Translations under genes and position numbers: made by a program
Assembly: GCA_029907105.1 (NCBI GenBank)
Contig: JARYMM010000017.1
Location: 1 to 64,000, forward strand
Source: Anaerolineae bacterium
GTDB lineage: Bacteria; Chloroflexota; Anaerolineae; UBA3071
Length of the DNA: 64,000 nt
Reading direction: 5' to 3'
Shown here: positions 1-64,000 of the stretch, piece after piece
Layout of the letters: each line of letters starts with the position of its first letter
How positions within the stretch are numbered: the stretch's first letter is position 1
Notes under the pieces: generated by a model
What the model saw: only the letters and a program-made list of their open reading frames with translations
Databases searched by the model: none
What the model was told of the DNA's origin: nothing

Positions 1-137
1 CCGCCTCCTCGCAATGACACCAGGAAGTTTCTGTCCTTTAGAATGGCGGGCCGCGCCATGGCCAACTCGCAATGACAATCCTCGTCGGTTTGAGGCCAGG
101 CTTCGCGGGATACTTACGCGGAAGAGGGAGGTGTCGC

Positions 138-785
138 TTACTGGTCGGGGAAGATCAGCCGGTGTTGGAAGGCTGCGCGCAGGAGCTCGGCCAGGTTGTT
201 CGCTTTGAGTTTGGACATCAGGCTGGTGCGGTGCTTTTCCACGGTCCTGGTGCTCACCTGCAACAGGCGGGCGATGCCGGTATTGGTGTGCCCTTCGGCG
301 ATCAGTTGCAGCACCTGGTGTTCGCGGGGCGTGAGCCGCTCGGCCAGGGTGGGCGGTTCGTCGGCCTTTTGCTTCAGGAATTCATCCACGATGTAGCCGG
401 CGATGGCCGGGCTGAGGTAGGTCTCGCCGCGGCCGGCGGCGCGGATGGCCAGCACCAGCTCCTCGGCCAGCGAGCTTTTGAGCAGATAGCCCCTGGCCCC
501 GTTGTGCAGCGCCTGCCGCACCAGGGCCTCGTCGGAATACATGGAGAGGACGATGACCTGCGTGTTCACGCCCAGGGCCCGCACCTGCATGATGGCCTGG
601 AGGCCATTCAAACGGGGCATGGCCATGTCCATCACCAGCACATCAGGGGCCAATCGCCGCGCCAGTTCCACAGCCTCATAGCCATCTGCCGCCTCGCCCA
701 CGACCCGGATGTCGCCCGATCTCTCCAGCAGGGCCCGAATGCCCTGGCGCACCAGGGTATGATCGTCGGCGACGACCACTCTCAT
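138..785 (-). CDS. NarL/FixJ-family response regulator
   Basis: Two-component response regulator that should bind DNA when phosphorylated by the adjacent kinase. The N-terminal receiver domain opens with VVADDH (acidic pair) and carries the phosphoacceptor Asp53 in the VMDMAMP segment. The C-terminal third is a LuxR-type helix-turn-helix beginning LTPREHQVL and containing VSTRTVEKH. I chose the ATG at 785 rather than an upstream start at 830 because it begins exactly at the receiver fold and overlaps the kinase stop (ATGA), which indicates translational coupling. Target genes cannot be read from the window. Confidence 0.93.
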   Translation of the reverse strand: MRVVVADDHTLVRQGIRALLERSGDIRVVGEAADGYEAVELARRLAPDVLVMDMAMPRLNGLQAIMQVRALGVNTQVIVLSMYSDEALVRQALHNGARGYLLKSSLAEELVLAIRAAGRGETYLSPAIAGYIVDEFLKQKADEPPTLAERLTPREHQVLQLIAEGHTNTGIARLLQVSTRTVEKHRTSLMSKLKANNLAELLRAAFQHRLIFPDQ

Positions 786-2602
786 CGTTTCCCTCCCCTC
801 TCCAGGCCGGCGTTCTGCAGCGGAACCCAACCGACCAGGCGGGTGCCCCGGCCGATCTGCGATGTGATGTCCAGCCGGCCGCCCAGCATCTCCAGCCGTT
901 CCTGAATCCCCAGCAGGCCGAGGCCGGCGGAGCGTCCCGCAGCCGGCAGCAGGACTTTCTTGTCGAACCCCTTTCCGTTATCCTCCACGGCCAGGTTGAT
1001 TGCCCGGCCATCGCAGCGCAATGTAACACTGACGCGGCTGGCATGGGCGTGGCGCACGGCGTTGGTCAACGCCTCTTGCAGGAAGCGGTAGAGGGTGATG
1101 CTGACCGCTTCCGACACGGGCGGCATCGGGGCGCCGAGGTAGTCCACCGCGATCTGGGTGCGCCGGACGAAGTCCTGGCAGACGCCGGCCAGAGCCTGGT
1201 CGAGGCTCACGGCATCCAGGGCTGGAGGGCGGAGGTCCCGGGCCAGCAAGCGCAATTCCTCCATGGTCTGCGTGGTCAGGGCGATGGCATCGTCGAGGCG
1301 TCCGCCGGATGCACCGGCCTCGCCGGCCAGGTCGTCGCGCAGCAGTTCCAGGCTGATGCGCAGGGCCGTCAGGGCCTGGCCGGCCTCGTCGTGCAGCGCC
1401 TGCGACAGTCGTCGGCGTTCTTCCTCCTGGGCGTTGATGACCCGCTGGGCCAGACGGCGCAGGTGCGCGCTGCTGGCGGCCAGCTCTTCCAGGAGCCGGG
1501 CATTCTCCAGGGCGATGGCTGCCTGGTTGGCGAAGGCGGTCACCGTCGGCACGTCGGCCTCCAGCAACTCATCGCCGAACACGCCCAGCAATTGCCGCGT
1601 CTGGCCGGCGACGGTCAGGGGAGCGTAGATGGAGTGCCTCATCCTCAGCAGGGTCAGCAATTTCTCGAAGGCGACGTAGCCCAGCCTGGGGAAACCCCTG
1701 GTGGCCAGAGCGGCAGTATCCTGGCAGAAACGACTTTCACCACCCTCGATAATGGGCTGGAAGAACCCATCAGGGGCGAGGGGAACGCGCATCTCCAGCA
1801 GGGAGAGCCCTAACAGCCTTTGGGTTACCTGCTGCATCCTCCGCCACGACGTCAGGTAGTGGAAGGTCAGGAAAGTGTGGTCCTCGGCGACGTCGAAAAT
1901 GGCGGCCTGAAAGCCCAGTTTTCTGATCTCCTCGCCCATGAGGCGAAAGACATCCTGGCGTGTGCGGGCCTGCTGTACGGCCTGCGCGGCCTGACTGAGG
2001 GCCATCAGCAGGCGGTGCACGCGCAGGGTCTCCTCCTGGGCCTGGCGCGCCTGCTCCTCGGCTTCGCGGTAGCGCGCTTCGGAGGCGGCCAGTTCGGCGG
2101 TGCGCTCCTGCACCCGGCGTTCCAGCTCCTGCTCCATCCGCTTGTGCTCGGTGATGTCGCGGGCCAGGACGGCTACCTTGGTGACCCTTCCCTGTCCGTT
2201 GAAGACGGGCTGGAAGACGTTATCGTACCAGATGCCCTGGCGTTCGTCCTCGAAGCGCACAGGCTGGCCGGATTGAAAGACATGATCGGCGTAGGCCTTT
2301 CTGCTCCTGGCCAGGTCGGGAGGAAGCAGGTCCCAGCCATAGCGGCCGACGAGCTCGTCCACGCGGTAGCCCATCCGGCGGGCCATTATCTCGTTGACGT
2401 CCAGGATGATGCCTTCGGCGTTAACGAACCCTACGAGATGAAAAGGCGTGCCCAGGAGAGCCCTGACCATCTGCTCGCTCTCTTGCAGCCTCTGTTGGAG
2501 CTGCTTATGTTCGGCCAGCATCGTCTCCAATTCGGCGACGCGCTGGCGCAGACAGGCCAGTTCGGCCATGAGATGCTCCTGGTCTTGCTGGTTGGGCTTC
2601 AT
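782..2602 (-). CDS. PAS-GAF sensor histidine kinase, NarX/DegS type
   Basis: Cytoplasmic sensor kinase of 606 residues, partner of the downstream response regulator with which it overlaps by 4 nt. Visible order: short coiled coil (about 10-45), PAS domain (about 42-155), a second coiled coil, a GAF-like domain (about 200-372), HisKA_3 dimerisation helix with the phosphoacceptor His404 in the ALHDEAGQ motif, and an HATPase domain with N-box (EALTNAVRHA) and G-box (VEDNGKGF). No transmembrane segment is seen, so the signal is probably intracellular (redox, gas or small molecule bound by PAS/GAF); the ligand is not deducible. Confidence 0.93.
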   Translation of the reverse strand: MKPNQQDQEHLMAELACLRQRVAELETMLAEHKQLQQRLQESEQMVRALLGTPFHLVGFVNAEGIILDVNEIMARRMGYRVDELVGRYGWDLLPPDLARSRKAYADHVFQSGQPVRFEDERQGIWYDNVFQPVFNGQGRVTKVAVLARDITEHKRMEQELERRVQERTAELAASEARYREAEEQARQAQEETLRVHRLLMALSQAAQAVQQARTRQDVFRLMGEEIRKLGFQAAIFDVAEDHTFLTFHYLTSWRRMQQVTQRLLGLSLLEMRVPLAPDGFFQPIIEGGESRFCQDTAALATRGFPRLGYVAFEKLLTLLRMRHSIYAPLTVAGQTRQLLGVFGDELLEADVPTVTAFANQAAIALENARLLEELAASSAHLRRLAQRVINAQEEERRRLSQALHDEAGQALTALRISLELLRDDLAGEAGASGGRLDDAIALTTQTMEELRLLARDLRPPALDAVSLDQALAGVCQDFVRRTQIAVDYLGAPMPPVSEAVSITLYRFLQEALTNAVRHAHASRVSVTLRCDGRAINLAVEDNGKGFDKKVLLPAAGRSAGLGLLGIQERLEMLGGRLDITSQIGRGTRLVGWVPLQNAGLERGGKR

Positions 2603-2876
2603 CGGTCACGCCCACTCCTGGAGGCGTTCATGTCTGGGGCGGTAGCTCTGCATTCAGCCATGGCCAAAAGAGCGTCCTCGCTCTTGATAACTGGGGAGGT
2701 GCGGAGGGAACTCCCGCTTCTTCAACCACGCTTATGGCACCTGACCTCCTCCCAGGTCTTGACGGGCGAAAGTGTCTGGCGCTTCAGTGTACTATGCTCC
2801 CTGGCGCTGGCGTGCAAACACAATTTTATCACGATTTGGGCAAGAGGGCAAGTACTGATCATCATGAAGCTGCAAT
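2603..2876. other. Intergenic region, no gene recognised
   Basis: Divergent spacer between the histidine kinase and the LacI gene. I see no convincing open reading frame and no kinase promoter of consensus quality. The right-hand edge leads into the LacI promoter and operators described separately. Confidence 0.5.
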
Positions 2877-2905
2877 TTGACATCCAAAAGGTTTTGGAAT
2901 ATAAT
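2877..2905 (+). promoter_or_regulatory. Promoter of the LacI-family regulator gene
   Basis: Perfect -35 TTGACA (2877-2882) and perfect -10 TATAAT (2900-2905) with a 17-bp spacer, about 87 bp before the regulator ATG. The spacer itself contains an inverted repeat, see the operator entry. Confidence 0.85.
2883..2898. promoter_or_regulatory. Putative LacI-type operator O1 inside the promoter spacer
   Basis: Inverted repeat TCCAAAA-GG-TTTTGGA lying exactly between -35 and -10. A repressor bound here would block RNA polymerase. The half site matches O2 downstream. Autoregulation by the downstream LacI protein is an inference. Confidence 0.7.
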
Positions 2906-2917
2906 GGAGGTGCTTCT

Positions 2918-2929
2918 CAAAACGTTTTG
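2918..2929. promoter_or_regulatory. Putative LacI-type operator O2
   Basis: Perfect 12-bp palindrome CAAAACGTTTTG with the central CG typical of LacI-family operators. It lies 12 bp after the -10 box, overlapping the expected transcript start region. Confidence 0.75.
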
Positions 2930-2991
2930 GAACGTGCGGCGGGGCATCGCCCTTTGTCACAGGCGCACCCTGCTGGACGAAGGAGTCCTTC

Positions 2992-4017
2992 ATGCCGGTC
3001 ACGCTCAAGGACATTGCCGCTCGCTTAAACCTCTCCATCACCACCGTCTCGCGCGCCCTGGGAGGCTATCCTGACGTGGCTGCCGAGACCCGCCAACGGG
3101 TCCTGCAGGCGGCGCGGGAGATGGGCTATCACCCCAACGTCATCGCCCAAAGCTTACAGCGTCGGCGCAGCAACACCCTTGGTTTCGTCATCCCGGCCAC
3201 CGAGCGCTATCTCTCGGATCCCTTCTTCCTGGAGCTCCTGTCCGGCATAGGGGATGGGGCGGCCCAACGGGGTTTTGACCTTCTCGTTTCCACCTGCGCG
3301 CCCCTGTCATCGGAAGAGCGCACAGTATACGAGAGGATGATCAGAGGGAAGAGAGTGGACGGCATGGTGGTGGCCCGCACCAGAAAGGAGGATGAGCGCA
3401 TCTCCTATCTGGTGCAGGAGGGTTTCCCCATGGCCGCCTTTGGCCGCACGGCGCTGGCTTTGGATTTCCCTTTCATAGACGTGGATGGCGAAGAGGGCGT
3501 TGGTCAGGCCATGGCGCACCTCCTGGGCTCTGGCCATCGCCGCATCGGCTTCATTTCACCTCCCGTCTACCTCATGTTTACGGAGCATCGTCTGGCCGGT
3601 TATCGGCGGGCCCTGGAGCGCAGCGGTCTGGGCTTCGATGCTTCCCTGGTCGTGGAAGGCAACCTCTCCCAGGCCAGCGGCTACGAAATGATGGGGAGGC
3701 TTTTGGACCTGGGCGATCCCCCCTCAGCCGTTGTCTGTGGCAACGACCTGATGGCCCTGGGAGCCATTCACGCCATCCAGGAGCGAGGTCTGGCCGTTGG
3801 CCGGGATATCGCCGTGGTGGGTTTCGATGATATTCCCCTGGCCGAGCATTGCCATCCCCCGCTGACGACCGTGCGCCAGCCCATTTATGAGATCGGCAAG
3901 ATGGCGTCCGAGATGGTCATCCAGATCATCGAGGGCAGGGAACTGCAAGAGCGCCAGGTCATCCTGCAGCCCCAGTTGGTGATCCGGGAATCCACTGTAA
4001 CGACGGAAAGGGGGTGA
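2992..4017 (+). CDS. LacI-family transcriptional regulator
   Basis: Sugar-responsive repressor, 341 residues, the usual family length. The N-terminus is a canonical LacI helix-turn-helix ([13 protein letters not shown] then TTVSRALGG) with the hinge helix region MGYHPN. The rest is a periplasmic-binding-protein-like effector domain ending with the typical C-terminal TTVRQP and VIRES segments. AAGGAG precedes the ATG at a good distance. It sits directly before a carbohydrate ABC importer it most likely controls, and two palindromic operators overlap its own promoter. The effector sugar is unknown. Confidence 0.95.
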
Positions 4018-4118
4018 GGCGATTCCACAGAACATGTTTGGTCGGAAACCGAAGGGGCGCACGAGACAGCCTTCGGAGATCGGAACCACGGGTGTTCATT
4101 GCTTAAGGAGGAAGAAAG

Positions 4119-5567
4119 ATGAAAAAGCTAGCTGCACTGTTGTTGGTGCTCACGCTGGTGGCCACCTTCCTGGCGGCCTGCCCGGCCCCCACCCCCCAGG
4201 TCATCGAGAAGGAGGTGGTGGTGGAGAAGCCCGTCGTGGAGACCGTTGTGGTGGAGAAGGAAGTGGTCAAGGAAGTGGCGGCACCGACCATCCAGTTCTG
4301 GAGCACCGAGACCCAGCCGGAGCGAGCCAAGAAGACCCAGCAGATCCTGGATCGCTTTAAGGAAAAGACGGGTATTCACGTTGAGTTGATCTTGACCGAC
4401 GAGAATGCCCTGCCGGAGCTGACCACCGCCGCCGTGGCTGCCGGCACCCTGCCCGACGTCATGTTCCACCCTGTGGACTTCACCATGGGCTGGGCGGCCG
4501 AGGGCATCCTGGACCCCGTAGCGGCCACGGAGGTGGTTCAGGCCCTGGGCGAGGAGACCTTCTCTGCCGGCGCCCTGGACATGGTGAAGGTGGATGGCCA
4601 GTACGCCGCCGTGCCCTGTGATGGCTGGGGCCAGTTGCTCATCTACCGTAAGGACCTCTTCGACAAGGCCGGTCTGGAGGCCCCCACGACCTATGAGAAG
4701 ATCCTGGCTGCGGCTGAAGCGCTGAATGATCCGGCCAACAACTTCTACGGCATCACCCTGGCCAATGCGGCCGGCAAGGTCATGACCCAGCAGACCTTCG
4801 AGCACGTGGCCCTGGCCAACGGCTGTGAGTTGGTGAACGATGCCGGCGAGGTCACCCTGAACACGCCGCAGTGTGTGGAGGCCATCAAGTTCTACGCTGA
4901 TGTCAACCAGTTCACCCCGCCCGGCGAGGCCGAGGTGGTGGAGACGCGCGCCACCTACTTCGCCGGCCAGGCGGCCATGATCATCTGGTCTCCCTTCATC
5001 CTGGACGAGATGGCCGGCCTGCGCGACAGCGTGCTGCCGGCCTGTCCGGAGTGCAAGGATGACCCGGAGTTCCTGGCCAAGAACTCCGGCTTTGTGCCCG
5101 CCTTTTCTGGCCCCAGCGGTGCCCCGGCCCAGTATGGTCAGATCAGCTACATGGGCATCACCACCAATGCCGACAAAGAGGCGGCCCAGAAGTTCCTGGA
5201 GTTCTGGTTTAACGAGGGCTACCTGGACTGGCTGTCGGTCTCCGTGGAGGGCAAATTCCCCATGCGTCGTGGCACCCCTGATGAGCCAGACAAGTTCATC
5301 ACCGGCTGGTCGCAACTGGCGACCGGCGTGGATCGCAAGGCCAAGCTGGGCGACATCTACGGCGCTGAGGTGATCGAGTTGCTGGTCAAAGGCACGGAGA
5401 ACTTCGCTCGTTGGGGCTTCCCCCAGGGCCAGGGCGTGTTGGTGGGTGCCATCTACGAGGCATTGCCTGTGCCCAACATCCTGCGCGATGTGCTGGACGG
5501 GAGGTTCACCCCTGAGCAGGGCGCTGCCGAGATGCAGGCCGAGGTCGAGGCCCTGAAGCCAGAATAG
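4119..5567 (+). CDS. Carbohydrate ABC transporter substrate-binding lipoprotein
   Basis: Extracellular solute-binding protein of family 1 (MalE-like), 482 residues, that captures a sugar for the two permeases behind it. Residues 1-21 are a lipoprotein signal peptide ending in LAAC. A low-complexity acidic/valine linker (EKEVVVEKPVVETVVVEKE) follows, then the mature domain from IQFWSTETQ with the characteristic segments LPELTTAAVAAGTLPDVMF and ISYMGITTNADKEAAQKFLEFW. A strong TAAGGAGG ribosome site precedes the ATG. No ATPase gene is in the cluster, so a shared MsmK-type ATPase elsewhere is expected. Confidence 0.93.
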   Translation: MKKLAALLLVLTLVATFLAACPAPTPQVIEKEVVVEKPVVETVVVEKEVVKEVAAPTIQFWSTETQPERAKKTQQILDRFKEKTGIHVELILTDENALPELTTAAVAAGTLPDVMFHPVDFTMGWAAEGILDPVAATEVVQALGEETFSAGALDMVKVDGQYAAVPCDGWGQLLIYRKDLFDKAGLEAPTTYEKILAAAEALNDPANNFYGITLANAAGKVMTQQTFEHVALANGCELVNDAGEVTLNTPQCVEAIKFYADVNQFTPPGEAEVVETRATYFAGQAAMIIWSPFILDEMAGLRDSVLPACPECKDDPEFLAKNSGFVPAFSGPSGAPAQYGQISYMGITTNADKEAAQKFLEFWFNEGYLDWLSVSVEGKFPMRRGTPDEPDKFITGWSQLATGVDRKAKLGDIYGAEVIELLVKGTENFARWGFPQGQGVLVGAIYEALPVPNILRDVLDGRFTPEQGAAEMQAEVEALKPE

Positions 5568-5594
5568 GCCCTGGCTTGCCATGCTCGATGGAGA

Positions 5595-5628
5595 GGTAGT
5601 GCAGGCCACCCGGGTGGCCTGCGCTACC
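5595..5628. repeat. Large GC-rich hairpin after the binding-protein gene
   Basis: GGTAG-T-GCAGGCCACCC followed immediately by GGGTGGCCTGC-G-CTACC forms a near-perfect 17-bp stem. It may attenuate transcription between binding protein and permeases, giving a binding-protein excess. Its resemblance to other palindromes here suggests a dispersed repeat reused for that purpose. Confidence 0.7.
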
Positions 5629-5634
5629 CTATCC

Positions 5635-5662
5635 GTAGGACAACTGCGAGCAGTTGTCCTAC
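5635..5662. repeat. Dispersed 28-bp palindrome, copy 1
   Basis: GTAGGACAACTGC-GA-GCAGTTGTCCTAC, a perfect 13-bp stem with a 2-nt centre. An identical 28-bp copy lies at 55621-55648, about 50 kb away. The flank just after it (about 5690-5719, ending ACTCGCAATGAC) also resembles the left edge of the window at about 43-74. Confidence 0.9.
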
Positions 5663-5757
5663 GATTGCTGTTTCTGACCGGCAAGAATGCGCCCCGCGCG
5701 ATGGAGTACTCGCAATGACTGCTCTAACATTGTCGAGGTAACGAAAAGGATAGGACA

Positions 5758-6717
5758 ATGAAGGTGCTCCCCAAAACGAGCCAGCTTCGCCCTCCCACCC
5801 TGGCCCGGCGGGAGGCGCGCCTGGCCTATATCATGATCCTGCCCACCTTCCTCATCGTCATGCTCATCGTCATCCTGCCCGTGCTGTGGAACGCCTGGCT
5901 CAGCTTCAAGCCCGTGCGGCTGGGCGATCTGGCCAGGATTAACTTCTGGACCCTTGACCTCAGCCTCAGGAACTTCCAGACGGTCTTGCAGGGACGACAC
6001 TTCTGGCCTATTCTGACCACCACCCTGGTCTACACCATTGGCGGCACAGTTCTGTCCATCTTCCTGGGTCTCCTGGCCGCCTTGCTGGTACGCGAGGCCT
6101 TCCCCGGGCGCGGCGTCTTCCGCGGCTTCCTGCTCTTCCCTTACATCGCCCCGGTGGTGGCCGTGGCTTTCGTCTGGAGGATGATGCTCAACGCCCAATT
6201 TGGCATCGTCAACGAGCTGGGGGTGAGGTGGTTCGGGATGCAACGCACGGCCTTCCTGGCCCAGCGCACGCTGGAGGTCAGCCTGGCCGGCCTGCACATC
6301 AAATGGCCTCTGGCCCTGAGCATGGTCATCCTTTTCGAGGCCTGGCGTTACTTCCCCTTCGCCTTCCTTTTTATTTTGGCCCGCCTGCAAGCCCTGCCCG
6401 ATGACCTCTATGAGGCGGCGGCCGTGGACGGGGCTGTTCCCTCCCAACGCTTCTGGTACATCACCCTGCCCCAGTTGCGCGGCGTTTTCGCCACCCTCTT
6501 CCTGCTCCGCTTCATCTGGACTTTCAACAAGTTCGACGATGTTTACCTGCTGACTGGCGGCGGCGCGGGCACCCAGGTCATCACCGTCCAGATCTACGAA
6601 TACCTCTTTGGCCGTTACAACATCGGTGCGGCCGCTGCCCTGGCCGTGGTGCTGGGGCTGGTATTGGCTGTTTTCCTGGTGATCTACTTTCGTTACCTGG
6701 CGGTGGAGGAAGCGTGA
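5758..6717 (+). CDS. Sugar ABC transporter permease (MalF/UgpA type)
   Basis: Inner-membrane channel subunit, 319 residues, with about six hydrophobic segments starting at YIMILPTFLIVMLIVILPV. The EAA loop that docks the ATPase is clear near residue 220 (YEAAAVDGA ... ITLPQL). AGGATAGG precedes the ATG. The stop overlaps the next permease (ATGA), so the two are co-translated. Together with the binding protein it forms a CUT1-type importer; the substrate cannot be told from sequence alone. Confidence 0.93.
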   Translation: MKVLPKTSQLRPPTLARREARLAYIMILPTFLIVMLIVILPVLWNAWLSFKPVRLGDLARINFWTLDLSLRNFQTVLQGRHFWPILTTTLVYTIGGTVLSIFLGLLAALLVREAFPGRGVFRGFLLFPYIAPVVAVAFVWRMMLNAQFGIVNELGVRWFGMQRTAFLAQRTLEVSLAGLHIKWPLALSMVILFEAWRYFPFAFLFILARLQALPDDLYEAAAVDGAVPSQRFWYITLPQLRGVFATLFLLRFIWTFNKFDDVYLLTGGGAGTQVITVQIYEYLFGRYNIGAAAALAVVLGLVLAVFLVIYFRYLAVEEA

Positions 6718-7568
6718 TGAGCCGTGAACGCTTCGAACTGACGTTGATCAAAGTTCTGAAGGTGCTGGGCATCCTGTTCTTCGGCCTCATGGCCATCTTC
6801 CCCTTTTACTGGATGGTCGTGCTCTCCTTCCGCCCCCTGCAGGAGGTGCTCCTGGAACCGGTTCGCCTCTGGCCCACCTGGGAGAATGTCCGCACCCTCA
6901 GCACCTACAAGGGCGTGCTCTTCGAGCAGGGCTTCACCCGCTTCATCCGCAACAGCGCCTTTGTCTCTCTTATCACCATGACCCTGACCGTGCTCCTGGC
7001 CATCCTGGGGGCCTATGCTGTAGCCAGGCTGCGCTTCCGGGGACGGGACCTGATGTCCTCGGGCATCCTGCTCATCTACATGTTCCCGGCCATCATGCTG
7101 GCCATCCCCCTCTTTGTCGTCTTCCAACGCCTGGGCCTGCGTAACTCCCTGAGCGGCCTGATCATCGTCTACATGGCCCAGACCCTGCCGGTGGCCCTCT
7201 ACATGCTGCGCAGTTACTTCCAGACCATCCCCGCCGATCTGGAGGAAGCTGGCCTGATAGACGGCTGCAATCGTTTTGCCGTGATCTGGCGGATCACTCT
7301 TCCTCTGTCTATGCCGGCCGTGGCTTCAGTGGCCTTGTATACATTTATGATCGCCTGGAATGAGTTCCTCTTTGCCCTGCTCTTCCTCCTGGAAAGGCCT
7401 CAGGTGTGGACCTTGTCGCTGGGCGTCCAGCAACTCGACAATTTCGAAGTCCCCAAGACCTGGCTGATGGCCGGTTCGGTGATCATCTCCGTCCCTGTTA
7501 TTGCGATCTTCTCCTTCTTTGAGCGCTTCCTCACCAAGGGCCTCACCGCCGGGGCGGTGAAGGGATAA
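6714..7568 (+). CDS. Sugar ABC transporter permease (MalG/UgpE type)
   Basis: Second channel subunit, 284 residues, overlapping the first permease by 4 nt. It has six hydrophobic segments and the MalG-type EAA loop (EEAGLIDGC ... ITLPLSMP) near residues 178-200, and ends GLTAGAVKG as is common in the family. It should dimerise with the upstream permease. A metabolic dehydrogenase of the Gfo/Idh type apparently once followed, see the remnant just downstream. Confidence 0.94.
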   Translation: MMSRERFELTLIKVLKVLGILFFGLMAIFPFYWMVVLSFRPLQEVLLEPVRLWPTWENVRTLSTYKGVLFEQGFTRFIRNSAFVSLITMTLTVLLAILGAYAVARLRFRGRDLMSSGILLIYMFPAIMLAIPLFVVFQRLGLRNSLSGLIIVYMAQTLPVALYMLRSYFQTIPADLEEAGLIDGCNRFAVIWRITLPLSMPAVASVALYTFMIAWNEFLFALLFLLERPQVWTLSLGVQQLDNFEVPKTWLMAGSVIISVPVIAIFSFFERFLTKGLTAGAVKG

Positions 7569-7586
7569 GCTATCCTGGTCAGGGAG

Positions 7587-7760
7587 GTGATCGAAGTAGG
7601 CAGAGACGAGATTCGCCACTTCGTATACTGCGTCCTGGGGGCGATCGCCGGCCGTTGGCCCTCGTGATGCCCGCGCGGCCCTGGAGATGGCCCTGGCGGC
7701 GCAGCGGTCAGCCGAGGCGGGGCAACTGGTCAGGCTGGGTCATTCAACATCCAGGGGGTG
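7587..7760 (+). pseudogene. Remnant of a Gfo/Idh/MocA oxidoreductase C-terminus
   Basis: Starting at 7587 one frame reads VIEVGRDEIRHFVYCVLGAIAG and stops at a TGA. The neighbouring frame then gives DARAALEMALAAQRSAEAG followed by QLVRLG. Both pieces match the end of Gfo/Idh/MocA dehydrogenases (RHFV-C-...-DARAALE-A-A-RSAE). A deleted 5' part plus a frameshift is the simplest reading. Such genes commonly accompany sugar ABC operons, so this is probably the trace of a lost catabolic gene. Confidence 0.7.
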
Positions 7761-8129
7761 AAGGCGAAGTTCGGGCATGGGGAAGTGCTTGGGGTTGGTG
7801 GTGGATAGCGTGAGGTCGTGGTGGAGGGCGGTAGCGGAGATGAGGGCGTCGGGGAAGGAGAGCTGGATGCCCTGGCGGGCGTACTGGTAAATCAGGCGGC
7901 CAGCATGGTCGGCGATGGCCTTGTCCACCGCGAGGTTCGTCAGCGAATCGAGCAGTTCCATCGTGCGTTCCTCTTCGTGGGGATGCATCCCGGCCAGGAT
8001 CTCCGTCCGGGTGACGACGGAGATATAGAGGGCACCTTCCTCACCCCATCTGGTTAACAGAGCCGTTATCTGAGGCCGCTTTCGCAGGTGGAGGATCAGG
8101 ACATTTGTATCCAGCAAGTAATCAGCCAC
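7740..8129 (-). CDS. vapC: PIN-domain toxin (VapC family)
   Basis: Probable RNase toxin of a VapBC pair, 129 residues. PIN acidic residues are visible: Asp in DTNVLILH at the N-terminus, Glu in VVTRTEILAGM, Asp in SFPDALISATALHHDL and the closing STTNPKHF segment. I prefer the GTG at 8129 over the ATG at 8156, because GAGGAGG lies at the right distance and the GTG overlaps the antitoxin stop, as in coupled vapBC pairs. It abuts the dehydrogenase remnant, suggesting insertion there. Confidence 0.88.
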   Translation of the reverse strand: MADYLLDTNVLILHLRKRPQITALLTRWGEEGALYISVVTRTEILAGMHPHEEERTMELLDSLTNLAVDKAIADHAGRLIYQYARQGIQLSFPDALISATALHHDLTLSTTNPKHFPMPELRLHPLDVE

Positions 8130-8421
8130 TGCGCCTGGCCTCCTCAACGATTTCATCCCAGGAGCGGGGCATCCACGTCTCCCGCAGCCGGCGAACGTAG
8201 CGGTTCACGTCCTCGACGGTCATCAAATCGGGATGATCCTCATCCGACCAGGCCCCGGCTGACTCCCGCAGTGCCTTGAGCAATCGTCTGCGCTTGAGTG
8301 CCTCTTCTGTGGCCTCGACGATGAATTTGTTCCGCTCCCGGCGGGGGACATAGTGCCTGAGGTCTTCCAGAAGTAGGACAGGAAAGGTGACGTTAATTCG
8401 CTTGGTCGCTTCTGTAGCCAT
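8122..8421 (-). CDS. vapB: VapB-like ribbon-helix-helix antitoxin
   Basis: Antitoxin partner of the overlapping PIN toxin, 99 residues. The N-terminus KRINVTFPVLLLEDLRHYV fits a ribbon-helix-helix DNA-binding fold followed by NKFIVEATEEALKRRR. The C-terminal half (NRYVRRLRETWMPRSWDEI) would wrap the toxin. The ATG at 8421 is chosen because GGGAG precedes it and it begins just before the RHH strand. Its own consensus promoter lies upstream, so the pair should be autoregulated. Confidence 0.85.
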   Translation of the reverse strand: MATEATKRINVTFPVLLLEDLRHYVPRRERNKFIVEATEEALKRRRLLKALRESAGAWSDEDHPDLMTVEDVNRYVRRLRETWMPRSWDEIVEEARRSG

Positions 8422-8448
8422 TGCTATCTCCCTGATTGTGGTGTGAAA

Positions 8449-8477
8449 ATTATACATCAAATAAAAGTGGCTGTCAA
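8449..8477 (-). promoter_or_regulatory. Promoter of the vapBC pair
   Basis: On the minus strand TTGACA (8477-8472) and TATAAT (8454-8449) with a 17-bp spacer, all consensus, ending 27 bp before the antitoxin ATG. Confidence 0.85.
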
Positions 8478-8523
8478 ATGCACAAAGAACCTGCCCTGAG
8501 GGAAATGTGATAAGCCCATCGCC

Positions 8524-8553
8524 TTGACCTTGGGGGGAAGCCGATGGTATAAT
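8524..8553 (+). promoter_or_regulatory. Promoter of the glycosyltransferase pair
   Basis: TTGACC (8524-8529) and TATAAT (8548-8553) with an 18-bp spacer, 120 bp before the first glycosyltransferase ATG. Confidence 0.75.
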
Positions 8554-8673
8554 CCGGGCGGTCAGGCAAAGCTTAAGTTGATGTATCCTTCAACTATCGG
8601 CTATCAGCCGAATGGCTCTGGCTACCTATGAATCGGCGCGGACGGGGCAGGTGATCGTTCTGGAGGATCGGCG

Positions 8674-9933
8674 ATGAACGTTGGCTTCGTATCCACCCGA
8701 CTGGCCGGCACCGACGGCGTGTCGCTGGAAACCGGGAAGTGGGCCACCATCTTTGAACGCCTGGGGCACAAGGTCTACTACTGCGCAGGCGAGTTGGATC
8801 CGGGCCTGCCTGGCCTGTCGGTGCCCGAGATGCACTTCACCCACCCCGAAGTCCAATGGATCCACGATCGCGCCTTTGGCAGTGCAGACGCTGTGCCGGA
8901 CCTGGGAGCCCGCATTACCTCCCTGGCCTCTCACCTGCGGGAAAGCGTGCAGCGTTTCGTGAGCGCCTTCGAGCTGGATCTTCTGATCGTGGAAAACGCC
9001 CTGGCCATTCCCATGAACATCCCTTTGGGCCTGGCCCTGACGGAGTTCATTGTTCAGACCCACATCCCCACCATCGCCCACCACCACGACTTCTACTGGG
9101 AACGTGAGCGCTTCCTCATCAACTGCGTGGGTGATATGCTCGACCGTGCCTTTCCGCCGGACCTGCCCGGCCTGCGCCATGTGGTGATCAATTCCATCGC
9201 CCAGGGTGAGCTCAGACGACGGCGGGGCATTGATTCGGCAGTCGTCCCCAATGTTTTCGATTTTGACACTCCCGCCCCAGGCGTGGACGAGTTCAATGCC
9301 GACCTGCGTGCCGACCTCGGCCTGGACGACGATGATCTGTTCATCCTTCAGCCGACGCGGGTGGTGCCCCGCAAGGGGATTGAGTTGGCCATCGAGTTGT
9401 TGCGGCGTCTGGGTCAGGTGGACGGCAGGCACCCGGTGCTGGTTATCACTCATCAGGCGGGTGACGAGGGTCTGGACTACCTGCAAGCATTGCAGAACCG
9501 GGCTCAGCAGGTTGGTGTGGACCTGCGCCACGTGGCCGACCGCTTCGGCACGGCGCGGCGGCTTGATGCCCAGGGAGGCAAAGTGTACGTCTTATGGGAT
9601 GCTTACGTGCACGCTGACTTCGTCACCTACCCCAGCCGGATCGAGGGCTTCGGCAACGCGCTGATTGAGACCATCTACTTTAAGAAGCCTGCCCTTGTCA
9701 ACCGCTATCCGGTCTACGCGGCGGACATCGGCCCGCTGGGCTTCGATTTCGTGGAAATTGACGGTGCGGTGACGGATGCGGCGGTGGAAGAGACGCGGGA
9801 TTTCTTGACCGATCCCGAGCGGCGACGCATGGCTGTGGAACGGAATTTCCGGCTGGGACGGGAGCATTTTTCTTACCAGGTTTTGCGGGAGAAACTGGGC
9901 GTATTGTTGAATGCCTTGCCATTCCGCCGTTAA
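8674..9933 (+). CDS. GT4-type glycosyltransferase, possibly mannosylglucosylglycerate synthase
   Basis: Retaining GT-B glycosyltransferase of 419 residues. The N-terminal acceptor domain starts MNVGFVSTRLAGTDGVSLET; the C-terminal nucleotide-sugar domain shows LQPTRVVPRKGIELAIELL and the donor-site SRIEGFGNALIE with the acidic E-x7-E pattern. GGAGG precedes the ATG. It is followed at 31 bp by a glucosylglycerate-synthase-like gene. From that pairing I infer synthesis of a glycerate glycoside compatible solute (mannosylglucosylglycerate or similar); another glycoside is possible. Confidence 0.75.
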   Translation: MNVGFVSTRLAGTDGVSLETGKWATIFERLGHKVYYCAGELDPGLPGLSVPEMHFTHPEVQWIHDRAFGSADAVPDLGARITSLASHLRESVQRFVSAFELDLLIVENALAIPMNIPLGLALTEFIVQTHIPTIAHHHDFYWERERFLINCVGDMLDRAFPPDLPGLRHVVINSIAQGELRRRRGIDSAVVPNVFDFDTPAPGVDEFNADLRADLGLDDDDLFILQPTRVVPRKGIELAIELLRRLGQVDGRHPVLVITHQAGDEGLDYLQALQNRAQQVGVDLRHVADRFGTARRLDAQGGKVYVLWDAYVHADFVTYPSRIEGFGNALIETIYFKKPALVNRYPVYAADIGPLGFDFVEIDGAVTDAAVEETRDFLTDPERRRMAVERNFRLGREHFSYQVLREKLGVLLNALPFRR

Positions 9934-9964
9934 ATCGGCAAGGCTCTCGGGCCAGGAGTGAGTT

Positions 9965-11203
9965 ATGCCACATGTGACAATGTTAAGTGAGGACACCTGG
10001 AGACGCCTCCGGGAGGTCGGCCAGGCGGATATCCTGGTGGGCATTCCCAGCTATAACAACGCTGAAACCATTGGCCACGTGGTGCGTGCAGCGGCTCAGG
10101 GTATGGTGGAGTATTTCCCCGCCATGCGGCCGGTACTGCTTAATTCCGATGGCGGCTCATCTGACGGCACGTGCCAGGTGGTTCTGAGTACACCGGTGCC
10201 GCCAGGGGTAGAGGTCATCGCCACCGAATACCAGGGCATCCCAGGCAAGGGCAGCGCCTTGCGCACCATCTTCGAGGCGGCTAAGGCTCTGGGGGTCAAG
10301 GTTTGCGTTGTGGTAGACAGCGACCTGCGCAGCATCGCCCCCTGGTGGATCGAGCGCCTGGCCGGGCCTGTGGTCAAAGAGGGATACGGCTACGTCACCC
10401 CCTATTACACGCGCCACAAGTACGATGGCACCATCACCAACAATGTGGTCTATCCCATGACGCGCATGTTGTACGGAGTGGACGTCCGGCAGCCCATCGG
10501 GGGAGACTTCGGCTTCTCGGCCGCCTTGCTGGACCATTACCTTGGCCAGGATGTCTGGGAGACGGACGTGGCCCGCTATGGCATAGACATCTGGATGACG
10601 ACCACGGCTATCAATGCCGGGGTGAAGATCTGTCAGGCGCGCATGGGAGCGAAAATCCACGACGTTAAAGACCCTGCTGCTGCGCTAGGGCCGATGTTCG
10701 TCCAGGTGGTGGGCACGCTGTTCTCCATGATGGCCCGCTATGAGCGCAGATGGAAACGAGTGAAGAGCAGTCAGCACACGCCCCTCTATGGGTCGGAGGT
10801 GGCCCAGGAGCCAGAGCCGGTGGCTGTCACCCTGGAGCTGATGATCGAGAAGCTGCGGGCCGGGGTGAAGGAGCAGGCGGAACTCTGGCCGCGCATCCTG
10901 TCGCCCCAGAATCTGGAAGCGGTGCGCCAGATCGCACATCTCTCTGCCGCCAACTACACCTTTCCGGCCGAGCTGTGGGCACAAATTGTGTTCGACTTTG
11001 CCGTGGCTTACAACAAGAGCGGGCTCAATCCGGAGCAGGTGATCATGGGCATGACCCCGCTGTATTACGGGCGCACGGCGGGGCTGGTAGTCGAAAGCCA
11101 GGGCATGGACAGCGACACCTTTGAGCGGGAAGTGATCCAGGCCCAGGCCCGGGCCTTCGAGGCCTTGAAGCCGTACCTCATCGAGCGCTGGGAGCACCCT
11201 TGA
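9965..11203 (+). CDS. Glucosylglycerate/glucosyl-3-phosphoglycerate synthase-like glycosyltransferase
   Basis: GT-A glycosyltransferase, 412 residues. Landmarks are VGIPSYNNAETIGHVV at the N-terminus, LLNSDGGSSDGT, GKGSALR, the metal-binding DSD at residues 118-120 and a DFGFSAALLDHYL acceptor region. This pattern matches the GT81-like Ggs/GpgS group that adds glucose to (phospho)glycerate. AGGAG precedes the ATG. The upstream GT4 gene could extend the product with a second sugar. The product would act as a cytoplasmic osmo- or thermoprotectant. Substrate assignment is inferred. Confidence 0.8.
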   Translation: MPHVTMLSEDTWRRLREVGQADILVGIPSYNNAETIGHVVRAAAQGMVEYFPAMRPVLLNSDGGSSDGTCQVVLSTPVPPGVEVIATEYQGIPGKGSALRTIFEAAKALGVKVCVVVDSDLRSIAPWWIERLAGPVVKEGYGYVTPYYTRHKYDGTITNNVVYPMTRMLYGVDVRQPIGGDFGFSAALLDHYLGQDVWETDVARYGIDIWMTTTAINAGVKICQARMGAKIHDVKDPAAALGPMFVQVVGTLFSMMARYERRWKRVKSSQHTPLYGSEVAQEPEPVAVTLELMIEKLRAGVKEQAELWPRILSPQNLEAVRQIAHLSAANYTFPAELWAQIVFDFAVAYNKSGLNPEQVIMGMTPLYYGRTAGLVVESQGMDSDTFEREVIQAQARAFEALKPYLIERWEHP

Positions 11204-11334
11204 TCCTGCCCTCGCCGTTGATCATTCTGAGGGCGAGGCAAGGGCAAATCGCTGCTCAACGCCCTCTCTCAAACCGACCACCAGACTGAAGCTTGAGCTG
11301 TTTTCTGACAGATCGTTCTCCAGATAGACATAAC

Positions 11335-11376
11335 AAAGGGGCAGACAACGCTTTGTCAGACATTGCCTGCCCCTTT
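11335..11376 (-). terminator. Terminator hairpin between the glycosyltransferases and tRNA-Glu
   Basis: AAAGGGGCAG (11335-11344) pairs with CTGCCCCTTT (11367-11376) around a 22-nt loop. A and T runs at the two ends let it act for the converging tRNA transcript and the glycosyltransferase operon. Confidence 0.75.
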
Positions 11377-11387
11377 GCATTTGCCAG

Positions 11388-11460
11388 TGCCCCCAAGGGG
11401 ATTCGAACCCCTGTCGCAGGCTTGAAAGGCCTGTGTCCTGGTCCTCTAGACGATGGGGGC
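11388..11460 (-). tRNA. tRNA-Glu (anticodon UUC)
   Basis: Read on the minus strand it begins GCCCCCATCGTCTAGAGG and folds into a full cloverleaf: 7-bp acceptor GCCCCCA/TGGGGGC, anticodon stem CAGGC/GCCTG with loop CTTTCAA (anticodon TTC), and T arm with GGTTCGAATCC. The 3' CCA is not encoded. The gene is 73 nt with discriminator A. Confidence 0.96.
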
Positions 11461-11472
11461 TGGCCGACGACC

Positions 11473-11501
11473 ATTGTAACAGAAATGGAGCATAAGGTCA
11501 A
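11473..11501 (-). promoter_or_regulatory. Promoter of tRNA-Glu
   Basis: Minus-strand TTGACC (11501-11496) and TACAAT (11478-11473), spacer 17 bp, ending 12 bp before the tRNA 5' end. Confidence 0.85.
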
Positions 11502-11603
11502 ATGCACATAGCGGCTGCGCAACCCGCTGCGGGGCGTGCGTGGCGAAAGCCAGGGGAGTTCAGAGGTGCCCCTCGTTCATCACCCACCCCTGCCCAGGGG
11601 CTT

Positions 11604-11632
11604 TTGACAGAAGGAGACGAGGGTGCTAAAAT
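11604..11632 (+). promoter_or_regulatory. Promoter of the cysteine desulfurase operon
   Basis: TTGACA (11604-11609) and TAAAAT (11627-11632) with a 17-bp spacer, 38 bp before the preferred start. Confidence 0.85.
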
Positions 11633-11670
11633 AGCAGTATCTGTGTGGCAATAACCCAAGAGAGGTGAAC

Positions 11671-12870
11671 ATGGCCGAGATAGAGCGAATGATTTACATG
11701 GATCATGCTGCCACCACGGCGGTGGACCGGCGTGTGCTGGCAGCGATGCTGCCCTATTGGACGGACCACTACGGCAATCCCTCCGGCGTCTATCGTCTGG
11801 CGCGGGAGGCCTCCAGGGCCATGGAACAGGCGCGGGAGACAGTGGCCACCATCCTGAACTGCAAGCCGCGGGAAATCGTCTTCACCAGTTGCGGTTCGGA
11901 AAGCGATAACCTGGCCCTGCGCGGCGTGGCCTTCGCCCAGCGGGCGCGGGGCAAGGGCAATCACCTCATCACCACGCCCATCGAGCATCACGCCGTGCTG
12001 CACACGGCGGAGGAGTTGCGCGACCGCTTCGGCTTCGAGCTGACCCTCGTGCCCGTGGACCGCTACGGTGTGGTGCACCCGGATGATGTGGCACGGGTCA
12101 TCCGCGACGATACGGTGCTCATCAGCGTGATGTACGCCAACAACGAGGTGGGCACCATCGAGCCCATCGCCGAGATCGGCGCCATCGCCCGCGAACGTGG
12201 CATTCCCTTCCATACCGACGCCGTGCAGGCCGGCGGCGTGCTGCCGCTGAACGTGGACGACCTGAAAGTGGACCTGCTCTCCCTTTCGGCGCACAAGTTC
12301 TACGGCCCCAAAGGCGTCGGCCTGCTCTACGTGCGGGATGGCGTGCCCCTCTGGCCCATGCAGACGGGGGGCGGGCATGAGCGGAACCGCCGGGCGGGCA
12401 CGGAGAACGTTCCCTACATCGTGGGCCTGGCCACGGCGCTGAAGCTGGCCTACGAGGAGGCAGAGGAGAACAATCGGCGCATCGCCGCCTTGCGTGATCG
12501 GCTGATCGCTGGCGTGCTCGACCGCATCCCCGAGGCACATCTGAACGGGCATCCCCTGCAGCGGCTGCCCAACAACGCCAATTTCACCTTCAGGTACACC
12601 GAGGGGGAGGCGATTCTCATCCAGTTGGACCTGCTGGGGGTGGCGGCATCCAGCGGTTCGGCGTGCAGCACGGGGGCCGTGGAGCCCTCGCACGTGTTGC
12701 GGGCCATGGGCGTGCCGCCGGAGGAGGCTTTCGGCAGCCTGCGGCTGACCCTGGGGCGGGAGAACAGCGAGGAGGATGTGGACACCGTGTTGGAGGTGCT
12801 GCCGCCCATCGTGGAGCGGCTGCGGGCCATCTCGCCGCTGTATGAAGCGAGGGAACGCGGGAGTGGTTGA
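11671..12870 (+). CDS. Cysteine desulfurase (NifS/IscS family)
   Basis: PLP enzyme that removes sulfur from cysteine for Fe-S clusters or tRNA thiolation. The N-terminus YMDHAATTAVDRRV is diagnostic; the PLP lysine is Lys209 in SAHKFYGPKG; the catalytic Cys is residue 332 in SSGSACSTGAVEPSHVL. I prefer the ATG at 11671 after AGAGGTG; an in-frame GTG at 11665 is possible. With mnmA 3 kb downstream it probably supplies sulfur for 2-thiouridine formation. The stop abuts the next ATG. Confidence 0.95.
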   Translation: MAEIERMIYMDHAATTAVDRRVLAAMLPYWTDHYGNPSGVYRLAREASRAMEQARETVATILNCKPREIVFTSCGSESDNLALRGVAFAQRARGKGNHLITTPIEHHAVLHTAEELRDRFGFELTLVPVDRYGVVHPDDVARVIRDDTVLISVMYANNEVGTIEPIAEIGAIARERGIPFHTDAVQAGGVLPLNVDDLKVDLLSLSAHKFYGPKGVGLLYVRDGVPLWPMQTGGGHERNRRAGTENVPYIVGLATALKLAYEEAEENNRRIAALRDRLIAGVLDRIPEAHLNGHPLQRLPNNANFTFRYTEGEAILIQLDLLGVAASSGSACSTGAVEPSHVLRAMGVPPEEAFGSLRLTLGRENSEEDVDTVLEVLPPIVERLRAISPLYEARERGSG

Positions 12871-14085
12871 ATGAGCGAAGCTTATGGCATTGCGGGGTCT
12901 GAGGCAACTCGGGGGGAGCTTCGGGGAACTCGAGGGAATTCCGAGGCAGAGGAAAATCCGCTCTACCCCCTGGCGCAGCAGGTGCTGGCGGGCGATTTGA
13001 CCCTGGAGCAAGCGTTGACCCAGGCCACGAGCCTGACCGAGCTGGACGAAGAAAGCGTACAAGAGGCTGGCGCACTGGCGGAAGCGATCGCCGACCAGTC
13101 GCCGCCATTGGCCTATATGTTGGTATTGCTTGCCGAAGCTGCGGCAGGTCGAGCAGGCACACCTTACCTTATCGGCCAGCTGGCCGGGGTGCGCGGCAGC
13201 ATGCTCCTGCGGCTGGGCCAGGCAGAGGATGCTGTGGCGGCTTTCACGACTTCGCTCCAGGCCCTGCGCGCGGCAAGAGACCGCCGCGCGGAAGGGGTTG
13301 TGGTGGGCAACCTGGGGAGTGCCTACATGCAGCTGGGGCAGGTGGAGAAGGCCATCGGGTACTACGAGCAGGCCCTCCAGATCAGCCGGGAGATCAAGGA
13401 CCGCCGGGGCGAGGGTAACATTCTGGGCAACCTGGGGAGCGCCTACTTCCAACTTGGGCAGGTAGAACAGGCCATCGGTTGCTACGAACAGGCGTTGCAA
13501 ATTGCCGGAAAGACAGGTGACCGGCGGACACAGGGTGTCACACTCACTCGCCTTGGAGACGCCTATCGCAAATTGGGGGAGATAGAACAGGCTATTGAAG
13601 CTTACGAACAGGCTTTGGCGCAGTTAGACGATGTCCAGCCGGCGCAACGCGCCTCTGTTAGCCTGCGCCTTGGGCTTGCCTTGCGGCAGGCTGGGGAATG
13701 GAGCCGAGCACTCCGCCAGCAAGAACAGACTTATGACCTCTTCAGGCGTGCGGAGGATTTCCAGGGGCAGGCTGATGCCTTTATGGAACTCGGCTACATC
13801 TACCAGGTTCTTAACAACTACACGGAGGCCTGGCTGCACTACCTGGATGCCTATCGCCTGTATCAGCGCGCGGGCGACCGCGTGGGCATGGCCAGCGCCA
13901 GTGAGGCCTTGGGCACGTTGGAGTATTACGTCCGCCAACTCCCCCGAGCCGTGCGCGACCTGGATGATGCCGTGAACCTGTACAGGGAAGCGGGGATGGA
14001 TGAGAAAGCAACTCATGTAGGCAAAACCCTGGTCGAGGCGCGTCAGGCCCTGGCCGAATGGGCCTCTGCCTCAGCAAGCGAGTGA
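12871..14085 (+). CDS. Tetratricopeptide-repeat protein
   Basis: Soluble TPR protein of 404 residues whose ATG directly follows the desulfurase stop. At least three well-formed TPR units are visible at about residues 146-255 (GNLGSAYMQLGQVEKAIGYYEQAL pattern, cut here by repeat unit), with further weaker helices to the C-terminus. Such repeats are protein-interaction platforms. The partner is likely the ATPase gene that follows 13 bp later. Residues 9-25 come from a G/A-rich, repeat-like DNA tract. No enzymatic domain is seen; function unknown. Confidence 0.85.
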   Translation: MSEAYGIAGSEATRGELRGTRGNSEAEENPLYPLAQQVLAGDLTLEQALTQATSLTELDEESVQEAGALAEAIADQSPPLAYMLVLLAEAAAGRAGTPYLIGQLAGVRGSMLLRLGQAEDAVAAFTTSLQALRAARDRRAEGVVVGNLGSAYMQLGQVEKAIGYYEQALQISREIKDRRGEGNILGNLGSAYFQLGQVEQAIGCYEQALQIAGKTGDRRTQGVTLTRLGDAYRKLGEIEQAIEAYEQALAQLDDVQPAQRASVSLRLGLALRQAGEWSRALRQQEQTYDLFRRAEDFQGQADAFMELGYIYQVLNNYTEAWLHYLDAYRLYQRAGDRVGMASASEALGTLEYYVRQLPRAVRDLDDAVNLYREAGMDEKATHVGKTLVEARQALAEWASASASE

Positions 14086-14098
14086 AGGAGTAAAGCAC

Positions 14099-14941
14099 GT
14101 GGCTGAGCGACCAATGAACATCCTCGGACGGGAACTCGCGGTGCTGCAGCAACTCTGGGGCCTGGAACGGATCCCCTTTCGAGATGTGCCACCGACCGAT
14201 CCGACAGAGTTGATGCGCTACTTCGTAGGCCGTGAAGTGGAAATGGAGAAAGCCATCCCGCTTCTGTACGACGGCCGCAACATCCTGGTACGGGGCATCC
14301 GCTCTATCGGCAAGACGGCCTTCATCCTCGCCGCGCTTTATCGGCTGCAACAGGATGCCCAGGCAAGAGGTGCGCCTGTGTTGCCCATACACATTGCCGA
14401 GTTCCGTGGGGGAGAGGCGGAAGCGTTTTACCGGGTGGTGCTCTATGGGTTGGCCCGGGGCATGGCCCCCCGCAGCCGGCGGGCACGGGAGATTCTGGGT
14501 GCGCTGGTGGGGGAGGAAGTCGTCCGTGGCCGCAAAGGGGCAATGAAGGCGGGTTTGGGTTTCCATGCTTTCACGGCCGGCGAGGCAGAGATGGCGGTGG
14601 AGCTGGGGGGAGAAGCGGCCCGTACTTTGCGCATTGGGCACCCCTTGTATTTCCTGGAGGAGTTGCTGGGGGAGGCGCGCAAGAAGGATTGGCGTGTGGT
14701 GGTGGCCATTGATGACTTGGACAAGATCGTTGATCAAAAGGCCGTCAGAGAGATGCTGCACGATGTGCTGGGTCTGTTGCGAGACGAGCGCTGTGCTTTC
14801 GTCCTCACCGGTCGCCCCATCACCATCTTCGAGGACCTGGACCTCATGTCCTTGCGTGTGGTGAGCGAGATCTTCTCCCTGCAATTGCTTACCAGAGAGC
14901 AACTGCGCGAAATCGCCGTGCGTCAGCTTCCTGCAGCATAA
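14099..14941 (+). CDS. AAA-type P-loop ATPase, probably C-terminally truncated
   Basis: ATP-binding protein of 280 residues starting at a GTG preceded by AAGGAG. Walker A is GIRSIGKT near residue 64; Walker B is VVVAIDDLDK near residue 201; a sensor-1-like VLTGRP follows. The architecture resembles small Orc/STAND-like ATPases. Family members normally continue with a C-terminal helical domain after LTREQLREIAV, but here the frame stops almost at once and the radical SAM coding sequence begins inside it. I infer truncation at an insertion junction. It likely works with the TPR protein. Confidence 0.8.
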   Translation: MAERPMNILGRELAVLQQLWGLERIPFRDVPPTDPTELMRYFVGREVEMEKAIPLLYDGRNILVRGIRSIGKTAFILAALYRLQQDAQARGAPVLPIHIAEFRGGEAEAFYRVVLYGLARGMAPRSRRAREILGALVGEEVVRGRKGAMKAGLGFHAFTAGEAEMAVELGGEAARTLRIGHPLYFLEELLGEARKKDWRVVVAIDDLDKIVDQKAVREMLHDVLGLLRDERCAFVLTGRPITIFEDLDLMSLRVVSEIFSLQLLTREQLREIAVRQLPAA

Positions 14942-15797
14942 TCTGGCCAGCCGCCTGCTGGGCCGGCGGCGGCCGCTGCTGGCCGGTTTCAAGCTCACCC
15001 ACCGCTGCAACCTGCGCTGCCGCGCCTGCCCCTTCTGGCGGCTGGAAGACGGGGACATCAGCTTCGCTCAGGCGCGGCGGGCGCTGGACGAACTGTATGC
15101 CGCCGGCGTGCGGCTGCTCATCTTCGAGGGCGGCGAGCCCTTCCTGTGGCGCGATGGCGACCATCGGCTGGCCGACCTGGTGAAGGAGGCGAAGCGGCGC
15201 TTCTTCAGCGTCGGCGTGACCACCAACGGCACCCTGCCGCTGGACGTGCCGGCCGATGTCATCTGGGTCAGCGTGGACGGGCTGGCGGAGACGCACGATC
15301 GCGCCCGTGGCCCCTCGTTCGAACGGGCCATGGCGCACATCGCCGCCTCCTCGCATCCCAAGATCCTGGCTAACGTGACCATCAACCGGCTGAACTGGCA
15401 GGAGGTGCCGGAGCTGGTGCGTTTCCTGAGCGGGCGGGTCAAAGGCATTACCATCCAGTTCTACTATCCCTACGAGGGTACGGAGGACCTCTCTCTGGGC
15501 CGGGCGGAGCGGCGGCAGGTGCTGGAGGAGCTGATCGCCCTGAAGCGGGCGGGCTATGCGGTGGCCGATTCCATCCCCGCCCTGAAGGCACTCGAGGACA
15601 ATTCCTGGCGCTGCCATCCCTGGCTCATCGCCAACGTGGAGCCCGATGGCACGGTGAACTATGGCTGTTACCTGAAGAACCGGGCCACGATCAGTTGCCA
15701 GCGGTGTGGCTTCGCCGCCCACGTGGAGATGTCGCTGGCCTACGATGGGAACCTGGCGGCCATCGCTGTGGGGAGGGAGATCTTTGGCTTCCGCTAA
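14922..15797 (+). CDS. Radical SAM protein lacking a normal start codon
   Basis: Reading begins about 14922 with SFLQHNLASRLLGRR and soon reaches the radical SAM motif CNLRCRACPFW (CxxxCxxC) and the glycine-rich EGGEPFLW. The C-terminal part has Cys residues (GCYLKN, CQRCGF) that may bind another cluster. No ATG, GTG or TTG occurs in this frame between a stop at 14862 and a GTG at 15108, which would delete the cluster motif. The original start was probably replaced by the 3' end of the ATPase gene. It overlaps mnmA; a tRNA or cofactor modification role is only a guess. Confidence 0.75.
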   Translation, partial: VSFLQHNLASRLLGRRRPLLAGFKLTHRCNLRCRACPFWRLEDGDISFAQARRALDELYAAGVRLLIFEGGEPFLWRDGDHRLADLVKEAKRRFFSVGVTTNGTLPLDVPADVIWVSVDGLAETHDRARGPSFERAMAHIAASSHPKILANVTINRLNWQEVPELVRFLSGRVKGITIQFYYPYEGTEDLSLGRAERRQVLEELIALKRAGYAVADSIPALKALEDNSWRCHPWLIANVEPDGTVNYGCYLKNRATISCQRCGFAAHVEMSLAYDGNLAAIAVGREIFGFR

Positions 15798-16926
15798 GCG
15801 GGTCGTGGTGGCCATGAGCGGCGGTGTGGACAGTTCCACTGCCGCCGCGCTGCTGGTGGAGCAGGGGTACCAGGTCATCGGCGTGATGTTGCGCCTGTGG
15901 GCGGAACCCCTCCCCTCACCCCCCAGCCCCCTCTCCCCTCCCCTGCCAGGGGAGGGGAGAGGGGGTATGGGGGAGTGGGGAGGGGTCAGCAATCGTTGCT
16001 GCACGCCCGAGGCGGTGGACAGCGCCCGCAGCGTGGCGGCGCTGCTGGACATCCCTTTCTACCTGGTCAACGCCGAGGAGCCTTTCCGCAGGCATGTGGT
16101 GGAGCCGTTTGTCGCCGCCTATGCTGCCGGCCGCACGCCGAACCCCTGTGTGGCCTGCAACCGTCACATCCGCTTCGGCACCTTGCTGCGCACGGCGCTC
16201 GGCCTGGAGGCGGAGTTTCTGGCCACCGGGCATTACGCCCGCGTGCAGCCGCCTGAGGGGGAGTCCACAGGCTACCGCCTGCTGCGCGGGGTGGACCGCT
16301 CCAAGGACCAGTCGTACGTGCTGCACATGCTGGGGCAGGAGGAGCTGGCGCACTTGCTTTTTCCCCTTGGCGGGTTCAGCAAACGACAGGTGCGGCACAT
16401 GGCGCGGCTGCGGCGGCTGCCGGTGGCCGAGCGGGCCGAGAGCCAGGACCTCTGCTTCGTGGGCGGGGGTGATTACCGGGATTTTCTGCGCCGCTATGGG
16501 CCGTGGGCGGTTCGTCCGGGGCCGATCCTCGACCAGGCGGGGCGAGAGCTGGGCCAACATGAGGGGTTGGCTTTCTATACCATCGGCCAGCGCAAGGGGT
16601 TGGGCATCGCTGCCGGTGAGCCGCTGTACGTGCTGGCCATGGATGCCGGCCGCAACGCGCTGGTGGTGGGGCCGCGGTCGGCGCTGGGCCGGCGCGAGCT
16701 CGTGGCCAGCGACGTGTCCTTCGTCTCCGGCCGGTGGCCCACACAGCCGCTGGCGGTGACGGCCAAAATCCGCTACCGGGCGCCAGATGCGGCGGCCATG
16801 GTCTGGCCGCTGGAGCCGGGGCGGGTACGGGTGGTCTTTGAGCAACCGCTGCGGGACATCACCCCAGGCCAGGCGGTGGTGTTCTACGAGGGCGAGGTGT
16901 GCCTCGGCGGGGGGATCATTGAGTGA
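15784..16926 (+). CDS. mnmA: tRNA-specific 2-thiouridylase MnmA
   Basis: Makes 2-thiouridine at position 34 of tRNA-Glu, Gln and Lys, using persulfide sulfur such as that from the upstream desulfurase. The PP-loop SGGVDSS is near residue 14; catalytic Cys candidates are in NPCVACNRHIRFG and ESQDLCFV; the C-terminal beta barrel ends the protein. I chose the TTG at 15784 because it follows GGGAGGGAG and opens just before KRVVVAMSGG; it overlaps the radical SAM stop. Between MLRLWA and NRCCTPEAVD an extra proline/glycine-rich segment of about 26 residues is encoded by a palindromic repeat. Confidence 0.95.
   Translation: MASAKRVVVAMSGGVDSSTAAALLVEQGYQVIGVMLRLWAEPLPSPPSPLSPPLPGEGRGGMGEWGGVSNRCCTPEAVDSARSVAALLDIPFYLVNAEEPFRRHVVEPFVAAYAAGRTPNPCVACNRHIRFGTLLRTALGLEAEFLATGHYARVQPPEGESTGYRLLRGVDRSKDQSYVLHMLGQEELAHLLFPLGGFSKRQVRHMARLRRLPVAERAESQDLCFVGGGDYRDFLRRYGPWAVRPGPILDQAGRELGQHEGLAFYTIGQRKGLGIAAGEPLYVLAMDAGRNALVVGPRSALGRRELVASDVSFVSGRWPTQPLAVTAKIRYRAPDAAAMVWPLEPGRVRVVFEQPLRDITPGQAVVFYEGEVCLGGGIIE
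15907..15985. repeat. Palindromic C/G repeat inserted in frame inside mnmA
   Basis: A C-rich arm (CCCCTCCCCTCACCCCCC and on) is followed by CTGCCAGGGG and the complementary G-rich arm, giving an imperfect hairpin of about 79 bp. It keeps the reading frame and adds PSPPSPLSPPLPGEGRGG-like residues. The same repeat type occurs between genes at about 53398-53461. Confidence 0.85.
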
Positions 16927-16969
16927 GCGATTCGGCGAATCAGCGAAGAGGCAAATCAGCAAATCGAAG

Positions 16970-17254
16970 ATGGGCGTTGACGTGTTGGACTTCTTGCTGT
17001 CGCCTGCCTTGCTTTTGAGCCTGGTGGCGGCCTTGATCTACGCCACGTTGTTTCACCTGTGGCAGGGGCAGACGTTGCGCGACCTGGGGATTTTTATCCT
17101 GGCCGCGCTGCTGGGCTTTGCTGTGGGCCAGGGCGTGGGCCGATGGGTGTACGGGCCAGGGCTGGAGTGGCAACGGGTCGGGCAGGTGCACGTGCTGGTG
17201 GCCAGCCTGTTCTCCTGGCTGGCCCTGTTCATTGCCAAACGGCTGAAGGTGTGA
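16970..17254 (+). CDS. Small membrane protein of unknown function
   Basis: A 94-residue protein with three predicted transmembrane segments (LLSPALLLSLVAALIYATLF, IFILAALLGFAVGQGV and VLVASLFSWLALFIA). I know no specific family. The ATG at 16970 is the first in-frame start after mnmA. The preceding 40 bp (AATCAGCGAAGAGGCAAATCAGC) is repeat-like. It belongs to a run of small membrane or membrane-associated genes up to 18160. Confidence 0.7.
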   Translation: MGVDVLDFLLSPALLLSLVAALIYATLFHLWQGQTLRDLGIFILAALLGFAVGQGVGRWVYGPGLEWQRVGQVHVLVASLFSWLALFIAKRLKV

Positions 17255-17441
17255 TATACTTGGATGCATCTGGAATCTGCACATGGGCAGAGCCTGCTGC
17301 GTTAAGGGCTTCGCATGGGGATATGATGCGTGATGCGTGAGTGGCTTGTCACGTTTCGCGTATCGCGGCTGACGGCGGATTAGGGAGGCGGTACTCGTCC
17401 CAGTTCTTGTGTCCATTTGGCACAGGCCATCGAGGTGTGAA

Positions 17442-17759
17442 ATGACGACCACTGTGCATGAGGTTGTACGGGACATAGCCATTATCATTTTGGCGGTGGA
17501 GTCCATCATCGTCGGCATCCTGCTCGGTGTGCTGACGATCCAGGTGTCCAGGCTGGTGAAGATGCTGCGCGAGGAGATCAAGCCCATGCTGGAGGCCACG
17601 CAGGAGACGGTGGGCACGGTGAAGGGGACGGCGGCTTTTCTCAGCGAACACCTGGTGTCTCCGGTGGTGAGCGTGGCCAGCACCGTGTCCGGCCTGCGCC
17701 AGGCAGCGAAGGTGTTGGCCGGGTTCCGCTCTCATGATCGAAGCGATGACCCAGCCTGA
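17442..17759 (+). CDS. Small membrane-anchored protein, DUF948-like
   Basis: A 105-residue protein with one N-terminal transmembrane helix (IAIIILAVESIIVGILLGVLT) followed by an amphipathic helical region (KMLREEIKPMLEATQETVGTV) and a short polar tail. This looks like the DUF948/YtxG type found with YtxH proteins, and a YtxH gene does follow. The ATG at 17442 is preceded by GAGGTG. A cell-envelope or general-stress role is known for the Bacillus pair; here it is only suggested. Confidence 0.75.
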   Translation: MTTTVHEVVRDIAIIILAVESIIVGILLGVLTIQVSRLVKMLREEIKPMLEATQETVGTVKGTAAFLSEHLVSPVVSVASTVSGLRQAAKVLAGFRSHDRSDDPA

Positions 17760-17779
17760 GCGGAAGCTGTGCCTGGCAG

Positions 17780-17806
17780 ATTGGTAGACCAATCTACCAG
17801 TTCACC
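17780..17806. repeat. ACCAATCT-type short palindrome
   Basis: GATTGGTAGACCAATCTACC with a following imperfect copy. The unit is the same as in the tandem array at 20024-20071. Confidence 0.6.
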
Positions 17807-17833
17807 GATTTATCAACACACGGAGGTGAGAAG

Positions 17834-18160
17834 ATGAGCGAACGTGGAGACGGAGGCGGCTTCTTCGCCGGTTTCTTCATCGGGGCCATCGTCGGTGCGG
17901 CGGCGGCTTTGCTCCTGGCTCCGCAGTCGGGCGAGGAAACCCGCAAACTGCTGGAGGAGAGGGGCATCGAGCTGAAGGATCGGGCGACGGAGTTGTCGGC
18001 CGAGGCGCGGCGGCGCGCCGAGGAATTGCAGGAGCGGAGCCGCATTGTCCTGGAGGAGCAGAAGGCCAAACTCGAACAGGCCATCGAGGAAGGAAAACAG
18101 GCCGCGGTCAAGAAGCGCGAGGAGATGCTGGGCAAGCTGGAAGAGGAGACGGCGGCCTGA
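17834..18160 (+). CDS. YtxH domain protein
   Basis: A 108-residue protein with a glycine/alanine-rich membrane helix (FFAGFFIGAIVGAAAALLLAP) and the YtxH signature APQSGEETRKLL, followed by a long charged coiled coil to the C-terminus (EARRRAEELQERSRIVLEE). CGGAGG precedes the ATG. Family members are general stress proteins of unknown mechanism. It pairs with the DUF948-like gene just upstream. Confidence 0.9.
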   Translation: MSERGDGGGFFAGFFIGAIVGAAAALLLAPQSGEETRKLLEERGIELKDRATELSAEARRRAEELQERSRIVLEEQKAKLEQAIEEGKQAAVKKREEMLGKLEEETAA

Positions 18161-18181
18161 GGCCGGGGCAAAGCTCAAAGG

Positions 18182-19861
18182 TCAAAGGGAGGTGATGGCC
18201 CGGATGGCCAGGGGCAGTCGGGGCAGCAGGTCGCCGGCGACCATGCCGGCGCTGCCCAGTTCCTGCCGTGCCATCTCGCCGGCCAGGCCGTGCAGGTAGC
18301 CGCCGACGACGGCAGCGTCGAAGGGGGCCAATCCCTGCGCCAGCAGGCCGACGATGGCGCCGGCCAGCACATCGCCGGTGCCGCCGCTGGCCAGCCCTGG
18401 GTTGGCAAAGGGCAGCACAACGGTGCGGCCATCCGGAGCGGCGACGACGGTGTATGCCCCCTTCAGCAGCACAACCTGACCCCACTCGGCGGCTTTGGCC
18501 TGGGCCATGCCCCAGCGGTCGGCGTTGACCTCTTTCGTCTGGCAGCCGCAGAGCCGGGCCATCTCTCCTGGATGGGGCGTCAGCACGCTGTTCGGGGGGA
18601 CGGCCCGCGGCCAATCAGGGGTTTGGGCCAGGATGTTCAGCCCGTCGGCGTCTATGACCAGGGGCGGCAGCGCGGGCGTGGGTTTGGTCCCCGTTTCGCC
18701 GCCGGGGACGAAGCCCAGGCGCAGTTGCGCCGCCCGGCCGGCGTGCAGCAGTTGCTGCACAAACTCCACGGCCGGCTTCTCCTGGGTCAGGCCGCAGCCC
18801 AGCAACAGCGCCTGATAGTCGGCGGCCCGCTCGCGCACCAGTTTGACGGCGTCGGGGGCGATGACGCCGGTGTCCTCGGGAAGCAACAGCCAGGTGGGTT
18901 CGTGCAGCGCCGCGGCCAGGATGGCGTGCAGGCTCTCGACTACGGCCAGGGTGACCAATCCGGCCCCAACGCGGGTGGCTGCCGCGCCGGCCAGGTAGGC
19001 TGCCCCCGTGTAGTTCACGGAGCCGACGACCAGCAGGGCCTTGCCGAAGGTGCCTTTGTGGGCATCGGGCGGACGCGAGGGCAGCAGGCGGGCGATCATC
19101 TCCGGCGTGGCCAGTTCCAGTTGCACATCGGCGGCCAGGGCCGGGTCGGTGCCGATGTCGGCCACCACCAGTTCACCGCACCAGGCCGCGCCGGGGAAAA
19201 GGAAGTGGCCGCGCTTGGGATTGGCGAAGGTGACCGTCAGATCGGCAGGGAGGGCGACGGGGTCAATCTCTCCCCTGTCGCAGTTGAGGCCGGAGGGGCA
19301 GTCTACGGCCACCACGAAGGGGAAAGAAGGAAGGGACGGAAAAGAGGGAGAGGAGGGAAAGGAGGGGAGCAAGCGGCCGCGTTTCCCCGTTTCCCTTTTT
19401 TCCTTCAGTTCCTGCCTGGCCGCTTCCAGAAGGTCTTTGAGCTGTCCCCCGATGGGTCGCGTGACGCCGGTGCCCAGGAAGGCGTCCACGATGACGTCGG
19501 CCTGGCGCACCAGGCGGCGCAGCTCGCTCAGCTCGGGGTCGTCGGCGGCGTGGAAGATGGGGATGGCGCGCTCCTGCACCAGGCGGTAGTTTTCGTCGCC
19601 CTCGGTGTTGCGCTTCCAGCAGTAGACAGCGATAGAGCAGCCCTCGTCGTGCAGGTAGCGGGCGGCCACCAGGCCGTCGCCGCCGTTATTGCCGGGGCCG
19701 ACCAGCACCAGCGTCTGCCGCTGGCGGAGGTCGGCGATGCGTTCGAGCAGGGCGGTGGCCACAGCTCGGCCGGCATGTTCCATCATCGTGGCGTAGGACC
19801 AGCCGCCGGCGTCGGCGGCTCGTTCGATATACCGCATCTCTTCGACGCTGACGATTTTCAT
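18182..19861 (-). CDS. nnr: Bifunctional NAD(P)H-hydrate epimerase / ADP-dependent dehydratase
   Basis: Repairs damaged NAD(P)H hydrates. The N-terminal YjeF epimerase domain carries GPGNNGGDGLVAARYL; the C-terminal kinase-like dehydratase carries LTPHPGEMARL and the ATP-site NPGLASGGTGDVLAG. Length is 559, longer than typical (about 500). Part of the excess is a Lys/Arg/Ser/Pro/Phe-rich stretch between LLEAARQELKEK and FVVAVDCPSGLN, encoded by a purine/pyrimidine-biased palindromic tract. The start at 19861 fits MKIVSVEEMRYIE. It is transcribed against its neighbours. Confidence 0.94.
   Translation of the reverse strand: MKIVSVEEMRYIERAADAGGWSYATMMEHAGRAVATALLERIADLRQRQTLVLVGPGNNGGDGLVAARYLHDEGCSIAVYCWKRNTEGDENYRLVQERAIPIFHAADDPELSELRRLVRQADVIVDAFLGTGVTRPIGGQLKDLLEAARQELKEKRETGKRGRLLPSFPSSPSFPSLPSFPFVVAVDCPSGLNCDRGEIDPVALPADLTVTFANPKRGHFLFPGAAWCGELVVADIGTDPALAADVQLELATPEMIARLLPSRPPDAHKGTFGKALLVVGSVNYTGAAYLAGAAATRVGAGLVTLAVVESLHAILAAALHEPTWLLLPEDTGVIAPDAVKLVRERAADYQALLLGCGLTQEKPAVEFVQQLLHAGRAAQLRLGFVPGGETGTKPTPALPPLVIDADGLNILAQTPDWPRAVPPNSVLTPHPGEMARLCGCQTKEVNADRWGMAQAKAAEWGQVVLLKGAYTVVAAPDGRTVVLPFANPGLASGGTGDVLAGAIVGLLAQGLAPFDAAVVGGYLHGLAGEMARQELGSAGMVAGDLLPRLPLAIRAITSL
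19320..19415. repeat. Purine/pyrimidine-biased repeat inserted in frame inside nnr
   Basis: On the + strand a GGAAAGAAGGAAGGGACGGA-type purine tract is followed, after GCAAGCGGCCGCG, by a TTTCCCCGTTTCCCTTTTTT pyrimidine tract. The two arms can pair. The insertion keeps the frame and sits just before the conserved VVAVDCPSG strand. Confidence 0.8.
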
Positions 19862-19938
19862 CGCTGCCTCCGCGTGGCTCCCGTGTGTCGCTTTTGGTCG
19901 TTGTTATGATACCACAGGCAGCGGTGTGATGCAAGTAG

Positions 19939-20071
19939 GGTGGTATGTTGGGAAACTGGTAGGTTGGTAAATTGGTAGATCGGTAGTTGTGTCAGTCGGC
20001 AGGCCAAGCTTTAGTGATCAGTGTACCAATCTACCAATCTACCAATCTACCAATCTACCAATGTACCAATC
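19939..20071. repeat. Inverted arrangement of 8-bp tandem repeats
   Basis: The right arm, 20024-20071, is six tandem TACCAATC units (one variant). The left arm, about 19939-19986, is made of degenerate GGTAGATT-like units, the reverse complement. The whole could fold into a long hairpin. It fills most of the divergent spacer between nnr and the YfhO-like gene. No spacers of CRISPR size are present. Confidence 0.85.
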
Positions 20072-20110
20072 TAAATGTACCAGGACGGGACAGCGGAAGG
20101 ATAGCCATCC

Positions 20111-22696
20111 GTGCTCTTGCTCATTATCGCGTTGCTCTGGTTGGCAGCCTATCTCTTCACCTGGCAGGGGCAGCGGCGCGGGTGCTGGTCGGCACCCTAT
20201 CACCGCGACGTGGCCGCCTTGGGCGCGCTGGCCCTGGCTGCCGTGAGCTTCTTCTGGCGCATCCTCTGGGGCGGGTCGTGGATGCCCGCCGACGGCGGCG
20301 ACCTGGCCTCGTTCCTCTATCCCACCTATCGCTTCGTCGCCCAGAGCTTTGGCCAGGGTGTCCTCCCCCTCTGGAACCCGCACCTCTACGGCGGCGCTCC
20401 TTTCGTCGGTGACATTCAGGCCGGGCTGTTCTACCCGGTCAACGTGCTGGCCTTCTTCCTGGCCCGCCCGCTGACCTACCGCACCATGCAAGGCTTAAGC
20501 ATCTTCCACTTCTGGTGGGCGGGGGCGGGGATGTACCTCTTCCTGCGGTCATGGCCTGGCGGTTTGCGGTTTACGGTTTCAGATTTGAAGTTGGCTCGCT
20601 GGGCCTGCCTGGCCGGGGCGCTGGCCTTCATGTTCTCCGATGGCTTCCTCACCCACTTCGGCAACCTGAACCTCATCGCCGTGGCCAGTTGGCTGCCCTG
20701 GGTCTTTTGGGCCTATCTTCGCGGTATTGGAGATCAGGTATTAGTACTACAACGACGGTTTTGTCATTCTGAGGAGCGCAGCGACGAAGAATCTCATTCT
20801 GGAGTGACAAAGTGTGGGCCCCGAAGAGATTCTTCGCTCCCTACGGTCGCTCAGAATGACAGCGAGCAGCGGACCATTGTTGTAGAATTAGGGATGAGAT
20901 GGGCGGTGGTTGCTGGAGTGCTGCTGGGCGTGGCTACCCTGGCCGGCCATGCCCAGGTGACGCTGTACATCGCCCTGGCCTTGGCGCTCTACACGGCGCT
21001 GGACCTCTACCTGGCTTGGGGACAAGCTCCTCACCGCCTCGTTGCCTCGTTGCCTTGGTGCCTCACCTCCCTGTTACCTCGTTACCTCTTTTACCTGTTG
21101 ACCTGTTGCCTGGTTGCCCTGTTGCTCAGCGCCGTCGTCCTCCTTCCTGGCCTGGAGCTGACCCGCCACAGCGCCCGCCTCGGCTGGGATTACCAGCAGA
21201 CGGTGGGCTATTCCCTTTCGCCAGCACAGTGGATCGGGCTGCTCATCCCCGGCTACTTCGGGCGGGGACCGCAGTTTCACTGGGGGCTGTGGCCGCGGGT
21301 GGAGGTGGGCTACCTGGGCGTGCTGCCGCTGCTCCTGGCCCTGCTGGCGGTGCTGCGCGGCCGCCCGCGGCGCATGTGGGCGCTGTTGGGGCTGGCTGTG
21401 GCTGCGTTTCTCATCGCCCTGGGCATCTACAGTTTGCCCCACGGCTGGCTGGTGCAGCTTGTGCCCGGCTTTGGCCAGTTCCGCGCCCCGGCGCGGCTGG
21501 TGCTGGTGATGGACTTCGGGCTGGCGGCTCTGGCCGCGCTGGGCCTCGATGCCTTATTGCGCCCGACGGAAGGCGACGCGGCTCCCCTTCGCCGGGTCTT
21601 CCGCCTGACGGCCTGGGCGGCCGGGGTCACCTGCGGCGTGGGGTTGCCGCTGGCTTACTTCGCCCTCATCACCGGGCAGGACAGAAGCGCGGAGATTTTC
21701 TCGCGCCTCTCCGTGGCCGTCATCGCCGTGGCCATCTTCGCCGGCCTGCTGCTGGCCAGCCTGGCCCTGCTGGCGGCGCGGCGCTACGGCTGGGCGCGGC
21801 CGCGCACGCTGGGCCTGCTGGCCGTGCTGCTCATCTTCCTCGATCTGGGCAGCACGGGGGCCTACAACGACCTGGGGGCGGAGGACCCCACGCGCACCTT
21901 CGAGCATCCGCAGATCATCGCTTTCCTGCGCGGCGAGGCCGGGCCTTTCCGCATTGACGCCCGCACGGGCATCGAGCAGCTCTGGCAGCCGGACACGGCG
22001 CTGGTGTATGGCCTGGACGACGTGTGGGGCGTGGTCAACCCGCTTGTCCTGGCCGGCTACGAACGTTATTGGGAGGGGATGGGCAGTCGTTCGTCGCCGC
22101 TGTACGATTTCCTCAACGCCCGTTTCGTCATCGCCCGCAAGGACGTGGTGCTGGACTGGGACAAGTTCGAGCTGGCCTTCGACGGCGACCCGCAGCTCAA
22201 CGTCTACCGCAACCGCCGGGCGCTGCCGCGGGCGTACCTGGTGCACCAGGCCATCGCCGTGCCCGATCACGAGGCGGCCTGGGCGGCGGTGCACGCGCCC
22301 GATTTCGATCCGGCGACGACGGTGGTGGTGGAAGGGGAAACGCCGACATTGGCCCCGGCGACGGGGCCGGAGCGGGCGGAGATCGTGGCCTACGGCCCCA
22401 ACGAGATCGTGGTCGAGGTGGAGGCCAGCGCGCCGGGGTATCTCGTGCTGAGCGAGGTCTTCTATCCCGGCTGGCGGGTTTTCGACGAAAGCGGGGGCAG
22501 GCGTCCGTTACAGCGGGCGAACACTGCCTTTCGCGCCGTGGCCGTGGAGCCGGGAAGGGAGCGTCTGCGCTTTGTCTACACGCCGGCCAGCTTCCGCCTG
22601 GGCGCGGCGCTCAGCGGGGCGACGGCGCTGGCCCTGCTGGTGGGACTGGTCTGGCTTTGGCGGAGAGAGGTCGGCGGAGAAGGGGCAAGGGCGTAG
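20111..22696 (+). CDS. YfhO-like polytopic membrane protein
   Basis: Large membrane protein, 861 residues, starting at GTG 20111. About a dozen hydrophobic segments are followed by an extracytoplasmic beta-rich C-terminal part (YPGWRVFDESGG, a typical YfhO ending) and a last helix. Such proteins resemble GT-C glycosyltransferases that use lipid-linked sugars; NPHLYGGAPFVGDIQAG in the first loop is characteristic. Three repeat-derived stretches interrupt it: about residues 150-164, 215-256 (a CHSEERSDEES-like segment) and 308-335. All keep the frame. Confidence 0.85.
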   Translation: MLLLIIALLWLAAYLFTWQGQRRGCWSAPYHRDVAALGALALAAVSFFWRILWGGSWMPADGGDLASFLYPTYRFVAQSFGQGVLPLWNPHLYGGAPFVGDIQAGLFYPVNVLAFFLARPLTYRTMQGLSIFHFWWAGAGMYLFLRSWPGGLRFTVSDLKLARWACLAGALAFMFSDGFLTHFGNLNLIAVASWLPWVFWAYLRGIGDQVLVLQRRFCHSEERSDEESHSGVTKCGPRRDSSLPTVAQNDSEQRTIVVELGMRWAVVAGVLLGVATLAGHAQVTLYIALALALYTALDLYLAWGQAPHRLVASLPWCLTSLLPRYLFYLLTCCLVALLLSAVVLLPGLELTRHSARLGWDYQQTVGYSLSPAQWIGLLIPGYFGRGPQFHWGLWPRVEVGYLGVLPLLLALLAVLRGRPRRMWALLGLAVAAFLIALGIYSLPHGWLVQLVPGFGQFRAPARLVLVMDFGLAALAALGLDALLRPTEGDAAPLRRVFRLTAWAAGVTCGVGLPLAYFALITGQDRSAEIFSRLSVAVIAVAIFAGLLLASLALLAARRYGWARPRTLGLLAVLLIFLDLGSTGAYNDLGAEDPTRTFEHPQIIAFLRGEAGPFRIDARTGIEQLWQPDTALVYGLDDVWGVVNPLVLAGYERYWEGMGSRSSPLYDFLNARFVIARKDVVLDWDKFELAFDGDPQLNVYRNRRALPRAYLVHQAIAVPDHEAAWAAVHAPDFDPATTVVVEGETPTLAPATGPERAEIVAYGPNEIVVEVEASAPGYLVLSEVFYPGWRVFDESGGRRPLQRANTAFRAVAVEPGRERLRFVYTPASFRLGAALSGATALALLVGLVWLWRREVGGEGARA
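20755..20876. repeat. Hairpin repeat (TCATTCTGAGGAGCGCAG type) inserted in frame in the YfhO-like gene
   Basis: TTGTCATTCTGAGGAGCG ... AAGAATCTCATTCTGGAG is followed by AGAGATTCTTCGCTCC ... GCTCAGAATGACAGCGAG. The ends are inverted copies of each other and read through in frame, adding about 40 polar residues to a membrane protein. A related sequence occurs between genes at 28325-28495. Confidence 0.85.
21032..21118. repeat. Pyrimidine-rich GTTGCCTC/GTTACCTC tandem tract inside the YfhO-like gene
   Basis: Degenerate 8- to 10-nt units (CCTCGTTGCCTCGTTGCCTT, GTTACCTCGTTACCTC, TTGACCTGTTGCCTGTT) give a Leu-rich segment that passes as a membrane helix. Strand bias and unit size match the intergenic arrays. 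Confidence 0.6.
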
Positions 22697-23028
22697 GGGG
22701 CGGTGTTATTGCGGACGGCAGCGTTAGATGTTTCGCAAAGCCTGAGATATGCGCGAAGTCATTTTGGTGCCTGGGCATCTGTGCTAGAATGGCGCGGTGG
22801 GGAGAATCCTGCCCCACTGGTGCGTGATCACTGTGTCGGCCAAGCTGTCTCCGCTGCTATGTTCTTGCGGGGCTTGATGGAGACGCAGGCGCGACATGGC
22901 GTGAATACGCCGGGTTAGTCAAGGGGGAAAAAGGAGGTGATGTTCGCCCAAAGTCATAGAGAATGCATGCACGTTGTATAGCTCTGAGAGGAGTTCATTC
23001 TGTCACTACGTCGTTAAGGAGGTAACTT
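22697..23028 (+). promoter_or_regulatory. Upstream region of the formate dehydrogenase gene
   Basis: 332 bp without a gene. A plausible promoter is TTGGTG (22764-22769) with TAGAAT (22785-22790), though the 15-bp spacer is short. A small hairpin GTGGGG/CCCCAC at about 22797-22820 follows. The fdhA ribosome site TAAGGAGGT is strong. I could not recognise a known riboswitch. Confidence 0.4.
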
Positions 23029-25374
23029 ATGGAGCTCAGCCGAAGAGATTTCCTGAAGCTCTCGGGTGTGACGTTTGGCGGAGTTCTCCTCTCCTCCCTA
23101 TCGGCTGGCCCTGCTTTTGCCCAGGGCGGGCCTTTCAAGCTGCACAAGCCTGTCGGTGAGACCCCCACCATCTGCTGTTTCTGCGCGGTGGGCTGCGGGG
23201 CGATCGTGGCGGCGCAAGATGGCAAAGTACGTAACATCGAAGGCGACCCCGATCACCCGGTCAACCGGGGTTCCCTGTGCAGCAAGGGCATGGCCCTGGC
23301 CCAGATCAACACGGTGAACGGCGAGATCAACCGCCATCGCTTGCAGAAGGTGAGATATCGTGCCCCTGGGTCATCGGTATGGGAGGAGAAATCCTGGGAC
23401 TGGGCCCTGGAAGAAATCGCCAAACGGGTCAAAGCCACACGTGACCGCTACTTCATCGCCCGGGACAGCGAAGGCCGCACGGTCAATCGGCTGGAGGCCA
23501 TTGCTTCCCTGGGTGGCGCGGCACTGGATAATGAGGAATGCTCCCTGATCAGCAAAGCCATGCGCGCCCTGGGCCTGGTGTACATCGAGCACCAGGCGCG
23601 CATTTGACACTCCTCCACTGTTGCGGCTCTGGCAGAGTCGTTCGGCAGAGGAGCAATGACCAATCACTGGTGCGATATCCAGAACAGTGATTGCATCATC
23701 ATCGTGGGGAGCAACGCGGCCGAGAATCACCCCATCTCCTTCAAGTGGGTGACCAAGGCCAAAGAGGAAAACGGGGCCACGCTGATCAGCATTGATCCCC
23801 GTTTCACCCGTTCGTCGTCCAAAGCGGATATCTTTGCCCACCTGCGTTCGGGCACCGACATCGCCTTCTTCGGGGGCATGATCAAATGGGTCCTCGATGA
23901 CATGGAGGTCAACCCGCATCTCTATAACATGACCTATGTCACCGAATATACCAATGCGGCATTCCTGATTGACCCCCAGTTCAAGACGGCTGCCGAGCTG
24001 GATGGCAAGTTCTCCGGCTTTGTGCCCGGCGACAATCCCAACTTCGGCAAGTACGACAAGGCCACCTGGAAGTGGCAAAAGGACGAGAACGGCATCCCAC
24101 TCAAGGACAAGACGCTGCAAGACCCCAACTGCGTCTTCCAACTGCTCAAGAAGCAGTACGCGCGGTACGATGCGGACACCGTGTGCAATATCACGGGCAC
24201 GGACAAGGCCACCTTCCTGAAGATCTGCGAGACCTATGCGCGGCTCACAGGGCCGGTGGGCAAGTCGGGCACCATCATGTATGCTATGGGCACCACCCAG
24301 CACACCCATGGCACACAGAACATCCGCGCCTATTCCATCCTGCAGTTGCTGCTGGGCAACATCGGTGTAGCCGGCGGCGGCATCAACGCCCTGCGTGGCG
24401 AGTCCAACGTGCAGGGTTCCACCGACCACGCCCTGCTCTACCACATCCTGCCGGGCTACCTGACCCCGCCCACTGCCACCCAGCCGACACTGAAGGACCA
24501 CCTGGATGCCAAACTGGCCGGTTTTGTTACTTCCGATCCCAAGAGCGCGTCCTGGTGGCTGAACTACCCCAAGTACTTCGTCAGCCTGCTCAAGAGCTGG
24601 TATGGCGACAATGCCACGCCGGAGAACGACTTTGGCTACGAATGGCTGCCCAAGCTCAACCCCGGCACCAACTACTCGCATATCGCCCTCTTCGAGGCCA
24701 TGGCTCGCGGCGAGATCAAGGGCCTCTTCTGCTGGGGGCAGAACCCGGCCGTGGGCGGCCCCAATGCCTTTGCCGAGTTGCGGGCGTTGCACAACCTGGA
24801 GTGGCTGGTCACGGTGGACCTGTGGGAGACGGAGACCTGCGCTTTCTGGCAGGAGCCTGGTGTGGACCCGGCGAGCATCCAGACGGAAGTGTTTGTGCTG
24901 CCGGCGGCGGCCTCCTTTTGAGGATCCATCACCAACAGCGGGCGCTGGAGCCAATGACGCTGGAAGGCGGTGGACCCGCCCGGCGAGGCGCGGCCCGACC
25001 TGGAGATCATCACCGAGCTGATGCTCAAGGTGATCGGGCTGTACGAGGCTGAGGGCGGCGTGCTGCCGGAGCCCATCACCAAACTGCGCTGGAAGGGCTG
25101 GTATGACGCCAACCCGCTGCCTCGCGGCGCCAAGAGCCTGGTTGACCTGGTCTCCCGCGAGATCAACGGCTGGGCCGAGGCGGACATCCCCGATCAGTAC
25201 ACCGCGGGCCAGCTCCTGGCCTCCTTCGCCCATCTCAAAGACGATGGCTCCACCTCGTCTTCCTGCTGGATCTTCACCCAGTCCTACAACGAGAAGGATG
25301 GCAACCGCTTCTATTCCCTGGGCGTGCGTTACCTGCAGACACTCCGCAAGCCGGTGCTCGAGGGGGGACACTGA
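23029..25374 (+). CDS. fdhA: Formate dehydrogenase alpha chain, selenoprotein, with two further in-frame UGA codons and a short C-terminus
   Basis: Periplasmic molybdo/tungsto-bis-MGD enzyme oxidising formate. A twin-arginine signal (SRRDFLKLSG) leads; the Fe-S motif is CCFCAVGCGA ... RGSLCSKG. Codon 193 is TGA in EHQARI-U-HSSTVAALAESFGRG, exactly where FdnG-type enzymes carry catalytic selenocysteine. Homology continues in the same frame to SSCWIFTQSYNEKDGNRF. Two more in-frame TGAs occur at codons 631 (after LPAAASF) and 643 (GRWSQ-TGA-RWKAV, where relatives have Trp). The protein then ends after about 780 codons, whereas FdnG-type chains have about 1015, so the final molybdopterin-binding domain is absent. 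It may be decaying or may need multiple recoding. No beta or gamma subunit is adjacent. Confidence 0.88.
23605..23653 (+). promoter_or_regulatory. UGA (Sec) codon and SECIS-like hairpin of fdhA
   Basis: TGA at 23605-23607. Downstream, CTCCTC (23610-23615) pairs with GAGGAG (23648-23653), and an inner 6-bp stem GGCTCT/AGAGTC (23625-23639) closes a GGC apical loop. Guanines at the start of the apical loop are a known requirement for bacterial SelB binding. Confidence 0.75.
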
Positions 25375-25412
25375 GTAAGACAGTCGTATCCGGCTTGCGT
25401 GAATGGCATGGC

Positions 25413-25449
25413 GCGGAGGGACACGCGACCCGTTCGTGTGTCCCTCCGC
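25413..25449. terminator. 12-bp hairpin between fdhA and fdhE
   Basis: GCGGAGGGACAC pairs perfectly with GTGTCCCTCCGC around a 13-nt loop. No long T run follows, so it may be an attenuator or an mRNA-stability element rather than a strong terminator. Confidence 0.6.
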
Positions 25450-25508
25450 TCTCTATCGGGCATGTGCCTGGAGAAAATGCTGAGCAAAACGGATGAAAGG
25501 AGACGCTT

Positions 25509-26336
25509 TTGACCACTGAGGACAGAACACAACGCATCCTTCAACGTCTGGCGGAAGCGGCGGAGGAAACGCCTGACCTGAGCGGCTTCTACGAATTGCA
25601 TCAGAAGCTGTTTCGCTTGCAGGGTGAAGCCAGAGCAGACATCGCCGCTGCCCTGGAGCTGGCCGATGAGGAGGCGCTGAAAGCCCGTACGGCGCAAGGC
25701 CTGCCCATGTTGTCCTTTGCCCAACTGCCCATTGCCGCCGGGCGTTTCGCTACGCTGGCCACGGCTGTCGCTGCCGTGCTCTCGGAGTATGACCCCGACC
25801 TGGGGAAACAGGCGTTGCCCGACGACGCTGCGGCCTGGCTCTCCCTGGCCGAAAGGCGATTCGAGGAAGGCCGGGTCAACCCGGAGAGGGCGGAAAGGAC
25901 GGCGGAGCTCACTCTGGCCGAGATGGCTGTGGACCTGGCGCTGAAACCTTACCTGGAGTGGGCAGCGGATCAGGTGCTGCCCCACCTGAACCTGGAGCGG
26001 TGGAAGCGGGGTTATTGTCCGGTCTGCGGTGGGCCTCCGGACTTTGCCGTCCTGGAAGAAGAAACGGGCGCTCGTTACCTGATCTGTTCGCGGTGTGCCG
26101 CCGAGTGGCCCTTCCGAAGACTGGGCTGTCCCTTCTGCAACACCAACGACTACAGCAAGCTGTTCTACTATCTCAGCGACGATGAGGTCTATCGCCTCTA
26201 TGTCTGCCAGGAGTGCCGCCACTACCTGAAGAGCATGGACCTGCGCAAGGCCACGCACCGCGTGGTGCTGGAGGCAGAGCGCGTCACCACCGTAGCCATG
26301 GATGTGGCCGCCCAGCGGGAAGGATACCGTTCGTAG
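25509..26336 (+). CDS. fdhE: Formate dehydrogenase accessory protein FdhE
   Basis: Maturation factor for Tat-exported formate dehydrogenases; in E. coli it is a rubredoxin-like iron protein that binds the alpha chain. The C-terminal half has paired CxxC motifs in order: CPVCGG, CSRCAAEWPFRRLGC, CPFCN and CQECRHYLKSMD. Length is 275, near the family norm. Translation likely starts at the TTG at 25509, which follows AAAGGAG. Retention of this gene suggests that fdhA, despite its oddities, was functional until recently or still is. Confidence 0.93.
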   Translation: MTTEDRTQRILQRLAEAAEETPDLSGFYELHQKLFRLQGEARADIAAALELADEEALKARTAQGLPMLSFAQLPIAAGRFATLATAVAAVLSEYDPDLGKQALPDDAAAWLSLAERRFEEGRVNPERAERTAELTLAEMAVDLALKPYLEWAADQVLPHLNLERWKRGYCPVCGGPPDFAVLEEETGARYLICSRCAAEWPFRRLGCPFCNTNDYSKLFYYLSDDEVYRLYVCQECRHYLKSMDLRKATHRVVLEAERVTTVAMDVAAQREGYRS

Positions 26337-26386
26337 CCGTTGGCAAGGCCGCTTTCGGTCGCCCCATCTATAGCATGCCTTTTCTT

Positions 26387-26415
26387 TTGCGCAGGACCGG
26401 GCACTGGTGTATAAT
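26387..26415 (+). promoter_or_regulatory. Promoter of the selenoprotein peroxiredoxin/thioredoxin operon
   Basis: TTGCGC (26387-26392) and a perfect TATAAT (26410-26415), spacer 17 bp. It lies 55 bp before the peroxiredoxin ATG, so the redox operon can be expressed apart from fdhA-fdhE. Confidence 0.75.
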
Positions 26416-26469
26416 TTTGAATGCTTATTCTTCAACACCGATAACATCTGAAGGAAAGGAAGACAGGGC

Positions 26470-27033
26470 ATGGGCAGACCAAGGATGTGGATGCTCCTGG
26501 GCGTCGTGCTTGCCGTGGGGCTGCTGGCCGTTGCCTGCGGCGGCAGCGGTGAACCCCGCATCAAAAACGCCAGGCTGGAGGTGGGCGACAAGGCTCCCGA
26601 CTTCCGGCTGCCGGATCACACCGGAGGCTACATCCGGCTGAGCGACTACCGGGGCAAGAAGAACGTCGTCATCGCTTTCTATCCTCTGGCCTGGACCCCC
26701 GTTTGAGGACAGGAGATCCCCGCCTACGAAGCCGATTGGGAGCGCTTCGAGGCGGTAGATGCCCAGGTTCTGGGTATCAGTGTGGACAGTACGGCCACTA
26801 ATGCGGCCTGGGCGGAGTCTCTGGGCGTGAGCAAAGTCCCGCTGTTGAGCGATTTCTGGCCACACGGGGCCGTGGCGCAGAGCTACGGCGTGTTGCGTCC
26901 CCAGGGCTTCACCGAACGGGCCATCTTTATCGTGGACAAGGAAGGCATCATCCGCTATAAGCACATCCACGATCTCAACGAACTGCCGGACAACGAACTG
27001 CTATTCCCGGTTCTGGAAGAGATCAACAGATAA
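26470..27033 (+). CDS. Peroxiredoxin-like selenoprotein lipoprotein
   Basis: AhpC/Bcp-type thiol peroxidase, 188 codons including TGA at codon 79. The N-terminus is a lipoprotein signal ending LLAVAC-GG. The fold runs VGDKAPDFRLPDHTGGYIRL, then NVVIAFYPLAWTPV-U-GQEIPAYEADWERF. Bcp/AhpC proteins have the peroxidatic Cys exactly at U. The same frame continues to VLGISVDSTATNAAW, LLSDFWPHGAVAQSYGV and AIFIVDKEGIIRYKH, all classic peroxiredoxin blocks. Without readthrough the product would be a dead 78-residue stub. AGGAAAGGAAG precedes the ATG. Two Sec thioredoxin-like genes follow, a probable reductant pair. Confidence 0.88.
26704..26755 (+). promoter_or_regulatory. UGA (Sec) codon and SECIS-like hairpin of the peroxiredoxin
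   Basis: TGA at 26704-26706. From 13 nt after it, CCGCCT (26720-26725), a bulged A, and CGAAGC (26727-26732) pair perfectly with GCTTCG (26744-26749) and AGGCGG (26750-26755). That makes a 12-bp stem with an 11-nt apical loop CGATTGGGAGC that has G at its second position. Confidence 0.85.
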
Positions 27034-27049
27034 CGAGGAGGCACACAGC

Positions 27050-27433
27050 GTGATCAGCAAGACCAAGGGGATAGCCCTGATAGCTTTGCTTGTGCTGGTG
27101 GGCAGTGCGATTCTTTCCGCCTGCGGCGGAGCGGGCCCGACCGGGAACATCAAGGGCCCCTATATGATCTACTTCTACGCCAAATGGTGACCGATCTGCA
27201 AAGAGATGACGCCCATCGTGGATGGGCTGGAAAAGACGTACGGCAAAGAGTTCACCATCGTGCGTGTGGATATTGATACGGCCAGGGGGAAAGAACTGGC
27301 CCGTGAGCACGGCTTCATTGGCCAGCCCACGTTCATCTTTTTCGACTCCTCCGGCCAGGAGGTGCGCCGTCTCATGGGGCCTCAATCTGTCGAGACCATG
27401 CGGCTGGCCGTGGAAGGCGTTCTGCGCAAGTAA
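27050..27433 (+). CDS. Thioredoxin-like selenoprotein lipoprotein 1 (UPIC)
   Basis: Lipid-anchored thioredoxin-fold protein of 127 codons. GTG start after GAGGAG; signal peptide ALIALLVLVGSAILSAC with a textbook lipobox LSAC. The active site reads YFYAKW-U-PICKEMTP, so the first Cys of CxxC is TGA (codon 47) and the second Cys is kept. The same frame continues KEFTIVRVDIDTARGKELA, GFIGQPTFIFFDSSGQEV (cis-Pro segment GQPTF) and VEGVLRK. It starts 16 bp after the peroxiredoxin stop. Likely role: extracytoplasmic disulfide reductant, perhaps for the selenoperoxiredoxin (inferred). Confidence 0.88.
27188..27227 (+). promoter_or_regulatory. UGA (Sec) codon and SECIS-like hairpin of thioredoxin-like protein 1
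   Basis: TGA at 27188-27190. GCCCATC (27211-27217) pairs with GATGGGC (27221-27227) around a GTG loop. The CCCATC/GATGGG core begins 21 nt after the TGA, the same spacing as in the second thioredoxin gene. Confidence 0.8.
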
Positions 27434-27449
27434 CGAGGAGAAAGACCTC

Positions 27450-27827
27450 TTGTTGAAGCGTGTGTTGTTCCTGTTGCCCCTGGCTATGTTGATGCTGACG
27501 CTGATCCTGGCCTGCATGTCCTGTTCGTCCGGGGATGAGAACCGTCCCACCCTGATCTACTTTCGTTCCTCCACCTGACCGTACTGCAAGAAGATGACGC
27601 CCATCGTGGATGGGATCCGAAGCAAGTACCGGGGCGAATTGAACGTCGTATATGCCACGCTGGAGGATAAGGAAGGCCGGGAACTGGCCGATCGGTATGG
27701 CATCCTCGGTTACCCTGTCGTGTTGCTTCTGGACAGGGAAGGGGAAAGGGTCAGCCTGCTGCGTGGGGTGGTGCCACAACCCACCTTGGAGCAGGCGGTG
27801 GAGGAGCTCATCCGGGCGACGCCATAG
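27450..27827 (+). CDS. Thioredoxin-like selenoprotein lipoprotein 2 (UPYC)
   Basis: Paralogue of the preceding gene, 125 codons, starting at tandem TTG codons (27450 preferred) after GAGGAG. The signal peptide LLPLAMLMLTLILAC ends in a lipobox. The active site is YFRSST-U-PYCKKMTP with TGA at codon 43, followed in frame by ELNVVYATLEDKEGRELA, GILGYPVVLLLDREGERV (cis-Pro GYPVV) and AVEELIRATP. The U-P-Y-C motif is glutaredoxin-like. It lies 16 bp after the first paralogue, so this is a tandem duplication that has diverged. Confidence 0.88.
27576..27614 (+). promoter_or_regulatory. UGA (Sec) codon and SECIS-like hairpin of thioredoxin-like protein 2
   Basis: TGA at 27576-27578. CCCATC (27600-27605) pairs with GATGGG (27609-27614) around GTG. 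The 6-bp core and its 21-nt distance from the UGA are identical to thioredoxin-like protein 1. Confidence 0.8.
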
Positions 27828-27860
27828 CCGGATGGCATTGGTCGCTATCGGGAGATTGAC

Positions 27861-28130
27861 ATGTGTCTGGGCATTCCGGCCCGAGTGCTTGAAGTTGATA
27901 GGAGCGGCCTGCTGGCCATGGGCACGGTGGACTTCGGCGGCGTGACACGGGAGGTCTGCCTGGCCTACGTGCCTGAAGCGCAGGTGGACGATTACGTCAT
28001 CGTGCACGCCGGCTTCGCCATCAGCCTGCTGGACGAGGAAGAGGCGCGGGCCAGCCTCGACCTGCTGCGGGAGGTGGGCCTCCTGGAGGAGGAATCCGGC
28101 GTGCCGTTGCCGGCACCTGCCAGCCCCTGA
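27861..28130 (+). CDS. hypC: HypC/HybG/HupF-family chaperone
   Basis: Small chaperone of 89 residues beginning MCLGIPARVLEV, the invariant HypC start whose Cys2 carries the Fe(CN)2CO precursor with HypD during NiFe-hydrogenase maturation. GGGAG precedes the ATG and the gene lies 33 bp after the second selenothioredoxin. No other hyp or hydrogenase gene is in the window, so it may serve hydrogenase genes elsewhere or have another role in this operon. Confidence 0.92.
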   Translation: MCLGIPARVLEVDRSGLLAMGTVDFGGVTREVCLAYVPEAQVDDYVIVHAGFAISLLDEEEARASLDLLREVGLLEEESGVPLPAPASP

Positions 28131-28183
28131 GGTCAGGGAGGCGCGGTGCAGGGTCCATGAAGCTTTGTGTTGCCGTCGTCGTG

Positions 28184-28213
28184 AGCCCTCGGCCTGACTT
28201 CAGGCCGGGGGCT
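28184..28213 (+). terminator. Hairpin after hypC
   Basis: AGCCCTCGGCCTGA pairs with TCAGGCCGGGGGCT (one mismatch-type pair) with almost no loop. It is followed by CTGTCATGTCG with few T residues. It probably ends the selenoprotein operon transcript. Confidence 0.6.
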
Positions 28214-28287
28214 CTGTCATGTCGTTGGGGACAATCTCGACAGGCCAGCCAAGGTCTGGCGTGATGGGTAGAGGGAGTCCCTTGTAG

Positions 28288-28316
28288 TAGACAGATGGCC
28301 GACCCTGTGCTATAAT
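28288..28316 (+). promoter_or_regulatory. Promoter of the cytochrome c biogenesis genes
   Basis: TAGACA (28288-28293) and TATAAT (28311-28316) with a 17-bp spacer. The transcript would start within the repeat cluster before resB. Confidence 0.7.
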
Positions 28317-28324
28317 ACGGTCGC

Positions 28325-28495
28325 CTGTATCGCGAAGGCGAAGGGGCCTGCCCTGAGCAAAAGCGAAGGGGCCTGCCCTGAGCGAAAGCGAATGGGAGCG
28401 AAGGATCTCCCGGTTACATGAGCGGGAGACCCTTCGCTGCGCTCAGGGTGACGTTTTCGGAGCACAGGGTGACGTTTTCGGAGCAGACGAGCGGG
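28325..28495. repeat. Compound repeat before resB
   Basis: Two tandem copies of GCGAAGGGGCCTGCCCTGAG are followed by a hairpin (GGATCTCCC/GGGAGACCC region flanked by AGCGAAAGCGAATGGG and CGCTGCGCTCAGGGTGAC). Two tandem copies of CAGGGTGACGTTTTCGGAGC come last. The central part is the same family as the insertion in the YfhO-like gene. With the hairpin and promoter it fills the 28131-28502 gap. Confidence 0.8.
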
Positions 28496-28502
28496 AGTTC
28501 GG

Positions 28503-29675
28503 ATGAGCGAAGAGATACGGTCATCCACGCCTGGGCCGGGCACGCTGGACAGGATTTACGATTGGCTGACCCGCACGGGCACGGCGCTGGTCTTGATCGC
28601 TGCCGTGGGCATGGCCTCCCTGCTGGGCACGCTGATCCCGCAATACCCCGGCGGGCTGGAGGGGTTGCGGGCGCAGGGGGTCGAAGCGGGCAGCCCGCTG
28701 TTGGATGCCTTCGGGCTGTACGACGTCTACCGCGCGCCCTGGTTCGTGCTGCTGCTGGGGCTGCTGATGATCAGCCTGTTTCTGTGCACGCTGAAGCGCA
28801 CCGGACGATTATTGCGCGCCCGCCGCAAGCGCATTCCCTTCATCGCCAGCCTGGTGGCCCATTACAGCATCCTGGTGGTCATGCTGGGAGTGCTGCTGGG
28901 CAGTGTGGCGGGGCTGAGGGATACCATCTACCTGGCCGAGGGTGAGACGGCGCCCGTTCCCGGGGCCGACTTCGCCATCCGCCTGGACCGGGCGGAGGAG
29001 CGCTACAATCCCGATGGCTCGGTGCGCGACTGGTACTCCACCGTGACGGTCATCGAGAACGGCCAGGAGGTGAAACAATTCGTCATCGAGGTGAACCGCC
29101 CGTTGCAGCACCGCGGCTTTGCCTTCTACCAGTCGCAATTTGGCCAGATGCCCGATCAGAAGGGGCCATTGCCCTTGAGCCCGGTGCGGCTGCGGGTGAC
29201 TCGGGACGGCCGGCCTGTGCAGTTGCTGAGCATGTTCAACGCCGGTCAGTCCGGCGAGGAGTTGGAGCTCGCTTTCACGGCCTCGGTGCCCAACAGCCCC
29301 AAGAAGATCGAGGTGGTCGTGCTGCCGGGCCTGGGGCGGCAGTTGTGGCTGAGCCGTTACCCGACCCTGCCGGACAAGGTCATCCTGCAGGTGCTGGCCG
29401 GCGAGAGCGTGGGGATGGGCGAGGATTTGGAGCTTCTCTTCGCCGAGGAAGTGGACACGACGTCGGAAATCACCGTGGGACCGCTGGTCATCACCCTGGA
29501 GGACCTGAATCCCGACCTGGGCATGGACAGGATCGCCGAGGCGTTTGCCCAGCCGCGCTTCTGGTCGGGGTTGCAGGTGGACAGGAATCCGGGCCTGCCG
29601 CTGGTTTTCGCCGGGTTCGTCGGCATGGGCCTGGGTTGGGCAGTGGCCTTCCTGCTGCCTATTTTCAAAAGATAG
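28503..29675 (+). CDS. resB: Cytochrome c biogenesis protein ResB
   Basis: Membrane component of the System II haem export and ligation machinery, 390 residues. Transmembrane helices occur at about residues 27-45, 78-96 (WFVLLLGLLMISLFLCTLKR, a family signature) and 118-138, then a large extracytoplasmic domain (FAIRLDRAEERYNPDGSVRDW) and a last helix near the C-terminus. It precedes the CcsA partner by 180 bp, a gap filled by repeat-like sequence. It supports maturation of c-type cytochromes such as the tetraheme protein at 31517. Confidence 0.93.
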   Translation: MSEEIRSSTPGPGTLDRIYDWLTRTGTALVLIAAVGMASLLGTLIPQYPGGLEGLRAQGVEAGSPLLDAFGLYDVYRAPWFVLLLGLLMISLFLCTLKRTGRLLRARRKRIPFIASLVAHYSILVVMLGVLLGSVAGLRDTIYLAEGETAPVPGADFAIRLDRAEERYNPDGSVRDWYSTVTVIENGQEVKQFVIEVNRPLQHRGFAFYQSQFGQMPDQKGPLPLSPVRLRVTRDGRPVQLLSMFNAGQSGEELELAFTASVPNSPKKIEVVVLPGLGRQLWLSRYPTLPDKVILQVLAGESVGMGEDLELLFAEEVDTTSEITVGPLVITLEDLNPDLGMDRIAEAFAQPRFWSGLQVDRNPGLPLVFAGFVGMGLGWAVAFLLPIFKR

Positions 29676-29856
29676 TCGGCAATTTGTTTACCGCAGAGAC
29701 GGAGAGGGCCCAGAGAGCGCTTTGTAGGCAGATTCCAACAGCCCTGGTCCAGGGGTGCGATGCACCTCTATTGCCGAATCAATGATGGCCTCTGTGATTG
29801 GTGGTGAGATTGCCCTTTTTGGGTTCTGGCTTGTCTGGGTTAGGAGGACTCATCTC

Positions 29857-30705
29857 ATGAACACGACCGTTCTTTGGGCCGCTGTGAGCACGTTGGCGGT
29901 GGCTACGTTGGCTTACCTGATCCAATTCATCACCGGCGGCGGGAAGGCGAGCGAGACACCGCTGCGCCGCTGGCCGGGCTGGCTGGGCAGCGCGGCAACC
30001 TTCGCCAGCCTGTTGCTGCTGACGTCCAGTGTGATTCAGTTTGTGATCCTCTACAAGCGCCTGCCGCTGGCGACGTTCATCGAGACGGCGCTGACCATGG
30101 CCTGGGGGTTCACGTTGGCCTATCTGGCGGTGGAAGTCCTGGTGGAATGGCGGCTGCGGGCGGGGCTTTTCTTCCTGCCGGTCCCGTTGCTGTTGACCGC
30201 CTACGTCGCCCGCCAGAACTGGGAGGCGGTCGTGCCCAGGCATCTGATGCCGGCGTTGCAGAGCTACTGGTTGCAGGTTCACGTGGCCACGGCGATGATC
30301 GCTTACTCGGCGTTTCTGGTCTCCTTCGGCCTGGCCATCATGGTCCTGCTGAGCGAGTGGCTGCCGGGGCTGGCGGAGCGTTTGCCGGAGGAGCGATCGC
30401 TAAGCGGTTGGATGAGCAAAGCCGTCTCCATTGGCTTCGTCTTCGAGACGGCGATGCTTCTGACCGGCTCCGTCTGGGCGCAGTACGCCTGGGGCAGCTA
30501 TTGGAGCTGGGACCCCAAGGAGACCTGGGCGCTGATCACCTGGCTGGTCTATGCCTTTTTCCTGCACGCCCGGGTGGTGCGGGGCTGGAGGGGCCGTCGG
30601 CTGGCCTGGGCGGCGATCGTCGGCTTTGCGGTGGTCCTGTTCACCTGGTTCGGCGTGAACTGGCTGACAAAGCTGGTGAAGCTCAGAAGCCTGCATACCT
30701 ACTGA
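29857..30705 (+). CDS. ccsA: Cytochrome c biogenesis protein CcsA/ResC
   Basis: Haem-handling integral membrane protein, partner of ResB; 282 residues, about eight helices. The WWD-type haem motif is visible as WAQYAWGSYWSWDPKETWAL near the C-terminus, with flanking His residues (LQVHVATAMIAYSAF and FFLHARVV). The ATG at 29857 is chosen because AGGAGG precedes it at 8-9 nt; longer in-frame extensions lack a ribosome site. Confidence 0.93.
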   Translation: MNTTVLWAAVSTLAVATLAYLIQFITGGGKASETPLRRWPGWLGSAATFASLLLLTSSVIQFVILYKRLPLATFIETALTMAWGFTLAYLAVEVLVEWRLRAGLFFLPVPLLLTAYVARQNWEAVVPRHLMPALQSYWLQVHVATAMIAYSAFLVSFGLAIMVLLSEWLPGLAERLPEERSLSGWMSKAVSIGFVFETAMLLTGSVWAQYAWGSYWSWDPKETWALITWLVYAFFLHARVVRGWRGRRLAWAAIVGFAVVLFTWFGVNWLTKLVKLRSLHTY

Positions 30706-30716
30706 GGCCCTGGGAG

Positions 30717-31382
30717 ATGCAAGACGCAAGAGGCAAGAGGCAAGATGCAGGAGGCAAGATGCAAGATGCAAATGGCCCCTTACGCCTTGCTTCTTGCCTC
30801 TTGCTTCCTGCTATCCTCCTCATCGTTTTGGCGGTGCCTTTGTTGAGCGGTTGTGGCAGTGACCAGGTCGCCTTACCGGCTGTGGCGCCGGAGATCGCTG
30901 GGCCATTGTTGCCGTCGCTGGCGGAACCGCCGGCCGAACCCCGGCCGGCGGTCGAGTTGGGCCGCTACGCGCCGGATTTCACCCTGACCGATCTGAATGG
31001 GGAAGCGGTGAGTCTGAGCGACTGGCGCGGGCAGGTGGTGCTGCTCAACTTCTGGGCTTCCTGGTGTGCGCCCTGCCGGCAGGAGATGCCCCTGTTGCAG
31101 GCCACTTACTCCGCCTATGCCGATGACGGCCTGGTCGTGCTGGCCGTCAACATGGGCGAAGAGAAGAGGCGGGTGGAGAACTTTGCCGCCGACCTGGCCC
31201 TCACCTTCCCTGTGCTGACCGATGAAGAGATCACGGCAGGCACGCTCTACCGCGTGCGCGGCGCGCCGACCACCTATTTCATTGACCGCGACGGCGTCAT
31301 CCGCCAACGGTACGTGGGCCCGTTGAGCGCAGAGATGTTGGCTTCGATATTGAGCGGCAAGAGAGCGTTTCCTAACCAGTAG
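30717..31382 (+). CDS. TlpA/ResA-like thioredoxin-fold lipoprotein
   Basis: Extracytoplasmic thiol-disulfide oxidoreductase that keeps apocytochrome c cysteines reduced. The mature domain begins LGRYAPDFTLTDLNGEAVSL; the active site is FWASWCAPCRQEM (ordinary CAPC, in contrast to the selenothioredoxins); the cis-Pro segment is GAPTTYFIDRDGVI. A lipobox LLSGC lies near residue 43. The first 30 or so residues before the hydrophobic core are encoded by a GCAAGATGC/TTGCCTCTTGC inverted repeat, so the signal peptide is partly repeat-derived. Start 30717 or 30759. Confidence 0.9.
   Translation: MQDARGKRQDAGGKMQDANGPLRLASCLLLPAILLIVLAVPLLSGCGSDQVALPAVAPEIAGPLLPSLAEPPAEPRPAVELGRYAPDFTLTDLNGEAVSLSDWRGQVVLLNFWASWCAPCRQEMPLLQATYSAYADDGLVVLAVNMGEEKRRVENFAADLALTFPVLTDEEITAGTLYRVRGAPTTYFIDRDGVIRQRYVGPLSAEMLASILSGKRAFPNQ
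30720..30813. repeat. GCAAGAGGCAAGATGC inverted repeat forming a signal-peptide region
   Basis: Purine-rich 7-nt units (GCAAGAG, GCAAGAT) at 30720-30768 face complementary units CTTGCTTCTTGCCTCTTGCT at about 30787-30808. Both arms are translated as part of the TlpA-like lipoprotein. Confidence 0.85.
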
Positions 31383-31474
31383 AAGAAGGCACAAGCCGAA
31401 GCTTCGGGGCTGGAAGCTTCCGGCCGCGGCAGGGGGGCGGCTCTGCGGGCTCTCCGGCCAACGTACGGGAAGGC

Positions 31475-31506
31475 AAAGGGCCACTCCGCTTTGGAGTGGC
31501 CCTTTA
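31475..31506. terminator. Bidirectional terminator between the TlpA-like gene and the tetraheme cytochrome
   Basis: AAAGGGCCACTCC pairs perfectly with GGAGTGGCCCTTT around GCTTT, with A and T runs on either side. It serves both converging genes. Confidence 0.9.
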
Positions 31507-31516
31507 TCCGTGACTC

Positions 31517-31963
31517 TCAACGAGAGCCGTGGCTCACGTCGTCGTGACAGACCGCACACTGCCGCAACCCCTCGGCCGAGAAGTGGAGATGCGATGCGGG
31601 CAACGGCGGCAAGGAGGTCAGGTCGGCTGGCGGATCGTAGTGGCACTCATAGCAACGGTGCCAGTCGAACTCACAGGTGGGCAGCGCCTGTTCATCGCTG
31701 TCACTGAAGTGGACATACACCATGTATAATCCCTTCACGCGGGCGCGCAGCTCGCCAATTAAGCCGGGGTCTGCATGGCACTGATGGCAGTTCACCTGAC
31801 GATGCGGCGAGCGCTGCCATCCCTCATAGGCAGGCAGGATTTTGTGGCAGCGGGCGCAGAAAGAAGGATCGGCGGTATGGATGAAGGCACCGCTGAGGGC
31901 AGCGAGGAGCAGAGCCAGGGCCAGCAAGGCTGCGGCGATGATGCGTTTGGACGACGATGGCAT
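31517..31963 (-). CDS. NapC/NirT-family tetraheme c-type cytochrome
   Basis: Membrane-anchored quinol-oxidising cytochrome, 148 residues. The N-terminal anchor helix is AAALLALALLLAALSGAFIH. Four CxxCH haem sites follow in order: CARCH, CHQCH, CYECH and CAVCH. The protein is shorter than NapC (about 200), close to NrfH. It lies beside cytochrome c biogenesis genes on the other strand. No terminal reductase gene is adjacent, so its electron acceptor is unknown. Confidence 0.88.
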   Translation of the reverse strand: MPSSSKRIIAAALLALALLLAALSGAFIHTADPSFCARCHKILPAYEGWQRSPHRQVNCHQCHADPGLIGELRARVKGLYMVYVHFSDSDEQALPTCEFDWHRCYECHYDPPADLTSLPPLPASHLHFSAEGLRQCAVCHDDVSHGSR

Positions 31964-31981
31964 CGCGGTACCTTTCTGCCC

Positions 31982-34762
31982 TTACACTGTCAGGCTCTGC
32001 AATTGGGCCTCCAGCTTCTCCCGCTGGGCCTGCAATTCCGCCAGCTTGTCCCGCTCCCGTTGCACCACCTCCGCCGGGGCGTGGCCCGTGAAGCCGGGAT
32101 TGGCCAGGAGCGCCTCGGCGCGGGCGATGCGCTGCACTGTCTGCGCCAGCTCGCCGCTCAGGCGGGCGCGCTCCGCCTCCAGATCCACCATGCCCGCCAG
32201 CGGCAGATGCACGGTCACGCCACCGACCACCAGGGTCACCGCTTTTTCGGCCACCTCCAGCGCCGGGGCGATCTGTAGCCGGGCCTCGTCCAGCCTGGCC
32301 AGCGAGACGAGGATGGCCTGCTGTTCCCTCAGCAGTGGCGTCTGTTCGCCGGCGCTGACCAGGGCGGCGATGCGGCGGCCGGGCGGCACGTCGTATTCCG
32401 CCCGCGCATTGCGGATGGCGTGCACGATGTCCATGATCAGGCCCATCTGCGCTTCCGCCTGGGCATCGGCCAGCCCCGCCTCCTCCGGCCAGCGGGCCAC
32501 CATCAATGCCTCCGGCGGATACCCATCCCCTGCCTCTTGCTTCTTGCCTCCTGCCTCTTGCATCAGGTTCTGCCAGATTTCCTCGGTGACGAAGGGCATG
32601 AAGGGGTGCAACAGGCGCAGCGTGCGCTCCAGCACATAGGTCAACACCTGCTGCGCCGTGGCCTTCGCCGCGGCGTCGTCCCCGTACAGCCGCAGCTTGG
32701 CCATCTCCAGGAACCAGTCGCAGTACTCGCCCCACAGGAAGTCGTGAATCTGCCGCCCCGCTTCGCCGTACTGGTAGTTTTCCAGCAGGCGGTTGACGTT
32801 GGCCGTGAGGCCGCTGAGACGGCTGAGGATCCAACGGTCGGCAAGTTCCAGGTTCGAAGGTTCGAAGGTTGCAGGTTCAACCTGAAACCCGGAACCTTCA
32901 AACCCGAAACCGTTCAGATTGCTGATGACAAACCGGGCCGCGTTCCACAGCTTGTTGGCGAAATTGCGCGCCGCCTCGATACGTTTGGGGCTGAGCCTGG
33001 TGTCCATCCCCGGCGTGGAGCCGGTGACCAGGGCGTAGCGCAGGGCGTCAGCCCCGTACTCCTCGATGGCATACAACGGGTCATACTTCTGGGCGTCAGG
33101 CATGGACTTGCTGACCTTATCCCCCTTCTCATTGCGGATGAGGCCGTGCAGGTAGACCAGGCGATAGGGCACCTCGTCCAGCATGGCCAGCCCCAGCATG
33201 ATCTCCCGCGCCACCCAGAAGAACAGGATGTCGTAGCCGGTCTCGCGCACGGAGTTGGGGTAGAAACGGCGCAGGTCCTCGGTGTCGTCGGGCCAGCCCA
33301 GCGTGCTGAAGGGCCACAGTCCGGAGGAGAACCAGGTGTCCAGGATGTCCTCGTCCTGGCGGATGTTGGTGCTACGGCATTGTCGGCAGGCTGTCGGGTC
33401 CTCCAAAGCGGCCCATTGCTCGCCGCAGTCGTCGCAGTACCAGACGGGGATGCGGTGCCCCCACCAGAGCTGGCGGCTGATGCACCAGTCGCGGATGTTC
33501 TCCAGCCAGTTGTAGTAGATTTTGGCGAACCGTTCGGGCACGATGCGGATGCGTCCATTGCGCACGGCTTGCAGGGCAGCCTCGGCCAGAGGCTGGATGC
33601 GCACGAACCACTGGGCGGAGAGCATGGGCTCCACCACCGTGTGGCAGCGCTGGCAATGGCCCAGGGCATGGGTGTGCGGCTGGCGTCGGATGAGCTGGCC
33701 CGCTGCCTCCAGGTCGCGCACCATCGCCTGGCGCGCCTCGTAGCGGTCCAGGCCGGCGTACGGCCCGGCCTCCTCGTTGAGCGTGCCGTCGCGGTTCAGG
33801 ATGTTGATCATGGGCAGCTCGTGCCGCTTGCCCACTTCGTAGTCGCTGGGGTCGTGACCCGGTGTGACCTTCACCGCGCCGGTGCCGAAGGCCGGGTCCA
33901 CGTACTCGTCGGCGATGATGGGGATACGGCGGCCCAGCACGGGCAGGATGGCCGTGCGCCCGATCAGGTGCTGGTAGCGTTCGTCGTCGGGATGGACGGC
34001 CACAGCGGTATCGCCCAGGATCGTCTCCGGCCGCGTGGTGGCGACCTCGATGTAGCCGCCGCCTTCCAGGAAGTAACGCACCGTCCACAGGGTGCCCGTC
34101 GTGTCCTCGTACTCCACCTCCAGATCGGAGACGGCGGTCACGCAGGTGGGGCACCAGTTGACGAACTCACCGCGGTAGATGAGCCCCCGCTCGTACAGGC
34201 GCACGAAGGCGGTGCGCACAGCGCGGCTCAGCCCTTCGTCCAGGGTGAAGCGCTCCCGTCGCCAGTCGCAGGAGGCACCCAGCCGGCGGTGCTGCTCGGT
34301 GATGATGCTGCCGTAGTGCCGTTTCCAGGCCCAGCCGAGTTTCATGAACCATTCCCGCCCCAGGTCCTGGCGGCTCAGCCCTGCCTTCCCTTCGGGCAGC
34401 GGGAAGCCGATCTCCTGCAGCAGGTTGTCCAACTGGCGCTGCTTCAGCCCGCGCTCGATCACGGCGTGGGTGGCGATGCTGGCGTGGTCACTGCCCGGCA
34501 GCCACAGCGTGGGGTGCCCCTTCATGCGGTGGTAACGGATCATCAGGTCTTGCAGGGCGGCGGTCAGGGCGTGGCCCAGGTGCAGCGCGCCGGTGATGTT
34601 GGGCGGCGGCATGGTGATGACGAAGGGCGGCAGGTTGGGATCGGCCAGGCCGCTTTCGATCTGCTGTTCCGGTTGGAAATAGCCCTGCGCTTCCCACCAG
34701 TCGTAGAGCCGCTGCTCGGTGGCCTGGGGGTCATAGGTCTTGGGCATAGTGAATTCAGGCAT
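31982..34762 (-). CDS. valS: Valyl-tRNA synthetase
   Basis: Class I synthetase charging tRNA-Val, 926 residues. The ATP-site motif is PPPNITGALHLGHAL (HLGH); the second signature is KVSKSMPDAQ; editing-domain blocks (GTGAVKVTPGHDPSDYEVG) and the C-terminal coiled-coil arm (LEAERARLSGELAQTVQRI) are intact. Two non-conserved stretches encoded by short repeats interrupt it: one before the LADRWILSRL helix (FGFEGSGFQVEPATFEPSN) and one near QEAGGKKQEAGDG. A T-box leader lies 1.4 kb upstream with toxin-antitoxin genes between. Confidence 0.96.
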   Translation of the reverse strand: MPEFTMPKTYDPQATEQRLYDWWEAQGYFQPEQQIESGLADPNLPPFVITMPPPNITGALHLGHALTAALQDLMIRYHRMKGHPTLWLPGSDHASIATHAVIERGLKQRQLDNLLQEIGFPLPEGKAGLSRQDLGREWFMKLGWAWKRHYGSIITEQHRRLGASCDWRRERFTLDEGLSRAVRTAFVRLYERGLIYRGEFVNWCPTCVTAVSDLEVEYEDTTGTLWTVRYFLEGGGYIEVATTRPETILGDTAVAVHPDDERYQHLIGRTAILPVLGRRIPIIADEYVDPAFGTGAVKVTPGHDPSDYEVGKRHELPMINILNRDGTLNEEAGPYAGLDRYEARQAMVRDLEAAGQLIRRQPHTHALGHCQRCHTVVEPMLSAQWFVRIQPLAEAALQAVRNGRIRIVPERFAKIYYNWLENIRDWCISRQLWWGHRIPVWYCDDCGEQWAALEDPTACRQCRSTNIRQDEDILDTWFSSGLWPFSTLGWPDDTEDLRRFYPNSVRETGYDILFFWVAREIMLGLAMLDEVPYRLVYLHGLIRNEKGDKVSKSMPDAQKYDPLYAIEEYGADALRYALVTGSTPGMDTRLSPKRIEAARNFANKLWNAARFVISNLNGFGFEGSGFQVEPATFEPSNLELADRWILSRLSGLTANVNRLLENYQYGEAGRQIHDFLWGEYCDWFLEMAKLRLYGDDAAAKATAQQVLTYVLERTLRLLHPFMPFVTEEIWQNLMQEAGGKKQEAGDGYPPEALMVARWPEEAGLADAQAEAQMGLIMDIVHAIRNARAEYDVPPGRRIAALVSAGEQTPLLREQQAILVSLARLDEARLQIAPALEVAEKAVTLVVGGVTVHLPLAGMVDLEAERARLSGELAQTVQRIARAEALLANPGFTGHAPAEVVQRERDKLAELQAQREKLEAQLQSLTV
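32535..32566. repeat. CTTGCCTCCTGCCTCTTGC repeat inserted in frame in valS
   Basis: Tandem TGCCTCTTGCTTCTTGCCTC-type units encode the QEAGGKKQEAGDG segment of ValS. The unit is the same as in the repeat at 30720-30813. Confidence 0.75.
32843..32921. repeat. GGTTCGAA/TTCAAACC inverted repeat inserted in frame in valS
   Basis: AGGTTCGAAGGTTCGAAGG and GCAGGTTCAACC are followed by complementary CCGGAACCTTCAAACCCG, encoding about 26 residues absent from other ValS proteins between the catalytic core and anticodon-binding domain. Confidence 0.8.
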
Positions 34763-34870
34763 GATCTCTTCCTCTTGAGGTTTCAGGCTTCGCCCTGAGG
34801 GCCTCCGCCGAGGCGTCGGCCGAGGCGCTCAGCCCGAAGGGTTCCAATGTTCCAGGTTTCATCTGTTCCC

Positions 34871-34920
34871 GCCGGACTGCCAAGTCCGGCGGCACGGGCG
34901 TGGACTTGGCAGTCCACGCC
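34871..34920. repeat. Two adjacent hairpins before valS
   Basis: GCCGGACT-GCCA-AGTCCGGC (34871-34890) and GGCGTGGACT-TGGC-AGTCCACGCC (34897-34920) are perfect stems. They share the GGACT core in opposite orientation. They separate the PIN toxin gene from valS and could end the toxin transcript. Confidence 0.8.
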
Positions 34921-34940
34921 GAGCGGTGCGGAAAACAGGT

Positions 34941-35435
34941 TCAGGTTCCATTCATGAGCTCTTCGTGCTCGTTGGGATTTTCGGCCAGCAGCCCTTCGGC
35001 CCTGGCGGCGGCGCAGAGCACATCATCCGCTGAGACGAAAGTCAGAGCCGGCAACCTCTCGGCGAGAAGGCTGCGGTTGAGAATCAAAGCTGTGGCCAAC
35101 TGTACGGCGTCATAAGCCCGTAGCGGGTGGCGCTCGGTAAGCTCTGCCGCCAAATTGACGACAGATTCGTCGGCACGTATCAATGCCTGACGTTCCCTAT
35201 CGTCGCGCAAGTATCGGGATACCAGGGCTGCGCATAGCTTCTTCGTGATTTCCCCCATGCGACGACGTCTGTGGAAGGCTGCTGTCACCTCAGCCACACT
35301 GAGAAGAGTGGTCGAAATGGAATGCTGCCACTGATCTTCCAGGCGAGCGTCAATGAGCTCCCGCACCCAGTTTGTGCCCCTTTCGATGACGTAGTATTTG
35401 ACGAGCGCGCTGCTATCGAGGTAGAAATGAGCCAT
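34941..35435 (-). CDS. PIN-domain toxin (VapC-like)
   Basis: Probable RNase toxin of 164 residues. PIN residues are seen in FYLDSSALVKYYV (Asp7), VAEVTAAFHRR (Glu), LRAYDAVQLATALILN (Asp) and TFVSADDVLCAAARAEGL (Asp). Its ATG overlaps the upstream antitoxin stop (TGATG). The pair is intact and sits between valS and a decayed relative of itself. Confidence 0.88.
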   Translation of the reverse strand: MAHFYLDSSALVKYYVIERGTNWVRELIDARLEDQWQHSISTTLLSVAEVTAAFHRRRRMGEITKKLCAALVSRYLRDDRERQALIRADESVVNLAAELTERHPLRAYDAVQLATALILNRSLLAERLPALTFVSADDVLCAAARAEGLLAENPNEHEELMNGT

Positions 35436-35764
35436 CAGCGTGGTCCTCTATCGGCGATGATGTCTTCGGAAAGTGGCGACAACCCTCTCAAGGCTTCTCG
35501 GATTTCCTCGTGGGTCATATCTGGTGCGTCTTCGATGTACCTATCCCACTCCGGCCCCAGGGTGGCAAGCAAGCCGCTCTCGCGAATGACTTGCATAGTG
35601 CGCTCATATTCCGAGAGAGGCTGAGTTTCCTCCCCTCCCAGATCGCGCCACAACGCTTCCACGATGACTCTATTCAACGAACGTTTTGTCGCTTGCGCTT
35701 GCTTCTTCAGCCGTCGGTGCAAAAGTCCAGGCAAGCGCACCGTCAGTTTGGCTGTTTGCTGCAT
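35435..35764 (-). CDS. Ribbon-helix-helix antitoxin
   Basis: Antitoxin of 109 residues coupled to the PIN toxin. The N-terminal KLTVRLPGLLHRRLKKQAQ with SLNRVIVEALWRDL is an Arc/CopG-type ribbon-helix-helix. The C-terminal tail SPLSEDIIADRGPR presumably binds the toxin. A degraded relative with almost the same last 14 residues lies upstream at 35840-36052. Confidence 0.85.
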   Translation of the reverse strand: MQQTAKLTVRLPGLLHRRLKKQAQATKRSLNRVIVEALWRDLGGEETQPLSEYERTMQVIRESGLLATLGPEWDRYIEDAPDMTHEEIREALRGLSPLSEDIIADRGPR

Positions 35765-35840
35765 GACGACTACCTCCAGAAATGATGCTACTGATGTGAA
35801 GCTTCACCAAGATGCTGCTGTCGAAGTAGTAGAGAGCCAT
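35765..35840 (-). pseudogene. 5' fragment of a second PIN toxin gene
   Basis: On the minus strand the ATG at 35840 overlaps the stop of the truncated antitoxin (TAATG) and reads MALYYFDSSILVKLH, a perfect PIN N-terminus paralogous to the intact toxin. Similarity then stops where the intact antitoxin gene begins. The remainder of this toxin gene has been lost or displaced by the second module. Confidence 0.75.
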
Positions 35841-36052
35841 TAACGCTCTCCTCTATCGGCGATAATGTCTTCAGACAGAGGCCGTTGCCCTTTCCACATC
35901 TCCCGAACTTCCTCGATGGTGACATCGGATGCTGCCTCAATGTATTTGTCTGCCCACGGCCCGATTTCCACAGGCCCCAGGCCCGCTTTTCGGACGGCCG
36001 CCAGAACACGCTCATGCTCTGAAGGAGCTGCTTTCTCCCGTTTGAGGGTCAA
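35840..36052 (-). pseudogene. Antitoxin gene copy lacking its DNA-binding domain
   Basis: A 70-codon reading frame (TTG start) whose C-terminus RPLSEDIIADRGER and middle segment (SEHERVLAAVRKAGLGP, WADKYIEA) parallel the intact antitoxin 35435-35764, but the N-terminal ribbon-helix-helix is missing. It is followed by a PIN fragment. I read both as the remains of an older module of the same type. Confidence 0.7.
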
Positions 36053-36135
36053 CCCTTGCCAAAGGTGGCATCATTGTACCCCCAAGCGACCTTCCTGTCA
36101 ACCTCCAATCTCCAACCTCCGGCTTCGGCCACACA

Positions 36136-36429
36136 AAAAGCCCCTTCGTCAAGGACGAAAGGGGCTTCCTTCCGTGGTACCACCCTGCTTGGCGGATGGC
36201 CGATATTCAGGGCCATCCGCCCACTCAGCGCTGTAACGGGCTCACCCGAACTGACCTGCTGCAAGAAGAACATCAGCTATTGGCCATCTGCCATCAGCCA
36301 GTTGACTCCCCGGCGACCTTCAGCGGCGCTCTCATCGGAGGGGGCTCGCAGCCGGTGACCCCCATTCTCTGGCGACGGCCTCCCGCCTACTCCTCCGGTT
36401 CACAGTCTGTGCGGTTGTTCAGTTGAAGC
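36136..36429 (-). promoter_or_regulatory. T-box riboswitch leader, probably valine specific
   Basis: On the minus strand the conserved T-box sequence GGGTGGTACCACGG (36186-36173) is followed by an intrinsic terminator, AGCCCCTTTCGTC/GACGAAGGGGCT plus TTTTT (36167-36136). The Stem I distal elements AGAGAATGGGGG and ACCGGCTGCGAGCCCCC lie at about 36369-36337. GTC, a Val codon, follows GCTGAAG at 36317-36315 and is my specifier candidate. Uncharged tRNA-Val would allow readthrough. The next functional synthetase on this strand is valS, beyond the toxin-antitoxin genes. Confidence 0.88.
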
Positions 36430-36435
36430 GGCAAG

Positions 36436-36464
36436 ATTATAGCCCGAAACGGCAAAGCTGTCAA
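36436..36464 (-). promoter_or_regulatory. Promoter of the T-box transcript
   Basis: Perfect TTGACA (36464-36459), 17-bp spacer, perfect TATAAT (36441-36436) on the minus strand. Confidence 0.92.
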
Positions 36465-36568
36465 ATACAAGCTCAGCCAGGCTTGCGCCAGGGCACTGAG
36501 AGAGGTGAGCGGAAGGGATCAGGCCCGGCAGGATCCTGAACAGCGCTGCCATCCGCGTGGGCCGCTTT

Positions 36569-36597
36569 TTGACATTTGTGCTAACTTCGCTTACAAT
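36569..36597 (+). promoter_or_regulatory. Promoter of alaS
   Basis: TTGACA (36569-36574) and TACAAT (36592-36597), spacer 17 bp, divergent from the T-box promoter. About 165 bp of leader precedes the ATG, including an AAACGTAAAACGT repeat at 36667-36696. Confidence 0.88.
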
Positions 36598-36764
36598 GAG
36601 ACGATATGAAAAACGAAATGGGTGGTGGGGGTAATTCCCGTTTGCACGGGTTGCAAGGCATGAGGCGGCGTGAAACGTAAAACGTAAAACGTGACACCTG
36701 ACAGTGCTGGCAGAGTTCACTCTCATCCCCGTCAGAGGTACATCCCAATCTGAGGTAACGACAC

Positions 36765-39521
<2,757 letters not shown>

Positions 39522-39544
39522 TCTTCGGGGATGGTTCACAATAG

Positions 39545-39838
39545 ATGGTGCGCATTTTCGAACAGTTCACCGGCTTCGACTGGGATGAGGGGAACCGGGG
39601 CAAGAACTGGGACAGGCATCGGGTCTCCGATGCGGAATGTGAACAGGTCTTTTTCAATCAACCCCTTTTGATCTTCACTGATGAAGAGCATTCGGAAGAG
39701 GAACAGCGCTACTACGTTCTGGGGCGAACAGACCGAGGCCGGCGTCTATTTGTGGTCTTTACTCCCCGAGAAGGCAAGATTCGCGTCATTTCCGCAAGGG
39801 AGATGACAAAGCGAGAAAGGGCGTTTTATCCACGATGA
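39545..39838 (+). CDS. brnT: BrnT-family ribonuclease toxin
   Basis: A 97-residue BrnT/RelE-like toxin. The family pattern F-WD-GN--KN--RH-VS--E-E-VF is present (FDWDEGNRGKNWDRHRVSDAECEQ), followed by YYVLGRTDRGRRLFVVFTPR and the C-terminal IRVISAREMTKRERAFY. It overlaps the BrnA antitoxin by 4 nt. The module sits directly after the alaS stop. Confidence 0.93.
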   Translation: MVRIFEQFTGFDWDEGNRGKNWDRHRVSDAECEQVFFNQPLLIFTDEEHSEEEQRYYVLGRTDRGRRLFVVFTPREGKIRVISAREMTKRERAFYPR

Positions 39839-40113
39839 AGACAAAGCAGATTCCTGTATTCACTTCTGAGGAAGAGGAGCGAGAATTCTGGGCGAACCAC
39901 GACGCTACAGATTTTATTGACTTCTCTCAAGCCAGGCAAGCGCTTATGCCTAATCTCAGACCCACCCTAAGAAGGGTCTCAATCCGGCTCCCAGAGTCTC
40001 TTCTTGAATCGATCAGGGTTCTGGCCCACAAGAAAGACGTGCCCTATCAATCTTTAATGAAGATGCTTTTGGCAGAGGGGATTGAGCGGGAGCTTGACCT
40101 GCAGAGAGAATAG
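39835..40113 (+). CDS. brnA: BrnA-family antitoxin
   Basis: Antitoxin of 92 residues with the typical acidic N-terminus ([21 protein letters not shown]) that binds toxin, and a C-terminal ribbon-helix-helix ([27 protein letters not shown]). It is followed by the second copy of the alaS 3' end. Confidence 0.9.
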
Positions 40114-40151
40114 CGATAAGAGCGGTGATAGCCCTTGGCTGGGTAGTAAGG

Positions 40152-40285
40152 GCTGTGGCACAGGTGGTGGATGGCGGCAGCCGCCCGACCATGGCCCAGG
40201 CCGGCGGCCGCGATCTCAGCCGCCTGCCCGAAGCGCTGGCCATGGTCAGTGCCTGGGTGGCGGAGAAGCTGGCGTAGTTTTCGGA
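40152..40285 (+). repeat. alaS 3'-end direct repeat, copy 2 (remnant)
   Basis: About 134 bp nearly identical to the end of alaS, including the last codons AWVAEKLA and its stop, but with no start and no upstream alaS sequence. It marks the right boundary of the inserted brnTA segment. Confidence 0.9.
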
Positions 40286-40295
40286 GGAACAAGCT

Positions 40296-40550
40296 GTGGC
40301 TACACATGTGGTGCACAACTTCACAGTGATCATTGAGCGAGACGAGGATGGCATGTACGTTGTCTCTGTTCCGGCTCTGCCTGGTTGCCATACGGAGGGC
40401 CGGACGTTGGAAGAAGCCAAGGCGATGGCCGTGGATGCGATCCAGGGCTATTGCGAGAGCCTGTTAGCCCATGGAGAAACCATTCCGCAAGAGTCGTGGG
40501 CTGAGGCCTTTATCGGCAACATACCTGTGTCTTTGAGAGTTCCTGCATGA
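40296..40550 (+). CDS. hicB: HicB-family antitoxin
   Basis: An 84-residue HicB with the degraded RNase-H-like fold: FTVIIERDEDGMYVVSVPALPGCHTEGRTLEEAKAMA, cut here by fold. A GTG start at 40296 after GGAGG is preferred. The stop overlaps an ATG that opens a broken hicA. With its toxin broken this antitoxin may be an orphan. Confidence 0.9.
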   Translation: MATHVVHNFTVIIERDEDGMYVVSVPALPGCHTEGRTLEEAKAMAVDAIQGYCESLLAHGETIPQESWAEAFIGNIPVSLRVPA

Positions 40551-40774
40551 GTTCGGCGTTTGCCTTCGGTCAAACCTCACCAGGTGCTGAGCGTCTTGCA
40601 GGAGATCGGCTTCTACGTTGATCGTCAGACTGGTAGTGCTACATGATGCGCCGCGATACTGATTGTCGTTTGGTTGTTGTGCCGATGCACAACAGGGACA
40701 TGGGACGGGGACTGCTGCGTAGAATCATCAAGGATGCAGGGCTGACACGTGAGGAGTTCCTGGAACTGTTGTAG
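40547..40774 (+). pseudogene. hicA: Frameshifted HicA toxin gene
   Basis: The ATG at 40547 overlaps the hicB stop. HicA-like peptides appear in successive frames: LPSVKPHQVLSVLQEIGFYVDRQTG, then MRRDTDCRLVVVPMHNRDMG and LLRRIIKDAGLTREEFLELL. At least two frame changes (near 40555 and near 40640) separate them, and the catalytic SH-M motif after QTG is lost. It is a dead toxin. Confidence 0.85.
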
Positions 40775-40858
40775 CTGACAGTTCTCCAGGAAGTAGCCGG
40801 ATAGATCGGCAAGCCGTGGGCCTGGAACGGGTGACCACGGCTTCCCTTTGTCTTGTCC

Positions 40859-42433
40859 ATGAGTGTGGTCACGCAGATCATTGAATTGTCCGAGGAGATG
40901 TCGCTGCCGGCGATCCAGAGGCGCTTGGCCCGTGCCCAGGGCCCACGGGTCCTGCTGGTCTTGCCGCGCGGCGGCCAGGTTCTGGCCAATCCCGCCCGGT
41001 TGCGGGTGATCCGCCGCCAGGCGCGGCAGCAGGGCTTGCAGGTGGCGCTGGTAACGAGCGACCGGCTCACACGGCAACTGGCCGGCGAGGCCGGGCTCCA
41101 GGTCTTCGCCACCGTGCGCCGCGGGGAACGCGCCCGCCGCTGGCGGCAGCCAGGGCCGGAGGAGCCTCTGCCCGACCCTTCGGGCCCGCGTCACGCCCCA
41201 CCGCCGGGACGGGTGGGTCATCGGCGAAAGGGGCGCCCCCAGCCCTTGCTGCGCCGGGACCCACCGCCGCTGCCCGATCGCCGGTCGCCGCGCTGGCGGC
41301 CCTGGGCGGAAGCGCTGGGGCTCTTCGTTTTTTTGCTGTTGTGCCTGGCCAGCCTGGCCGCTCTGCTCCTCTTCGTGGTGCCCGCGGCCACCGTGACCCT
41401 GGTGCCCCCGCGCCAGTCGGTTACGGTCACCGTGCCCGTCGTCGCTGCTGTCGGCGTGGAGGAGGTGGATTACACAGCAGGCCAGGTGCCTGCCCGCGTC
41501 GTACAGACGCGGGTGGAAGGGTATGGCTCCATCGCCACGACAGGCCGCCGCAACGCCCCCGCCGACCCGGCTACGGGCCGGGTGGTCTTCATCAACCGGG
41601 GAACCAACCAGGTCCAGGTGCCCGAGCTGACCGTCGTGGGCACCTCGACAGGCATCAACGTCCGTTTCCGGGTCACGCAGGCGGTCACCGTGCCGGCGGG
41701 CATAGGCATGACCGTGGAAGCGCCGATCGAGGCGCTGCAACCTGGTCCGAGCGGCAATGTGCCGGCTTTCACCATCACCCGCATCGAAGGCCCTCTCGGC
41801 CTGGTGCTGCGGGTGATCAACGACCAGGCCACGCAAGGCGGCAGCGTGCGAGAGGTGGGTGTGGTCACGGAGGCGGACAAGGAGCAGTTGCGGGCCAGCC
41901 TGCTGGCGGAGGTGCGCCAGGAGTCCTATCAGCGGCTGGGAGAGATGCTGCGGGAGGGGGAGTTCGTGCCGCCGGAGACGGTGAAGACGTACGTGTTGGC
42001 CGAAACCTTCGACCGCTTTGCGGGGGAGGACGCCGAGACGCTGGGCCTGCGTTTGGAGCTTCTGGCCCGCGGCCTGGCCGTGGACACCCACGGCGGCCAG
42101 GAGATAGCCGGGCGGGCCCTGCGGGCGCAGGTCCCTGCCGATGTGCGGCTGTTGGACGAGAGGCCGCGCTTCGCCCTGGGTCCGATGACCATCCTGGACG
42201 AGGAGCAGGGCCGGGTGCAGTTCGACGTCACGGCCACGGCCACGGTGGTGGGCGGTGTGAACAGCGACGCGGTACGGGCGGCCATTCGGGGTCTGGAGCT
42301 GCCGGAAGCTCTGGCCGTGCTGCGCCGCGACTTCGAGTGGGGCGCCGAGCCTCGTCTCACGTTGCGGCCGGACTGGCTGGGCCGCGTGCCCTGGCTGCCT
42401 TTCCGTATCTACGTGCGAGTGGTGCAGGGGTGA
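40859..42433 (+). CDS. Baseplate J/gp47-like membrane protein
   Basis: About 524 residues. An N-terminal cytoplasmic domain ([19 protein letters not shown]) is followed by a proline/arginine-rich linker, one membrane helix ([22 protein letters not shown]) and an extracytoplasmic domain with the baseplate-J-like segment [22 protein letters not shown]. In Chloroflexota such proteins occur next to cell-envelope genes, not in phages. Its stop overlaps the ruvX GTG. Function unknown; an envelope role is likely. Start ATG 40859 or TTG 40853. Confidence 0.75.
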
Positions 42434-42876
42434 AGGAGAGAGCGGGGCGGCTTCTGGCGTTGGACGTGGGGGAGCGGCGGGTGGGCGTGGCCGTGAGCGA
42501 CGTCGCCGGCTGGCTGGCGCGGCCGCTGACCATCATCACGCGCCGTTCCCGGCGGGAGGATTTCGCCGCCATCGCCCGACTGGTGGAGGAGCAGGAGGCC
42601 ACGGCGGTGGTGGTGGGTTATCCCCTGAACATGGATGACAGTATCGGCCCGCAGGCGCGGCGGGTGGCCCGCTATGCCGCCGCGCTGCAGCGGGTGCTGC
42701 CTGTGCCCGTCGTTCTCTGGGACGAGCGGCTGTCCAGCGAGGAGGCTCTGCAGCGGCTGCGGGCGGCGGGGGGCAGCCGTCGCCGGCGAAGCCATCTGGA
42801 CGACGCCGCGGCAGCAGTGATCTTGCAGGAGTATCTGGATGCGCAAAGACAGGCCCATAGACAGGAGAACGCGTAG
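42430..42876 (+). CDS. ruvX: Putative pre-16S rRNA nuclease / Holliday junction resolvase YqgF
   Basis: RNase-H-fold nuclease of 148 residues: [17 protein letters not shown] with the catalytic Asp, [16 protein letters not shown], and DERLSSEEA with [15 protein letters not shown] at the end. I chose the GTG at 42430, which overlaps the preceding stop (GTGA); the longer upstream frame is a shadow. The 3' end overlaps mltG. Confidence 0.94.
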
Positions 42877-44137
42877 GCTGCGGGACGAGGAAAAACGATG
42901 GCGTCGGGAGCGGCCGAGGTCGCCTCTCTGGCGTCGCATCTTCAGCGCGGGCAACATCCTGCGCTTTGTGATCACGCTGGCCGTGCTGGGCGCGGTGGGG
43001 CTGCTGGCGGTCGTCGGCCTGGATCACCTGCGCGGGCAGTTGGAGGCCGGCCGTGTGGTTACCCTCCCCGAAGGACAAGCCCCGTCGGCCGGGCTGCCGG
43101 CCTGGGAAGGATTCAGCCTGGAGAGCCTGGAAAACACGCTGTTGGGCATGTACCTGCGCCTGAACCAACAGCGCATCGAGACGCCTGTCGGCATCCATGC
43201 ACAGCCGGTGCCCTTCTTCGTCGAGCCGGGGGAAACGGCAGCCACCATCGCCGAGCGGTTGCAGGAACTGGGGCTCATCAGCGATGCCCAGTTGTTCCGC
43301 CTTTACATGCGCTACACGGGCGTGGATGCCCACCTGGAAGCCGGACAGTTCGAGCTCTCGCCGGCCATGAACATGATTGAGATTGCCGAGCGGCTGCAGC
43401 GGGCCCGCGCCGACGAGATCGTGGTCACCATTCCCGAAGGGTTGCGGGCGGAGGAGGTCGCCGAGTTGCTCACGGCCCAGGGTGCGCTGGACGGCGAACG
43501 CTTCCTGGAATTGGTGCGGGCGGCCAATCCCGCTGCCGCTGGCCTGGGGAGCGCCGATTTCCTGGACGATCTGCCGGCCGGCGCCACGCTGGAGGGCTTC
43601 CTCTTTCCCGATACCTATCGTCTTCCGGTGCCCGCCGAGCCGGAGGATTTGCTGCGGCGTATGCTGGCCAACTTCGACCGTCAGGTGACGCCGGAGCTGC
43701 GCCAGGCGGCGCGGGCAGCGGGCCGCTCCCTCTACGAGGTGGTCACCCTGGCTTCCATCGTCGAGCGGGAGGCGTTGCTGGCGGAGGAGATGCCGGTCAT
43801 CGCTGACGTTTACCTCAACCGCCTGGAGCAGGGCATGTTCCTGCGGGCCGACCCCACGGTGCAGTACGCCATGGGCTATCAGCCGGCCAGCGGGCAGTGG
43901 TGGAAGACGCCGGTGCAGTTGGAGGAGTACGAGGCGGTGGACTCGCCATACAACACCTATCTCTATCCCGGCCTGCCGCCGGGGCCGATCTGCAGTCCTG
44001 GCCTGAAGGCTATCGAGGCTGTCGTCTATCCGGCGGATACCAATTTCCTGTACTTTGTGGCCACAGGGGACGGCAGTCACGCCTTCGCCGAGACGTTCGA
44101 AGAGCACGAGGCCAACGTGGCGCGCTATCAGCGGTAG
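42839..44137 (+). CDS. mltG: Endolytic murein transglycosylase MltG
   Basis: Inner-membrane enzyme that cuts nascent peptidoglycan, 432 residues. One N-terminal helix ([22 protein letters not shown]), a LysM-like region, then the YceG domain with [13 protein letters not shown] and the catalytic Glu in [12 protein letters not shown], and C-terminal [17 protein letters not shown]. It overlaps ruvX, a common pairing. Confidence 0.94.
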
Positions 44138-44141
44138 CCGC

Positions 44142-45314
44142 ATGGAGAGAAATTCAAAGTTCAAAGCTCGGATTCAGGGGAGCGAGGTCGCAGGGTCGCA
44201 GGGGAGACCCCCTCTGCAACTTTGCTCTTCTGCGCCTTTGTGCCTTTGCGCCCTTGCGACCTGTTGGGCGATCCTGAGTGTTCTGTTGCTGAGCGGCTGT
44301 GTGCTACCGCAGAGCACGCGGCCAGTGGTGAAGATCGGGCTCATCGCCCCGTTCGAGGGGCTGGGGCGGCCTGTGGGCTACGAGGTGCTATACGGGGTGA
44401 AGCTGGCCTTGCAGGAGCGCAACGCGGCCGGCGGCGTGGCCGGCTACCGGGTGCTCCTGGTGGCGCTGAACGATGACGACGATGCCGGGCACGCCGCCCG
44501 CCAGGCGAGCAAGCTGGACGTGGATGGCGACGTCCTGGGTGTTATCGGCCCCCTCAGTCGGACGACGGTGCGGGCTGTCGCCGAACCGCTGGCGGCGGCA
44601 GGGCTGGCCTGGGTTGTGCCCGCCTCGGCGCCCGACGAGGTGATCGCTGCCCAGGCCAACGCGTTTCGCCTCTTTGCCGGCGACGCCGAGCTGGCCGAGG
44701 CGGCTATCCGGCAGGCGCTGGCCGCCGCTGCTGCTCGGCAGGTGGCGGTCAGCCCCACGGGCGACTTTGCACCGCCGTTGCGGGCGGCGGCGGAGCGGCT
44801 GGGGGTCTACCGACCCTCTCCTGGCCTCCCCCAGTGGGGGAGGGACGGTGGGGGGAGCAGCCCCGTGGCCCTGGGTGGCAATGCGGAGCAGGTGGCCGAC
44901 GAGTTGTTGGAACTGCCCGCTGGTGTCGTCGCTGTTGCCGGGCCGGAAGCGGGGCGGGCGGTGGTGGCCCAGCGGGCGGGAACGGCGGCCGAAGGGCTGA
45001 TCTGGGTGAGCAGCGCGCCGCCCGCCGAGAGGCTGCCGCAGGCGTTTGTGAGTGGCTATCAGGCGCTGGCCGGTGGCCCGCCGGGGCCGTATGCGCTCCT
45101 GGCCTACGATGCCACAAACGTCCTGCTGGACGCCATAGAGCTCGATATAGAGCAACATGGCCGCCCGACGCGGCCAGGGGTGGTGGCGGCGTTGTCGGCG
45201 ACGGCGTTGGAGGGTCTCGGCGGCGAGGTTCGCTTTGACGAGCAGGGCTGTTGGCTGCAGGCCCCTGTCTTTGCCTACCGCATCGCCGGAGAGGACATCT
45301 TCGCCCGGCCATGA
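44142..45314 (+). CDS. Periplasmic-binding-type lipoprotein (branched-chain amino acid family)
   Basis: Receptor-type ligand-binding protein, 390 residues. The mature domain starts VKIGLIAPFEGLGRPVGYEVLYG with AGHAARQASKLDVDGDVLGVIGPLS, the LivJ-like fold. A lipobox LLLSGC lies at about residues 48-53. The first 40 residues are encoded by a GGTCGCAGGGTCGCAGGG / CCCTTGCGACC inverted repeat, so part of the signal region is repeat-derived. A second repeat adds PSPGLPQWGRDGGGSS near residue 226. No permease is adjacent; it may be a sensor or orphan. Confidence 0.82.
   Translation: MERNSKFKARIQGSEVAGSQGRPPLQLCSSAPLCLCALATCWAILSVLLLSGCVLPQSTRPVVKIGLIAPFEGLGRPVGYEVLYGVKLALQERNAAGGVAGYRVLLVALNDDDDAGHAARQASKLDVDGDVLGVIGPLSRTTVRAVAEPLAAAGLAWVVPASAPDEVIAAQANAFRLFAGDAELAEAAIRQALAAAAARQVAVSPTGDFAPPLRAAAERLGVYRPSPGLPQWGRDGGGSSPVALGGNAEQVADELLELPAGVVAVAGPEAGRAVVAQRAGTAAEGLIWVSSAPPAERLPQAFVSGYQALAGGPPGPYALLAYDATNVLLDAIELDIEQHGRPTRPGVVAALSATALEGLGGEVRFDEQGCWLQAPVFAYRIAGEDIFARP
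44158..44266. repeat. Inverted repeat forming the N-terminus of the binding lipoprotein
   Basis: GGTCGCAGGGTCGCAGGGG (left arm) faces TTGTGCCTTTGCGCCCTTGC and GACC (right arm). The right arm provides the Leu/Cys/Ala-rich stretch just ahead of the lipobox helix. Confidence 0.8.
44818..44866. repeat. CCTCCCCCAGTGGGGGAGG repeat inserted in frame in the binding lipoprotein
   Basis: A palindrome GCCTCCCCCAGTGGGGGAGG with a G-rich tail, in frame. Same general type as the mnmA insertion. Confidence 0.75.
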
Positions 45315-45348
45315 GTAAAACGTGGAGCGTGAAACGTAAAATACAATT
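45313..45348. repeat. AAACGTAA-type short repeat
   Basis: AAAACGTGGAGCGTGAAACG and AAAATAC. The same unit appears at 36667-36696 and 47362-47419. Confidence 0.6.
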
Positions 45349-45489
45349 CGCTGCGCTCGGACAAGTTCTCGCGTCACCATGCAGGCAGGAGATGCTTCGC
45401 TGGAGTCGGCCGGGCAATGAGGTTTGACGCCTGAAACCCGCTCAGCATGACAAGTACGGTTGTAGTATTATGCTTTACGAAGGATCATC

Positions 45490-46677
45490 ATGCGTGTGTT
45501 GATGTTCTCCTGGGAATACCCGCCTCACGTCGTCGGGGGACTGGGCAAACATGTGATGGAGCTGATGCCTGCCCTCGTCCGGCAGGGTGTGACGGTGCAT
45601 CTGGTGACCCCGGCCTGGAGCGGCGGCGAGCCGAGGGAGGTGGTGGATGGAATCACGGTGCACCGCGTGCCGCCGCCCGTGCCGGTCGGCGACAACATCC
45701 ATGATACTGCCTGGCGAACCAACCAGGAGCTGCAACGGTACGTCGAGCAGTTATGGCCCGAAGTGGGCGGCTTCGATATCATCCACGCCCACGACTGGCT
45801 GGTGGCCTTTGCCGCCTGTGAGCTCAGGCGCCTGTTCCACTTGCCGTTGGTGGTGACGATGCACGCCACCGAGCGAGGGCGAGGGGGCGGGCATCTGCTC
45901 GGCGAGATGGCCGCGGCCATCCACAGCACCGAGCAATGGCTGGTGGGCGAAGCACAGCGCATCATCGTCACCAGTCAGTACATGGCCGGGCAGGTGCAGG
46001 AGGAGTTCGGCGTGGCGGCGGACAGGGTGCACGTGGTGCCCAACGGCGTGGACACCGCCCGTTTCGATCGTTACGAGGGCCCGGACCTCTCGTCCTTCCG
46101 CAGGCTGTACGCGCTGCCGGAGGAGAAGCTTGTCTTCTCCGTGGGGCGGGTGGAGTACGTGAAGGGGTGGCATGTGCTGCTGGAGGCCGCACCGCGCGTG
46201 TTGGCCCAATGCCCGCAAACCAGGTTCGTTGTCGCCGGCAACGGCGGTGAACTGGAGCACTTACGCGGCCGCGCCGGGGCATTGGGGATCGCTTCCAGGG
46301 TGCTGTTCACCGGTCTGATCAGCGACGATGACCGCGATCGCCTCTACCGGGTGGCCGATGCGGCGGTGTTTCCCAGCCTGTACGAGCCTTTCGGCATCGT
46401 GGCCCTGGAGGCCATGGCCGCCCGCTGCCCGGTCGTCGTCAGTGCGATAGGGGGTCTGCAGGAGGTGGTACGCTGCTACGAAACGGGCATCACCGTCTAT
46501 CCGGGCAATGCCGACTCGCTGGCCTGGGGCATCCTGCAAGTGCTGACGCAACCGGAACAGGCCCAGACGTGGGCAGCCGCCGCCTATCGCCTGGTGCGCG
46601 AGCAGTATCACTGGGATCGCCTCGCCGCGCTCACCGTGGCCGTATATGAGCGAGCACAGGGTGATTGGACAACGTGA
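45490..46677 (+). CDS. GT4-type glycosyltransferase (starch/glycogen-synthase-like)
   Basis: GT-B enzyme, 395 residues, starting MRVLMFSWEYPPHVVGGLGKH, the glycine-rich donor loop pattern of starch/glycogen synthase-like enzymes. The C-terminal domain has VFSVGRVEYVKGWHVLLEAA and the EPFGIVALEAMAARCPVV donor-site motif. Acceptor unknown: either an alpha-glucan or an exopolysaccharide/glycolipid. A PHP phosphoesterase and another GT4 gene lie downstream on the same strand. Confidence 0.88.
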   Translation: MRVLMFSWEYPPHVVGGLGKHVMELMPALVRQGVTVHLVTPAWSGGEPREVVDGITVHRVPPPVPVGDNIHDTAWRTNQELQRYVEQLWPEVGGFDIIHAHDWLVAFAACELRRLFHLPLVVTMHATERGRGGGHLLGEMAAAIHSTEQWLVGEAQRIIVTSQYMAGQVQEEFGVAADRVHVVPNGVDTARFDRYEGPDLSSFRRLYALPEEKLVFSVGRVEYVKGWHVLLEAAPRVLAQCPQTRFVVAGNGGELEHLRGRAGALGIASRVLFTGLISDDDRDRLYRVADAAVFPSLYEPFGIVALEAMAARCPVVVSAIGGLQEVVRCYETGITVYPGNADSLAWGILQVLTQPEQAQTWAAAAYRLVREQYHWDRLAALTVAVYERAQGDWTT

Positions 46678-46686
46678 AGGGGGACC

Positions 46687-47373
46687 ATGTCCAACGGAGC
46701 TGAACGTATTGATCTGCATGTGCATTCGTTTTTCAGTGACGGCGCTTTGCTGCCCAGCGAGTTGATCCAGCGGGCGGTGGCCAGAGGGCACCGCGCCCTG
46801 GCCATCACCGATCATGCCGACAGCTCGAACCTGGAATCGCTGGCCGAGTGGTTGCTGCGTTTTCTGGCCGGGCAAGGCGGCGACTGGCCGCTGCGCATCG
46901 TGCCCGGCGTGGAGTTGACCCATGTGGCGCCGCGGCGCATCGCTCCGCTGGCCGAGCGGGCCAAGGAGCTGGGGTTACTGCTGGTGGTCGTGCACGGCGA
47001 GACCCCCGTGGAGCCGGTGGCGGCAGGCACCAATGCCGCGGCGGTCGCCTGCCCGCAGGTGGACATCCTGGCCCATCCCGGCTTCATCACCCTGCGGGAG
47101 GCGAAGCTGGCCGCCGAAAACGGCATTCATCTGGAGCTCTCCGCCCGGCAAGGGCACTGCCTGGCTAACGGCCATGTGGCGCAGGTGGCCCGCCAGGCGG
47201 GGGCGCGTCTGCTGGTCAACACCGACGCCCACACGCCGGCGGAGTTGATTGATCAGGCCTTTGCCCGCCGCGTGGCCGCCGGCGCCGGCCTCACTCAGGC
47301 GGAGGTGGAAATGGCCACGGTGACCAATCCCCTGGCTCTGCTCGCCCGCCTGCCCGGCCGTTCTAAAACGTAA
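46687..47373 (+). CDS. PHP-domain metal-dependent phosphoesterase
   Basis: A 228-residue PHP protein (histidinol-phosphatase-like). Metal-binding motifs in order: DLHVHSFFSDG, ALAITDHAD, PGVELTHV, VVVHGE, LAHPGFIT and NTDAHTPAEL. It starts 9 bp after the glycosyltransferase stop and is preceded by GTGAAGGGGG. Substrate unknown; the small size argues for a single-domain phosphatase rather than a polymerase part. Confidence 0.88.
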   Translation: MSNGAERIDLHVHSFFSDGALLPSELIQRAVARGHRALAITDHADSSNLESLAEWLLRFLAGQGGDWPLRIVPGVELTHVAPRRIAPLAERAKELGLLLVVVHGETPVEPVAAGTNAAAVACPQVDILAHPGFITLREAKLAAENGIHLELSARQGHCLANGHVAQVARQAGARLLVNTDAHTPAELIDQAFARRVAAGAGLTQAEVEMATVTNPLALLARLPGRSKT

Positions 47374-47419
47374 TGCGTAAAGCGCAAGCGCAAGGATTAC
47401 GTTTTGCGCTTTACGTTCC
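47362..47419. repeat. AACGTAATGCGTAAAGCGC inverted repeat
   Basis: AAAACGTAATGCGTAAAGCG is followed by the complementary GGATTACGTTTTGCGCTTTA, forming an intergenic hairpin that begins over the last codons of the PHP gene. Confidence 0.8.
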
Positions 47420-47458
47420 AATCTCTCAGTTTGCCAACCAACGAAAGGATACACGATC

Positions 47459-48805
47459 ATGTCTATACCTCTTCTCACACCTCACCCTGTGCGTGTGCAA
47501 TGTCCCAATTGCGGCCTGCCCATCACGGTCAAGTTACACACCATCGTTGATGTGGGGCGGCAGCCGGAGCTGAAGATACAGCTCCTGGAAGGGCGACTGA
47601 ACATGGCTGTCTGCCCTGCCTGTCAGTACAGGGGGGCCATGTTCGGCCCGCTCCTGTATCACGACGCCGACAGGGAGTTCCTGGGCGCTTTCCTGCCCCA
47701 GCAGTTGGGCATGGGCGAGGCGGAGCGCCAGAGGATCATCGGCGAGATGACCAACACGCTGATGAACAGCCTGCCGCCGCAGCAGCGCAAGGGCTACCTC
47801 TTCCAACCCAAACAGTTCCTCACCCTGGCCAGCCTGCTGGACGCCATCTTGATGGCCGACGGGGTGACGGCGGAGCAACTGGAGGCGCATCGGGCACGCG
47901 TGCGGCTCATCCAGCGCTTGCTGGATGCCCTGGGCCAGGACGATGTGCTGCAGGCCATAGTTAAAGAACACGACGAGGAGTTGGACTATGGCTTCTTCAT
48001 GTTGCTCAGTTCCCTGGCCCAGGAGGCGAAGGAGAACGGTCAGGAGATCAGGGCGCGGCAGATGTTGGCGCTGCGCGACAGGCTGTTGGACATGACCTCC
48101 TGGGGCCAAAAGGCTGGCCTGGAGCGGTTGGTGGTGGAAAAGCTGGGGGGTGTGTCTACACCCGAAGAACTGGCGGACAGGCTGGCCGAAGTCGAGGACG
48201 ACGAGGAATTGGAGTTCCTGGTCAGGCTGGCCCGCCCGGCCCTGGACTATGAGTTTTTCCAGGCCCTTACGGAGCGCATGGAGGCGGCGGCCAGGGATGG
48301 GCAGAAGCAGGAAGCCCGGCGGCTGCGCACCTTGCGCTCTCGCCTTCTCAGCCTGACGGAAAAGCTGGACAAAGAGCTGGAGCGAGAGGTGGAGCAGGCG
48401 ACCAGGTTGCTGCGCAAGCTGCTGGAGAGCGAGGACCCCCGCGCCGCCGTGCGTGAGCACAGCGAGAGGATTGACGATGTCCTGTTGTCTGTGCTTTCCT
48501 TTAATCTGCGGGAGGCGCAGCGGGTTGGGGCGACAGCGGCTGTGGAGCGGCTGCGCACCATCTGGCAGGCGATCATGGAGATGATCGAGGAGAGCATGCC
48601 GCCGGAGGTGCGCTTCATCAACCGCTTGTTGGAAGCGGAGTTCCCCCAGGGCACGCAGGCTATGTTGGAAGGGAACCGCGCTCAGGTCACCTCCAGTTTG
48701 CTGGAGGCGATGCAGGTCATTGCCGAGGACCTGGAGCAGCAAGGGCAGGCAGCAGTGGCCAGGCGGCTGCGCGATATCCGGGGGCAGGCGGTGTTGATGG
48801 TTTGA
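47459..48805 (+). CDS. CpXC-domain protein
   Basis: A 448-residue protein with an N-terminal CpXC zinc domain (VQCPNCGLPITVKLHTIVDV ... LNMAVCPACQYRG) and a long all-helical remainder rich in Glu, Arg and Leu (helical repeats of the LADRLAEVEDDEELEFL type). This domain pair is frequent in Chloroflexota; function is not known. It ends in a TGATG overlap with the next glycosyltransferase, indicating coupling. Confidence 0.85.
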   Translation: MSIPLLTPHPVRVQCPNCGLPITVKLHTIVDVGRQPELKIQLLEGRLNMAVCPACQYRGAMFGPLLYHDADREFLGAFLPQQLGMGEAERQRIIGEMTNTLMNSLPPQQRKGYLFQPKQFLTLASLLDAILMADGVTAEQLEAHRARVRLIQRLLDALGQDDVLQAIVKEHDEELDYGFFMLLSSLAQEAKENGQEIRARQMLALRDRLLDMTSWGQKAGLERLVVEKLGGVSTPEELADRLAEVEDDEELEFLVRLARPALDYEFFQALTERMEAAARDGQKQEARRLRTLRSRLLSLTEKLDKELEREVEQATRLLRKLLESEDPRAAVREHSERIDDVLLSVLSFNLREAQRVGATAAVERLRTIWQAIMEMIEESMPPEVRFINRLLEAEFPQGTQAMLEGNRAQVTSSLLEAMQVIAEDLEQQGQAAVARRLRDIRGQAVLMV

Positions 48806-49971
48806 TGCGCATCGGTATCTTCTCCAACACCTACAAGCCGGTCATCAGCGGCGTGGTGACCTCCATCTCTCTCTTCCGGCGCGGGCTTATGGAGCGGGGA
48901 CATGAGGTGTTCGTCTTCGCTCCCACCTGTCGTGGCTACGAGGATGATGAGGAAGGCATCTTCCGCTATCCGGCCATTGATTTGCCCGAAAGCCTGAACA
49001 GCTCGCTGGCGCTGCCCTTCTCGCCGCGCATCTCCCGGCTTCTCCCCACGCTGGGGCTGGATGTCATCCACAGCCACCACCCCATCATCATGGGGAATGA
49101 GGCGGTGCGTGTGGCCCGCAAGCTGGAGGTGCCTCTGGTTTTCACCTGCCATAGCCGCTACGAAGACTTTTCCGAGTACGTGCCTGTGGGCCAGCTTGGC
49201 GACCCCCTGGTGAAAATGGCCATCCGCCGCCTTGTGACTGACTACGCCAACGAGTGCGATCTGGTGCTCTGTCCCGCCCAACACGTCAGGCGACTGCTGG
49301 AAGAATATGGCGTCACCCGGCCTATGGAGATCGTTCCTTCTCCCGTGCGCCTGGATGCCTTCGCACACGGGGAAGGGGGGTGGGTGCGGCAGAAGCATGG
49401 TTTTGGCGCGGGCGAGCGCGTCCTGGTCTATGTGGGGCGATTGGCGCTGGAGAAGGACATCTCGTTCCTGTTGCGGGCCTTCCGGCGGGTGCTGGCGCAG
49501 GAACCGCGCGGCAGGCTGCTGCTGGTGGGCAGCGGGCCGGAGGAGAAGCACCTGCGGCGGCTGGCGGAAGAACTGGACATCGCCGAGCGGGTGGTGTTCG
49601 CCGGTTATGTGGAGCACGTGCAGGTGCCTGACTACCTGGCGGCGGCCGACCTCTTCGTCTTTGCCTCCTGGTCGGAAACCCAGGGACTTTCGCTGTTGGA
49701 GGCCATGGCCGCTGGCCTGCCGGCAGTGGTCGTACGCACCTGGGCTACGGAGGAGATGCTCACACCGGGTGTGGATGGCGTTCTGGTCGAGGCCGACGAG
49801 GCCGCCTTCGCCGCTGCAGTGGTGCATTTGCTGCGCGACGAAGAGCAACGGGCGGCGCTGGCGCAACAGGCGCGGCGCACGGCGCAGCGCTATTCCATCG
49901 AGGCCTGCGCCGAGAGACTGGAGCAGGCTTATGAGGGCGTGCGGGGTGCCAAAGGCAAGGCATCCACCTGA
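48805..49971 (+). CDS. GT4-type glycosyltransferase (diacylglycerol glycosyltransferase-like)
   Basis: GT-B glycosyltransferase, 388 residues: MRIGIFSNTYKPVISGVVTS with HSHHPIIMGNEAVRVARKL in the acceptor domain, and VYVGRLALEKDISFLLRAF plus ASWSETQGLSLLEAMAAGLP in the donor domain. This resembles glycolipid synthases that glucosylate or mannosylate diacylglycerol or PI. ATG 48805 overlaps the CpXC stop. Confidence 0.88.
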   Translation: MRIGIFSNTYKPVISGVVTSISLFRRGLMERGHEVFVFAPTCRGYEDDEEGIFRYPAIDLPESLNSSLALPFSPRISRLLPTLGLDVIHSHHPIIMGNEAVRVARKLEVPLVFTCHSRYEDFSEYVPVGQLGDPLVKMAIRRLVTDYANECDLVLCPAQHVRRLLEEYGVTRPMEIVPSPVRLDAFAHGEGGWVRQKHGFGAGERVLVYVGRLALEKDISFLLRAFRRVLAQEPRGRLLLVGSGPEEKHLRRLAEELDIAERVVFAGYVEHVQVPDYLAAADLFVFASWSETQGLSLLEAMAAGLPAVVVRTWATEEMLTPGVDGVLVEADEAAFAAAVVHLLRDEEQRAALAQQARRTAQRYSIEACAERLEQAYEGVRGAKGKAST

Positions 49972-49999
49972 CCTGGCAAAGCCTTCAGTGCAGCCCCTA

Positions 50000-50749
50000 T
50001 CACTCGGCAGTCAATATGGCGGTGAATAAGCCCCTTGCGCCGCTGAGGAGCCGTTTCACTTGCCAGCCGGCTCGCTCAGCCAGTGTGGCCACCTCCGCAG
50101 GGGTCAGCAACAGCAGGTCGAACCAGGGGCTGACCTGGCCGCCGTACTCCACACGTATGGTCACCTGGCCGATGGGCCGCCCGCGGGCGCGATTGTGCGC
50201 GTGATAGGCCAGGTGCACGGGGTCGTCCGTAGCCGCCGGATTGCGGCAATTGGCGATGAGCACACCGCCCGGCCGGGCCAGTCGGCGCAACTGGCGCAGC
50301 ATGGCCACTGTTCCCTCGACGTCCCCTGCGAGCCCCAGGTTGTTTCCCAGCAACAGGAACGTATCGAAGCTGGCCGCAGCGAAGGGCAGCGCAGTGATCG
50401 TTGCCCGGATGGTGTGGCACACTCCCCTCCGCCGCGCCACCGCCAGCGCCAGCGGTGAGATGTCGAGCCCCATCACGGCATGGCCCCGCGCCTGCAAGGC
50501 CAGGGCGTGACGGCCAGCGCCGCAACCGATGTCCAGCACTCGTCCGCGGGCGAAGGCCAGGGCGGCCGCTTCTGTGGGGTCGAAAGCTTCGGGCCCGGCC
50601 AGGTAGAGGGTGGCGTCCTGCTCGGTGACCAGGCCGTCGTCGCGGTGGAAGACCAGGCACGCCGGGCGGCCCTGGCAGGCATCCCACAACGCCTGACCGA
50701 AAGGATCCGATCCCTGTCCGCTGAGTGTCAGTAGATCAAAATTGCTCAC
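50000..50749 (-). CDS. SAM-dependent methyltransferase
   Basis: Class I methyltransferase. The SAM-binding GxGxG reads LDIGCGAGRHALALQ with acidic LD at GLDISPLAL and post-motif FDTFLLLGNNLGL. I prefer the GTG at 50749 (VSNFDLLTLSGQG); an in-frame ATG at 50854 would add 35 residues encoded by low-complexity, repeat-like sequence (50750-50854) without a ribosome site. The substrate is unknown. Confidence 0.8.
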   Translation of the reverse strand: MSNFDLLTLSGQGSDPFGQALWDACQGRPACLVFHRDDGLVTEQDATLYLAGPEAFDPTEAAALAFARGRVLDIGCGAGRHALALQARGHAVMGLDISPLALAVARRRGVCHTIRATITALPFAAASFDTFLLLGNNLGLAGDVEGTVAMLRQLRRLARPGGVLIANCRNPAATDDPVHLAYHAHNRARGRPIGQVTIRVEYGGQVSPWFDLLLLTPAEVATLAERAGWQVKRLLSGARGLFTAILTAE

Positions 50750-50922
50750 GGCGGATTGCCAAACTCGTCCTGAATGAAGTGAAGGATCCGCCGCCGATCT
50801 GCTGGAATCTGGCGATCCAGCAGGAGCAAAGTGTGATATGCTGAGTGTGGCCATCGTTTGGAGCTCGGGGTTCGAGGCTCAGGGTTCGGCGCGGGCGCTC
50901 GACAACTCCGCCCCCTGAACTC

Positions 50923-52425
50923 TCAGGGAATAGGCAGGCCCAGGTCGCGGCGGGTCTGGTTGACGTCGTACCACGGTTGGCCGGCGAGCCTGCGCTGTTC
51001 CTGGAGGTACTCGATGACTTTGAGCATCTCGACCACCCTGACTCGTCCTTGCGCGTCTTGGACAGCCTGACGAGGCGTTTTTCCCCCCAGGGCTTCGTTG
51101 GGTTGGTCGGGCCATTGCTCGTATTGCTGGCGCAGGATTTCCCAACCTCTTGCTTCGGCCTCCTCGGGCGAGGGGCGCCAGCGTTTCGACGGTGTCGCCG
51201 GCTGAGGCTCCATGAGCGTTTCCAGGGGCTCGATCCTGTCGCGGTGATGGCGGATCAGGTGGCCCAACAGGGTTTCCAGCAGCGCTTTGCCCGCTTCCAG
51301 GCGTGCCCTGGACAGGCAGCTCAGTTCCAGCCGATTCGGCCACAGGGTCACATCGCCCAGGGAGCGCCACTGGGGTGAGCCTTGTTCCGTGAACCATTGC
51401 ACATCGTGGATGAAGAATTCGCCCTGGGGTTCGGGTTGCTCTGGCACATGAGAGCGGCCACGGAGCAGCCAGGCGAAATGCAGCGCGCCGGGATGATCGG
51501 CCGAGTGGCCGGTGTAATTGAACTCCTCGGCTTCGGTCAGGCGCCTGGCTACGGCGTTGCCATTTGCTACCTGATAGAGGGCAGTGCAGGCCTCCAGGGG
51601 GTGGCCTTCGGGGGTGATGAAGACGGGGCGCTCGCTGGCTTTGCGCTGCATGAACTGGCGGATGTCCAGGCCGTGGCGTTGATAGAACTCGTCCAGCGTG
51701 GCCTGAGGGTGCCGGGCCTGGAAGTCGGCCAGCAACTGGCGGCTGTAAGTGAGCACGGCGTCTTTCTTCGTGGGTGGCAAAATGGCAGCCGCGCCGGTGA
51801 AATGCAGGCGATCGGTGTAGATAGGGCGGGCCAAAAGGAGTTGCCAGCGCCGCAGACTGCGCGAGGCGGAGCGATCGTGCACTTCCAGGGTCTCGCCGCT
51901 GAGCAGGTCCTCGACGATCACGCCGGTGCCGGGCATGACCTTTTGCACCTCGAAGAGGTGGTAGCGGTTCCAGTGTCGCCAAAGCTCCAGGAATTCTCGT
52001 TCCTTCTCGGGCAACCGGGGGCCTTCCTCGCGGGCAAAGATGTCAATGATCGGCTCGCCCGAACCGGTCAGGTAGTCGAAGAAGTACCACTCCTGGAAAT
52101 CGAGGAAGTCTTCTTCATCGGCGATCAGGGTGCGGGTACGGGCCGCTTCTTCGCCAAAGAAACGGGATAAGGCCGGGTCCACTTCCTCGCTGAAGCGCGG
52201 TTGAAAGGCAAAGGCCTGAATCCTCTCCCGCAGGCGGTTATCGGTCCTGGCTGCGCTCGTCATGGCCGGCCTGGTCGAGGGGCGACGAGGCTGCGGTTTC
52301 CGTGTCTTGCGCTGGCGTTTCCGTTTGGCTGCGCTCATAGTGGGTTTCACCTCAGCTACGGTCTCAACAGCAACACGCCTTCTTCCTGTTCTGCCACTAA
52401 CACTCGCCTGCCGCTTGGGCTGCAA
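50923..52425 (-). CDS. Conserved protein of unknown function with an MbcA/ParS-like C-terminus
   Basis: A 500-residue soluble protein with a highly basic, disordered N-terminus (KRKRQRKTRKPQPRRPSTR). The folded middle region includes FLDFQEWYFFDYLTGSGEPI and PGTGVIVEDLLSGETLEVHD (a beta-barrel-like turn). A C-terminal segment QPNEALGGKTPRQAVQDAQGR resembles the DUF2384/MbcA-ParS toxin-binding module. I do not recognise the whole. The start could be internal (MSAAKRKRQ or MTSAARTDN) since the first 30-60 residues are not conserved in appearance. Confidence 0.65.
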   Translation of the reverse strand: MQPKRQASVSGRTGRRRVAVETVAEVKPTMSAAKRKRQRKTRKPQPRRPSTRPAMTSAARTDNRLRERIQAFAFQPRFSEEVDPALSRFFGEEAARTRTLIADEEDFLDFQEWYFFDYLTGSGEPIIDIFAREEGPRLPEKEREFLELWRHWNRYHLFEVQKVMPGTGVIVEDLLSGETLEVHDRSASRSLRRWQLLLARPIYTDRLHFTGAAAILPPTKKDAVLTYSRQLLADFQARHPQATLDEFYQRHGLDIRQFMQRKASERPVFITPEGHPLEACTALYQVANGNAVARRLTEAEEFNYTGHSADHPGALHFAWLLRGRSHVPEQPEPQGEFFIHDVQWFTEQGSPQWRSLGDVTLWPNRLELSCLSRARLEAGKALLETLLGHLIRHHRDRIEPLETLMEPQPATPSKRWRPSPEEAEARGWEILRQQYEQWPDQPNEALGGKTPRQAVQDAQGRVRVVEMLKVIEYLQEQRRLAGQPWYDVNQTRRDLGLPIP

Positions 52426-52696
52426 GCCAGACGCCGAAAGCCTCCACCGCAGCCTCCACCTGCCTCAGCGTCGGCTGGACGGCCCGTGCCAGTTCTAGCA
52501 CCCTTTCGACATCTAGTTCATGTCCGTAGCGATGCCGTACAGGGTGACGGAACCGCCGGTATCCGTCCAGTTCCAACAACAATCGCCCGCCGAACAGGGG
52601 TGGCCGCCCCTGTCCGCCTGGCTCGCCCATCTGCCCCAGCAAGAGTTGATGCCATCGCTCCCCCTGTGGCAAACCCCCATCTAATACCACGGCCAC
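52397..52696 (-). CDS. HEPN (HepT-like) toxin, 5' end out of frame
   Basis: The frame VVLDGGLPQGERWHQLLLGQM to RRFRHPVRHRYGHELDVERVL fits the HEPN partner of MNT nucleotidyltransferases; the RNase-type RX4H is in the RHPVRH stretch. The same frame is open upstream to 52771 and reads DEYDARALATYLDDFYLRCE, the expected N-terminal helix, but it has no start codon. The ATG overlapping the MNT stop (52770) is one base out of frame. Only a GTG at 52696 remains, so the toxin is probably truncated. Confidence 0.65.
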   Translation of the reverse strand: MAVVLDGGLPQGERWHQLLLGQMGEPGGQGRPPLFGGRLLLELDGYRRFRHPVRHRYGHELDVERVLELARAVQPTLRQVEAAVEAFGVWLAAQAAGEC

Positions 52697-52766
52697 CCGC
52701 TCACAGATGCGCTCACAACGCAGGTAGAAATCGTCGAGGTAGGTCGCCAGAGCACGAGCGTCGTAT

Positions 52767-53207
52767 TCATCCGGTGCTTCCCCGGCCCGTTTTCAAGGCT
52801 GCCGCCAGGCCCTCAACCACTTGCCGCAGAACAGTCAGCTCATCCTCGAGTCGCTCTTTCAAAGACAGATAGGGTCCTTCAGGCATAGTTTTCTCTCCCA
52901 GGATTCGGGCCCGTATATGCGGATAAACCCGTTCCAGTGGCACCAGGTCCACTTCCAGCCAGTCCGGCACGATGGCTTCCAGTTGCCGTTCCGCCTCCCA
53001 CAGGGCGCGGGGCGAGAGCCTCTCTACCGCCAGATCCAGGTCCGACGAACTGTGCCAGGGGCCCTCACCGACCGCAGAACCGAAGGGAATGACCCGCCGG
53101 GCGCCGAAACGCTCCTTCAGCAACGCGGCACACACCCTGGCTGCTGCCTGCGCTTCCGCCCGCCGTTTATCTTCTGTCCCCATCTGCTTGCTATCCATCC
53201 GAAACAC
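52767..53207 (-). CDS. MNT-type minimal nucleotidyltransferase antitoxin
   Basis: A 146-residue minimal nucleotidyltransferase with the hG[GS]X9-13DXD pattern: VIPFGSAVGEGPWHSSSDLDLAV. In HEPN/MNT modules the MNT protein AMPylates or masks the HEPN toxin. It lies directly upstream of the HEPN gene with an ATGA junction. A C-terminal helix (LSLKERLEDELTVLRQVVEGL) could mediate the contact. Confidence 0.85.
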   Translation of the reverse strand: MFRMDSKQMGTEDKRRAEAQAAARVCAALLKERFGARRVIPFGSAVGEGPWHSSSDLDLAVERLSPRALWEAERQLEAIVPDWLEVDLVPLERVYPHIRARILGEKTMPEGPYLSLKERLEDELTVLRQVVEGLAAALKTGRGSTG

Positions 53208-53566
53208 CCCTCATGCACCCTCAAAACCCAACCTCTCCACCCCCATTATAACTTGACAAAGCCGTTGGGTCAAGGAACACTGAGGGCCTATGCAAGCGGT
53301 TGAGCACAAGATCACAATTTGTCGCTCAAAGGTGGATTCCCCGCCGACAAAACGGGGCGAGGACGCTGCAGGCATCAAGTTAACGGTCACGAAGTTTCCC
53401 CTCCCCTGGTGGGAGGGGTTAGGGGAGGGGCAGCACCCCCACCCCATCAAGGGGGAGGGACTCGCCAGCTCTCCTGTCTATCCGGCTTAAACTTGATGCA
53501 CATGGGCGAGGACACCCTTTTGAGCCCATATTGTGATGTACTGAACTTGCGGGACGGGGTGAATAG
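53208..53566. other. Intergenic region with palindromic C/G repeat
   Basis: No gene recognised. Contains a palindromic cluster at about 53398-53461 (CCCCTCCCCTGGTGGGAGGG, then TTAGGGGAGGGG and GGGGGAGGG), same family as the mnmA insertion. A phrase TGTGATGTACTGAACTTG at 53531-53548 recurs with one change at about 60037-60054. Confidence 0.6.
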
Positions 53567-54160
53567 CTACCGCTCGGGCTCGATGGTCTGTAGCAGGCTC
53601 ATCAGACGGTCATAGTCTCCCTTGAGCAGCGCGGCCACTTCGCGAGCGGCAGCCGCCAGCCACTCCTGGTCGTCGCCGCGGGCAGATGTCGTTTCACGGA
53701 TGTGGGCGGCCAGAAGCTGCTCCGGCGGCAGCTCACCGACGGCAGCCAGCAGCAGGCGAAAGTAGAGGCGCTGCTGGCTGAAACGCACTACCTCGTCGGC
53801 CTCGCAGGTGCAGACGGAGTAGTGCAGCGGCGGCGGTTGCGGCGGCAGGTGCTGGTGCACCCGTCCATCGGGGCCGCAGTAGCCCACCAGCAGCGCCGCG
53901 AACTCCGTGCGCAGCGTCTTCTCTAATTGCGGGTGCTCGGCGTAGATCGCCGCGTCGAATACCTCTTCGGTGCTGCGACGCACGACGCGGCGGCCAGGGT
54001 CAAGCCCCGTCGTCGTGCCGAAGCTGACCACACCATACACCGTGCGGCGGCCTTCCTCCACCTTGACCAGGCTGCCCAGTGCCGGCGGCTGGTGCAGCGT
54101 GAAACTGACGGCCGTCAGGCTGTTGCTGCTCGTGGCCACAATCTCCCCGATACGTTCCAT
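53567..54160 (-). CDS. HAS-barrel domain protein (HerA-associated)
   Basis: About 197 residues, starting at ATG 54160 after GGAG. The N-terminal MERIGEIVATSSNSLTAVSF matches the HAS barrel found at the front of HerA-type DNA translocases, followed by VKVEEGRRTVYGVVSFGTT. There is no P-loop, so this is a stand-alone barrel with a small helical tail. It precedes no HerA but follows nurA, the nuclease that works with HerA, so it may be an adaptor. The ATPase itself should be elsewhere. Confidence 0.7.
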   Translation of the reverse strand: MERIGEIVATSSNSLTAVSFTLHQPPALGSLVKVEEGRRTVYGVVSFGTTTGLDPGRRVVRRSTEEVFDAAIYAEHPQLEKTLRTEFAALLVGYCGPDGRVHQHLPPQPPPLHYSVCTCEADEVVRFSQQRLYFRLLLAAVGELPPEQLLAAHIRETTSARGDDQEWLAAAAREVAALLKGDYDRLMSLLQTIEPER

Positions 54161-54206
54161 CTCCACTCCCCTTTTCTTTCCCCCTCTGCGCACAGATCCC
54201 TTTGAA

Positions 54207-54252
54207 GTTTAGAGTTTGAAGTTTGCGCTTTGAGCTTTGGATTCTGAACTTG
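54207..54252. repeat. AGTTTGAAGTTTG-type short tandem repeat
   Basis: Degenerate 7- to 9-nt units (AGTTTAGAG, TTTGAAGTTTG, CTTTGAGCTTTGG) between nurA and the HAS-barrel gene. Related units lie at 59974-60060. Confidence 0.6.
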
Positions 54253-54253
54253 G

Positions 54254-55432
54254 CTATATGCCTCGCTCGCGTTTGCTGCGGTCTTTGGCCGAGCGCACGT
54301 AGACGACGCCCTGCGCGGCCAGGGCCTCTTCCACCAACTGCTCCACCAGACGGTGTTCGGTGCTGGGGATGACTGCCTCTTCGTGCGCTTCGATCAGCGC
54401 CTGGGGATAGCCGCGCCCGCGGCGGCACTGATCGGCTACCGCCGCGTGCAGAAAGCCGCGCAGCGTCTCGTCCTGCATCGCCCACTGCGGCACTTCCAGC
54501 CGGGCGATCTCCTCGCCGGTGTGCAGGTAGAAGAACTGCACCCGCTGCTCGCCATAGCGGTCGAGGATGGCCGAGGTGCTGTCGAAGAGGGCGCTGCGCT
54601 GGCCGGGCTGCAGGTGGCGCAGGAAAAGCGCCTGATCGCGGAAGTCGGCCAGGGCCCGGCAGAGGGCACGCTCCTCAGTGCTGGCCTCCGCGCACTGCCC
54701 GCAATGGGGAGGATCCTTCCCGCAGACCAGCAGCCGCAGGCTGTTGGCCACGTCCTGCGCGCCCGGGTAGCTGATGTAGCTGACTATGGGAATGCCCGCC
54801 TTCTGAAACCGCTCCAGGCTGTCCAGAATCGGCGGCAGGAAGTGGCGCACTACAGCTTCTTCTTCGTTCTGCAAGGCCCAGAAGATGAGCGAGCCGTCGC
54901 GCAGGGCCAGCACGGGCCCATTGGCGGGGGCCTCCTGGGCGGCCTCGAAGAGCGCCCGCAATTCCTCCAGGGCCATGCGCAATCCCAAGCGGGCGTCTTC
55001 CACGGGGATGCGGCGGCCGGCGGCGTTGATGTAAAGGTCCTCCTCCCCGGCGCAGAACAGGCTGCGCGCCCAGAGGTGCGCATCAGGCCGCTGGCCGTAG
55101 GTCAGACGGGCCAGACCGGTGTTGAGCACGAAGAAACGCAGCGGGCTGTGGCGGTCGGGCGGGATGACGGAGCCATCACTGGCCACGACGCTGAAGTCTG
55201 AGCAGGGCAGCGGCGGCGGGTAGGCGGCGCCGACCTCCTCCCGCGGCCTGGCCACCAGCCAGGGGATGCGGTCACTCTGCTCCCGTTCCCGCAGCACCTG
55301 CCGGAGGTGGTCGGTATCCACGGAGCGCAACAGCTCACAGGCCTCCCGCAGCCGATCGGCCAGCGACTGCGTATGCGCCTGGGCAGCCATGCGGGCGATA
55401 TGCGGTTGGATGACAGCAAAATCAAGAGGCAT
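54254..55432 (-). CDS. nurA: NurA-domain nuclease
   Basis: DNA end-processing nuclease, 392 residues from ATG 55432 (an in-frame ATG at 55459 is also possible). The NurA metal site is seen as SVVASDGSVIPPDRH (catalytic Asp) and a second acidic LALRDGSLIFW. Further Cys residues (CGKDPPHCGQC) may form a metal site. Together with HerA and Mre11-like nucleases it acts in double-strand break resection. The divergent neighbour encodes an SbcD/Mre11-like protein. Confidence 0.85.
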   Translation of the reverse strand: MPLDFAVIQPHIARMAAQAHTQSLADRLREACELLRSVDTDHLRQVLREREQSDRIPWLVARPREEVGAAYPPPLPCSDFSVVASDGSVIPPDRHSPLRFFVLNTGLARLTYGQRPDAHLWARSLFCAGEEDLYINAAGRRIPVEDARLGLRMALEELRALFEAAQEAPANGPVLALRDGSLIFWALQNEEEAVVRHFLPPILDSLERFQKAGIPIVSYISYPGAQDVANSLRLLVCGKDPPHCGQCAEASTEERALCRALADFRDQALFLRHLQPGQRSALFDSTSAILDRYGEQRVQFFYLHTGEEIARLEVPQWAMQDETLRGFLHAAVADQCRRGRGYPQALIEAHEEAVIPSTEHRLVEQLVEEALAAQGVVYVRSAKDRSKRERGI

Positions 55433-55620
55433 GATCTGATCCCAACCTCCAACTTCCAACCTTCAACGACCAACCAGCAGAATTATACTCAGGTAGGGCC
55501 AGCAGCACAAACGAGGTTGACAAAAATGGTCACTTGTCGTAAAATGGGACAGGAATTGCTGCATCTTTGTCCTCTGGCCGTGATGTGCCGTGCCGAAAAA
55601 CTGCCCCTGTGCGGTTGGTA

Positions 55621-55648
55621 GTAGGACAACTGCGAGCAGTTGTCCTAC
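55621..55648. repeat. Dispersed 28-bp palindrome, copy 2
   Basis: Identical to 5635-5662 (GTAGGACAACTGC-GA-GCAGTTGTCCTAC), here extended by a further TA on both sides. It lies in the divergent spacer between nurA and the SbcD-like gene. Confidence 0.9.
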
Positions 55649-55702
55649 TATTGAGCCGATGTATCCGATAATTTTCAGGAGGGTTTTCGTCGGCTTTATC
55701 GG

Positions 55703-56971
55703 TTGATGGATGTCGAGGAGGCGGCTGAGGCCTTGATCCGCATTTTGCACTTCGCCGACCTGCACCTGGGGGTCGAGAACTACGGGCGGCTGGACCCGGC
55801 CACGGGCCTTTCCAGCCGCGTGGCCGATTTCCTGCGCGCCTTCGATGCCCTGGTGGAATATGCCCTGACCGAAGGTGTTGATCTCGTCCTCTTCGCCGGC
55901 GATGCTTTCAAAACGCGCACGCCTTCGCCCACCTACCAGCGAGAGTTCGCCAGCCGCATCCGCCGCCTGGCCGTGGATTCCGGCATCCCTACCTTCTTGC
56001 TGGTAGGCAATCACGACCTGCCGCTCGCTGCCGGCCGCGCCCACAGCGTCGAAATCTTCCAGACCCTGGAGGTGCAAAACGTGTACGTGACCCGCCAACC
56101 GGCAGTGTGGCCTGTCGAGACGCGCCACGGGCCGCTGCAGATCGTGGCCCTGCCCTGGATTGTGCGCAGCGCCATCCTGACCCACGAAGCGTACAAGGAG
56201 CGCAACCTGGAGGAGATCAACGAACTGATGCTGCAGCGGCTGGAGGAACTGCTGGTGACGGGCGAGGACAGCCTGGTGAGCCAGCTTGACCCGCAGGTGC
56301 CCACCGTGCTCGTCGCGCACGGCACGGTGCAGGGGGCGGTCTACGGCTCCGAGCGCAGCGTGATGTTGGGCGGCGACCTTGTCCTGCCCAGGAGCCTGAT
56401 CTGTCATTCGGCCTTCGACTACGTGGCTCTGGGCCACATTCACAAGCATCAGGTGGTCAGCGAAGCGCCGCCGGCGGTCTACGCCGGCAGCCTGGAACGC
56501 CTTGACTTTGGCGAGGAGAAGGAAGCCAAGGGCTTTGTCGTCGTAGACCTGGCGCGGGGAAGGGCCGAATACCGCTTCGTGCCCCTGGAGACGCGTCCCT
56601 TCGTCACCATTCGTGTCAGGGCTACGGCCCCCGATCCCATGGCTCAGGTGCTGGCAGCCATTGCCGAACGGGACATCACCGACGCCGTGGTGCGGCTGCA
56701 GATCGAGCTGCCCGCCGAGGCAGAGCCGCTGCTGGATGAGGGGGCGATCCGCAAAAGCCTCGATGCCGCCTTCTACGTGGCAGCGGTGGCCAGGGAAGTG
56801 GAGCGGCCCACGCGGCTGCGTCTGGGCGGTCAGGAGACCATCGAGGCCCTGACGCCGCGGGAGTTGTTGGCCCGCTATCTTCAGGCCAGGCAGGTGCCCG
56901 CTGCCCGGGCAGAGGTGCTGTTGCACTATGCCGACGAACTGTTCGCCGAGACAGGCGAAAAGGGAGGGTGA
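55703..56971 (+). CDS. SbcD/Mre11-like DNA repair exonuclease
   Basis: Calcineurin-like nuclease, about 422 residues. Metal motifs in order: ILHFADLHLG, VDLVLFAGDAF, FLLVGNHDLP, LVAHGTVQG and LGHIHKHQV. It lacks a neighbouring SbcC/Rad50 gene. ATG 55703/55706 or TTG 55733 (directly before IRILHFADLHLG) could start it; the extra ten residues are not conserved-looking. It shares a stop/start overlap with the next gene. Confidence 0.88.
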   Translation: MMDVEEAAEALIRILHFADLHLGVENYGRLDPATGLSSRVADFLRAFDALVEYALTEGVDLVLFAGDAFKTRTPSPTYQREFASRIRRLAVDSGIPTFLLVGNHDLPLAAGRAHSVEIFQTLEVQNVYVTRQPAVWPVETRHGPLQIVALPWIVRSAILTHEAYKERNLEEINELMLQRLEELLVTGEDSLVSQLDPQVPTVLVAHGTVQGAVYGSERSVMLGGDLVLPRSLICHSAFDYVALGHIHKHQVVSEAPPAVYAGSLERLDFGEEKEAKGFVVVDLARGRAEYRFVPLETRPFVTIRVRATAPDPMAQVLAAIAERDITDAVVRLQIELPAEAEPLLDEGAIRKSLDAAFYVAAVAREVERPTRLRLGGQETIEALTPRELLARYLQARQVPAARAEVLLHYADELFAETGEKGG

Positions 56972-59091
56972 CCATGACCTCGTTTCAGACGACCGTGGGG
57001 CAACTGGGCATGGCCAGGGGCGTGCGTCAATCCCGCCTGGCCAATGCCAGGGCTGTGGAGCCGACGGTGACGGACCGGCTGGGGCAGCGTAAGGGCAGTC
57101 TCTACATCCTGGCCGAACTTCAGGACGCACCACCGGCGCGCCGACAACTCTTCCGCCAGATGCTGAACGTGATCCAACGCGTCTACTACGAAGCCCCCAG
57201 CAGCGTCACCGCGGCCTTGCAGCAGGCCATAGGGGAAGCTCACCGGCTTTTGCAGGAGGCCGGAGCCACGGGCGGTGTGAGTTGCGTCGTCCTGCGAGAT
57301 AGCGACGTCTACATCGCCCAGGCTGGCCCATCTCTGGTGCTGATCGCCCATCCCCGGGTCGTGCAACTCTTCCCGGACTCTCCGGAGCGGTACGATTTGC
57401 CGCTGGGCGGCAGGGTGCCCCCCGACGTGGGGCTGTTCCACACCCCTGTGGAAGCGGGCACCACCATCGTGCTGGCCGAAAGCGGCTGGCTGTCACAGGT
57501 CGAACCCCGGGTGCTGGCCGGGGCGGCGACAGCGCCCACCCTCTCTGGCGTGCTGGACGTCTTGCAGGACCTGGCCGGCACCTCTGACCTCTCGGCGTTG
57601 GTGGTGGGACTGGACGTGCCCGTCGGTGCGCCTGTCCTGCGGGAGGCGGAGGTGTGGGCAGAGGAGGCCGAGGAAGAGGAGGAGCTCTACGAGGTCGAAG
57701 TCGCCGGGAGAGAATGGGAGGAGCTTCCCGGCAGAGGCGTGGAGCCCGGCCGGGTGGCCGGTGAGGTGGCCCGCGGGATCGGCAAGGGGTTGGCAACGGC
57801 CACCACCCGGCTGGCGGAAGGGGCCAGGGCGTTGGGCGAACGGATGCTGCCGGAGGCGGAGCCGGTCGCGCCGCGGCGGGAGCGGAGGCGGGTGCAGGCC
57901 GGGGAACGCCGGCCTTCCCGCTGGCCGGTGATCGCCGCCCTGGCCATCCCCTTGCTGGTGGCACTGGTGGCGCTGGCCGTCTGGTGGCAGCGGGGCTGGG
58001 AACTGCAAAAACAGTTCGACGAGTTGATGGGAGGGGCTGTTGCCGCCTGGAACGCGGCGGAAGAGGCGGCAGACGAGGCCACGGCTCGCGGGCAATTGCA
58101 TCAGGCCGAAGAGCGTGTCCTGGCGGCGTTGGCCCTCAAGCCTGGCCAGGGCGAGGCCCTCCGCCTGTACGAGCAGATCCAGGAGGAGCTGGACCGCGTC
58201 AACCATGTGGTGACCCTGCCCATGCTGATGCCCTTGCAGCAATACTCGGGCCTGGGGCGTGAGCTGGCCCGCGTGCTGGTGCAGGGACAGAACATCTTCG
58301 TGCTCGATCGGGGGAAGGACGAGGTCTATCAGTATCAGTTGGATGCGGAACTGCCTGACCTGGCCCAGGCGGTGGGGGAGGGGCCGCTGATCGCCAAGGG
58401 GCAGCAGGCCGGGCAGGTCGCCGTGAGCGACATCGCCGATATGACCTGGCTGATGGCATCGGGCAATCAGACGCGGAGCGGCCTGCTGGTGCTCGATCAG
58501 TCGTGGCGGCTGTTCCTGAGTGAGATGTCGGGCATGTGGGAGCCGGTTCGCCTGCCTTTGACGCCACCTGAGCAATGGCGCTATCCGCAGTCGGTGGAGA
58601 CCTACATGGGCAATTTCTACGTGCTCGACCCTTCACGCAATCAGATTTTCCGCTACGTGCCAAGCGGCGAGGGCTACGAAGAGCCTCCCACCCCTTATTT
58701 TGAAGAGGAAGCCCTGGTCAACCTGGGCGGCGTGGCCGACATGGCCATCAGCAGCGAGCCCTGTGGCGGCTACGTCTATCTCCTCTACCGCAACGGCGTG
58801 CTGACCAAATATGCCCGCGGCGTGCCGGAGCCTTTTGCGCTTCAGGTTCCGGACAAACGGCTGCAAGATACCCCGGCCTTCTTCTCCGGCCCAGAGCAGT
58901 GTCACCTGTACGTGGCCGACGCAGGCAACAACCGCATCGTCGAGCTGAACGCTGACGGCGGCTTTGTGCGCCAGTATCGCCTGGCCGAAGGGGAGGCGTT
59001 GCGCTTCGTGCGCAGCCTCTTCGTGGACGAGGTCAAGGGCGTCTTCTACGTGCTCACCGGCGATGCGCTGTACCGCACGCCGATCCCGTAG
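56968..59091 (+). CDS. Membrane protein with PP2C-like N-domain and beta-propeller-like C-domain
   Basis: About 707 residues. Residues 1-210 look like a PP2C-type phosphatase fold without all metal Asp residues (TDRLGQRKGSLYILAEL, GGVSCVVLRDSDVYIAQAGPS). Then an acidic linker (EEAEEEEELYEVEV), a basic stretch, one transmembrane helix (VIAALAIPLLVALVALAVWW) and a large extracytoplasmic region with NHL-like strands (NQIFRYVP, LYVADAGNNRIVELN). Possibly a sensor or scaffold. The start overlaps the SbcD-like stop; GTG 56968 or ATG 56974. Confidence 0.65.
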   Translation: MTMTSFQTTVGQLGMARGVRQSRLANARAVEPTVTDRLGQRKGSLYILAELQDAPPARRQLFRQMLNVIQRVYYEAPSSVTAALQQAIGEAHRLLQEAGATGGVSCVVLRDSDVYIAQAGPSLVLIAHPRVVQLFPDSPERYDLPLGGRVPPDVGLFHTPVEAGTTIVLAESGWLSQVEPRVLAGAATAPTLSGVLDVLQDLAGTSDLSALVVGLDVPVGAPVLREAEVWAEEAEEEEELYEVEVAGREWEELPGRGVEPGRVAGEVARGIGKGLATATTRLAEGARALGERMLPEAEPVAPRRERRRVQAGERRPSRWPVIAALAIPLLVALVALAVWWQRGWELQKQFDELMGGAVAAWNAAEEAADEATARGQLHQAEERVLAALALKPGQGEALRLYEQIQEELDRVNHVVTLPMLMPLQQYSGLGRELARVLVQGQNIFVLDRGKDEVYQYQLDAELPDLAQAVGEGPLIAKGQQAGQVAVSDIADMTWLMASGNQTRSGLLVLDQSWRLFLSEMSGMWEPVRLPLTPPEQWRYPQSVETYMGNFYVLDPSRNQIFRYVPSGEGYEEPPTPYFEEEALVNLGGVADMAISSEPCGGYVYLLYRNGVLTKYARGVPEPFALQVPDKRLQDTPAFFSGPEQCHLYVADAGNNRIVELNADGGFVRQYRLAEGEALRFVRSLFVDEVKGVFYVLTGDALYRTPIP

Positions 59092-59121
59092 AGGCCGAAG
59101 GCTCGCTGGGGAGGAAGGGAC

Positions 59122-59973
59122 GTGGGGGTGCGAATTATTACCGATACAAGTTGTGATCTGCCGCCACATCTGGAAGACGAATTGCGAGGGCTTGGAGTTG
59201 TCACTATCCCTCTCCTCTTCTTCTTCGGGCTCGAGGAATGCCCGGACAAGACCATCTCCATGGCGGAGTTTCTGCAACGCGCGGCAGAGGTCTGGCCGAC
59301 GACCTCGGTACCCTCGATGGGGACTTTCGCCCAGGCCTTCCGTGACGGTGTGCAGGCCGGCGATCAGGTGGTGTGCATAACCATCACCAGTAACCACAGC
59401 GCCACCTACGCTACGGCCGTGGCGGCCAGCCAGCAGTTCGCTCCCGGCCAGGTGACCGTGCTGGATTCGCAGTCGCTTTCCGTGGGCCAGGGGCTGTTGG
59501 TGCTGGCCGCTGCCCGCGCCGCCAAGGCCGGTAAAAGCCCCGCAGAGATCGTGGCTGTGGTCAACGAATTGCGCCGCCGGTTGCACCTGTTCATCGCCCT
59601 GGATACCATCGAGTACCTGGTCAGGGGAGGACGGGCCAGCCGGCTGAGCGGGATCATGGCCGGGCTGCTGAGAATCAGGCCGATCCTGACCCTGGTGGAC
59701 GGCGAGTTGACGCTGCTGGACAAAGCGCGGGGCAGGAAGGCGGCCAAACAGAAGTTGATTGACCTGGCCCATGCCTGTTTCCCGGCAGAGGCCCTGGGCG
59801 TCGCCCACATCGCCTGTGAGGAGGAGGCCAGGGAGTTCATCTCGGAGGTCGCCTCGCAGACCGGCTTTCCTGAAGAGGCGATTTTCCTGGCCGAAACGGG
59901 CATGGCCATCGCCACCCACGGCGGGCCGAGGACGCTGGGGATAGTGGTTGTTTCGCAGCAGGGAAAGGAATAG
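59122..59973 (+). CDS. DegV-family fatty-acid-binding protein
   Basis: A 283-residue DegV protein: VRIITDTSCDLPPHLEDE at the N-terminus, VPSMGTFAQAFRD (Thr/Ser lipid-head contact), TISMAEFLQRA, and IEYLVRGGRASRLSG with LLRIRPILTLVDGEL. The family (FakB) presents fatty acids to FakA kinase. Start GTG 59122 or 59128 after GGAAGGG. No fakA nearby. Confidence 0.93.
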   Translation: MGVRIITDTSCDLPPHLEDELRGLGVVTIPLLFFFGLEECPDKTISMAEFLQRAAEVWPTTSVPSMGTFAQAFRDGVQAGDQVVCITITSNHSATYATAVAASQQFAPGQVTVLDSQSLSVGQGLLVLAAARAAKAGKSPAEIVAVVNELRRRLHLFIALDTIEYLVRGGRASRLSGIMAGLLRIRPILTLVDGELTLLDKARGRKAAKQKLIDLAHACFPAEALGVAHIACEEEAREFISEVASQTGFPEEAIFLAETGMAIATHGGPRTLGIVVVSQQGKE

Positions 59974-60065
59974 GGTCAAACTCCAAAGCTCAAAGTGCGA
60001 ATTTGGAGTTTGCAATCTGCAGCAGGAGCAAATCGTGATGTACTGAATTTGCAATCTGCGATCGA
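59974..60065. repeat. CAAACTCCAAAGCTC / GGAGTTTGCAATCTGC repeat region
   Basis: CAAACTCCAAAGCTCAAAG faces TTTGGAGTTTG as an inverted repeat. TTTGCAATCTGC occurs twice. The phrase GAGCAAATCGTGATGTACTG resembles one at about 50825-50845 and 53531-53548. Confidence 0.65.
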
Positions 60066-60094
60066 GAGCAAGAGGCAGGAGGGAGGATAAGGTC

Positions 60095-60346
60095 ATGGCC
60101 TGGAAAGAGGTCGGCAAAGTCATTCATTACTTCAACCGCCTCCAGGTGGCGGGCGTGCGCTTGACCGACCGGCTGCAGGTAGGGGATCACATCTACATAT
60201 TGGGACGCACCAGCGATTTCGAGCAGGATGTGACCTCCATGGAATTGGACCACCAGCCCATCGAGGTGGGCAAGAAGGGGCAGGAGATCGGGCTGCTGGT
60301 GGTGGAACGAGCGCGCCCTGGGGACACCGTCTACAAAGAGGAATAG
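60095..60346 (+). CDS. Small EF-Tu-domain-2-like protein
   Basis: An 83-residue single beta-barrel protein (VGKVIHYFNRLQVAGVRLTD, then LQVGDHIYILGRTSDFEQDV, then MELDHQPIEVGKKGQEIGL). This matches the translation-factor domain-2 fold of small proteins sometimes labelled elongation-factor-like. GGAGGATAAGG precedes the ATG. Its role is unknown; it stands before mutM by 11 bp. Confidence 0.8.
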   Translation: MAWKEVGKVIHYFNRLQVAGVRLTDRLQVGDHIYILGRTSDFEQDVTSMELDHQPIEVGKKGQEIGLLVVERARPGDTVYKEE

Positions 60347-60357
60347 ACGCGGGCCCC

Positions 60358-61230
60358 ATGCCGGAGCTGCCAGAAGTCGAGACCATCGTCAATCAACTGC
60401 GGCCTCACCTGCGGGGCCGACAGATCGCGGCGGTGTGGGTGGGCTGGGAGCGGATCGTGGACCGGCCGCCCGTCGCGGAGTTCTGTCGGCGGCTGGTGGG
60501 GCAAACTTTCGTCGCCGCGGAACGGCGGGGCAAGTTCCTGCTTTTCCCCCTGCACCGCGGCGACACGCTGCTCGTCCACCTGCGCATGACCGGCCATCTG
60601 CGGCTGCTGCCTTCCGCCGTCCGGCCTGATCGGCACACGCACGTTGTGCTGACCCTCGACGACGGCCAGTGCCTGCACTACCGTGATCCGCGCAAGTTCG
60701 GGCGGCTTTACCTGGTGGGCGATGCGCAGGAGGTGGTGGGTGGGCTGGGGCCGGAGCCACTGGCGGCGGATTTCGACGTCGCGGCGCTTGCGGCGCAGCT
60801 TGCCGGCCGGCGGGGCCGTATCAAATCCCTCCTCCTCGACCAACGGTTCCTGGCGGGATTGGGTAACATCTATGCCGACGAGGCGCTTTTCCGCGCCGCC
60901 ATCCATCCCCTGCGCCTGGGCCAAAGCCTGACCGCCGAAGAGATCACCCGTCTGCATGCCGCCGTGCGGGCGGTGTTGAGCGAGGCCATCGCCGCCCAGG
61001 GCAGCACACTGCGCGACTATCGTTCCGCTTCGGGGCAGTCGGGGCGTTTCCAGGAGCAGTGGCAGGTCTTCCGCCGCCAGGGCGAGGCCTGCCCCCGCTG
61101 CGGCACGGCGCTGGAACGCATGCGCGTGAATGGCCGCAGCACGCACTTCTGCCCCTCTTGCCAGCGTGAGGATGGAGGATCAGCAGATCACCGTTTGCTC
61201 TCGCCGGACTGTCAGGTGGTCTCCCTGTAG
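60358..61230 (+). CDS. mutM: Formamidopyrimidine-DNA glycosylase (Fpg/MutM)
   Basis: Base-excision repair glycosylase/AP lyase removing 8-oxoguanine, 290 residues. Starts MPELPEVETIVNQL with catalytic Pro2 and Glu3. Lys of the lyase site lies in RGKFLLFPL; the helix-two-turn-helix region has GLGNIYADEALF; the zinc finger is CPRCGTALERMRVNGRSTHFCPSC, split here by position. All parts are intact. An oxidative-damage role suits the peroxide-handling genes elsewhere in the window. Confidence 0.95.
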   Translation: MPELPEVETIVNQLRPHLRGRQIAAVWVGWERIVDRPPVAEFCRRLVGQTFVAAERRGKFLLFPLHRGDTLLVHLRMTGHLRLLPSAVRPDRHTHVVLTLDDGQCLHYRDPRKFGRLYLVGDAQEVVGGLGPEPLAADFDVAALAAQLAGRRGRIKSLLLDQRFLAGLGNIYADEALFRAAIHPLRLGQSLTAEEITRLHAAVRAVLSEAIAAQGSTLRDYRSASGQSGRFQEQWQVFRRQGEACPRCGTALERMRVNGRSTHFCPSCQREDGGSADHRLLSPDCQVVSL

Positions 61231-61233
61231 AGT

Positions 61234-61934
61234 GTGCCCCTGTTTCACCGCCGAGAATGGCGAGTTCGCAGAGCATTTTTATTCATGCCCAAACGGAATT
61301 GCCGGCATCGAGATGAACACGCGGCCGCGCTGCGTGCCCTGAAGCGGGCCAAACTGCACCTGACCCCCGGGGCGCTGGCCCAGGTGGGCACGGCGGTCAG
61401 CGAGCACTTCGAAAACCCCTGGGCTGCCGTGGAGGCGCTCACACAGCAGCTATGCCCCTTTCCCACGGGGCTGTTGCGTTTCTGGGCTGCCCAGGAGCGG
61501 GGGCATGTGCTCATCGGCCGGCGAGACGGCGGCTACGTGCCGGGGCCCCAGCCGTGCGGGCGGCGCATGCTGGATGGCGTGGCCCACGTGGCCCTGGCCG
61601 ACCTGGCCGCGGCCAACGAACGCCCGCTGGTGCTCATCGGCCATCTGCTGGACCACCTGCTGGGCTGCCGCGGTGCGCTGGCGGGGGCGTGGCTTTCCGA
61701 CGGCGGCGGCATCACGCCCCGCTGGCGGGAGGTGGGGCGGCAGGTGCAAGAGCTTTTCGCCCTGGGCTATGGCCAGAGCGCAGCGGCGCGGCAGGATGCA
61801 CACGCCTACTTCGCCCAGGGGCTGGCAGCCTATTGCCGCGATCGGCGGGCCTTCAACGTGGCCGACCCGCGGCTGGAGCGGCTGCTGCGCCGCACGGTGA
61901 TGAGCGACGCCTTCTGGCTGTCCGAGGAGGAGTG

Positions 61935-61935
<1 letters not shown>
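61234..61935 (+). CDS. Uncharacterised protein
   Basis: About 233 residues (GTG 61234; ATG 61285 would give 216). I do not recognise a family. Visible features: an arginine/histidine-rich start (KRNCRHRDEHAAALRALKRAK), a beta-like FWAAQERGHVLIGRRDGGYV, and a helical second half (RPLVLIGHLLDHLLGCRGA, VQELFALGYGQSAAARQD). It is coupled by TGATG to a phosphoesterase gene, so they may work together. Confidence 0.6.
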
Positions 61936-62717
<782 letters not shown>

Positions 62718-62726
62718 TAGGGGTTG

Positions 62727-62786
62727 GTCTCAGACCCACCCCAGGTGGGTCTCAGACCCGCCCCAGGTGGGTCTCAGACCTGCCTC
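62727..62786. repeat. GGTCTCAGACCCACCCCAGG tandem/inverted repeat
   Basis: GGTCTCAGACC occurs three times in 60 bp, with CCACCCCAGGTGGG and CCGCCCCAGGTGGG palindromes between. It lies between converging genes and may serve as a terminator. Confidence 0.8.
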
Positions 62787-63811
62787 TACACGGATACGGC
62801 GATCTCCACCCGGAAATCGCGCTGCTCCCCCGGCGCAAGGAACTGCAACGTGCCCCGCGCCCGCTCCTTGCTGCGCCCCTCCACCCGGCAATTGGCCGGC
62901 TCCAGGCCCAGCACGTAGGCTCCTTCCCCCATCATTTTCCATTGTACCAGGTTGGGCAGCATGGCCTTCTGGTAGCGCACGGTCAGCGAGAGCCGGCGCG
63001 TCGGGTTGCGCAGGGTGATGCTTGCCCAGCCCTCGGCGTCCGCCGGAAGGTCGTGGTAGAAGACCTGTTCGCGGTAACCGGGCGTCGGCGGCTGGAAGCG
63101 CATCCATGTCTCCAGGCCGGGTGCGGCCACACTGTCGCGGGGGCGCACCGCATGGGGCTCGGCCAGCAGCTCGCAGGTCTCGTCCAGCAAGGGGAAGCCC
63201 AGGTTGATGTGGTAGAGGATCATCAGCGGCGAGGGCGTCGCTCCCAGGTTTTCCACCCGATCCTCGATAGCCAGCCGGGTCTGGCCCAGCCAGGCGATGA
63301 TGCGGCGGGTCAGACGCAGGTTCTCGCCGAACAGACGGGCCTCCCGCATCTCCCCCTGCACCCAGAAGGAGCACTCGTCGCCCTCCCATGCCTCGCCGAC
63401 CTGGACGTGGCGCGCCGGCAGCAGCGACAGCCGGCCATGCAACCCCAGCGCTTGCCCTTCGTCCTCGTCGGGGGCGCCCAGGTAGGTCAGCCCGCAGCCG
63501 GTCAGCAGGCCGCCGCCGAAAGTGCGCAGCCAGCCGAGGCCTTCCGGCTCGAAGTACGCCGGATGGGCGAAGCCGGCCGGGGAGAGCCAGGCCAGAGGCA
63601 AGCCGCGGTAGGCCGCCGGGCCGATGTCCATGCCCCGGTCGAGCAACACAGTGAAGTCAAGCCCGGCTCCCGTGCGCACCTCGGCCACGCGCACGCCGCG
63701 CTCGACGCCCTCGTCCCACCGGGCAAGCCGAATGCCGGCCAGTTGCGAGAGGTCGCCCATGTAGGACAGCAATTCCGCCCGAGACCATTGACGGTCGAAC
63801 AGATAGGCCAT
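62786..63811 (-). CDS. DUF4432-family aldose-epimerase-like protein
   Basis: A 341-residue galactose-mutarotase-like beta-sandwich protein: VRVAEVRTGAGLDFTVLLDRGMDIG with PLAWLSPAGFAHPAYFEP at the N-terminus, HGRLSLLPARHVQVGE in the middle, and LYHINLGFPLLDE (conserved His) toward the C-terminus. Family members often occur with sugar ABC systems; here no catabolic gene is adjacent. The ATG at 63811 is clear by homology to the family start (FDRQWSRAELLSYMGDLSQLAG). Confidence 0.88.
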   Translation of the reverse strand: MAYLFDRQWSRAELLSYMGDLSQLAGIRLARWDEGVERGVRVAEVRTGAGLDFTVLLDRGMDIGPAAYRGLPLAWLSPAGFAHPAYFEPEGLGWLRTFGGGLLTGCGLTYLGAPDEDEGQALGLHGRLSLLPARHVQVGEAWEGDECSFWVQGEMREARLFGENLRLTRRIIAWLGQTRLAIEDRVENLGATPSPLMILYHINLGFPLLDETCELLAEPHAVRPRDSVAAPGLETWMRFQPPTPGYREQVFYHDLPADAEGWASITLRNPTRRLSLTVRYQKAMLPNLVQWKMMGEGAYVLGLEPANCRVEGRSKERARGTLQFLAPGEQRDFRVEIAVSV

Positions 63812-63864
63812 CTCCTACCTCCAACTTCAAAATCCAGCAGTTACATCCAAAGTCCAAAATCGCC

Positions 63865-63913
63865 AATCCGCAATCCGCAATCCGCAATCCGCAATCCGCA
63901 ATCCACAATCCAC
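63865..63913. repeat. Seven tandem copies of a 7-bp unit
   Basis: AATCCGC five times then AATCCAC twice, directly adjoining further degenerate units on the left (AATCCAGC, TCCAAAG, CCAAAAT). It fills the gap upstream of the DUF4432 gene. Confidence 0.9.
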
Positions 63914-63922
63914 ACAGTCTGC

Positions 63923-64000
63923 TCACGAGAGCAGGCGGCCCAGCCAGGGCTTGCGCAGGTCAATGGCCCGCTCAGGACACAGCTCGTGGCAACAGTAGCA
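63923..64000 (-). CDS. C-terminal end of a 4Fe-4S ferredoxin-domain protein (partial)
   Basis: The last 25 codons on the minus strand read CYCCHELCPERAIDLRKPW then LGRLLS and stop. CxxCHELCP is the end of a bacterial ferredoxin-type cluster motif. The rest lies outside the window, so no function is assigned; DUF362-type proteins end in a similar way. Confidence 0.75.
   Translation of the reverse strand, partial: CYCCHELCPERAIDLRKPWLGRLLS

Follow-up and report, generated by a model that had tools for sequence, protein, structure and literature searches.

An apparently exported Sec-peroxiredoxin and two Sec thioredoxin-like proteins encoded behind a formate dehydrogenase remnant in an Anaerolineae genome

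Peroxiredoxins and thioredoxins with selenocysteine (Sec) are known individually, and selenols outside the cell are usually considered to be at risk. In a genome of Anaerolineae bacterium (Chloroflexota; Anaerolineae; UBA3071), a formate dehydrogenase (FDH) gene, a peroxiredoxin gene and two thioredoxin-like genes with in-frame TGA codons are found close together. Are these genes decoded with Sec, do their products work together outside the membrane, and is the FDH a part of the same system? The locus lies on contig JARYMM010000017.1 of assembly GCA_029907105.1, which is multi-contig and about 93% complete. The window, that is the whole stretch of DNA analysed, comprises 64,000 nucleotides (positions 1-64,000).

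Sec codons of prx, trx1 and trx2

Three intact selenoprotein reading frames are located within 1.4 kb on the + strand. The first, prx (26470..27033), codes for an AhpE-like peroxiredoxin (Prx) with a lipobox-like signal peptide, an AhpC-TSA domain (PF00578, 131.7 bits, cut-off 26) and the PxxxTxxC/U motif; its best solved match is M. tuberculosis Rv2238c (AhpE), with E 7e-32. The single in-frame TGA (26704..26706, + strand) corresponds to residue 79 in PLAWTPVU (PxxxTxxU), and the frame is otherwise open to the terminal codon. Further 3', trx1 (27050..27433, GTG start) and trx2 (27450..27827, TTG start) each follow after a gap of 16 bases containing a purine-rich, ribosome-site-like stretch. 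Their products, both with lipobox-like signal peptides, match PF00085 (Trx1 54.7 bits, Trx2 42.4 bits, cut-off 23.5). They are called thioredoxin-like here because they score only 52.8 and 38.3 bits against the thioredoxin equivalog TIGR01068, whose cut-off is 96.8. Apart from one TGA, each frame is open to its terminal codon, and this TGA falls on the catalytic Cys column: U47-P-I-C in Trx1 (27188..27190, + strand; KWUPICK) and U43-P-Y-C in Trx2 (27576..27578, + strand; STUPYCK).

In all three genes, UGA is thus present where homologues have redox Cys, the hallmark of bacterial selenoproteins, and the placement of these TGAs on catalytic positions in the initial annotation agrees with the alignments. 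The catalytic column of Prx carries TGA in 87 of 120 distinct homologues and Cys in the remaining 33. The Sec genes which the annotation had proposed to look for are all encoded in the genome: selA (583 bits), selB (354), selD (371) and a tRNA-Sec with UCA anticodon (71 bits), each over its cut-off. Constraint continues after the UGA, with dN/dS values of 0.23 (prx), 0.25 (trx1) and 0.38 (trx2) between the window and G293, a genome from another family of the same class. Cys in close relatives, together with evidence of sequencing error, had been named as a ground for refutation, and here the relatives differ: the close Trx2 relative from G293 has Cys, and a more distant homologue (L108) carries UGA. 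Because of the UGA in the distant homologue, Sec/Cys exchange at Trx2 fits better than sequencing error.

Candidate SECIS hairpins of trx1 (CCCATCGTGGATGGG, 27212..27226, + strand) and trx2 (the same 15 letters, 27600..27614, + strand) are situated at a fixed distance 3' of the UGA; their support comes from pairing across the family, not from single-gene folding. Of the Sec Trx-like genes, 17 of 19 form all five pairs, where synonymous shuffles predict 1.45; of the Cys Trx-like genes, 2 of 14 do, where 0.50 are predicted. Over 22 Sec genes, 97.3% of cells are paired, compared with at most 53.6% in slid versions, and three of the five pairs have changes on both sides. Since the hairpin is Sec-linked and its pairs change on both sides, it is a candidate bacterial SECIS. 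In such GC-rich DNA a general scan of SECIS folding passes 69% of 150 random TGAs, and it was therefore dropped in favour of this fixed-place family test. In that scan Trx1 and Trx2 were unremarkable (49% and 34% of controls equally low); TGA 631 of FDH, presumably nonsense, scored level with real Sec TGAs. An Rfam search of the whole window returned tRNA-Glu only and no SECIS family. Post-UGA folding of the Prx family gave a mean z of -2.06 in 85 Sec genes and -0.18 in 33 Cys genes; the single genes gave z -1.49 in the window, where the general scan also found low energy, and z +0.32 in G293.

A standard gene caller would treat these UGAs as ordinary stops, leaving prx, trx1 and trx2 as pseudogenes or genes of short proteins. 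This explanation deserves hardly any credence against the conservation of UGA at the catalytic column in many genomes, the constraint behind it, the Sec-linked hairpin and the full Sec machinery. Sec decoding of prx, trx1 and trx2 as real selenoprotein genes is well supported by these sequence comparisons.

The formate dehydrogenase remnant

The fdnG remnant (23029..25374, + strand) encodes a formate dehydrogenase-N alpha subunit with a Tat-like N-terminus. With TGAs read through, it scores 898.1 bits against TIGR01553 (cut-off 814.2), covering model positions 2-741 of 1009. The TGA of codon 193 (23605..23607, + strand) occupies the Sec position, as initially annotated; the motif EHQARI-U-HS is shared with the G293 locus (L119), and relatives carry one TGA. 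Two additional in-frame TGAs on the + strand, at codons 631 (24919..24921) and 643 (24955..24957), are read as nonsense. In an alignment of 11 relatives (L082-L085 were left out), the former is Glu or Ala in all 11 and in the window adjoins a two-codon deletion; the latter is Trp in 10 and Tyr in one, with TGG in both G293 and another genome, G003. Similarity ends near residue 760 and the frame at 25374, so about 270 C-terminal residues are lost; comparison with L119 and L086 did not reveal the origin of the final 22 residues. The locus thus holds no complete FDH frame with one Sec codon and the C-terminal domain.

Genes of the beta and gamma subunits are absent next to the remnant. It is followed instead by a gene of an FdhE-like formate dehydrogenase accessory protein (25509..26336, + strand, TTG start; PF24859 40.8 bits, cut-off 27), which reaches 59 bits with TIGR01562, under the cut-off of 188, and is 61% identical to the product of a gene near the FDH of G003. 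A perfect 12-bp inverted repeat (25413..25449, no strand assigned), seen in the sequence between the remnant and fdhE, is absent from the output of the terminator scan.

Could the gene nevertheless be functional, with all three UGAs read as Sec in a short multi-Sec enzyme? The frame is open apart from the TGAs and constrained up to residue 760 (dN/dS 0.15-0.19), and the sequence behind TGA 631 can be folded into a hairpin. However, codons 631 and 643 are sense codons in all 11 relatives of the alignment, the C-terminal domain is missing, and the best FdnH match in the genome (51.5 bits) is 40% identical over 102 of 264 residues. The intact pair G003-G293 is equally constrained (0.147), and the value in the window is therefore as expected for recent decay. 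A multi-Sec enzyme is accordingly very improbable. Assembly or sequencing errors in an organism that has intact fdnGHI like G293 would be compatible with a multi-contig assembly of about 93% completeness and with the otherwise clean frame, but three independent defects would be required, and a search of the genome did not find a second FDH alpha at E 1e-60 and gave only weak beta matches; we consider such errors unlikely. The fdnG of the window looks recently dead and, as assembled, is not a working gene.

The working Sec formate dehydrogenase that the initial annotation had placed beside the set is therefore not supported, its gene being shortened, with two extra UGAs and no adjacent fdnH or fdnI. 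The four selenoprotein genes in 5 kb become three intact and one broken, owing to the extra TGAs and early end of FDH; likewise, continuation of the frames past UGA holds for Prx, Trx1 and Trx2 but not for FDH.

The cluster in other genomes and its flanks

The prx-trx1-trx2 cluster is known from two genomes only, both of them multi-contig assemblies. In G293, locus L119 has the order fdnG-fdnH-fdnI-prx(U)-trx1(U)-trx2(Cys), with intact fdnGHI directly upstream of the set and the motif CPFC in Trx2. A quick tree groups the Prx of the window with that of G293 (SH-aLRT 93), and among 120 distinct Prx a lipobox-type export signal occurs in exactly these two, which are also the ones with Trx genes behind. 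The lipobox-like sequences of the window, read directly, are AVAC (Prx), LSAC (Trx1) and ILAC (Trx2); in G293, Trx1 and Trx2 match the lipobox poorly (LVQC and PAAC), so the two genomes do not share lipid anchoring of the full set. The products of prx-trx1-trx2 appear to be exported across the membrane and to stay anchored to its outer face. The extracytoplasmic lipoprotein set of the initial annotation is in keeping with these sequences and with the retention of the cluster in a second genome.

A widespread Prx-Trx-Trx order was considered and rejected: a Trx1/Trx2-like gene is near Prx in none of 13 regions from the class and in 2 of 80 GTDB loci (L189 and L203, both with Cys), and two more of the 80 (L191, L193) have a TlpA-like match behind Prx; some class and GTDB loci end close to Prx, so these flanks are not always complete. 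Loss of the extra Cys110 as a mark of anchored Prx was weakened by its absence from 22 of 87 distinct Sec forms. As a separate observation, thioredoxin-like lipoprotein genes with UxxU are present in 11 genomes, with a lipobox in all 11 (L102 included).

Downstream of trx2, a hypC-like gene (27861..28130, + strand; TIGR00074 79 bits, cut-off 48) begins after 33 bases and is probably co-transcribed with the set. Further on, at 28503-31382, lie ResB-, CcsA- and TlpA-like genes. This neighbourhood, together with UxxU relatives that adjoin or fuse to cytochrome c-like sequence (L098, L121), could mean that the three genes, while coding for real selenoproteins, belong to a thiol-disulfide system maturing exported proteins or cytochrome c, with Prx as an oxidizing or signalling relay and not chiefly a scavenger. 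Yet the ccs genes are preceded by a promoter-like site at 28288 and may therefore form a separate unit, other genes stand after trx2 in G293, and Prx retains PxxxTxxU and an AhpE-like core. We regard a maturation role as distinctly improbable.

Proposed relay and known systems

Our preferred reading, to which we assign a probability of roughly 0.6, is that two thioredoxin-like proteins with UxxC, anchored at the membrane, recharge an AhpE-like lipid-anchored Sec peroxidase, and that this set outlived the decayed fdnG. We infer peroxide reduction and electron transfer among Prx, Trx1 and Trx2, the electron partners being chosen from gene order only. The selenol of residue 79 would reduce H2O2 or organic peroxides, yielding selenenic acid. 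Beyond Sec79, the mature part of Prx contains no Cys or Sec except the lipid-anchored first Cys; with no other usable residue of this kind there is no internal bond, and a partner must therefore reduce Prx. Trx1 and Trx2, from the same transcript unit, would do so via the Sec of U-x-x-C, and the oxidized U-x-x-C bond would in turn be reduced across the membrane, for example by the DsbD/CcdA-like (DsbD_TM) protein encoded in the genome. Originally the set may have stood beside fdnGHI, perhaps protecting a Mo/Sec formate dehydrogenase that lies outside the membrane and is sensitive to oxygen and peroxide; in the window genome it would have outlived fdnGHI.

If this is true, a peroxidase and its likely reductants, all exported selenoproteins, make up a compact and testable selenium relay outside the cell. 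More tentatively, and at somewhat less than even odds, Anaerolineae-type Chloroflexota may possess an outer-face selenium thiol relay of lipid-anchored Sec-AhpE and Sec Trx-like proteins, within a wider family with diselenide-capable UxxU in which one SECIS hairpin serves two UGAs 9 bases apart. The UxxU relatives would offer a direct test of a natural diselenide in the thioredoxin fold. Genes of the Trx-like family, which standard callers cut at the UGA, can be found by means of the covarying hairpin.

AhpE is a 1-Cys peroxiredoxin whose reductant is mycoredoxin. The window Prx shares the PxxxTxxC/U core with AhpE (Rv2238c) but has Sec for Cys, a lipobox-type signal peptide and Trx-like genes directly behind. 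In the G293 locus intact fdnGHI lies ahead of the set, whereas the window has a shortened fdnG remnant with two extra TGAs. The parts of a prokaryotic selenoproteome review considered here (PMC13188914) include a Sec peroxiredoxin family (PF00578, TxxU), with which the window Prx shares the TxxU peroxidatic site, differing in being anchored outside and accompanied by two UxxC Trx-like genes; the operon section of the review names Prx with a SELENOW-like and Prx-like with an AhpD-like protein, not Prx-Trx-Trx. The same parts record a Sec thioredoxin (PF00085, UxxC) and a thiol:disulfide interchange protein (PF13098, UxxC); Trx1 and Trx2 share UxxC and match both Pfam models. Unlike these two families, they are exported by prediction, paired, beside a Sec-Prx and far under the thioredoxin equivalog cut-off. 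Several selenoprotein genes per operon, as in the window, are also found in the three-gene Tso and six-gene SAO operons (section 9 of PMC13188914). No cut-off of the Tso NCBIfam models was reached, the only match being a weak partial one of TsoB NF045694 to Trx1 (32.6 of 805 bits). The kinds of components are thus known already; the anchored Prx-Trx-Trx set is new.

Reading frames of prx, trx1 and trx2 and their surroundings

Three consecutive genes of the window, prx (26470-27033), trx1 (27050-27433) and trx2 (27450-27827), code for an AhpE-like peroxiredoxin (Prx) and two thioredoxin-like proteins (Trx1 and Trx2). As the initial annotation had claimed, each contains a single in-frame TGA (at 26704, 27188 and 27576, respectively), beyond which the frame is open to its own stop. 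With TGA translated as selenocysteine (Sec, U), the products have 187 (Prx), 127 (Trx1, GTG start) and 125 amino acids (Trx2, TTG start); all three starts are preceded by purine-rich stretches. The prx start lies 133 bases downstream of the end of fdhE (25509-26336), both spacers between the three genes measure 16 bases, and a hypC-like gene (27861-28130) closes the row after another 33 bases. Cytochrome c maturation genes of ResB-, CcsA- and TlpA-like type occupy 28503-31382, behind hypC. Stretches at 20750-20850 and 28310-28450, one of them within a long membrane-protein frame, resemble dispersed repeats; their translations show recurring peptides, HSEERSDEES-like or similar.

The host assembly (3.78 Mb, 133 contigs, completeness 92.7%, contamination 1.8%) was searched for sel genes, as proposed with the initial annotation, and all were present: selA, selB and selD matches above the NCBIfam cut-offs, and tRNA-Sec (71.4 bits) with its UCA anticodon legible in the sequence. 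The selD match (L009, G000:C77:14126-15058) covers one in-frame TGA, and SelD of the host may itself be a selenoprotein. A second, remoter Prx match (34%), its frame containing one TGA, is located at G000:C56:58237-58692.

The formate dehydrogenase (FDH) gene at 23029-25374, counted initially as a further selenoprotein gene, appears to be broken. Its frame passes the FDH-N alpha cut-off of 814 with 898 bits and has, besides Sec codon 193, TGAs at codons 631 and 643. Neither is matched by TGA in any of 11 aligned relatives (L071-L081, with four further matching loci, L082-L085, left out): codon 631, just behind a deletion of two codons, stands opposite Glu or Ala, and codon 643 opposite Trp (10/11) or Tyr (1/11). 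The homologue in G003, a relative with intact FDH, extends ~270 residues past the end of the similarity. At E 1e-60, FDH alpha has a single match in the host genome, and the best beta subunit match there reaches 40% over 102 residues. Over codons 194-760, dN/dS is 0.15-0.19, equal to the 0.147 between G003 and G293, where the gene is intact in both, so any genuine decay would be recent; an assembly fault is possible.

Hairpins behind the UGA codons

Trx1 and Trx2 of the window share ~36% protein identity, and their genes carry the identical 15 letters CCCATCGTGGATGGG at equal distance from UGA. All five pairs of this candidate SECIS hairpin form in 17 of 19 Sec versus 2 of 14 Cys Trx-like genes; synonymous shuffles, which reuse each gene's own codons and leave kinship among genes in, predict 1.45 and 0.50. 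When the partner was slid by 1 to 3 bases, no gene of either group retained five pairs. In an enlarged set of 22 Sec genes (the 19 plus three further UxxU genes), 97.3% of cells are paired, against at most 53.6% when slid. Both-side changes occur in three of the five pairs (six cells), a pair number reached in 5 of 500 shuffles. The loop, which begins C-G-U, is spaced from UGA as in the bacterial SECIS model of PMC13188914. Folding z was -2.06 in 85 Sec versus -0.18 in 33 Cys Prx genes (p 1e-12), with individual values of -1.49 in the window and +0.32 in G293, and -0.99 in 19 Sec versus -0.02 in 14 Cys Trx genes (p 0.009). A general SECIS scan is no evidence, because 69% of random TGAs pass it and the presumed nonsense TGA 631 of FDH ranked level with true sites.

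Relatives of the cluster and of its proteins

Prx matches at E 1e-40 or better were found in 55 of 396 genomes of the class, of which only G293, from another family, reaches 71% closeness; Trx2 matches at E 1e-11 occur in 11. Nine regions (L097, L119-L126) were read, leaving out two of these 11 genomes (G162, G395), and Prx lies near a Trx match in one, L119 of G293. The order there is fdnG (one UGA), fdnH, fdnI, prx(U), trx1(U), trx2(Cys), with active-site motifs DWUEVC in trx1 and EGCPFC in trx2. Cys codons in close relatives, together with evidence of sequencing error, had been named initially as an argument against Sec; prx and trx1 keep TGA in G293, whereas trx2 has TGC there. Past the UGA, dN/dS between window and G293 is 0.225 (prx), 0.251 (trx1) and 0.378 (trx2).

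Prx matches AhpC-TSA. Among proteins of solved structure, it is most closely related to M. tuberculosis Rv2238c, also called AhpE. AhpE is a 1-Cys Prx with mycoredoxin as reductant. The 124 homologous loci hold 120 distinct sequences, of which 87 have TGA and 33 have Cys at the catalytic site. An extra Cys at position 110, perhaps the resolving one, is present in 65/87 Sec and 8/33 Cys forms and missing from Prx of the window, of G293 and of 20 further Sec forms. Scored by a simple rule, the lipobox export signal occurs in two of the 120, window and G293, which a quick tree groups together (93 SH-aLRT). Trx genes lie near Prx in none of 13 class regions and in 2 of 80 GTDB loci, both Cys; Sec-Prx of this family thus mostly has a Trx-less setting, and Prx-Trx grouping is no general rule. 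Cys-type Prx relatives at L189, L203, L191 and L193, mostly in archaeal assemblies, are followed immediately by a Trx- or TlpA-like match.

A U-x-x-U motif and a lipobox-like signal are combined in thioredoxin-like genes of 11 genomes (L098-L102, L121-L123, L226-L228); both proteins tested exceed the PF00085 cut-off. The Trx-type hairpin also follows the UGAs in most of these genes, its loop being separated by about 27 and 18 bases, respectively, from the first and second UGA. In L098 the frame is continued by a stretch resembling cytochrome c (CAACH), and L121 has a cytochrome c-like gene as its neighbour. An animal UxxU protein is SelL.

Proposed redox pathway and known systems

The observed sequences, synteny, constraint and hairpin of prx-trx1-trx2 can be fitted to a pathway in which Prx, Trx1 and Trx2, judging by motif, would be exported and membrane-anchored. 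Prx would act as peroxidase, its oxidised form would be reduced by Trx1/Trx2, and these might be recharged by a DsbD/CcdA-type protein, for which the host genome has a match (54.7 bits, cut-off 27.1). As mature Prx has no second Cys apart from the anchor Cys, it needs a separate reductant, and trx1 and trx2, behind prx, are natural candidates.

UxxU is given for Prx-like families in the accessible parts of PMC9312934 and PMC2398784; the open-access literature, subscription papers being outside the search, yielded neither a UxxU thioredoxin family nor an anchored Sec Prx-Trx-Trx set. PMC13188914, in its accessible part, lists Sec-Prx and Sec-Trx (UxxC), and as operons Prx with SELENOW-like, Prx with AhpD-like, SAO and Tso. 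Because this literature, so far as accessible, lists the parts and not the set, the anchored Sec Prx-Trx-Trx set is a new arrangement of known kinds.
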